29,892 nt of DNA from IMG/VR virus record IMGVR_UViG_3300030331_006011, positions 4,839 to 34,730 of that record; one strand, given 5' to 3'. Numbering within the stretch: position 1 is the first letter of the stretch; every line of letters starts with the position of its first letter. The position numbers and the translations under genes are program-made. This DNA comes from a virus. Under the pieces are notes generated by a model, which was given only the letters and a program-made list of their open reading frames with translations, made no database searches and was not told the DNA's origin. Positions 1-29,892 of the stretch are shown here, one piece after another.

Positions 1-1001
1 GTGTGTTCAAGATGATCAACCCAATCATCTGGTAATCCTACTATATACAATAATTCCTTAATTGTCAAGACCCTTGCGTCAGAAAATGTTCCATCACCAT
101 TGTCAGTACCCGGATGACAATTATTTTGACTGTTAATGCTGCCATTCATCATAGTGACGGTTGGTGCTGGTCTATCCCAGTCAATTCGCTTGTAAGTGGT
201 CTTAAAGCCTTTTATGCGACGAAGTATACCCGTCTGCCTATCGATAGTTTTAGGATAGTGTACAGGGTTATCAAAGGCCGTTTTTCCCGTAGGGGTGTTG
301 CGGATCCATTTAATGTGATTGTCATTATGAATCTTGTGAGCCATTGAGTGCCACTTAATTGGCGAATCTTGCCCCGACTCCAAACTAGGAAGATGCCCAA
401 TAGACTCACGAACAGTAATCTGACTTAGTTCAGGTTCTGGATGTCTCCAGACGGCCATATCTTTTCTGGATAGGAGAGTAATCAGTCGCTTACGATAGTG
501 GGGTGTATCATAATCTGCTGCATCTAGAACTTTATAAACAATATTGTAGTGTTCTCCAAGCTTGCTATCAATATACGGCATGATATTAACACTATTGCCA
601 GCATCATCAAGAATAAATGTTGTTTCACTCGCCATTCCACGAACATTCTCGATCAAAACATACTTTGGCTTTAATATTTCAGTAGCTTGAACGACTTTCT
701 TAATTAAAGAATTTCTTGGATCATTTTTTTCTGATCTCTTGGCATTAGCCATGCTCATACCTTGGCATGGCGGAGTTGCCATAATAAAGTCAACTTCTCT
801 TTTTTGAGATTCCCTAATAATCGAACCAAACACATCGTTATCAAGAATGCTACCCTCGATAACTAATGTATCGGGATGCATGGACCTGTAAAATTCAGCC
901 CTGTCTTCAATAAGCTCATTCGCTACAACAATGTCAATTCCAACTTGATCAAAGTAAGTTTCACCGATACCAACATTCGCAAACAAAGATAAACCTTTCA
1001 C
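1..1001 (-). CDS. DNA (cytosine-5) methyltransferase, C-terminus cut by window edge
   Basis: About 333 codons are visible, open from a GTG at 1001 to the window edge. The start is chosen because GAGGGG lies five bases upstream, and the protein then begins directly with motif I (KGLSLFANVGIGE). The catalytic PCQG loop follows at residues 78-81 (TPPCQGMS, nucleophile Cys79), then ENVRG (motif VI) at 118-122, QTGILRRI, DWDRPAPTVTMMNG (motif IX) and finally LTIKELLYIVGLPDDW (motif X). All core motifs are therefore present and only the last residues are missing. The family transfers methyl from S-adenosylmethionine to C5 of cytosine in a specific DNA site; the site cannot be read from the sequence. 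No restriction enzyme gene is beside it, so protection of phage DNA against host restriction is the likeliest role. A consensus promoter lies just upstream. Confidence 0.93.
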   Translation of the reverse strand, partial: MKGLSLFANVGIGETYFDQVGIDIVVANELIEDRAEFYRSMHPDTLVIEGSILDNDVFGSIIRESQKREVDFIMATPPCQGMSMANAKRSEKNDPRNSLIKKVVQATEILKPKYVLIENVRGMASETTFILDDAGNSVNIMPYIDSKLGEHYNIVYKVLDAADYDTPHYRKRLITLLSRKDMAVWRHPEPELSQITVRESIGHLPSLESGQDSPIKWHSMAHKIHNDNHIKWIRNTPTGKTAFDNPVHYPKTIDRQTGILRRIKGFKTTYKRIDWDRPAPTVTMMNGSINSQNNCHPGTDNGDGTFSDARVLTIKELLYIVGLPDDWVDHLEH

Positions 1002-1023
1002 AATAACCCCTCGTATACCTACT

Positions 1024-1052
1024 ATTATAACAAACTACAATCCCAGTGTCAA
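1024..1052 (-). promoter_or_regulatory. sigma70-type promoter of the methyltransferase gene (perfect consensus)
   Basis: Read on the minus strand: TTGACA at 1052-1047, a 17-base spacer, and TATAAT at 1029-1024. Both hexamers are exact consensus. The TGA stop codon of the upstream gene lies inside the -35 hexamer. The expected start of transcription is about 1017, giving a leader of about 16 bases that contains the GAGGGG ribosome binding site. Confidence 0.85.
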
Positions 1053-1936
1053 GAAATTTCGTAAGGGAATTTTTCGTGTCTGCGAGGCTTGATTAATTCT
1101 TCATACGGTCTATCGATAATATGCTCTGCACCCACATATCTTTCGTAATCAGACCATTGTCTGGCATCATAAAACCAAGGGACTTCAATCTTTGTCGATT
1201 TTTTGTTCGTCTTCACTGAATGGAAAACAACTTTCAAAGGGAAGTGGCGAGCACTCCACCTCTTCTCCAGTGGTAACTTCTCCGATGGATAAAGCTGGTC
1301 TGGTAAAGGGGGTAAAAATTCCTTTGTTGTTTTTTGGTTGACGTGTCTTCTGCATTTTTTGAAATCCTCTCCAAACATTGTAAACGAAAGTGGCAAATCA
1401 TTTTTAATGTTTTTATTATTAAATGTAAAGAAAAAGTTGTTTTTCTTGTCTCGAATTAGTTTCCTATTTTCCCTAACGACCGAAAAATCGAATAAACTTA
1501 GCGGAAATGACACATAATACTTATCTGGTGTTAACCAAGTTGAAATTCTGTGACATGTGTGCCATGCTGTGATTTGGCCACAAAGGACCGACCAACCATA
1601 TGAGTCTCTTCTATCTCTGTCTTTGGGATGGACAGGAACATAGTAAATAGGTATTTCTTTTCTTTCGTGGCTAGAGAATTTTGACATCCTGTTGAAATAT
1701 ACAGGATCATATGTCCAATCACCAACAGTGTGTCTAACAATAGGAGCCATATCATCGTTAGCTATAATCCAAATTGTACTACAACCTGCAAGGGCACACT
1801 CATACACTGATTTTTGAATTGCCGAAAGTCCATTATTAACGGGCAGCAACACTTCTGGAAAGGTATTGATGTGATCGGTTTTTATATTGGCAATCGGTAT
1901 GATACCCGCCATGTGTAATCTATAGCTCTGACTCAT
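1049..1936 (-). CDS. nucleotidyltransferase-like protein
   Basis: A 295-residue protein. The N-terminal half looks like a GT-A/nucleotidyltransferase (MobA/RmlA-like) Rossmann fold: a first strand (AGIIPIAN, residues 10-17), then PEVLLPVNNG (27-36), a helix (SAIQKSVYECALAGC) and a second strand (TIWIIANDD, 54-62). A charged segment, HPKDRDRRDSYGWSV, follows near residue 105. The classical GxGxR(L/M) loop of active pyrophosphorylases is not obvious, so activity is uncertain. The start overlaps the stop of the preceding gene by ATGA and lacks its own Shine-Dalgarno sequence, so translation is probably coupled to that gene. The two likely act together, perhaps on a sugar or nucleotide. The fold assignment is inferred from the pattern of strands and helices. 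Confidence 0.6.
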   Translation of the reverse strand: MSQSYRLHMAGIIPIANIKTDHINTFPEVLLPVNNGLSAIQKSVYECALAGCSTIWIIANDDMAPIVRHTVGDWTYDPVYFNRMSKFSSHERKEIPIYYVPVHPKDRDRRDSYGWSVLCGQITAWHTCHRISTWLTPDKYYVSFPLSLFDFSVVRENRKLIRDKKNNFFFTFNNKNIKNDLPLSFTMFGEDFKKCRRHVNQKTTKEFLPPLPDQLYPSEKLPLEKRWSARHFPLKVVFHSVKTNKKSTKIEVPWFYDARQWSDYERYVGAEHIIDRPYEELIKPRRHEKFPYEIS

Positions 1937-2808
1937 AATAGATAACTGTAGTTTGATAAATCAGATTCACTGGCTATTTTTATTAATTCAGGAGTAGAGA
2001 GGTTTATCTTTTTAACATTTATGGTTTCGTCCCACTCTGGGGTGTCAATTAGAACTTTGTCCCTTCTGATAATGTGTGTCTTAAAGCTCCTGTGTAGAGA
2101 TTCACCATGCTTATTATAGCCATAAATTCTACCCTTCAAGCCGTTCTTTTTTAAAAGGTCAAGTAATTTAAAATTTGTCATTGTTTGTGTGAAAGATGGC
2201 GAGGTTAGTTGCTCATCAGTGAGTATTGAAAGTGCACAAGCATCTTTAACACCAGTATTCCCACAAATTCTGTCACTTGAATAGAACCAAACCTTGCTAA
2301 CAAAATCATCGCTTGATTCCATGTAATCAATATGGTGTTTTCCGCCCGTATTAAAGCCAATTCTGTCAAAAACTTTATATCTGGCATTTTGTTTTTTCCT
2401 TGCAGTAATTAACTTGTAAGTTCTATTATCACCGAAATAATAACATTTGTCAAATATTATTTCACATAATTTGTCATACTCGCTTGAACATACGAGTGAA
2501 TTCCCTGTATATCTAATGGTATCGCACAAGCTTGACAACGGAATTAATCCTTCCATGCTCAGCAGAAAGTAAAGCCTTTCCCATAACAAAACTTGTTTCT
2601 CACCAAAGTCAAAATTTTTAGAAAATGACTCGTGAGATTTTAAAGCATTATTTAATTTTAAAAAACTTGTGTCACATGATGGATCTAAAAATTCAAAATC
2701 GTGTGGTTTTTGCACTGCAGTAAACAAGACTGGTAACTTGTTGTAAAATGCGAACAATAAAGCCCGTAAATTACTGCCAATTACTATTCTCTCATATTCA
2801 AACTTCAT
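1933..2808 (-). CDS. protein with N-terminal Rossmann-like (FAD/NAD-type) motif, unknown function
   Basis: A 291-residue protein beginning FEYERIVIGSNLRALLFAF, a strand-glycine-helix motif like the dinucleotide-binding start of flavoproteins such as amine oxidases or UDP-galactopyranose mutase, but with a degenerate GSNLRA in place of GxGxxG. The rest has many aromatic residues and several cysteines and no motif I recognise. There is no clear ribosome binding site: TATAAT lies only six bases before the ATG (see separate entry), so the mRNA may be leaderless. Its stop overlaps the start of the nucleotidyltransferase-like gene by four bases, which suggests a functional pair. Confidence 0.55.
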   Translation of the reverse strand: MKFEYERIVIGSNLRALLFAFYNKLPVLFTAVQKPHDFEFLDPSCDTSFLKLNNALKSHESFSKNFDFGEKQVLLWERLYFLLSMEGLIPLSSLCDTIRYTGNSLVCSSEYDKLCEIIFDKCYYFGDNRTYKLITARKKQNARYKVFDRIGFNTGGKHHIDYMESSDDFVSKVWFYSSDRICGNTGVKDACALSILTDEQLTSPSFTQTMTNFKLLDLLKKNGLKGRIYGYNKHGESLHRSFKTHIIRRDKVLIDTPEWDETINVKKINLSTPELIKIASESDLSNYSYLL

Positions 2809-2814
2809 GTATGT

Positions 2815-2820
2815 ATTATA
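2815..2820 (-). promoter_or_regulatory. possible -10 element for a leaderless transcript
   Basis: A perfect TATAAT on the minus strand lies six bases upstream of the ATG at 2808, where a transcription start would fall at or next to the initiation codon. No TTGACA-like hexamer is found at the usual distance, so this is only a candidate. It gains some weight because the gene has no visible ribosome binding site. Confidence 0.3.
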
Positions 2821-2823
2821 ACT

Positions 2824-3336
2824 TTAATCTACATAATTTTTATAAAAAAGTTTTAATCCACTTGAGTTATGTCCGCCGGTATGCCAACTTGAATTCATTA
2901 TGTGGTATGGCTTGTTAATGTGGGGCCAGCCAAGAGCATGACCAAGCTCGTGTTCCAATACCCGTTCTTTATTAGCATTTCTTGGAAATACAAATATTTT
3001 TGCTTTCACTATTTCTTTTGTCTTGTTTGATATGGTAATCCTAGTAGAAGCCAAATGATCTGTAAAATTAAAATCTTGGTTAGGCAGTGAAATTATTATC
3101 TCACCATATCTTGGCTCACCACAGTTTATTGTACTATCGTATCTAATATAGTCAAATGTATATCCAAGCTTTTCCCAGTATTTAACTGCCTGTGAAACTC
3201 TAAAACTGTGTATTCCAGAATTTGTGCACACCGTTATACCCGGTGCCATCCTCCATTCATTAGTGCGATTTTTTGCTAATTCTGTATAGTCAGAAACTTG
3301 TAAACCCATCAACAGCAGTAAAAAATTGATTATCAT
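2824..3336 (-). CDS. small exported zinc metalloprotease (metzincin-like)
   Basis: A 170-residue protein. A hydrophobic N-terminus (MIINFLLLLMGLQVS) looks like a short signal peptide or anchor, though it lacks a positively charged first segment. The zinc site is HELGHALGWPH at residues 129-139 (His129, Glu130, His133, His139), followed by a Met-turn (YHIM, Met147). This is the HExxHxxGxxH signature of metzincins such as matrixins. Cys37 and Cys72 could form a disulfide in the periplasm. The start codon overlaps the amidase stop by one base (TAATG). Its place beside the endolysin suggests a role in lysis or envelope protein degradation, but the substrate is unknown. Confidence 0.8.
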   Translation of the reverse strand: MIINFLLLLMGLQVSDYTELAKNRTNEWRMAPGITVCTNSGIHSFRVSQAVKYWEKLGYTFDYIRYDSTINCGEPRYGEIIISLPNQDFNFTDHLASTRITISNKTKEIVKAKIFVFPRNANKERVLEHELGHALGWPHINKPYHIMNSSWHTGGHNSSGLKLFYKNYVD

Positions 3337-4256
3337 TACTCACTAGACACCTCATCATCACAATATATTCCTTCTAACATTGATTTAATATCCAAGCCAG
3401 CACAATCTATTTTTCGCTTACTTACATGATAATGACTAACAAAGCCAGAAAATTTACCATAAGCAACTTGTTGTTCATACTTTGTAGATGTGCTTCCAAA
3501 CTGGTTTAAAGGAGTCTTATATGGTATTCCAGTGGCTCGATGTACGGCTTCCCAAAGTTTAGTCAAAGCCTCAAGTTGAGCGGGATAAAACCCTGTAAAA
3601 GTATCTAACTTTTCGCCATGAACCCATGCATCACTAATGAGTGGCCTCTCCCCAAAACCATGTTTTTGATACCAATCTTGATATTTTGGATAGTATGCAT
3701 TTGATATTTCTACACCGATAGAAGGCCGGTTTGTTCTGCTAGATCCGGCATGCCATGCTGCATGCTGAAGATCCATTGTTTGGTAAATTGTACCATCGTT
3801 GTCAATTAGGAAGTGGACGGAGGCTCCTCTACGATTGAGCACATTTTGACAAGATTTAGAGTTTAAACAGACATCCCAATGATTTACAAAATACCTAATG
3901 CTCCTCTTAGGTCTACCAGAATAGTCATAATAGTTGCCATAAGGTGTTTCAATCCCACCTTTCTCTGACCACAAAACAAACTTGTCCCACTCAATAGGGA
4001 AAAATTCCCCATTGTAAACGATGTAATTGGAGAAATGCTTATTCTCTGGTTTGTAATCGTCAATTTCAGACTGTCGCTCAGTCCACAATCTTCTGAATGT
4101 TGTTGGTCCACATAAGCCATCCGCACTTATACCTCTTGACCTTTGCCATTTTTTTACCGCTCTGACTAGCTTATCGTCAAAGTATTTCTCTCCAAACCAA
4201 GAAGGTTCCCACCCAAGCTTCTTGGCAGAAGCCTCGTTGTAGAAATTTTTATCCAT
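3336..4256 (-). CDS. N-acetylmuramoyl-L-alanine amidase endolysin with N-terminal peptidoglycan-binding domain
   Basis: A 306-residue protein. Residues 1-60 resemble a PG_binding_1 domain (AVKKWQRSRGISADGLCG, then PTTFRRLW). From about residue 118 it is an Amidase_2 domain: FVNHWD (His126), VHFLIDNDGTIYQ, HAAWHAG, SIGVEISN, and SHYHVSKRKIDCAGLD. Zinc ligands by analogy with T7 lysozyme are His126, His277 and Cys285; the eight-residue gap between the last two matches T7. The enzyme cuts the amide bond between muramic acid and the stem peptide to lyse the cell. There is no signal peptide, so export would need a holin, and no holin gene is evident in this window. The ATG at 4256 has no good Shine-Dalgarno sequence. 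Confidence 0.92.
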   Translation of the reverse strand: MDKNFYNEASAKKLGWEPSWFGEKYFDDKLVRAVKKWQRSRGISADGLCGPTTFRRLWTERQSEIDDYKPENKHFSNYIVYNGEFFPIEWDKFVLWSEKGGIETPYGNYYDYSGRPKRSIRYFVNHWDVCLNSKSCQNVLNRRGASVHFLIDNDGTIYQTMDLQHAAWHAGSSRTNRPSIGVEISNAYYPKYQDWYQKHGFGERPLISDAWVHGEKLDTFTGFYPAQLEALTKLWEAVHRATGIPYKTPLNQFGSTSTKYEQQVAYGKFSGFVSHYHVSKRKIDCAGLDIKSMLEGIYCDDEVSSE

Positions 4257-4272
4257 TACATATTACTTTATT

Positions 4273-4542
4273 TTATTCAGTAATCCCTATAACATAGTTG
4301 TCTAAAATTACATCATAATTAGTACTGCCAATGGTAATTTGCTCAACCATCGAGCGATCAATGATTATTTTGTTATTTTGAAATAAATTAAATCTCACAT
4401 CGTCGGCCGCTTTGATTACAGTGACTTCGGAATATCTTTGCTCCTCTGGTTTATAATCTTCTGGCAACAAAACCACAGAACTCGTCTCTGCTGGTTTAGG
4501 TGGCATTTTAATTAATATATACCTGTTAACTGGATTAAACAT
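4273..4542 (-). CDS. GroES-like co-chaperonin (gp31/Cpn10 analogue)
   Basis: An 89-residue protein with the length and layout of Cpn10: an opening strand (NRYILIKM, 6-13), a mobile-loop region (about 15-34, with a hydrophobic VVLLP segment), SEVTVIKA (38-45) as the counterpart of GEVVAVG, NNKIIIDR (56-63) as the counterpart of the VLF strand, then TNYDVILDNYVIGITE at the end, equivalent to the EYLILREDDILAVIE end of GroES. Sequence identity is low but the order of elements is complete. The family caps host GroEL; T4 gp31 replaces GroES for folding of the capsid protein. A strong AAGGAG lies seven bases before the ATG, which overlaps the upstream stop by eight bases. Confidence 0.82.
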   Translation of the reverse strand: MFNPVNRYILIKMPPKPAETSSVVLLPEDYKPEEQRYSEVTVIKAADDVRFNLFQNNKIIIDRSMVEQITIGSTNYDVILDNYVIGITE

Positions 4543-4762
4543 CTCCTATCTCCTTATGAATTAATTTTTGTTGTGTAAAGTATTCTTCTTTTGTCAAGAA
4601 AACATCTTTTCGCTTACCGCACCTTTTACATACAACTGTTAGGTGGATATTTTCACCCAACATAGTACGAACATTACCAATTGGTCGGTAGTAACAGCAT
4701 GTATCCAAAGCCCCACACTTATCTCTTAAAGTTGCTTTATCTACTAAGTGATTAAAGTTCAT
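4535..4762 (-). CDS. small cysteine-rich protein, probable zinc ribbon
   Basis: A 75-residue protein. Two ATGs lie in tandem at 4765 and 4762; GAAGAGG is best spaced for the second. Cysteines fall at residues 16, 22, 23 and in a CKRC pair at 45-48, followed by a basic GKRK stretch, which suggests a single zinc-binding ribbon. It sits between the ribonucleotide reductase and GroES-like genes, overlapping or abutting both. No function is recognised; nucleic-acid binding or a redox role beside the reductase are both possible. Confidence 0.7.
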   Translation of the reverse strand: MNFNHLVDKATLRDKCGALDTCCYYRPIGNVRTMLGENIHLTVVCKRCGKRKDVFLTKEEYFTQQKLIHKEIGDV

Positions 4763-4772
4763 CATTACCTCT

Positions 4773-6740
4773 TCAAATTTCGCAAGACTCTCCGTCACAA
4801 TACTTTGTGCCTATACCAGCCACATCAGTTTCTATTCTTTGAATTGGGGTGATTTCTGCCGACATCTCTTTAAATTGTTCCTCTGTAATGGGCTCGTAGG
4901 GGGCTTGCTCATAACCAGTGTCTTGATATTTGAGAAAAGAAACAGCCTTTAGTCTTGTTTCATACATTTCAAGTGCACTCTTTAATTGATCTGATTCCTG
5001 CTCTCTAAAAGTAACCGTGACGGATACAGCATTATCAGCCCAATAGTTTTGATATTGTGCCGCAATCTCTAGTTGTTCCCACATACTAACATCTTTTTTA
5101 CCTTTTGTAAAGAATTCTTCATGGATCGGAAACTCAACAACGGTTGTGTTGGGTGAGTATTTGTCCTTTTCGGTTCTGTAACCGGCTTTCTGCAGTTGTG
5201 GCACGATTGGAGAAGAGTTAGAAAACCTAATACGACGAATATAGAACTCACTTTCTGGGAAATGGATACCGGGGGTTGAGCCATTAAGCAGGGAAACAGT
5301 ACCAGATGGTTTTATAGATGTCATCTTGATTGACTTCGGCACACACAACCAATTGGAATACTCCGTATCCAATTCACGAACATAGTCGTATGCATCGTCG
5401 CACCAGTCCATCATAGTTCGGCGGCCGTGCTTATTGAAAGCTTGAACAATTCCTGATTGAGACAGGCCGATGCGACGGTTTTTAAGCATCTTAGCATTTG
5501 TTTCAGGCCAATGAGTGTTAACAAGGGTAACAGTTTTACCATAAAGATAAGCACACTTGAGTGTTTTTACATAATCGTCATAGTCTTCATGCTTTGCAGG
5601 GAAAGTCTCAACGAGACAACACATTTCAGCATTATGCAGACTTTGCTCCACACATGGATTGAAACCCATAACCTCTGCATCATCATAATTTACACCGTCC
5701 TTGAGCCTTCCAAATGCACGGGCATTCTCAAGCCAAATGTATCCCGGTTCGCCATTGTTTTGTGACTGTTCGGCATGCCATTCATAATCCATTCCAACTT
5801 CAGCATTAAATGAGTTGTTTGAGCCCCATCGGTGGTGATACAGTTTTTCTTGATCATTTTTCATTTCGAGATAACGAATGTCATCATGTTCGCCAATCGC
5901 AAGGGCTGCTGAACGACGAACATTACCAGCTACGACACAGCGACCAATTAAGTTTTCTGTATCCACGATGTCCACGGAGGATATCGGCTCTCCAATCTTG
6001 TTGGAATATAGTTCTGTTAAATTCTCATGAAGTTCGATAAGTGGGCCTGCACCGGAGGAGGTACCACCAAAACCAAGAATTGGGGCACCTTCTGGTCTAA
6101 TATTGGAGTAATCAAATTTAGGGACATTGGCACCGTGAAAAAACCCATCAAGCAGAATATGAACGGAATTAACCCAGCCCTCGCGAGAATCATCAATCAC
6201 ATGTGTGTCATTAGTGTAAGTCGGCTCTTTGATCGTGACGGTTCCAGCACCCTTGGTATCAAACCCGACACCAACACCTACCATTAAAGCATCCATGATC
6301 CAAGAGAAAATATAGCCGCCTTTTCGATCAATATCTTGAGTAGAACGGAAAGCACAATTAAACAAAGCTGCCCCTGTTCTCTCCTCAACAAATTTAGTGC
6401 CCATCATCCACAATCCTCGGCCGGGTGGTGTCCACTTCAAATTAAAGAGACGATCAAAAGCATCCTTTGCTGTTTTCTGGGCTTTATTGTCGTTCCACTC
6501 AAGGCCAAGACCCACAACATGTTCCTTCTGGATATTGAACATACCCTCAATAACACGACGACATGTTTGCCACCATTCTTCTGTGCCAGTGGCATCTGGC
6601 TCTATTTCGCTAAGCCTTCGGGCATAAGTCCTTTTAAAAGTTACATAACCAAGCGGACCCCAAGGTACCTCTGCTGTTTTATATGGTTCCACGAAGGAAT
6701 CGGACAATCTGAATTTTCTGATGGTGCTTAAAGTTCTCAT
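4773..6740 (-). CDS. nrdJ: adenosylcobalamin-dependent ribonucleoside-triphosphate reductase (class II, monomeric)
   Basis: A 655-residue protein of the Lactobacillus leichmannii RTPR type, which converts ribonucleotides to deoxyribonucleotides for phage DNA synthesis. Landmarks: NCAF with Cys129 (first active-site disulfide cysteine), NPCVEQS with thiyl-radical Cys363 and Glu365, MCCLVE at 373-378 (second disulfide cysteine), IKPSGTVSLLNGSTPGIHFP in the barrel, and the C-terminal CDGESC with Cys648 and Cys653, the same CxxxxC spacing as the RTPR redox tail. It is somewhat shorter than RTPR (739 residues). There is no small subunit beside it, as expected for class II. It depends on cobalamin from the host or environment. 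The start lies four bases after the helicase stop. Confidence 0.96.
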   Translation of the reverse strand: MRTLSTIRKFRLSDSFVEPYKTAEVPWGPLGYVTFKRTYARRLSEIEPDATGTEEWWQTCRRVIEGMFNIQKEHVVGLGLEWNDNKAQKTAKDAFDRLFNLKWTPPGRGLWMMGTKFVEERTGAALFNCAFRSTQDIDRKGGYIFSWIMDALMVGVGVGFDTKGAGTVTIKEPTYTNDTHVIDDSREGWVNSVHILLDGFFHGANVPKFDYSNIRPEGAPILGFGGTSSGAGPLIELHENLTELYSNKIGEPISSVDIVDTENLIGRCVVAGNVRRSAALAIGEHDDIRYLEMKNDQEKLYHHRWGSNNSFNAEVGMDYEWHAEQSQNNGEPGYIWLENARAFGRLKDGVNYDDAEVMGFNPCVEQSLHNAEMCCLVETFPAKHEDYDDYVKTLKCAYLYGKTVTLVNTHWPETNAKMLKNRRIGLSQSGIVQAFNKHGRRTMMDWCDDAYDYVRELDTEYSNWLCVPKSIKMTSIKPSGTVSLLNGSTPGIHFPESEFYIRRIRFSNSSPIVPQLQKAGYRTEKDKYSPNTTVVEFPIHEEFFTKGKKDVSMWEQLEIAAQYQNYWADNAVSVTVTFREQESDQLKSALEMYETRLKAVSFLKYQDTGYEQAPYEPITEEQFKEMSAEITPIQRIETDVAGIGTKYCDGESCEI

Positions 6741-6743
6741 TAT

Positions 6744-8147
6744 TTATTTTTTCCTTTTTAGTTTTCTGAATTTAGCATATTTGTCTTGTAAAACCTCTCT
6801 CTGTTCTTTTGGAGTTAGAGAAGTTGGATTACTTGCCACAGGAGGCTGTTGTCCTGCATTGGTTGGTATGATTGTATTAGATTTAGGTAGCACCCTAATT
6901 TTTACATTAGAAGTGTCCATAAAGATATTATATATCATTCCATCGGGCCCGTTACGATTTTTTGCAATAAAAATCTTACCAGTATTATTTTGTTTGTCCT
7001 CAACTGTGCGGGACACGGACATAATAAAATCCGCCACAAAGCACTTATTGAATGCTTCGGAAATCTGCTCCATTGTAATCACTTCAGCATTTAATCCAGA
7101 ACGGTTAGTTTGCGAAGCGGTCCAAATTGGGCACTCAAATTCTGTAGATAGGGCTCTCAGTTCTTCATAAATTGACTCAAGCTCGGCTCTTTTTTCTTTT
7201 CTAATGACCACAGGCTTAAGCAAATCAGCATAATCAACAATAATCATGCCCGGGACTGTTCCTCTTTTTTTAAGTTTGGTGAGGTGCGAACGAATACTAT
7301 TAGTTGAGGCTGATTTTGTCGGATATTCCTTTACTATAAGTCTGCCCTCGACATCTTTAACAGATTCGTAAATCTCTTCTTTAAATGATAAGAGATTGGA
7401 CAGTGGGAAGCCGGTAATACAACTGTCGTACCTAGAGGCAACCACTGTGTCTTGAAGCTCAAGGGTGTAATGTACAACAGTCTTACCCTCCAATATTGCT
7501 TGGGCACCCAAATGCACCAACACCATTGATTTACCTGCTCCAGTAGGAGCTACTACAACACCCAATTCTTGACGGCCGAGACCGCCACCACATATCTTGT
7601 CAATATCGTCCCAACCAGTTGTTACCGGCTTTCTAAAACGGGGTTTGTATCTTTCTTCAAAGTCAGCAAGATAGTCATGACCAAAATTGTTTTCGGAGCC
7701 CAATACGAGAGAGTCATTTATAATCTTAGATATTTCATCAAATGAGCATGTCTGAAGCAGACCAACAGACTTCATCATTGCTTCTTTCAAGTTTTGTTTT
7801 CTGCAGAAGTCTAGTGAAGTTTCTTTAACATAGTCAGCATCACCATCAATATCTTTTGTCAGAATCTTGGTAAAGTATTCTTTTACCTGTAATCTGACAA
7901 TCTCGTCTTCATCCTCTAACTCGGTGTTCAGGATTGATGCAACAGCATTTGCAGAGGGGTGTGAGCCATACTTATCACGATAATTAACTATTTTTCGTGA
8001 AAATACTCGCAGGTATTCAAGCTCTAAAAAATTTAGATCCAGTACCTCAGTAATCTGATCCGCAAACGGTCGATCTTGATAAATCAGTTGAACTAGGTTT
8101 TCTTGAAATGATTTACCATAGTCTGCGAAATTAGGCTTACTTTGCAA
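6744..8147 (-). CDS. replicative DNA helicase, DnaB/T4 gp41 family
   Basis: A 467-residue protein. The N-terminal region (about 1-150) is helical, as in DnaB-like helicases. The RecA-type motor domain has Walker A APTGAGKS (200-207), Walker B MIIVDYADLL (301-310), the H3-like TASQTNRSG (344-351) and KNRNGPDG (396-403) near the arginine finger. It would unwind the fork ahead of the family A polymerase. Start: a TTG at 8147 preceded by GGGGG; the reading frame has no ATG nearby, and the N-terminal sequence begins naturally there. The C-terminus is very basic (KFRKLKRKK), which may contact DNA. A promoter lies directly upstream. I see no separate primase gene in the window. Confidence 0.93.
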   Translation of the reverse strand: MQSKPNFADYGKSFQENLVQLIYQDRPFADQITEVLDLNFLELEYLRVFSRKIVNYRDKYGSHPSANAVASILNTELEDEDEIVRLQVKEYFTKILTKDIDGDADYVKETSLDFCRKQNLKEAMMKSVGLLQTCSFDEISKIINDSLVLGSENNFGHDYLADFEERYKPRFRKPVTTGWDDIDKICGGGLGRQELGVVVAPTGAGKSMVLVHLGAQAILEGKTVVHYTLELQDTVVASRYDSCITGFPLSNLLSFKEEIYESVKDVEGRLIVKEYPTKSASTNSIRSHLTKLKKRGTVPGMIIVDYADLLKPVVIRKEKRAELESIYEELRALSTEFECPIWTASQTNRSGLNAEVITMEQISEAFNKCFVADFIMSVSRTVEDKQNNTGKIFIAKNRNGPDGMIYNIFMDTSNVKIRVLPKSNTIIPTNAGQQPPVASNPTSLTPKEQREVLQDKYAKFRKLKRKK

Positions 8148-8168
8148 AGCTACCCCCGTGGATTAATA

Positions 8169-8196
8169 AGTATAACTGAGTTTTGTATAAAGTCAA
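8169..8196 (-). promoter_or_regulatory. sigma70-type promoter upstream of the helicase gene
   Basis: Minus-strand TTGACT at 8196-8191 and TATACT at 8174-8169 with a 16-base spacer, in the gap between the exonuclease stop and the helicase TTG start. Transcription would begin near 8162, leaving a leader of about 15 bases with the GGGGG ribosome binding site. It probably also drives the downstream reductase and lysis genes. Confidence 0.75.
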
Positions 8197-8197
8197 C

Positions 8198-9169
8198 TTA
8201 GAAACAATCAATTTTAATTCGATTCATATTAGTTTTTAGGTCTTCCCAGTTAAGTTCACCAAATCCATCTTCCATCATTTTACGATAGATTTCTAACTGA
8301 TTGAAATTGCACTCAAAGTTCTCTATTGCATTGTCAACAAACTTCTTAGATTGAATCGAGAGTTGAGGTGAGTAAAGTTGCATCATTTTGTAATTATGTT
8401 CGATCACCTTGCGACCATCTATTATATTTGTGAAGAATTTTAGCTTACTATCAGCATTTTCACAGAATAATATTACATCATCAATCGTATAATCTTTCTC
8501 GGATGCTAAAAATGACAACCTCTTCTTAACAGAAGTTATGCCAGCACCCTTGATACCCGGCAAATTATCAGATGTATCACCAATAATTGATCTAGCTAAA
8601 GCCATATTAGTTGGGTGCACACCAAAGTTTTCAATTACTCTTTTGGTATTCATTACCTCATCAACTGTTGGGCGATACAGAATGGTGTCCTCATCACAAA
8701 GCTGCAAAAAATCCTTATCGTTTGAGATAATAACCTTTTGCCAACCATCGTAATGACTCATTCTAGTAACATATGCTATGACATCATCAGCTTCGACCTC
8801 TGGGATCATTATCTGAACAATGGGCATCTGGTTGATGTAATCAATTGTCCTGCTTTGCTGCCATATCTTATTTTGTAAAATCTCGTCTTCGGTAAGATTC
8901 TGCACAGAACGATTTAGCCGCAGGGGCTTACGGCCGGCCTTGTAGTTTTTATCCATGCTCCGCCGTTTACGGGAACCATTTGGGCCATCCCAAACAATAA
9001 CAACAGAATCTGGTTTAGTCATTCTCACAAGTTTCTGTAAAATTTTAAATGACCCTTTAATGCCTCCAATTGGATCACCATTGGTGGATAAGGATGGATC
9101 AACGATATATGCTCTCAAAAACATATTCAGTGCATCAATAATGATCACACGATTTTTATCTGTTTTCAT
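8198..9169 (-). CDS. 5'-3' exonuclease / flap endonuclease (FEN family, T4 RNase H-like)
   Basis: A 323-residue protein from the ATG at 9169, chosen over the ATG at 9220 because GGAGGG lies just upstream and the family start (VIIIDALNMFLRAY) follows at once. Acidic metal-binding motifs: DALN near the start, VWDGPNGSRKRR (basic arch region), PEVEADDVIAYV, SNDKDFLQL and GDTSDNLPGIKGAG, the last being the helix-hairpin-helix type DNA-binding loop. The family removes RNA primers and flaps on the lagging strand. The polymerase in this window lacks such a domain, so this enzyme supplies it from a separate gene. Expression appears to be controlled by a hairpin that overlaps its ribosome binding site. 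Confidence 0.92.
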   Translation of the reverse strand: MKTDKNRVIIIDALNMFLRAYIVDPSLSTNGDPIGGIKGSFKILQKLVRMTKPDSVVIVWDGPNGSRKRRSMDKNYKAGRKPLRLNRSVQNLTEDEILQNKIWQQSRTIDYINQMPIVQIMIPEVEADDVIAYVTRMSHYDGWQKVIISNDKDFLQLCDEDTILYRPTVDEVMNTKRVIENFGVHPTNMALARSIIGDTSDNLPGIKGAGITSVKKRLSFLASEKDYTIDDVILFCENADSKLKFFTNIIDGRKVIEHNYKMMQLYSPQLSIQSKKFVDNAIENFECNFNQLEIYRKMMEDGFGELNWEDLKTNMNRIKIDCF

Positions 9170-9210
9170 AAAAAAACCCTCCGACTGATTTATTATAACC
9201 AATCGGAGGG
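9170..9210 (-). terminator. intrinsic terminator overlapping the exonuclease ribosome binding site
   Basis: On the minus strand CCCTCCGA (9210-9203) pairs with TCGGAGGG (9184-9177). Three more pairs (TTG with CAG, one of them a wobble) extend the stem to 11 pairs around a 12-base loop. Seven T follow directly (9176-9170) and then the ATG of the exonuclease gene. The 3' arm contains GGAGG, the Shine-Dalgarno sequence of that gene, so read-through RNA would both terminate and hide the site. Confidence 0.85.
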
Positions 9211-9220
9211 CCAGAGTCAA
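9192..9220 (-). promoter_or_regulatory. sigma70-type promoter embedded in the terminator, driving the exonuclease gene
   Basis: Minus-strand TTGACT at 9220-9215, a 17-base spacer and consensus TATAAT at 9197-9192. The 5' arm of the terminator hairpin forms part of the spacer, and the -10 hexamer lies in its loop. The predicted start near 9185 leaves only the 3' arm in the transcript, so the ribosome binding site is free. Confidence 0.82.
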
Positions 9221-9229
9221 GTATTTTCT

Positions 9230-10378
9230 TTACTCTTTTACGGGAACTGATATATCTTCTGGATCTTCGTAAAACTCTTTTGCATTCCCTTGCCGCTGAT
9301 CGAACTTCTGTACGATCTCTTCATCCATCACCTTAAGGACACGATTCTTAAACTCCTCATCAGAAGTAATAATGCTAGTCCACTTGGATGGTTGGAACTT
9401 TTTAGTATATCCATCGGGAGTTGAGAATGTATACCAAGCTCCTGCGGATGTAAGGTGTTCCGAGCCTTTAATTGCATCAAACCAAGACTCCTCATCACGG
9501 ATTCCAACATCATCAGTGCCCCACATGATGCGGAAAGCACAAGAGCGACCTTGAGTACCGAAACGAGACTTCTCAAGTTTCACCTTAACTTCGGAGCCGA
9601 TACGGAACCCTCGTTCATCTTCGATAAATGCTGACTTAGCTTTTCGACCGGTCAACCAAATACGAAGTGAATAAGCATAATGCATCGCCTTACCACCGGG
9701 GGTGATATAAGGTGTTGTCATTGCTATTTGTCGGGCCATGGGGCCCTGTGGAATATTTGTCTTCAACTGATTGAGGACAATAAATGTTGCTCGCTTATCC
9801 GCAATCGGAATAACAAGCTTTGACATTCCCTTCGCGAGAATGCGGGCTTTGACAGCCATTGATGATTGAGGATTGAAATCGCCCTCAACATCAGAGATTG
9901 ATGGTGTGAAAGCTAATGAATCCCAGATAAATACTAGTTGTTCATCAGTCGCACCCAATAATTCTTCAATAGTCTCAAGCACAAACTCCACAGAGGATGC
10001 TTGCACATACATAAGACGGTCTAAATCGCAGCCTGCTCGTTCCAAAAACATTGGATCAATAGCTGACTCAGAGTCAAAATAAACGACCATCTTGCCCGCT
10101 TTCTGGGCATTTGCGGCAATCTGTGTTGCCATATAAGATTTACCAGTTGCTTCTAATCCTGCAATCTCGGTAATCTTACCAACCGGGATTCCAGCCACCT
10201 GTCCCTTGGCAATGATAGAATCAAGCCATCGGGATCCAGTTGGGATCCACTCCTTCACAGCAGTTGGGTTATCACCCGTCAGATTGTGTGCCACATTCTG
10301 TCCTGCTTTTTTATTTACAATCTTCATTAGATCCTGCATATCTACACGACCTGCTTTGCTGGCTTTTTTTCTAGCCAT
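9230..10378 (-). CDS. uvsX: UvsX/RecA-type recombinase
   Basis: A 382-residue protein. The ATG at 10378 is preferred: AAGGAGG lies seven bases upstream, whereas the first of the two tandem ATGs (10381) is only four bases from it, and the upstream extension to 10438 is not protein-like. Numbered from 10378, Walker A is GLEATGKS (74-81) and Walker B LVFIWDS (148-154), followed by the L2-type NQLKTNIP segment and a TPGGKAMHYA stretch. It forms filaments on single-stranded DNA and promotes strand exchange for repair and recombination-dependent replication. It lies directly after the gp32-like gene, as expected for a working pair. No gene recognisable as the mediator UvsY is in the window. Confidence 0.95.
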   Translation of the reverse strand: MARKKASKAGRVDMQDLMKIVNKKAGQNVAHNLTGDNPTAVKEWIPTGSRWLDSIIAKGQVAGIPVGKITEIAGLEATGKSYMATQIAANAQKAGKMVVYFDSESAIDPMFLERAGCDLDRLMYVQASSVEFVLETIEELLGATDEQLVFIWDSLAFTPSISDVEGDFNPQSSMAVKARILAKGMSKLVIPIADKRATFIVLNQLKTNIPQGPMARQIAMTTPYITPGGKAMHYAYSLRIWLTGRKAKSAFIEDERGFRIGSEVKVKLEKSRFGTQGRSCAFRIMWGTDDVGIRDEESWFDAIKGSEHLTSAGAWYTFSTPDGYTKKFQPSKWTSIITSDEEFKNRVLKVMDEEIVQKFDQRQGNAKEFYEDPEDISVPVKE

Positions 10379-10404
10379 CATACAACCTCCTTGGAATAAA
10401 AGCA

Positions 10405-10424
10405 GCAGACTTTGACCGGTCTGC
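10405..10424 (-). terminator. possible weak terminator or attenuator before uvsX
   Basis: GCAGAC (10424-10419 on the minus strand) pairs with GTCTGC (10410-10405) across an eight-base loop, followed by TGCTTTTATT. The stem is six strong pairs and the U-run is short, so termination would be partial. It lies between the gp32-like gene and the strong uvsX ribosome binding site, where it could lower recombinase levels relative to the binding protein. Confidence 0.45.
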
Positions 10425-10450
10425 CAGCGGTTTCCCACACACTAAACTAT

Positions 10451-11224
10451 TTACTTACTGCTCATAAGCTCGTCAAAAGCTTTATCGACATCGCTTGCGG
10501 AACTACTTTTTCCATACGCTGTAGTTTCACTAGACAAGGATTCTGCTGATGATGGGTTTACTAGTTGTTCATCGAGAATGGTGTCGATTTCTTCGGGTGT
10601 CTTTCTCTCAAAAAGAGAACCGAAATCTGGCATGCGATCGAGGAGGGCAGGGATCGCTTCCGTGTCTTCAAGCAGAGAAGATGTGTTTCGTCGCATCTTC
10701 ATGCTAGTTTGTGGGTAAGCACCGGGTGTGGTAGGCTTAGTATAGGTTAGTGTAATGTCAGTACCCTCTTGAGTGTCTGTGATGTCGCCATACTCAGGGT
10801 CAAGAATATAACCAAGAAGCAATTCGTATGCCTTCTTACCATAACCATAGACCTTAATTCCTTCACTTTCGCGGCCTCGTAAGACTACTGGTGAAAAATA
10901 TCGTGCACGAACAAAAAGAGACTTGGCTAGTTTCTTACCTTCATCGTCATTAGTCTCTGAAGATTCCTTCCACACTGCAGATGCAAAATCACAAACAGGG
11001 CATCGCTCTCCAAAGTTTCGCTTGGGACAAAGGATGCCTCCTTTATGCTCACCTACATTATAGTGGAAATACATTTCCTTTAACGGGTCGCCATCCGCTG
11101 TTGGGACAATACGAATATCTTGATCGCCCTCTTCAGGTTTAAAAAATAACGAGTCACCGTCTCGTTGACCTTCTCCTCGCAGAGAAGCAAGCTTCTTCCG
11201 CATTAGATCCATATTGATTGACAT
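10451..11224 (-). CDS. gp32: single-stranded DNA-binding protein, T4 gp32-like
   Basis: A 257-residue protein. The N-terminus (LMRKKLASLRGEGQ) is basic, like the cooperativity segment of gp32. A zinc subdomain follows: His54 or His60, Cys66, Cys75 and Cys78 (ILCPKRNFGERCPVCDF), the same His-Cys-Cys-Cys order as T4 gp32 with slightly different spacing. The C-terminus is serine-rich and ends with an acidic, amphipathic DVDKAFDELMSSK, comparable to the acidic tail through which gp32 contacts replication partners. It coats single-stranded DNA at the fork. AGGAG lies seven bases before the ATG, and a promoter plus a hairpin lie upstream. Confidence 0.92.
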   Translation of the reverse strand: MSINMDLMRKKLASLRGEGQRDGDSLFFKPEEGDQDIRIVPTADGDPLKEMYFHYNVGEHKGGILCPKRNFGERCPVCDFASAVWKESSETNDDEGKKLAKSLFVRARYFSPVVLRGRESEGIKVYGYGKKAYELLLGYILDPEYGDITDTQEGTDITLTYTKPTTPGAYPQTSMKMRRNTSSLLEDTEAIPALLDRMPDFGSLFERKTPEEIDTILDEQLVNPSSAESLSSETTAYGKSSSASDVDKAFDELMSSK

Positions 11225-11252
11225 TAGTTTTCTCCTATTGTTGTTTTAAAGT

Positions 11253-11273
11253 ATATCAAGCTTTCCTTGATAT
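11253..11273 (-). promoter_or_regulatory. leader hairpin upstream of the gp32-like gene
   Basis: ATATCAAG and CTTGATAT form a perfect eight-pair stem around the loop GAAAG. No U-run follows, so it is not a terminator. It starts just after the -10 element, so RNA from the local promoter would carry only most of the 5' arm while read-through RNA would carry all of it. It may stabilise the mRNA or serve as an autoregulatory site. T4 gene 32 is known to be regulated through a structured leader, but that is an analogy only. Confidence 0.5.
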
Positions 11274-11275
11274 CT

Positions 11276-11304
11276 AATGTATCACTCTTGCTCTATCTTG
11301 TCAA
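11276..11304 (-). promoter_or_regulatory. sigma70-type promoter of the gp32-like gene
   Basis: Minus-strand TTGACA at 11304-11299 (inside the end of the upstream gene), a 17-base spacer and TACATT at 11281-11276. The -35 is perfect and the -10 matches four of six bases, including the key T, A and final T. Expected start near 11269. Confidence 0.65.
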
Positions 11305-12148
11305 GAGTATTTTTATTTGTTTGTGTCGCATTTGTATGGGCCACGACAAACCCAAAGTCTGATAATTCTGTTTCATAAATCGAATATGAAATCTTCCGAA
11401 AAGTGTTTCTAGGCTTACTTTTCAAGATGTCAACAAGTTTTTTATGAAGACCAACTTCCCCCTCAAGTCTTTCAGAATTTATACACATATAATAACACAG
11501 TTCCCGCTCCATGTCAAGGTCATAAAGCCACATTTCTGACAATTTTTTCATATCTAACATACCAACGGAGCGAATGCGACTAATATCGCTTGGCTTAGAC
11601 ATATTGCCGACATGTGGCTCAGTGTGTTCAAAATAATTTAAGTAATGCACGGAAGAATAAATTGTCTCATTTAATGTATCGTAGTAAGTCTTAAGATTGA
11701 TGGACGAATGTATTTTTTCAATACTCTCATTAGAAAAGATAGTGAACGATCTAAACTTGCCGGATCTTGCATACTCTTGCAAAACACCAAATACAGTATT
11801 TTCAACCATTTTTGGAATACCAGTTAAAAGTTCGGTGTCTGGTTTGATATAAAATACATCAATTTCTTTGTCTTTAATTTGCTCTAAAATTCCAAGACTG
11901 TAAATAGAACTTAATGATGCTCCGGCAACAAAGACTTGTACTCTGTCTTTGAGATCAGCAAAAAAAGTGGTTAAATCCGGTATGTTTTGCTCGTATTCTT
12001 CTGGATTTTCATACACATTTAATTTGTGTTTTCGCTTTGATCGTTTCTTAACTTTGCTGTTAAGCATGTACACATCGTACTGTGGAATGCTTGAAAATTT
12101 TTCAGCAATCGCAGAAGCTGCATTGCCGATACCTACAATAGAAATCAT
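11282..12148 (-). CDS. divergent FtsZ/tubulin-fold protein (putative)
   Basis: A 288-residue protein that follows the FtsZ layout from end to end. The first strand and T1 loop are ISIVGIGNAASAI (2-14), comparable to the VGVGGGGGNAV start of FtsZ. QVFVAGAS (71-78) matches strand S4. GASLSSIYSLG (76-86) replaces the GGGTGTG signature loop. IDVFYIKPDTEL then a helix (111-128) match S5-H5, SFTIFSNESIEKI matches S6 (SLITIPNDKLL), and YYDTLNETIYSSVHYLNYF (155-173) matches central helix H7, with Asn160 at the guanine-contacting position. SDISRIRSV lies at the T7 position. Residues 215-272 match the FtsZ C-terminal domain. GTP-binding loops are degraded, so activity is uncertain. Its start overlaps the polymerase stop (ATGA). 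Confidence 0.6.
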   Translation of the reverse strand: MISIVGIGNAASAIAEKFSSIPQYDVYMLNSKVKKRSKRKHKLNVYENPEEYEQNIPDLTTFFADLKDRVQVFVAGASLSSIYSLGILEQIKDKEIDVFYIKPDTELLTGIPKMVENTVFGVLQEYARSGKFRSFTIFSNESIEKIHSSINLKTYYDTLNETIYSSVHYLNYFEHTEPHVGNMSKPSDISRIRSVGMLDMKKLSEMWLYDLDMERELCYYMCINSERLEGEVGLHKKLVDILKSKPRNTFRKISYSIYETELSDFGFVVAHTNATQTNKNTLDKIEQE

Positions 12149-13347
12149 ATTTTTAACTCTTCCAAATCTTGGTAGTTTTTACCCGCACTTAAGTTTACCA
12201 TGAATTTGTCTAATTTATTATTAGAAAATATCTCTTTAATTTCTGGTACCAGATCTCTGTCCTCGTCCGATAAATCAATGGCGATCTCATCGTGAACAAT
12301 GTGGGACACAAAACTTTTCTTATCTTGTAAAAATTTATCAATCTCTACTGCTCTGTCAACAACAAGATCTGATGTTGTGCTTTGTACAATATAGCTGAGG
12401 GCTCTTCTTCTGTCTACAGGGATATTTCTACCAAATGGAGTTGAAACCTCGCCATCTGAATAAAAGGCTTCAACAATCGCATCGCGATCGTAAATTTTCG
12501 ATTGGATGACTTCTGATTCTGGATTGTACAGCCAACCAAAAAACATTACCTTCGCATCATCACGATTTAAAATCACATCATCATTGTTAATCGAATTGAA
12601 TACATTTGCGATGTTCCATGCATGAATATCGTCTTCTGGCTGTGGGTGACCCAAGAGGGATAAGACTGTACGAACTTCTGCCCCATTGTAGTCAAGTGAT
12701 AAAAACCAGTCGTTGTGAGGCTTTACAATCCTTCTGAAGTCCTTTTTCATGGTCAACATGGGAAATGATGCTGGGTATGTGGCAAGACGGCCTGTAACAG
12801 TTCCAAAGAGGTTATAATCGATAAACTTATTTCCGTTTAATATTTTTTGTAAACCCAGACGGTTATTGGTAGATGTAAAAAGCGACTTGCAGTCAGAAGT
12901 TTGAATATTTAAATCTTGCTCTCTAATCTTGTGAAGTAATTTATATGATTTATTAAGGAAATCATAATTATCCGGCTTTTTCATTGTCGCAAAGACATAT
13001 TCAGTTATTTTATTCTTTACTTCACAAAATTGAACTAATGAGTCTTCAGGTATTAGATCAAAAATGCAATGTTCTCGCATGTTAATTTTGGCTATCTTGA
13101 AAGATTTGTGGAATGCCTCCATTTTTTTGATTGAGGATTTTAATTCTTTTTCATATTCAGGAGGGCACGAGTCTAGTAAATTTTTACCACCATTATATAA
13201 CCATGCATATTCTATATTTTCATCACGGATAGAGCCAGTGTATCGCCATGTTCTTGTTAGGCCCGATGGAATGTTCTCAAAATGAAGCCGACCATCACAA
13301 TACACACCCACACATTCTGTTTTATCGTCAAGTGATTGAAAATACAT
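12145..13347 (-). CDS. polA: family A DNA polymerase, polymerase domain only
   Basis: A 400-residue protein, far shorter than T7 polymerase (704) or Pol I (928). The polymerase domain is present: FGTVTGRLAT (181-190), motif A LSLDYNGAEVR (217-226, catalytic Asp219), motif B RDDAKVMFFGWLY (262-274) and motif C VHDE (351-354, catalytic Asp353). Motif B spacing matches E. coli Pol I exactly: Arg262, Lys266, Phe270 and Tyr274 equal R754, K758, F762 and Y766. Residues 1-170 are thumb-like and hold no 3'-5' exonuclease motifs. The proofreading exonuclease must be another polypeptide, not visible here, or is absent; Rhodothermus phage RM378 is a known case of split activities. AGGA lies five bases before the ATG. 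The start overlaps the upstream stop (TAATG). Confidence 0.93.
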   Translation of the reverse strand: MYFQSLDDKTECVGVYCDGRLHFENIPSGLTRTWRYTGSIRDENIEYAWLYNGGKNLLDSCPPEYEKELKSSIKKMEAFHKSFKIAKINMREHCIFDLIPEDSLVQFCEVKNKITEYVFATMKKPDNYDFLNKSYKLLHKIREQDLNIQTSDCKSLFTSTNNRLGLQKILNGNKFIDYNLFGTVTGRLATYPASFPMLTMKKDFRRIVKPHNDWFLSLDYNGAEVRTVLSLLGHPQPEDDIHAWNIANVFNSINNDDVILNRDDAKVMFFGWLYNPESEVIQSKIYDRDAIVEAFYSDGEVSTPFGRNIPVDRRRALSYIVQSTTSDLVVDRAVEIDKFLQDKKSFVSHIVHDEIAIDLSDEDRDLVPEIKEIFSNNKLDKFMVNLSAGKNYQDLEELKI

Positions 13348-14621
13348 TAATATCCTGATGTTGATGATGTTGATGATGAACTAGAAGAGCCTTGAGAAGT
13401 TTGCTCTTTCTGCTCATCATCCATTGTAACATTATTAATGAGGTCTGTCAAGGAGCCACTGTATGTGTATGTTTGTGCTACCACCTTTTCAAATGTACTA
13501 ATTGCTTTTGGTAGCCCTTTCATGCTCAATAAAGACATTGAATCGTTTATTATTTTTTTTTGTTGATGACCTTTTAATTTTAGCTTATTTTCTTTAATTC
13601 TAATACTCATATATTTCTTCAAAAAGTAGTTGAAAGGATATTTTTTTGTAAATTGTTCAATGGTAAAATCTTCTGGAGTTATAATTCTCTGAATAGTCCT
13701 ATTATCCTTAGAATTGTTGCATATTTCTTTTTTTATGTAGGGTCGTTTAACGGCTTTGTAAGTACTGAACATTAAATTTTTAAGACTGCTAACGTCATCG
13801 ATATAGGCCGGTATGTATCCTCTGGAAAGAATATCAAATGTACTAGTAAAATTGCAATTACTAGTATTTCTTGCATATGTTAGCATTTCGGGCGAGCCTA
13901 TGTTTGCAACAAGTCTAAACGGATTTGATTTATCAACCCAAAAACCAAAACTTCTGCATGCATTAAGATAAAATTTCCAATTTGGACTCTCTTTAAAATT
14001 CTTTATTTTTTCATCATCATTAGCAAAGCTTTGATCAGATATTTCAATCACTAAACCCGATACATTCATGGGGCAATATTTACTTTTTATAAATCCAGAA
14101 AATGTTAATGGCATTTCGTCTATCATTTTAGAAACAAAATTATCAAAAAACATAATAAATTGATTAAAATTATCAAATTTAATATCCTGTTCTAAAACTT
14201 GTTCACTCATAACCTCGACAATTTTCTGCAAGTACTCTGAATAAAGTGTTTGAGGATCTTGATATGCTTTTGTAACTTCAAGTGTGCTGAGAAATTCATC
14301 ATTTTGATTTATTTCGCCAGTCAATATTTTCTTTTTAAACTGTTGATTAAGATCATTAAATGCTTGAACAACAAAAGCGGCTGCTTGTAAGCCGGTCTGC
14401 TCTGTATTAGTCTGAGATATTGTTGTTAAAGGCATGCCTGCAGTGTCAAATACTATCGGTAAAAACAAGTTATCAACTCGGCCGTAAAGATATCTCTCAG
14501 CGAAATAAAAATCTATTAGATTCTCATATTCACTTTCATTAACAATAACATCATAAAATATTTTTTTTGCATATAGAGATTTTGCTTTTCCATTGTTGTT
14601 TTCTTTAAATAAAATTGCCAT
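13347..14621 (-). CDS. hypothetical protein, probably tail/baseplate associated
   Basis: A 424-residue protein that I do not recognise. It is soluble-looking, rich in Phe, Tyr, Asn and Lys, has no signal peptide or membrane segment, and ends in a low-complexity serine/threonine tail (about residues 408-424). A central segment (KSKYCPMNVSGLVIEI, then WKFYLNACRSFGFWVDKSNP and VANIGSPEM) looks like a compact domain. It follows the hub-like gene by 20 bases with a GAGGG ribosome binding site, and the polymerase gene is translationally coupled behind it. Position suggests a baseplate role; no activity can be proposed. Confidence 0.65.
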   Translation of the reverse strand: MAILFKENNNGKAKSLYAKKIFYDVIVNESEYENLIDFYFAERYLYGRVDNLFLPIVFDTAGMPLTTISQTNTEQTGLQAAAFVVQAFNDLNQQFKKKILTGEINQNDEFLSTLEVTKAYQDPQTLYSEYLQKIVEVMSEQVLEQDIKFDNFNQFIMFFDNFVSKMIDEMPLTFSGFIKSKYCPMNVSGLVIEISDQSFANDDEKIKNFKESPNWKFYLNACRSFGFWVDKSNPFRLVANIGSPEMLTYARNTSNCNFTSTFDILSRGYIPAYIDDVSSLKNLMFSTYKAVKRPYIKKEICNNSKDNRTIQRIITPEDFTIEQFTKKYPFNYFLKKYMSIRIKENKLKLKGHQQKKIINDSMSLLSMKGLPKAISTFEKVVAQTYTYSGSLTDLINNVTMDDEQKEQTSQGSSSSSSTSSTSGY

Positions 14622-14641
14622 TGTGTGCCCTCTTTTTTAGT

Positions 14642-17600
14642 TTAGTCAGTTGTTACACCCACGGTGTCAGGTATATCAGTTGCTCCGGGGATCGACATTT
14701 GAACATCAAGTATCTTTGTAGAAGAAACAGCACATTTTTGTTTTTTATTACCTTGACTTTCAATTTTTGTGCCAGACTCTCCTGCTGGAGTAGCATCCGA
14801 CTCCAAACCTGCAACCCATTTAGCGGTGATTTTAGATTCAGCCAAGCCCTCTGCAAATCTATGTGAAGATTCTATAATCATAAAATAGCCACCAATTCCG
14901 TATTTGGACAATTCCAATTTATTGAATTTGGAAGTTTCATTACTATAGTTTGAAGTGCCGGGTGCAAAACCTCGTGGATTAATGAATATGTATGTACCCG
15001 GATATGCAGTTGAATTTAAAAATGTATCTATATTTGCATCATATACCTCTCTCAATTGTTGTAGGCCGTCAAAACCTTCCTGTTCAAATCTTAATTCTTT
15101 GAGACCCGTAACATTGGTTCTGGTTAGATCTATCTTTTTAACAATCCCATTGTTTTTACCAAGTATGTAATGAAAAATACCATTTGAAAGATCAATTTCC
15201 CTGTCACCGGCCATTAATTTTTGTGGTTGCGATCTTCCAGCATAAAAAATCATATAGTTTGTTTGTTTTAAAAAGTGTTTAGTTGGATTTGGCAAATCTC
15301 TGGAGCCCATGGTATTTAATACACCCGTTAACCCCAAACTTGGCATATTATATCTTGTTAATTTTGATTCTGGGGAACCGGCCGGGGCTTTTCGTTTAGC
15401 GTCAAAAATTTCTGCGGATATCTCATCATACTCACTTTGGCTGTAAGATGAGATATTTGAATTATACACTATTAATCTTTGTTTAACCTTGCCACCAAAG
15501 CATGCTTCACTGTTCAAAAAATTTCTTACATAGTTTTTTATAAAATCATTAACAAATGCCGATAGACTATACTCTATTCTATCTCTAGCTACAATTTTTG
15601 ATGTCATCCACTCAGCAAAATATGTTAGCGATATCGGAATATCTCCTAATGATACATTTTTGTAAACACCGGGTTTTCTAGGGTTTCTAATTTCAATCGG
15701 TCCAAGTACAACTCTTAGATTCCTATAGTTTTCTAGCATTCTTGTCAGTTTTCTTTTTTCATCTTGATATAAATTAGCTCCAATTTTGCCTTTTATTTTT
15801 TCAAGTGACTTAATATATCCATTGCTTGATAACGATGTCTCAATGTTTTCCATTATAATAGCTATAAGATCGTTGAGATAAAAATAATTTATTTGCTCTA
15901 AAGAATTAGTATCAACCTCACTGTTAATTGTTATTGCCTCTGGCACTTTAGAACTTGAGTCTGTAGTAGATGTGGCACCCTTAGCATCCTTTTTGGGATC
16001 AAGGGTGGTATCAGAAATATCATCAGTTATACCGAGAGTATTGAAAATGTCTAAACTTTCATCAGACAGCGGATCTTCAGCAAAATTTGCTAATTTTTCA
16101 TAGGGAACTTTAAAGTGATAGACTCTGCCTCTTTGTATCATTGTTTCTATGAGTGTTCTAAGCGAGTCAGCCTTTAATTGTTTAAATTTCTTTGCATCTA
16201 ATTTTTTTTCATTCTCAATTTTATCTTTTAAGCACAACTCTTCATATCTTTTAATTAATAACTTTCTTTCATAGCTTTCTGATGTTACTCTGACATCCGA
16301 AAATATGTTAAAATACGATTGATCAAAAAAATCTTCAATGTAGGATAAGTAATTTATTTTAAATTCTATTTCGCCGCCTTCCCTAAATTTAAATTCGTGA
16401 ATTGTCGGTGTTAATGCTAAAGTTGTAAAGCTATTGTTCACTGCATCTTTTATTTGTTGTCTAATTTCAGCAGCAGTTTTCTTATCTAAACCGGGAGACT
16501 TTGGAATGTGCAGATTATTTGGAAGTTCATATCCCACAACTGCTTTCAATCTAAACTTTAATTTATCAAGATTATCTATAACAGCTTTTGAACTTTTATC
16601 GGAGACAACATTTTGCTCCATTAAGGCTGTCCCAGTTTTAAGTGCCAAATCAGCATAAGAGTATTTAAAATTTTTAAATTCTCTCTCTTCTAAAAGCTCT
16701 TCAAAAGATGCAGCATATATAGTTAAACTTGCTTCTATCGATTTTTTTACAGCAAAAGGGTCGCTACCTTTAAATGTAAAGGAAAAGTCTTTTAGGCCCA
16801 CCCCAAAACCTCTTCTGTTGTTGCCTTTTAAATATTTTGTAATGTCATTTGGGGTTTTCTTTAGTCCTTTGCCAAACTCAATTTTTGACGGAAACTCAAT
16901 AGGTATTTGATTATTGTTTTCATCAACTTTGTATAGTCTAACCATTGGCTGCAATTGAGATAAAACTGAGTTTGGCATATTAAACAACTGAGCCGTACTT
17001 TTTTGTTGTGTCAATCTATTAATGAAACCAAATGGTTGAGTTTCAACTTGCAACGGCCGATTAAAACCGCTTGATTTTCCCTCTTCGTATGGCAGCTTAG
17101 TTAGCTCATCCATAAATTTTCTTTTTATGTCTATTATCTCATATATGTTTTGTAACATAAAACATTGTTCTTTAAAAGTTGTACTGACTTGTTTTATTGT
17201 TAATGAATTCAGGCTGGTGTCGCCTCTTATATCTGATTTTGAAGCTTCAAGTTCCGCTACTCTACTCGCCTCTAAACGATTTCGATCGAGTCGGTCTATT
17301 GTGTCGAGCTTCTCTTGAACGGCATCGAGATCTTTTTGAATCGCCTTTTGATACTTATCAGACAATTCTAGTAATTTTGCTGACTCGTTTCTGAGTGCTA
17401 AGTTTGAGTTTACTAATGCCTCAAGAGCCTTGGTTTTTTCCGAATTAGGATCTAAAGCTTTTTCATTTCGATATTGTGCCGAAAGTTGATCATTATTGGC
17501 AAGATTGCCTTGAATTTCAGGTATAATATTATTAACTAAAGCATCCAAATTTCCGTCATTGATTGCTTCTTGTAAGACACTCTCATTAGTGTTTTGCAAG

Positions 17601-17800
17601 CCAACAATAGTAGAATCGGTAGCAAGTTCGGAGTCAATTTCAGATAGTCTTGTTAGATTATCGTTATTATTAGCAAGAATGCTGGATAAATTTGCTGATT
17701 TGCTTATAAAAGATCCGTAATTACTCTCAATCCATGTTCTTCTATTAATATGTTTTTCATCAGCATATTTTTCTAATAATTGTTCTTTAGTTATCGCCAT
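14642..17800 (-). CDS. large baseplate hub-like structural protein
   Basis: A 1052-residue protein. Residues about 30-230 are rich in Asn, Asp, Leu and Lys heptad-like stretches and may form coiled coils. A Ser/Thr/Asp-rich linker lies near 590-640. The C-terminal quarter looks like a tail-hub (gp27/GPD-like) fold: NGIFHYILGKNNGIVKKIDL, then SRTN-like and RFEQEG segments, and near the end GGYFMIIESSHRFAEG and ITAKWVAGLESD, the typical close of hub domains. The gene lies directly after the LysM wedge-like protein. I infer it forms the central hub below the tube, but it is much larger than T4 gp27 (391 residues), so it could be a fusion with other baseplate functions. Confidence 0.6.
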   Translation of the reverse strand: MAITKEQLLEKYADEKHINRRTWIESNYGSFISKSANLSSILANNNDNLTRLSEIDSELATDSTIVGLQNTNESVLQEAINDGNLDALVNNIIPEIQGNLANNDQLSAQYRNEKALDPNSEKTKALEALVNSNLALRNESAKLLELSDKYQKAIQKDLDAVQEKLDTIDRLDRNRLEASRVAELEASKSDIRGDTSLNSLTIKQVSTTFKEQCFMLQNIYEIIDIKRKFMDELTKLPYEEGKSSGFNRPLQVETQPFGFINRLTQQKSTAQLFNMPNSVLSQLQPMVRLYKVDENNNQIPIEFPSKIEFGKGLKKTPNDITKYLKGNNRRGFGVGLKDFSFTFKGSDPFAVKKSIEASLTIYAASFEELLEEREFKNFKYSYADLALKTGTALMEQNVVSDKSSKAVIDNLDKLKFRLKAVVGYELPNNLHIPKSPGLDKKTAAEIRQQIKDAVNNSFTTLALTPTIHEFKFREGGEIEFKINYLSYIEDFFDQSYFNIFSDVRVTSESYERKLLIKRYEELCLKDKIENEKKLDAKKFKQLKADSLRTLIETMIQRGRVYHFKVPYEKLANFAEDPLSDESLDIFNTLGITDDISDTTLDPKKDAKGATSTTDSSSKVPEAITINSEVDTNSLEQINYFYLNDLIAIIMENIETSLSSNGYIKSLEKIKGKIGANLYQDEKRKLTRMLENYRNLRVVLGPIEIRNPRKPGVYKNVSLGDIPISLTYFAEWMTSKIVARDRIEYSLSAFVNDFIKNYVRNFLNSEACFGGKVKQRLIVYNSNISSYSQSEYDEISAEIFDAKRKAPAGSPESKLTRYNMPSLGLTGVLNTMGSRDLPNPTKHFLKQTNYMIFYAGRSQPQKLMAGDREIDLSNGIFHYILGKNNGIVKKIDLTRTNVTGLKELRFEQEGFDGLQQLREVYDANIDTFLNSTAYPGTYIFINPRGFAPGTSNYSNETSKFNKLELSKYGIGGYFMIIESSHRFAEGLAESKITAKWVAGLESDATPAGESGTKIESQGNKKQKCAVSSTKILDVQMSIPGATDIPDTVGVTTD

Positions 17801-17802
17801 GT

Positions 17803-18141
17803 TTATAATCCGTATGCTTCAATAACTTGTTCTATATTCAATGGTATTGTTATGAGATCACCCGGGAAAAAATCAGCTTCTGTTGGGCGGCCGTTATACC
17901 AAGCAATAATCCACCAAAGTGTAACATCATTGTAATACTGATCCGCGAGTTTGTAAAGCCTGTCACCTACGGTGTATATGATCTGTGTGGAGTCAATGTT
18001 AATACGATCGGACACGGTAGGGTGTCTTAAGATTGGTGTCTCAAACTGTCTAATGTTTTTTAGATTATTACGAGTTTGTCGCAACCTTCTGTAATACTCG
18101 TTTGAGTTATTTAAAATTTTATGTTTGTTGTAACGGCTCAT
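17803..18141 (-). CDS. gp53: baseplate wedge protein with LysM-like domain, T4 gp53-like
   Basis: A 112-residue protein. The N-terminus (about 1-40) is basic and helical. Residues about 54-101 form a LysM-like unit: IIYTVGDRLYKLADQYYNDVT, then WWIIAWYNGRP and FFPGDLITIPL. In T4, gp53 carries a LysM-like domain and holds adjacent wedges together; short LysM tail proteins have the same place in other contractile tails. The neighbours (tube initiator before, hub-like protein after) fit a baseplate role. It is shorter than T4 gp53 (196 residues). Confidence 0.75.
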   Translation of the reverse strand: MSRYNKHKILNNSNEYYRRLRQTRNNLKNIRQFETPILRHPTVSDRINIDSTQIIYTVGDRLYKLADQYYNDVTLWWIIAWYNGRPTEADFFPGDLITIPLNIEQVIEAYGL

Positions 18142-18152
18142 AATTTATTTTC

Positions 18153-19325
18153 CTAACTAACAAATTCGTCAAGATTTTTGAATTCAACTTTTCCTTTATC
18201 ATCTGGGTTTGATACCCCGTTGCGCGCATCCTCAAGATAATCTCTTTTTGCTTGTTGCCTTTCATTCAATTCACCTTTTTTATTAAGCCTGTTCAATCTT
18301 TTTTCGTCTTTTTTGAATCTGGCTCTTCCACCAAAAGTTCCGTATCTTGCTTTGGCATTAGCAATGTCCTGCTCTCTTTCTTCTTTTTTGTCGCGTTTGG
18401 CTTGTCTTCTGTTGGTCTCTTGTTCAAAGGTATTAATCCTTGATATCGCATCCATGTCAACCTCGCCTTCCAGCTTAACACCATAGGGAAATCCCTTGTT
18501 TGTGAAACTATCATTTTGCCAACCAAGTGTGTCCTCATGAATAACATCAAAGGAAAGATTAATTTCAATTAATTTAGGTAAAACAGTGTTTTTATCAACA
18601 TACAAAACTCCAATATCATGATTTTCAAGATTATGCACAATTGTCATGCTTTTAATTACACCAAGTGCACCCCTAGATGAATCGGAATTAGATTTGTATT
18701 GTTTTAATCCCGATGCTGTAAAGCCCGAATCTCCTAAGTCTGCTTCATTTTTTTCACCGTCGTTAGAAATATTAGTTAACAAATTCATCACCTTTAGTCT
18801 GACTAGCGGAGTTTGAGAAATGGTAAGTGCATCGATGGTGTTTGCAGACCCTAAGTCTGTATAATTAGGGTAAACAAATTGAGCTAGTGTTTGAGCTTTG
18901 CCAAGATTTTCATAAGCTTCACTAACAGAAGCTGCTGGTACCTTCCAGTTTAAACTAATATTTCTGGTTGTATTTTTAAATGTGTAAATTGGATCTGTTC
19001 TTCCAAAAACAGTTTCTTCGGTATATGAGGGTGCTAAGGAATCTGAGAATGTTGTAATGAATGCTTTAAAATAAACATCTTCGCCACTTGGGACATGTTG
19101 AAATGAAATGACAGCCTCATGATTATTAGCAATACTATCAGTGGCAGCATAATATGCAGGATAATTTTTATTTTTAATTTCGCCGTTAGGTCCGAGACCT
19201 TGGTTCGAGTCAGTTAGTCTTCTAAATCGATCAGCTTCTAGTACTGCATTGTCGTCAATATCATTTTCAAATATCGTTACTTCATATCTTTGATTATTAA
19301 ATCTTGATTTTGGATCTTTTGCCAT
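18153..19325 (-). CDS. baseplate tail-tube initiator/cap protein, T4 gp48/gp54-like
   Basis: A 390-residue protein. SFQHVPSGEDVYFKAFITTFSDSLAPSY (residues about 74-101) and VFGRTDPIYTFKNTTRNISLNW, followed by LGKAQTLAQFVYPNY, are tube-fold segments related to gp48/gp54, which seat the tail tube on the baseplate. A highly charged tail (about 310-390) is rich in Lys, Arg, Asp and Glu and may be helical or disordered. The gene follows the tape measure, as gp48 and gp54 follow gp29 in T4. AGGAG is ten bases before the ATG. Which of gp48 or gp54 it matches cannot be settled by eye; only one such gene is seen here. Confidence 0.72.
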   Translation of the reverse strand: MAKDPKSRFNNQRYEVTIFENDIDDNAVLEADRFRRLTDSNQGLGPNGEIKNKNYPAYYAATDSIANNHEAVISFQHVPSGEDVYFKAFITTFSDSLAPSYTEETVFGRTDPIYTFKNTTRNISLNWKVPAASVSEAYENLGKAQTLAQFVYPNYTDLGSANTIDALTISQTPLVRLKVMNLLTNISNDGEKNEADLGDSGFTASGLKQYKSNSDSSRGALGVIKSMTIVHNLENHDIGVLYVDKNTVLPKLIEINLSFDVIHEDTLGWQNDSFTNKGFPYGVKLEGEVDMDAISRINTFEQETNRRQAKRDKKEEREQDIANAKARYGTFGGRARFKKDEKRLNRLNKKGELNERQQAKRDYLEDARNGVSNPDDKGKVEFKNLDEFVS

Positions 19326-19338
19326 AACCTATATACTC

Positions 19339-21906
19339 CTATTTTCTTTTTCTCATTGCCTGAGAAACTTCTGTACCAACAACATTCTTGATGTATGTTC
19401 TAAACTGTTCACCTTCAACAACTAAGTTTACATTCATTTCTGGCTGGAATGTTACATTGCTTTCCATTTCCCCATCGGCTCTAACAAAACTACCTGCTAC
19501 AGCGGCTGTTTGTGCGAATGCCAGCGAAGCACCGGATGGAACTTTTGCCATAGCGGATGCGATGGCTTCAATTTCTGCTCTCACTAATTTTAGTCCCGCA
19601 GTATTATCAATTAAATTAGTTAAATTTGTTGTAAAATCAGCCAGTGGTTGAGCGTTTATATCAGACATGGCTAAACTCAAACCCGTTATTCCGATAACTA
19701 CCAGAGCAAGTCCCGGTGCGGCGAGCAAACTAAGCGTCCCAAGAGTCAAGACAGCCCCAGTGAGCACTGTAATAGCTGAAGCCATTGACATTATACCAGT
19801 CGATTGATCTCCTAAGCCTGCAAACGATTGAACCATAAAAGACATGCCAACTGCTGCGAGGGCAACAGCAGCACCAATTGCTAATAGGGCACCTGCGAGA
19901 CCGGTCGCCGGTACGGCTGCAGCAAATGCAACTTTAGCAAATACTGCAAGCCCAATCCCAAGTATTGCTATACCAGCAACAGCACCTATAATTTGATCAC
20001 CTGTAAGTTCACCAAATGCTTCTACTAAGAATGACACACCAAATGCCGCCATTGCAACAGATGCACCAATGGCAAGGATTGGGCCCGTCATTCTTGCAAG
20101 GTTTTGAGCAGCATCACCAGATGCCTCGCCCATTGCTGTAATGGCTTCGGCTGCATCTTCACCAACATCTGCCAATGCTCCGGCTGCATCTGCTTGTGCT
20201 TTAAAACCGCGGGCCGCGGCTTCTGGAGCGGCTGCATTAGCGGCATTGCCAAAAATCGCACCAAATACAGATTTTAAAACACCACTTTTTTTAGCGGCAG
20301 CACCGGTGACTGCATTGACACCCGCTATGCCAGCTCTTAATTTTTGGAACTGAAAAAAGGCTTTTGCCAAGCCTGCACCCGCTAAAGCAATTGTCAGTGC
20401 TTTTATGTTTTCGATAAAGAATATAACAATTTTTGAGATCCCCATGATGGTCGATTTCAAAGCATCCATAAATATATCGTCTTCGGTTAATTCTTCAGCT
20501 AATTCTCGCAAACTAACAATAACTGGTTGAAGCACAGGCACTAATGCGGCTAAGGTTGCTTTAAGTTCTTCTTGAATACTCTGGTTTGCTTTAGTTCTTT
20601 CTGCTAATTTTGCAAAATCGTCAGATGACATTTGTGTTGCACCAGCTAAATCTTCAAAATTACCGCTCATTAATTTTGCTAAGTCACCAACATTATCTAA
20701 GCCGGCAGCATCTGTAAAGAATTTTCTTTGGTAGTAGGACATGTCGTCAAAGGATAGACCCGTATCTAAAATAGAGTCTCTAATCATCTGAAACCTTTCA
20801 GCGGGATCAGTAGCCATCATTAGGTCCATGGCATTAACAAAGTTTCCACCTAGTGCTGCATTTAATTTACCTGCTTGTGTGGCTGCTCCCTCAAAGGTGT
20901 CAAACTTATCTGTAATCTGCATCAGCTTGTTAATTTCAATTCCTGTGACCTTAGAGGCAATAGCCAAGTCTTTGAATGCCCTAGGGCCATCAGAACCTAG
21001 CTTGGCGATAGATTCACCAATACCGGCAAAATCAGATGCAATTTGTTGAGGAGTTCGGCCGATTATCGTTCCGAAGTCAGCCAAATCTCTTGCGGTAGCT
21101 GCTGCGGCCTCTCCGGTTTGATTAAAGAACTTTGTTGTGTTTTCTATTCCAACGGAAAAATCTCTGTTAGATACACCAAGTTTTTCGAGAGTGGCGGCTG
21201 TGGCGGTAAGTTCTGTTCTTAAAGATGTATTAGCGGAAGAAAAACCAGTGTATGTTTTAAACAACGATTCAAACGATCTTTGCTGGTCCTCAACACTTAC
21301 ACCAAGTCTTGCCATTTCTTGTGTGTTTGCGAACACCGCATCGGCCATTTCTCTGTTAATGCCTAAGTTTTTCATGAGTTTAGATGAAGATTCATCAACA
21401 TCAAATGCAAGCTTAATCATTGTGTTGGCAAGACCACCAATTGCACCAATTGCAACTCCAGAAGCAGCACGTATGTCCATCAGGTTGCCACCAAGTTTAT
21501 AAACTCGTGCCATTAAGTCTACTGTGACAATTTCATGACGGCCGTAGACTTCAGTAAGCTTCATCATTTCAGCAGCAGTTTTCTTAGCTGCTCTTGACAT
21601 GTTTTCTTGCTCTCTTACTTGAAGTTCTAAGCTACCAACCAGAGCATCAGAAGCTTCTAGTTGGCCCCTCATAGCATCAGTCATATTTTCACCCGCTTGT
21701 TGGGCTTCAAGTTTTAATGCAGCATTCGCCCTTCTTGCCTCGTCTAGTTCCTCGCGAGTTTTATTAATACGAGTGTCCATCATCATGCCAAAGAAAGTTT
21801 CGTTATCTCGCAAAATATCACGATAGTCTTTCATTTCTTCGTTGATACCTTCAAGTAGCTTTTTAAATTCTCTTAAAGTTTGTGGATCAAAATTATCTTG
21901 AGACAT
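19339..21906 (-). CDS. tail tape measure protein
   Basis: An 855-residue protein setting tail length and passing through the tube lumen. The N-terminal 130 residues are charged and helical (coiled coil). A middle region includes GLANTMIKLAFDVDESSSKLMKNLG and TPQQIASDFAGIGES, typical of tape measures that resemble minor tail proteins. Hydrophobic segments rich in Ala and Gly lie at about 480-515 and 605-745, likely to enter the host membrane during DNA entry. The gene sits between the tail chaperones and the tube initiator, the standard place. AGGA precedes the ATG. An intrinsic terminator lies just upstream, so expression is probably lower than that of sheath and tube. Confidence 0.9.
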   Translation of the reverse strand: MSQDNFDPQTLREFKKLLEGINEEMKDYRDILRDNETFFGMMMDTRINKTREELDEARRANAALKLEAQQAGENMTDAMRGQLEASDALVGSLELQVREQENMSRAAKKTAAEMMKLTEVYGRHEIVTVDLMARVYKLGGNLMDIRAASGVAIGAIGGLANTMIKLAFDVDESSSKLMKNLGINREMADAVFANTQEMARLGVSVEDQQRSFESLFKTYTGFSSANTSLRTELTATAATLEKLGVSNRDFSVGIENTTKFFNQTGEAAAATARDLADFGTIIGRTPQQIASDFAGIGESIAKLGSDGPRAFKDLAIASKVTGIEINKLMQITDKFDTFEGAATQAGKLNAALGGNFVNAMDLMMATDPAERFQMIRDSILDTGLSFDDMSYYQRKFFTDAAGLDNVGDLAKLMSGNFEDLAGATQMSSDDFAKLAERTKANQSIQEELKATLAALVPVLQPVIVSLRELAEELTEDDIFMDALKSTIMGISKIVIFFIENIKALTIALAGAGLAKAFFQFQKLRAGIAGVNAVTGAAAKKSGVLKSVFGAIFGNAANAAAPEAAARGFKAQADAAGALADVGEDAAEAITAMGEASGDAAQNLARMTGPILAIGASVAMAAFGVSFLVEAFGELTGDQIIGAVAGIAILGIGLAVFAKVAFAAAVPATGLAGALLAIGAAVALAAVGMSFMVQSFAGLGDQSTGIMSMASAITVLTGAVLTLGTLSLLAAPGLALVVIGITGLSLAMSDINAQPLADFTTNLTNLIDNTAGLKLVRAEIEAIASAMAKVPSGASLAFAQTAAVAGSFVRADGEMESNVTFQPEMNVNLVVEGEQFRTYIKNVVGTEVSQAMRKRK

Positions 21907-21938
21907 AATAGTTTCCTGCTTAATTAATTAGTTGCAAC

Positions 21939-21964
21939 AAAAAAAGACAGGGATTAACCCTGTC
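21939..21964 (-). terminator. intrinsic terminator between tail chaperone and tape measure genes
   Basis: On the minus strand GACAGGG (21964-21958), loop TTAAT, CCCTGTC (21952-21946), then seven T (21945-21939). The stem is seven perfect pairs. The stop codon of the chaperone extension ORF lies in the hairpin. Partial termination here would limit tape measure transcript relative to sheath and tube. Confidence 0.88.
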
Positions 21965-22196
21965 CGTATTTTTTGCTATAGCTTGATGGCATTGGCGGTG
22001 AATTGTTCGATGTTAGTGTTTGAGAACCACCACGAGATTTGCTTGCATTTTCAATAGCTTCCTTCTCGTCATTTAACTGTTTTGAAAGTCTTTGCACAAA
22101 CCATTTTCTAAGACCAACAGGTAAATTGTAAGCTTCGGAGAAAGACCATCCACCAGCATATTTCAAAAAGAAAAATTGCTCGTAGATGTTCTCCAT
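21954..22196 (-). CDS. tail assembly chaperone extension (probably made by frameshift from the preceding gene)
   Basis: The ORF is open from upstream of 22277, overlapping the end of the gp26-family gene in the +1 (equivalently -2) frame. The first plausible internal ATG is at 22196 (80 residues, MENIYEQFFFLKYAGGWSF), but no Shine-Dalgarno sequence precedes it. The protein-like sequence actually begins upstream at GLTDEYMENIYE, immediately after a run of seven U, which suggests that it is normally read as the C-terminal part of a fusion of about 374 residues. The C-terminus is Ser, Gly and Pro-rich. T4 gp26 and gp51 have the same relative order; the lambda gpG/gpGT pair is the classical model of frameshifted tail chaperones. 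Confidence 0.65.
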   Translation of the reverse strand: MENIYEQFFFLKYAGGWSFSEAYNLPVGLRKWFVQRLSKQLNDEKEAIENASKSRGGSQTLTSNNSPPMPSSYSKKYGQG

Positions 22197-22200
22197 GTAT

Positions 22201-23079
22201 TCATCGGTCAGGCCAAAAAAAGTCCGCAGTAAGCGGCACCTCCAGTGCCGACTCAAAGCCACAATTAGTACACTCAAAGTCTTGAGTCATATCGATGTTA
22301 GGCACAGTTGCCCTGTAGGCTTGGCGAAGGTATCTAGCATCAAGCGATGGAAGGTTGTCTACAACATAGTTAATGGCCTCTGATGTAGTATTTCCATTAA
22401 CTGAGACAATGATGTTTTTGAGTTGTCTCGTGACTCCCTTTTCATACGAGCCTTTGGTCTTCTTATCAAGCTCTAAGCCAGCGGCCATGTCTTTCTCATC
22501 CTTGCCGGTTAACACCTTAAAGCCTACCAAAAGTTCTGACCTTGGCAATCGAACAGTGTAAGTTCCGTCTTCTTGTAAGTCAACTAAGCCATCAAATTCG
22601 CTATCAGTAGAAGATGTATCAACAAATGAAATATCATTTAGATCAAAAGAGTATTCTTGCTGAGTAGTACAACTAGGACAAGTAACTTGTGTGGCATATT
22701 CTGAACCGTATGCTGAAATTCTAGCAGCAATAATAATTGCATTTCTATCACCGACAAGCAAGGTCTCAGGATCGATAGACTTGTTGGTAATAATACTTGA
22801 GATAACTCGTTCAAGAGCCACTCCCTTCTTTAACAAGCTGCGAGAAGTCAACATGTCTTCTTCCTTCGCTGTCATTTGCTTGATTTCAATTGTTTCTTGG
22901 CCACATAAGGGATGGCCAGCGGGGTACAAAGCACCTCCTGATGGCAATTCTACAAACTCTGTTGGAACTACAAAACTAAAATCATTTGAGTTTTGTTGGG
23001 TAACTTGCTGTGGCGGGGTAGTGTCTTGTTGTTCCGTTGCACCACCACCGCCCATTAAGCGATCACTATTTCTAGACAA
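22201..23079 (-). CDS. gp26-family baseplate/tail assembly protein (PF12322-like) with zinc-finger cysteines
   Basis: A 292-residue protein starting at a TTG with GAGG six bases upstream; no ATG is available nearby. After a Gln/Thr-rich leader (1-32) comes VPTEFVELPSGGALYPAGHPL (39-58) and EIKQMTAKEEDMLTSRSLLKKG (65-86), the hallmark of the T4 gp26 family. Two CxxC pairs (Cys134/Cys137 and Cys270/Cys273) likely bind one zinc ion. The last codons are GAC TTT TTT TGG, a seven-U run fifteen bases before the stop, the likely site of frameshifting into the following ORF. Its position between the tube and tape measure genes is that of tail assembly chaperones, which bind the tape measure before tube polymerisation. 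Confidence 0.82.
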   Translation of the reverse strand: MSRNSDRLMGGGGATEQQDTTPPQQVTQQNSNDFSFVVPTEFVELPSGGALYPAGHPLCGQETIEIKQMTAKEEDMLTSRSLLKKGVALERVISSIITNKSIDPETLLVGDRNAIIIAARISAYGSEYATQVTCPSCTTQQEYSFDLNDISFVDTSSTDSEFDGLVDLQEDGTYTVRLPRSELLVGFKVLTGKDEKDMAAGLELDKKTKGSYEKGVTRQLKNIIVSVNGNTTSEAINYVVDNLPSLDARYLRQAYRATVPNIDMTQDFECTNCGFESALEVPLTADFFWPDR

Positions 23080-23133
23080 TATACACCTCGTTTTTTCTAG
23101 ATAAATTTATTATAACATATATAAGATTCTTTT

Positions 23134-23152
23134 AGAGGAATTTTTATCCTCT
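23134..23152 (-). repeat. hairpin at the end of the tail tube gene
   Basis: AGAGGA (23152-23147 on the minus strand) pairs with TCCTCT (23139-23134) around the loop TAAAAAT, which includes the tube stop codon. It is followed by AAAAG and not by a U-run, so it is not a standard terminator. It may protect the abundant tube mRNA from 3' decay. Confidence 0.4.
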
Positions 23153-23743
23153 GAAGAATTCTTTCTGTTGATTTCCACCGGTAGCTGCGGAGCCCTTAGC
23201 ACCCTCACCGTCAGTTTCAACACGAGCCCAGTCGTAAGCAATGTCCAAGGACATTTCAACTAATCCTTCGCCACTTTCATATTGGAGTGCACCGTAATCA
23301 ACCTTGGTAATAAATGCATTCCAGAGAGTCCACTTTTCAATTTCATTTCCGTCGCCGTCGAGTTGCGAAATATAAACTGTTCCAAGTGCACCGGCGGATC
23401 TAGCTTTAGACATCGAACCAAGATCATTCGGATCTGTGGGTGGGGAGTATCCTGAAAGTTCAACAATGTCAGACAATGTAGCGGACATGTCGGGATCTCG
23501 CGGATCAACAAGAGTCATACTAATAGGAGCCCAAGTGACTCCACCGGGATAGTAAAACTTGTGGTTAAGATAAACATGCTCACCAGTTGAAATCTCAAAC
23601 GAAGGCTTGTTTACTGTTTTGGCATACCACATAAGTGATCCGCCCGTATCTGCATCGATACCTGTAATCTCTACTTTAAATCTAAATTGTCTCTTTGGAT
23701 CTTTCAGGTTTCCTGAGCGATAATCATCTGACCAGAATGGCAT
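23144..23743 (-). CDS. gp19: tail tube protein, T4 gp19-like
   Basis: A 199-residue protein, compared with 163 in T4 gp19. It opens with DDYRSGNLKDPKRQFRFKVEI, and then WYAKTVNKPSFEI, LNHKFYYPGGVTWAPISMTLVDP and WNAFITKVDYGALQYESGEG, the standard tube fold segments. It ends in a Gly/Ala-rich tail. It polymerises as hexamer rings inside the sheath. The gene directly follows the sheath gene, as in T4, and has its own promoter in the overlap and an AAGGAG ribosome binding site, fitting the need for more than a hundred copies per virion. Confidence 0.95.
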   Translation of the reverse strand: MPFWSDDYRSGNLKDPKRQFRFKVEITGIDADTGGSLMWYAKTVNKPSFEISTGEHVYLNHKFYYPGGVTWAPISMTLVDPRDPDMSATLSDIVELSGYSPPTDPNDLGSMSKARSAGALGTVYISQLDGDGNEIEKWTLWNAFITKVDYGALQYESGEGLVEMSLDIAYDWARVETDGEGAKGSAATGGNQQKEFFRG

Positions 23744-23771
23744 TTTTTGGGTTCTCCTTGTATATTTTTAA

Positions 23772-23800
23772 ATAGTATCTTAGTTTATTTTAGTCGTCAA
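23772..23800 (-). promoter_or_regulatory. sigma70-type promoter of the tail tube gene
   Basis: Minus-strand TTGACG at 23800-23795 (inside the last codons of the sheath gene), a 17-base spacer and TACTAT at 23777-23772. Five of six and four of six bases match consensus. The expected start is near 23765, just before the AAGGAG site. Confidence 0.55.
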
Positions 23801-26800
23801 AAGACGCACCTGTTGAGGCCACCACGAAATCAATCGCGATGAATTCAATTGCTCTAGCGGGTTTGACCATGATCTTCGCATAAAGAATGTTTTGATCAAC
23901 AAGGTCGGGGGTAGTGGTAGACTCGTCAAGGATTAATCTATAATCGGAGATACCAAAGTTTGTTCTAACGGTAGCCAAGAAGGGCTCAACGAGTCCCTTG
24001 AAGCGGTTCCAAGTTGCTTGGACATTTTGCTCAAAGAGAATTGTCGAAGAAATTCTAGAGATTTCTTTCTTCAAGAAGATTACCAATCTGCGAACATTGA
24101 TTCTATCAAGTGCACTTTGTCGCTCTTGTAGAGTCTTCTGACCGAACACGACGATTCCAGTGGATGGGAACGAGGCAATCGGGTTAATTCTAGCATCGTA
24201 GAGTGTGTCTCTTTCTCTCGATGTAAGCTTTGTGGTAACACCAACAATTGGGATACCTGCTGCACCTTCAGAGAGGCCGCCGCGGTTAAAGCCAGCGGGG
24301 GCAAACCAGAGGTGAGACTTTCTTTCAGACGAAGCCAACACACCCATCATTGCAACACTTGGCGGTACCCAAACAAGCTGGCCATTGCTTTCTTCACGGG
24401 TTTGTACCCATGGATAGAATGTGGCAGCATAGGAAGAATCAACAACACGATTCTTAAGATTGGTAGCAAGCTGCTGCGGAGTGTTAGGAATTTGTGCGGC
24501 CTTGGTGGCTTTTCTTTCCTCGTGAGGAGGAATGTAACCATCTTCCAAATCAATAATTGTCATGGCATCGCCGCGGTCTTCACAGACATCAATAATTCTG
24601 TTTGTAAGACCCTCGTTGGTAAGACCGGGCATAACAATCATGTTTGCGTCAACAGCTTCGGGATCTGCTAAGGTGTCAATAGCTCTAAGAATCGAGTAAT
24701 ACGGCGAGCTATTTCTTTCAGTTGAGCCAGCACTAAACTGCTTGTTACGGAAAGGATCGGGTTGAGTAATATCAAGTCCATCAAATCCTCCGAAGAACGG
24801 AGCAGTGAATGAGTTGAAGCCCAAGTCAAGAAGCGAGCCGTATCCGCCAGTTGCACTCTTAGACGAACCGAGAGCACGAGAACCTGACTGATAGAATGTT
24901 GTGTTATCGGAAGTCGCAACAATATCATCAAGCGAGAATACATAACTAAATGGATCAATACCTGCGATTACAGAATCTACTGGATCTTGACCAATATCGT
25001 TATTAAGCATTCTGTTAACAAATCTTGTGCTTGGATCGAATCTGTTTGACTGTGCAGTTCTTGTAGTTTGAATTCCAAAGCAGACATCTTCTGCTCTGGA
25101 AGTTGAGCCATCAGAAGATGACAGTCGAAGCCTAATATCGGGATATACAAGCGATGCAGAGAGTCCAAGTGCTGGGGCAGTTGCATTACCACCCGAAACA
25201 AAGGACTTGCGAGTTACACCACTGGCTAACATGCCAGAGCCTAAGTAGAAGTATAAACCATCACTTATTTGTTGCTCAGATGCTTGCTCTGCAATAATAA
25301 CATTTCCATTTGTGTATTTGGGAGGTCCAAAGTATCCGAAGGGAAGAAGTGTGGGATCAGTTGCCCCTGCTTCGACATCAGAATTCATTTCAACATAAAC
25401 ATACTTAGATTGGTTAGGATATTCACCATACAGCTTAAGTCTTCTTTCAGTCTCACTCCATTCAACGAATTGATCACCAATCTTTCTAGCAATAAAGTTT
25501 GGTGATGAAGGATTGAGATTGCAATTTCCAAACTGTTCAACAATCTGAACGGAGCCATCCACATCACTTAAGTTGCGAATAACAACATTAAATGAACCAT
25601 AATCATCAACACTATTATTACTTTTGCGAATTTCAGTGATCGAGACCTTGAGGTTTTCGTTTAAGTACTCTCCATGGCCGCGGCCGCGAAGTCTAAACAA
25701 CTTTTGCATTTTTTCAGCACTGTAACTTTCATTGTTGCCTAAGTCTTGACCGATAAACCAGCCGGCTGCAGCTTCGCGAGAGTTAGCACCCTTCATTTGT
25801 GATGGAGAACTTGCAATCGAAGAACTTAAGTTAAGGTTGGCAATAAAACCAGTAAGTGTTGTGCTCAAGTTGGAATGTACATCTCTAGTTTCTTGATCAT
25901 ATGTCTCGCCAAGCCAATAGCTCTTAAGTGCAGATGAATTGTAAAATGTTCCACCGGTCGAAGATATAACTTGCGGGTTTGTATTTAATACTTCTCTTAT
26001 GTATTCTTTGTTTGTATCGTCAAGACTGACATTGATGATTTCGTTCGACTCGTTCAAGCCGGCAGTGAAATTTGGTATTGAATCGCCAGCTAAACTACCG
26101 GCTTCACTACTATTTGTTTTATTTCCTGCTGTACCAAGAGTACCCTGAGTTAAAAGAACATTATTGCCTGAAGCTGTCGCTGTGATGTCTCCGCTTGTTG
26201 TAGCATTAATTCTATCAATTATTGCATCGCGAAGTTGTGCAAGGGTGGATAATCCGCTAACGAAAACATCGGCTGTTCCGCCGGCGGCATGTGCGGCCGT
26301 ATTGTCTCCAGATCCGCCATTAACTTTAAACGAAGTTGACACACCAGCAGCATTTTGTATAGTGAACTTTTTACCACTAAGCAAGGTGCCTGCAGCTTGT
26401 GTAGTGATGGTAGCGGTTGCAGCAGAAGTACTACCACTAATAATATTTAACTTGAAAATACCATTTGCATCAGAGTTAATTGCAGTGCCCATGGATGATG
26501 TCAAAAGACTACCCTGTTCACCAAAAACAGAACCAGATAATTCAACCATTCCATTGTCAACATACAAAACTGCTGCCAAGTTTGCATCAACAGTATTACC
26601 AGCAATGTGTGCACTTTGTGCCGAGGCTGAATTCATAACGAAAAGACCAAAAGCACCTCCTCCTGATGCACCAGCATTGTTTGCTGTTTTCCAACCAGCT
26701 TGAGCACCATCGGTACCGTCATTGTCGGGATGCTGGTGGCCAAGGAGCCTCATGTAGGTGAGAGGAGCTACATTGGGTCGCAAAAAAGCTTTAGCTGCAT

Positions 26801-27053
26801 AAAGACCATACATGGGTGACTGCAAGTTACCATCTCTGTAGATGTCTCCACCGCCGTTGCCCGGAACTGTTTCGCCAAAGTTTTCAACGAACTGAGAGTA
26901 CGAGCTAACTCTGACAGGCTGCATCGCAAGACCACGAGTCGCCCTACCAATAACTGCTGGACCTATTGTATCTGCTGTACGGGGAATAAACGAGTTATCT
27001 ATTTCGTTAATAAAAACACCCGGTGACACAAATTTAAATTTCTTTGCTGACAT
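23790..27053 (-). CDS. gp18: contractile tail sheath protein, T4 gp18-like, with inserted domain
   Basis: A 1087-residue protein, far longer than T4 gp18 (659). The N-terminus (KFVSPGVFINEIDNSFIP, IGPAVIGRATRGLAMQPVRV) and the C-terminus (INVRRLVIFLKKEISRIS, then FEQNVQATWNRFKG, FLATVRTNFGISDYRLILD and VKPARAIEFIAIDFVV) are classic sheath. Between residues about 205 and 335 lies an insertion rich in Ala, Gly, Thr and Ser (TITTQAAGTLLSGKKFTI, FKVNGG, LAQLRDAIIDRINATTSGDI, NNVLLTQGTLGTAGN), similar to domains that recur in phage and bacterial surface proteins. It probably projects from the outside of the tail. The sheath contracts around the tube to drive infection. AAAGGA precedes the ATG. Confidence 0.95.
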   Translation of the reverse strand: MSAKKFKFVSPGVFINEIDNSFIPRTADTIGPAVIGRATRGLAMQPVRVSSYSQFVENFGETVPGNGGGDIYRDGNLQSPMYGLYAAKAFLRPNVAPLTYMRLLGHQHPDNDGTDGAQAGWKTANNAGASGGGAFGLFVMNSASAQSAHIAGNTVDANLAAVLYVDNGMVELSGSVFGEQGSLLTSSMGTAINSDANGIFKLNIISGSTSAATATITTQAAGTLLSGKKFTIQNAAGVSTSFKVNGGSGDNTAAHAAGGTADVFVSGLSTLAQLRDAIIDRINATTSGDITATASGNNVLLTQGTLGTAGNKTNSSEAGSLAGDSIPNFTAGLNESNEIINVSLDDTNKEYIREVLNTNPQVISSTGGTFYNSSALKSYWLGETYDQETRDVHSNLSTTLTGFIANLNLSSSIASSPSQMKGANSREAAAGWFIGQDLGNNESYSAEKMQKLFRLRGRGHGEYLNENLKVSITEIRKSNNSVDDYGSFNVVIRNLSDVDGSVQIVEQFGNCNLNPSSPNFIARKIGDQFVEWSETERRLKLYGEYPNQSKYVYVEMNSDVEAGATDPTLLPFGYFGPPKYTNGNVIIAEQASEQQISDGLYFYLGSGMLASGVTRKSFVSGGNATAPALGLSASLVYPDIRLRLSSSDGSTSRAEDVCFGIQTTRTAQSNRFDPSTRFVNRMLNNDIGQDPVDSVIAGIDPFSYVFSLDDIVATSDNTTFYQSGSRALGSSKSATGGYGSLLDLGFNSFTAPFFGGFDGLDITQPDPFRNKQFSAGSTERNSSPYYSILRAIDTLADPEAVDANMIVMPGLTNEGLTNRIIDVCEDRGDAMTIIDLEDGYIPPHEERKATKAAQIPNTPQQLATNLKNRVVDSSYAATFYPWVQTREESNGQLVWVPPSVAMMGVLASSERKSHLWFAPAGFNRGGLSEGAAGIPIVGVTTKLTSRERDTLYDARINPIASFPSTGIVVFGQKTLQERQSALDRINVRRLVIFLKKEISRISSTILFEQNVQATWNRFKGLVEPFLATVRTNFGISDYRLILDESTTTPDLVDQNILYAKIMVKPARAIEFIAIDFVVASTGASFDD

Positions 27054-27171
27054 AATGTTGCTTTCCTTTTCTAGAATAAGTTGTCATGATGACATGTATA
27101 TCATAACTTAAATAGTATTTTCATCTTCAAAAGGAGGAAGAGAAACAACAAAATAATGTTCACTTCCTGAT
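27054..27171 (-). promoter_or_regulatory. sheath gene leader region with palindrome and possible promoter
   Basis: The longest gap inside the structural block. It holds a possible promoter (TTGAAG at 27130-27125 and TATGAT at 27105-27100, but a long 19-base spacer), then the perfect palindrome TGTCATCATGACA at 27094-27082, which would lie at the start of the transcript, and the AAAGGA ribosome binding site. The palindrome could be an operator or a 5' stabilising hairpin. Nothing here codes convincingly. Confidence 0.4.
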
Positions 27172-28047
27172 TTAGTCTTCAAAAAAGCTTGCTTCCCCGG
27201 GAAGTGGAACTCTTTCTCTTGGAAATTGTACTTCGACAAAGTTTTCCTCTCGCTTGACTAATTCTCGATCATCGTTGTCGCCTTCGCCGATTAAGTACCC
27301 TAAGACACTAATTGTTATATCTGTCTCAAACATACGAATTTCTTCATTAAGAGTTGCTACATTATTCTTGTGAGCAAAGTTTTGATCTATAAAAGCCTCA
27401 TAAATATGCCCATTTCGTCTCAGTAAGAATGAATTGATTTGACCCGTTCGTGCAATAAATGGCTCCATTAGAGAATTCATTTGTTGTTGGTACTCTGTTC
27501 TTAAAGTAATCTTATACTCTAAGTTGACATATACAGGTATTGGAATAGACAATGTTTGAATCACAATTTTATGATTTACTCTGGGAAAGTTTCTTTGACC
27601 GGGTGCACCGGTTATGTTCCTTGAGCCGGCCGCTACAGCAAAGTTTCTGGTTTTATCTTGCTTTATTTTCTTAGCTATGACCATTCTGCCAGTGCGGCCA
27701 TCACCATCATTGGAAAAAAGATGAGCTTGAAAAGACCCTTTCATGGCTGGATCCTTGACTATGCCAGTCCTCTCGATACTCACAACGGGTAAAATAATTG
27801 ATCCTTCTTTATCTCTGAGGGATTTATCATCTTTTACTTGAAAGGATCTTTCAGGAGATTGCCAAAAAACAGGAACACGAGTATAACCAGCATTTGTTCT
27901 GGCACTTAATTCTAAATCCTCTTTTAGCCAAGACATGATAGAATAATCAATACTTTCTAAAGAAGACTCAAGCATACCTATTTCTCTTAAAGTAAAGTTA
28001 TTCTTCTTAGGTGGTAACTGTGCAAAATCAAAATCATCAGGTAGCAT
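27172..28047 (-). CDS. gp15: tail completion/sheath terminator protein, T4 gp15-like
   Basis: A 291-residue protein from the ATG at 28047. This start is preferred over 28113 because AGAGGA lies just upstream and the overlap with the preceding gene falls to 11 bases. The layout follows gp15: RVPVFWQSPER near the start (T4: RVPITYAS), ILPVVSIERTG, then PIPVYVNLEYKITLRTEYQQQMNSLMEPFI (T4: PSPIKMIYELSIFTRYEDDMFQIVEQI) and EIRMFETDITISVLGYL (T4: RRIEWSLTFEVNGWMY). T4 gp15 caps the finished tail and joins it to the neck. It is placed just before the sheath gene. Confidence 0.8.
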   Translation of the reverse strand: MLPDDFDFAQLPPKKNNFTLREIGMLESSLESIDYSIMSWLKEDLELSARTNAGYTRVPVFWQSPERSFQVKDDKSLRDKEGSIILPVVSIERTGIVKDPAMKGSFQAHLFSNDGDGRTGRMVIAKKIKQDKTRNFAVAAGSRNITGAPGQRNFPRVNHKIVIQTLSIPIPVYVNLEYKITLRTEYQQQMNSLMEPFIARTGQINSFLLRRNGHIYEAFIDQNFAHKNNVATLNEEIRMFETDITISVLGYLIGEGDNDDRELVKREENFVEVQFPRERVPLPGEASFFED

Positions 28048-28525
28048 CAAATAATCCTCTTCTAGCTCGTTTACATACAGCCATCGTTTCAAATGTTTGA
28101 TCAACTTGACCAAAAAGTTTACGGGGCGATGATAACTTAACTATCTCGTAATAAACTTCTCCGTACAAAACAAAATCACCTTGTCTTGCAAAAACATCCT
28201 GATCATCGTTTAATCTTCTCTTGTGGAAGTATACATTAATCATGGCATCAGAGTCAACACCCACACCTTCAAGGTAAGATGTTGTCTCTTCTTCAACTTT
28301 AATGAGTGCATAAATTCTTATGGGTGGCAAAAAAGTTTTCTCGATTGCTTCGCCATACATGTCATGGAAGTCAGTTCGTTCCATATCAATTGGGTAGTAC
28401 AAGATTTGTTGACCAATAACTTTCTCAATAAGTTCATCGTTAACTTGCTTAACGAGGTCTCTTTCTTTCTTACCCAGAAACAAGGGAGGTGGTGGCTGTT
28501 CTGGTCTGTTCCATTCGTCTGACAT
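28037..28525 (-). CDS. gp14: neck protein, T4 gp14-like
   Basis: A 162-residue protein, compared with 256 in T4 gp14. After a short proline-rich leader come LVKQVNDELIEKVIGQQILYYPID (helix then strand, as in the gp14 start ending CYYVPRE), YGEAIEKTF, YLEGVGVDSDAMINVYFHKRR (T4: NFGMQVQDEVTLSI), and ARQGDFVLYGEVYYEIVKLS (T4: [21 protein letters not shown]). It therefore matches gp14 in order of motifs and in gene order. The family forms part of the neck between portal and tail. GGTGAG is the ribosome binding site, five bases after the stop of the preceding gene. Confidence 0.75.
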   Translation of the reverse strand: MSDEWNRPEQPPPPLFLGKKERDLVKQVNDELIEKVIGQQILYYPIDMERTDFHDMYGEAIEKTFLPPIRIYALIKVEEETTSYLEGVGVDSDAMINVYFHKRRLNDDQDVFARQGDFVLYGEVYYEIVKLSSPRKLFGQVDQTFETMAVCKRARRGLFDAT

Positions 28526-28530
28526 TTATC

Positions 28531-29805
28531 TCACCCTACAAAAATTGGTAATGGAGAAGCCTTGAATATCTTCTCGGTTGCTTCGGAAGATTCTGCATCG
28601 TACTTAACAAGCTCTTTATATTCAACTTCCTTAAACATTTCCATAAGTTTTTCTTTTAATTGTTGTTGTTCTTCCTTAGCTTGTGATAAAAGTTCAGAAT
28701 GATTTAGTGTTACATTTTCACCCGGAATTGGAAGTGTAGTAAATTTACCTCTAATTTGACCAAGCATTTCTTTACAAAGAGCAAGTGCATATTTTCTTAT
28801 CCATTGTTTTCCAATAGAGTTAATGTTTTCATAAGGTATATTACCATATGGTAGTGTATTGATATTGTTTACACCATTTGTACCATCGTGGTATCCAGTG
28901 TTGGAAGCAAACACATCCTGATCATCAATATAAAATCTAAACCATATTTTTCTAGTATTCTCGAATCCAAAGTCTCCGGGTCTAGGATAAATTCTAAGTT
29001 TGTTGTCTATAATTTCATATGAATAGTGTGAAGTTCTTGTGTAGATTGAATCTTCATATGCAATTGCTTGCATCTTGTTTTGCCATGTTGGTATGATCTC
29101 AAAGGTAGAATCATCAGCGAACTGCCCATATGTAGAGTAATTTCCAACTACATTTATACCACCATAGTAACCAAAAAATCTCCACATTGCTCTTGGTGTT
29201 TTATAATAAACTTTATTAACAACTATTCTTTTATCACCTACCTTTCCGGCAAATGGCACAGCATTACCGTCGTCGTCTACACCACTAGTTGATTGAGATT
29301 CAATTACAGCTTGGAGATCGTAATCTTGTTGTCCCGCTGTTCCATCAACAGAAGCAGAATATTGTTGTATTGTACCGCCATACCCACCCATAGCTGACAT
29401 AGCATCGCCAATTCTTTTTGCCTGTTGTACTTGAAATCTTGGATATTTAAGACTTGCACTAACTGGACCGCTCATGCTTTCACCAAGATGATCAAATGTG
29501 CCAGTGACATTACCAAGTGCATTAGATATTGTATTTTTGCCTTGATGCAAGTTTACAATGTAGGAGTATTCTAAAACAGACTCTTCATAGGCAGCATAAA
29601 CATTAGCAGTTGTAAGCTCAATGTCAACTACATCTCCGCCAAGCTTTTTAAATGTATATGCAACCTGATCGGCCGCTCCGCTTAGGAACTCAACAGATCC
29701 GGTATATATGCCGAAGGGCACAGCAGATGAAACATCATCGACAGAACCAGTTGATGTAAGTACAATGGCACTTGTTTGAGATTTAGGACTAAGGTTAGTT
29801 GGCAT
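28531..29805 (-). CDS. gp13: neck protein, T4 gp13-like
   Basis: A 424-residue protein, compared with 309 in T4 gp13. The N-terminal third is rich in Gly, Ser and Val. The C-terminal part (about residues 330-400) is the most diagnostic: KQWIRKYALALCKEMLGQIR, then GKFTTLPIPGENVTLNHSELL and a long helix QAKEEQQQLKEKLMEMFKEV, a pattern found in gp13-type head-completion proteins. A segment with WRFFGYYGGINVV and RKIWFRFYID lies in between. Gene order (this gene, gp14-like, gp15-like, sheath, tube) supports the call. GAGGA precedes the ATG by nine bases. Confidence 0.75.
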   Translation of the reverse strand: MPTNLSPKSQTSAIVLTSTGSVDDVSSAVPFGIYTGSVEFLSGAADQVAYTFKKLGGDVVDIELTTANVYAAYEESVLEYSYIVNLHQGKNTISNALGNVTGTFDHLGESMSGPVSASLKYPRFQVQQAKRIGDAMSAMGGYGGTIQQYSASVDGTAGQQDYDLQAVIESQSTSGVDDDGNAVPFAGKVGDKRIVVNKVYYKTPRAMWRFFGYYGGINVVGNYSTYGQFADDSTFEIIPTWQNKMQAIAYEDSIYTRTSHYSYEIIDNKLRIYPRPGDFGFENTRKIWFRFYIDDQDVFASNTGYHDGTNGVNNINTLPYGNIPYENINSIGKQWIRKYALALCKEMLGQIRGKFTTLPIPGENVTLNHSELLSQAKEEQQQLKEKLMEMFKEVEYKELVKYDAESSEATEKIFKASPLPIFVG

Positions 29806-29892
29806 TTAAAAGGTTCCTCAAATTAATTAGTAAACAAGCGATCAATGACCGGTTTAAAAAAATATTAGTTTTGAACTATTTCAGTTTACTTT
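29806..29892. other. intergenic leader at right edge
   Basis: An 87-base, AT-rich stretch before the gp13-like gene. It contains GAGGA as ribosome binding site and a run of seven T (minus strand) after a weak AACT/AGTT stem. I see no promoter with both hexamers at good spacing and no gene; the upstream gene lies outside the window. Confidence 0.5.

Follow-up and report, generated by a model that had tools for sequence, protein, structure and literature searches.

The window, a 29,892-nucleotide stretch of an IMG/VR virus record, carries on one strand a gene for a 288-residue protein that sits among replication genes (Table 1). Based on Pfam and PHROGs matches, the gene order is family-A DNA polymerase (polA), tubulin-fold gene, gp32-type single-stranded DNA-binding protein (SSB), UvsX, 5'-3' exonuclease and DnaB-type helicase. 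An earlier interpretation made from the letters alone (the sequence-only reading) had placed the gene between a polymerase and an SSB gene and proposed translational coupling to the polymerase. The matches of the flanking genes and the shared ATGA agree with both proposals, and placement of such a gene in a polymerase-coupled replication operon is, as that reading held, unusual. The arrangement recurs among about 200 related loci: polA lies directly upstream in about 160 of them, SSB is the next downstream gene in 149, and the overlap is exactly four bases in 135 of the 158 loci where it could be measured. Overlaps with polA are present in sister clades too. The operon had also been called T4-like. 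This label holds for the lineage, because related long contigs carry a Gp23 capsid gene and genes of the gp32, UvsX and gp41 types are present in the window, but not for the polymerase, which is of family A and not of the T4 gp43 type.

Table 1. Features of the polA-linked tubulin-fold gene and its neighbours (window coordinates)
Feature	Position	Strand	Basis or remark
polA-linked tubulin-fold gene	11282..12148	minus	ORF, ATG to stop, 288 aa
Family-A DNA polymerase (400 aa), upstream member of the overlapping pair	12145..13347	minus	PF00476, E 4.8e-12
ATGA overlap, polA stop / tubulin-fold start	12145..12148	minus	four bases
gp32-type SSB, next gene downstream	10451..11224	minus	PF08804, E 5.1e-14; phrog_1192
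T1 loop, residues 6-11 (GIGNAA)	12116..12133	minus	G6 and G8 invariant, 64/64; hhalign to PhuZ T1
T4 loop, residues 76-85 (GASLSSIYSL), glycine-poor tubulin signature	11894..11923	minus	64-member alignment, tree
QEYARSG, residues 124-130, end of H5, family hallmark	11759..11779	minus	Q124, Y126, R128 invariant
Asn140 at T6	11729..11731	minus	invariant, 64/64; aligned with E. coli FtsZ N165 by hhalign
H7 helix, residues 152-175	11624..11695	minus	DSSP, conservation, FtsZ alignment
Asn160, guanine-recognition end of H7	11669..11671	minus	invariant, 64/64
Place of T7/H8, residues 178-191, loop	11576..11617	minus	no helix H8, no NxDxxD; DSSP of two models

The closest cultured syntenic locus is that of Flavobacterium phage immuto, which has its replication genes in the same order; the two hypothetical genes between its polA and SSB both fail to match the polA-linked tubulin-fold family. 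In the window, a short family-A polymerase replaces the gp43-type family-B enzyme within an otherwise T4-like replication operon. Directly upstream of polA, at 13347-14621, lies a gene for a conserved 424-residue protein that has no significant match in Pfam, PHROGs or PADLOC; a defence match was likewise absent from the PADLOC results. In one small sub-clade, the end of the tubulin-fold gene is overlapped by a gene for PspA/IM30 (Vipp1-like, ESCRT-III-type), which places a membrane-remodelling protein beside a tubulin-fold protein (L061:5807-6502, PF04012 E 5e-15; L126:5807-6160, which clusters with the L061 gene). Other cargo following the tubulin-fold gene includes a glutamine synthetase (PF00120, L131:694-1722) and a GmrSD-type protein (PF03235, L125:727-1962). 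This variety of cargo suggests that, in one clade, the site is an insertion hotspot.

The polA-linked genes form a large, unnamed and previously uncharacterised family that is present in hundreds of marine IMG/VR contigs. A single scan of IMG/VR with the window protein recovered 60 loci, and a profile scan recovered at least 558 confirmed stretches; a second, divergent profile extended to members at 32-61% identity to the L061 protein. Each of fifteen long contigs has one full-length copy. The phages that carry the family are marine, T4-like and roughly 130-200 kb in size. They show no sign of being cyanophages, because psbA is absent from six long contigs. Four members that span the diversity of the family found no match by tblastn among 50,697 named phages, and a pattern-limited scan of GTDB, with one genome per species (84,980 prokaryote genomes), found no relative.

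The sequence-only reading had proposed that the protein has the two-domain tubulin/FtsZ fold, based on an overlay made by eye. The peptides that it quoted are all found where it placed them: VGIGNA at residues 5-10, FVAGAS at 73-78, VFYIKPDTEL at 98-107, FTIFSNESIEKI at 135-146, Asn160, and SDISRIRSV at 187-195. Structure prediction followed by structural search upheld the proposal, and the outcome that the reading itself had named as refuting did not occur. AlphaFold2 gave a confident model from a 61-sequence alignment (pLDDT 90.1, pTM 0.89), and its best 50 Foldseek matches in the PDB are all FtsZ, TubZ or tubulin (E 3.7e-11 to 1e-9, probability 1.0, TM about 0.68). The result was repeated on a divergent relative, the sister-clade member L163 (about 37% identical; pLDDT 95.2, pTM 0.92), for which 50 of the 50 best matches are FtsZ, TubZ or CetZ (best E 6.7e-13). 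Both models have the succession of elements from S1-H1 through H7 to the C-terminal domain. In a library of viral structures (BFVD), six matches to the window protein have E below 0.001, and the top two are annotated as FtsZ or cell-division proteins. The polA-linked protein is therefore predicted to have the tubulin/FtsZ fold, and the layout seen by eye is more than chance.

No sequence search is significant for tubulin by itself, so membership of the superfamily leans on the predicted structures. In Pfam and PHROGs, the window protein and its relatives have no significant tubulin match (the best Pfam Tubulin E-value among the relatives is 0.0058), and the PF00091 cut-off is not reached. FtsZ appears at E 0.26 in a sequence search of the PDB, where phmmer and a narrow profile gave chance matches only. 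The protein might instead be a Rossmann-type NAD- or nucleotide-binding protein, unrelated to tubulin, in which a GxGxxG loop imitates T1. Weak Pfam matches to TrkA_N, Sacchrp_dh and GARS_N are in line with this, but two independent confident models have only tubulin-superfamily proteins among their 50 best PDB matches, and these span both domains. Further, epimerases appear in the viral library only behind five full-length matches, including the two annotated as FtsZ or cell-division proteins, and the asparagines at the putative guanine-contact positions are aligned and invariant. We consider a Rossmann-type identity almost certainly wrong; at the level of predicted structure, it is refuted.

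To place the nucleotide loops, we compared a profile of 64 diverse members with profiles of PhuZ (7 sequences) and FtsZ (38 sequences), with reversed profiles and neighbouring gene families as controls. The comparison used hhalign in local mode, which was informative; global mode collapsed. The matches are weak: P is 0.0014 for PhuZ and 0.016 for FtsZ, whereas decoy and reversed profiles gave 0.026-0.63, so that FtsZ falls barely under the best decoy. Their positions are right: the PhuZ alignment covers T1 through T4 and the FtsZ alignment covers T6 to the start of H7, with the GTP loops in register. Asn160 pairs with FtsZ D187, located at the guanine-recognition end of H7, which agrees with the proposal that this residue of an H7-like helix lies at the guanine-contact position. 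We take N140, N160 and Y155 to correspond to Asn206, Asn228 and Tyr224 of tubulin, respectively. The residue at the stacking position, 155, is Tyr in 61 of the 64 members and Phe in one more (aromatic in 62/64). In E. coli FtsZ, N165, the counterpart of N140, hydrogen-bonds guanine (PMC8456036).

Eleven positions are invariant across the 64-member alignment (6, 8, 76, 85, 124, 126, 128, 140, 160, 211 and 276). Of these, five lie among 16 nucleotide-loop positions (hypergeometric P 1e-4, with the 16 positions being our own choice). The sequence-only reading had described the GTP-binding loops as degraded. As a general description this is not supported: the two T1 glycines and both asparagines are fixed, and the stacking residue is nearly so. 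The description fits T4, and only in the clade that includes the window. Here the signature GGGTG(S/T)G is absent, being GASLSSI in the window protein and G(S/A)SxSSxYxL across the clade. Most sister-clade members have G(S/A/G)(G/S/A)xI(S/A)G, for example GSGKISGATL. When 72 members were placed in a maximum-likelihood tree, those with the glycine-poor T4 fell on one side of a single branch (support 100/100), which indicates that it is a derived state restricted to the window's clade. The guanine pocket of the polA-linked protein, as judged from conserved residues, is apparently kept.

The opposite face of the protein is different. As previously suggested, the catalytic loop is cut to one Asp and there is no canonical T7: NxDxxD is absent from the 64-member alignment and from both models, and DSSP finds no helix H8 after H7 in the model of either the window protein or L163. 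The single T7 Asp of the window protein sits in a loop, and its model has no H8, the element that would follow in the canonical interface. Protofilament contacts in phiKZ TubZ, tubulin and FtsZ involve T7, the base of H8 and S9 (PMC3678025), and T7 completes the GTPase site of the next subunit (PMC9405007). We infer that the polA-linked protein could bind a guanine nucleotide but would not offer the activating face. Some residual catalysis may exist, because residue 188 is acidic in 50 of the 64 members; in an alignment by eye, it corresponds to the second T7 Asp of FtsZ.

In the three long contigs that are closest to the window, we found a gene for another tubulin, FtsZ-like, that scores above the PF00091 cut-off (33.9 bits against 33). 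This 378-residue protein has GVGGGGN at T1, GGGGGTGSS at T4 and SFDSKDL at T7, the last aligned with FtsZ NLDFADV and containing DxxD; it matches FtsZ from T1 through T7 (phmmer E 2.5e-10). A strongly conserved acidic N-terminal tail precedes T1. The gene occurs at L329:5464-6597 (IMGVR_UViG_3300025127_000013) and in L332-L415, where it is 89-100% conserved across loci, and is directly preceded by a fused SbcCD-like gene. All nine contigs that span both positions have both tubulins, in the same orientation and 39-42.5 kb apart (for G079, the spacing was counted around the contig ends). Fifteen contigs have the second tubulin alone, and in all 15 the expected place of its partner lies beyond the contig end. 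The same explanation applies, with the roles exchanged, to three clade contigs and the window record, which have the polA-linked gene alone. One contig of 154 kb that has the second tubulin without its partner seemed to break the co-occurrence; this was rejected, as the place of the polA-linked gene is past its end.

The record that includes the window (34.7 kb) is a fragment that ends before the expected place of the second tubulin. Its phage very probably has this gene as well, because a 99% identical relative, L002, carries both. Mean pairwise identity is 93% for the second tubulin and 60% for the polA-linked protein. There is no detectable sequence similarity between the two, and we rejected recent duplication of the second tubulin as the origin of the polA-linked protein on these grounds. 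Separately, tblastn with the second tubulin found a weak match in Bacillus phage G (gp138, JN638751.1 78812-79360, unannotated; E 4e-4, 25% identity).

In the sister-clade genomes G061, G062 and G063 (184-204 kb), a second tubulin was not found by BLAST, by PF00091 or by reading downstream of the SbcCD-like gene, which is at about the expected place with no tubulin after it. A very divergent copy may lie elsewhere in these genomes. Their polA-linked proteins have glycine-rich T4 loops. In other words, the glycine-poor T4 coincides with the second tubulin (nine genomes versus three). This link reflects one evolutionary change, so it is not independent evidence and does not count as nine observations.

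How might the polA-linked protein function? The reading that we favour, with about even confidence, is that it is a scaffold or adaptor with a tubulin fold that binds GTP, hydrolyses it poorly and is linked to the replication of the phage; in the window's clade, it probably works with the second tubulin. It would bind GTP or GDP without completing the GTPase site of a neighbour and, because of this, could serve the replication machinery of the phage as a nucleotide-binding scaffold or adaptor. The probable partnership with the second tubulin in the window's clade might, for example, involve docking of the nucleotide-bearing face on filaments of the second tubulin, at the end where T7 is exposed, so that the polA-linked protein would act as a cap or anchor that joins filaments to replicating DNA. 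In sister clades where no second tubulin was detected, the gene still adjoins polA, and for this reason we put the link to replication first, as probably the older function. Cooperation with the second tubulin would have been added to it in the window's clade.

Alternatively, the protein may itself assemble into PhuZ-like cytoskeletal filaments and thereby position phage DNA. Assembly would use a non-canonical interface, and acidic residue 188 would be the catalytic residue. Arguing for this are the predicted tubulin fold, the apparently kept guanine pocket, the acidic residue in most members at the by-eye position of the second T7 Asp, and the finding that PhuZ is the best profile match among those compared. 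Counter to this, H8 is absent in both models and position 188 is not invariant. In addition, where the window's clade has a second tubulin with intact loops, it is this protein that evolves far more slowly, as expected of the filament former. We regard self-assembly as unlikely. A role confined to the polymerase, in which the tubulin fold was reused for an accessory subunit or nucleotide sensor and the cytoskeletal role was lost, seems to us quite unlikely. It would account for the ATGA overlap with polA and the linkage to SSB, seen also in the sister clades that lack a detectable second tubulin, and for a family-A polymerase as short as 400 residues, but the invariant residues cluster in the nucleotide loops and there is no obvious new surface.

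Very unlikely, in our view, is the idea that the protein inhibits host division by capping host FtsZ filaments at the T7 end with its nucleotide-bearing top face, a rival to which the decoy for host FtsZ suggested by the sequence-only reading also belongs. Phage-encoded inhibitors of FtsZ are known, and a protein with its nucleotide face kept and its T7/H8 face missing, as predicted here, has the shape expected of a one-sided cap. However, division inhibitors are usually small early genes, and strict translational coupling to polA, together with a location among the replication genes, fits a role in replication better. Returning to the scaffold or adaptor, a more specific and tentative version, which we think doubtful, is a two-component tubulin cytoskeleton in marine T4-like phages. 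In this scheme, the slowly evolving GTPase tubulin would make the filaments, and the polA-coupled, non-hydrolysing tubulin would cap them or anchor them to the replicating genome.

Tubulin homologues are already known in phages, with PhuZ and others described from jumbo or huge phages (PMC7162821, PMC9123017, PMC7824862). In the open-licence literature consulted, phage tubulins are discussed mainly for nucleus-forming jumbo phages and TubZ partition systems, and a search of it found no report of a polymerase-coupled phage tubulin gene, of two tubulins per phage, or of the polA-linked family. Like PhuZ (phiKZ TubZ), the polA-linked protein is a phage protein with a predicted tubulin/FtsZ fold whose T1 and T4 align in register. 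It differs from PhuZ in that it has 288 residues and is encoded in the polA operon of T4-like phages with genomes of 130-200 kb, and tblastn with PhuZ and the PHROGs profile for PhuZ (PHROG 4733) did not match it. FtsZ provides its best structural matches, and the guanine-contact residues of T6 and H7 align in register. Unlike FtsZ, to which it is about 8-16% identical, it is phage-encoded, lacks GGGTGTG, NxDxxD and H8, and has a reduced C-terminal domain.

The FtsZl-1 and FtsZl-2 families (Makarova and Koonin 2010, PMC2875224) keep GGGTG(S/T)G, come from cellular genomes and carry long additional domains. In contrast, the polA-linked family lacks GGGTG(S/T)G and was not found in the pattern-limited scan of prokaryote genomes; with regard to this comparison, a PspA/Vipp1-like membrane-remodelling gene adjoins the family in two contigs. 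Two phage FtsZ-like proteins in BFVD, A0A6J5RW92 and A0A8S5UFG9, are full-length fold matches to the polA-linked protein (TM 0.72 and 0.64). They are annotated as FtsZ or cell-division proteins and, at 387-452 residues, are unlike it in length; they are probably closer to the second tubulin.

Looking across these comparisons, tubulin-fold proteins can now be placed in marine T4-like phages that form an abundant and unnamed group. One copy is hard-wired to the phage DNA polymerase, and one clade has an intact second tubulin as well. The spatial organisation of phage replication becomes testable outside the jumbo phages. The polA-linked protein offers a natural case of a tubulin that apparently retains nucleotide binding without the GTPase-activating half, and lends itself to the question of what purpose that half serves. 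If the two-component cytoskeleton is real, it would parallel, in a virus, those tubulin systems in which one partner subunit is inactive.
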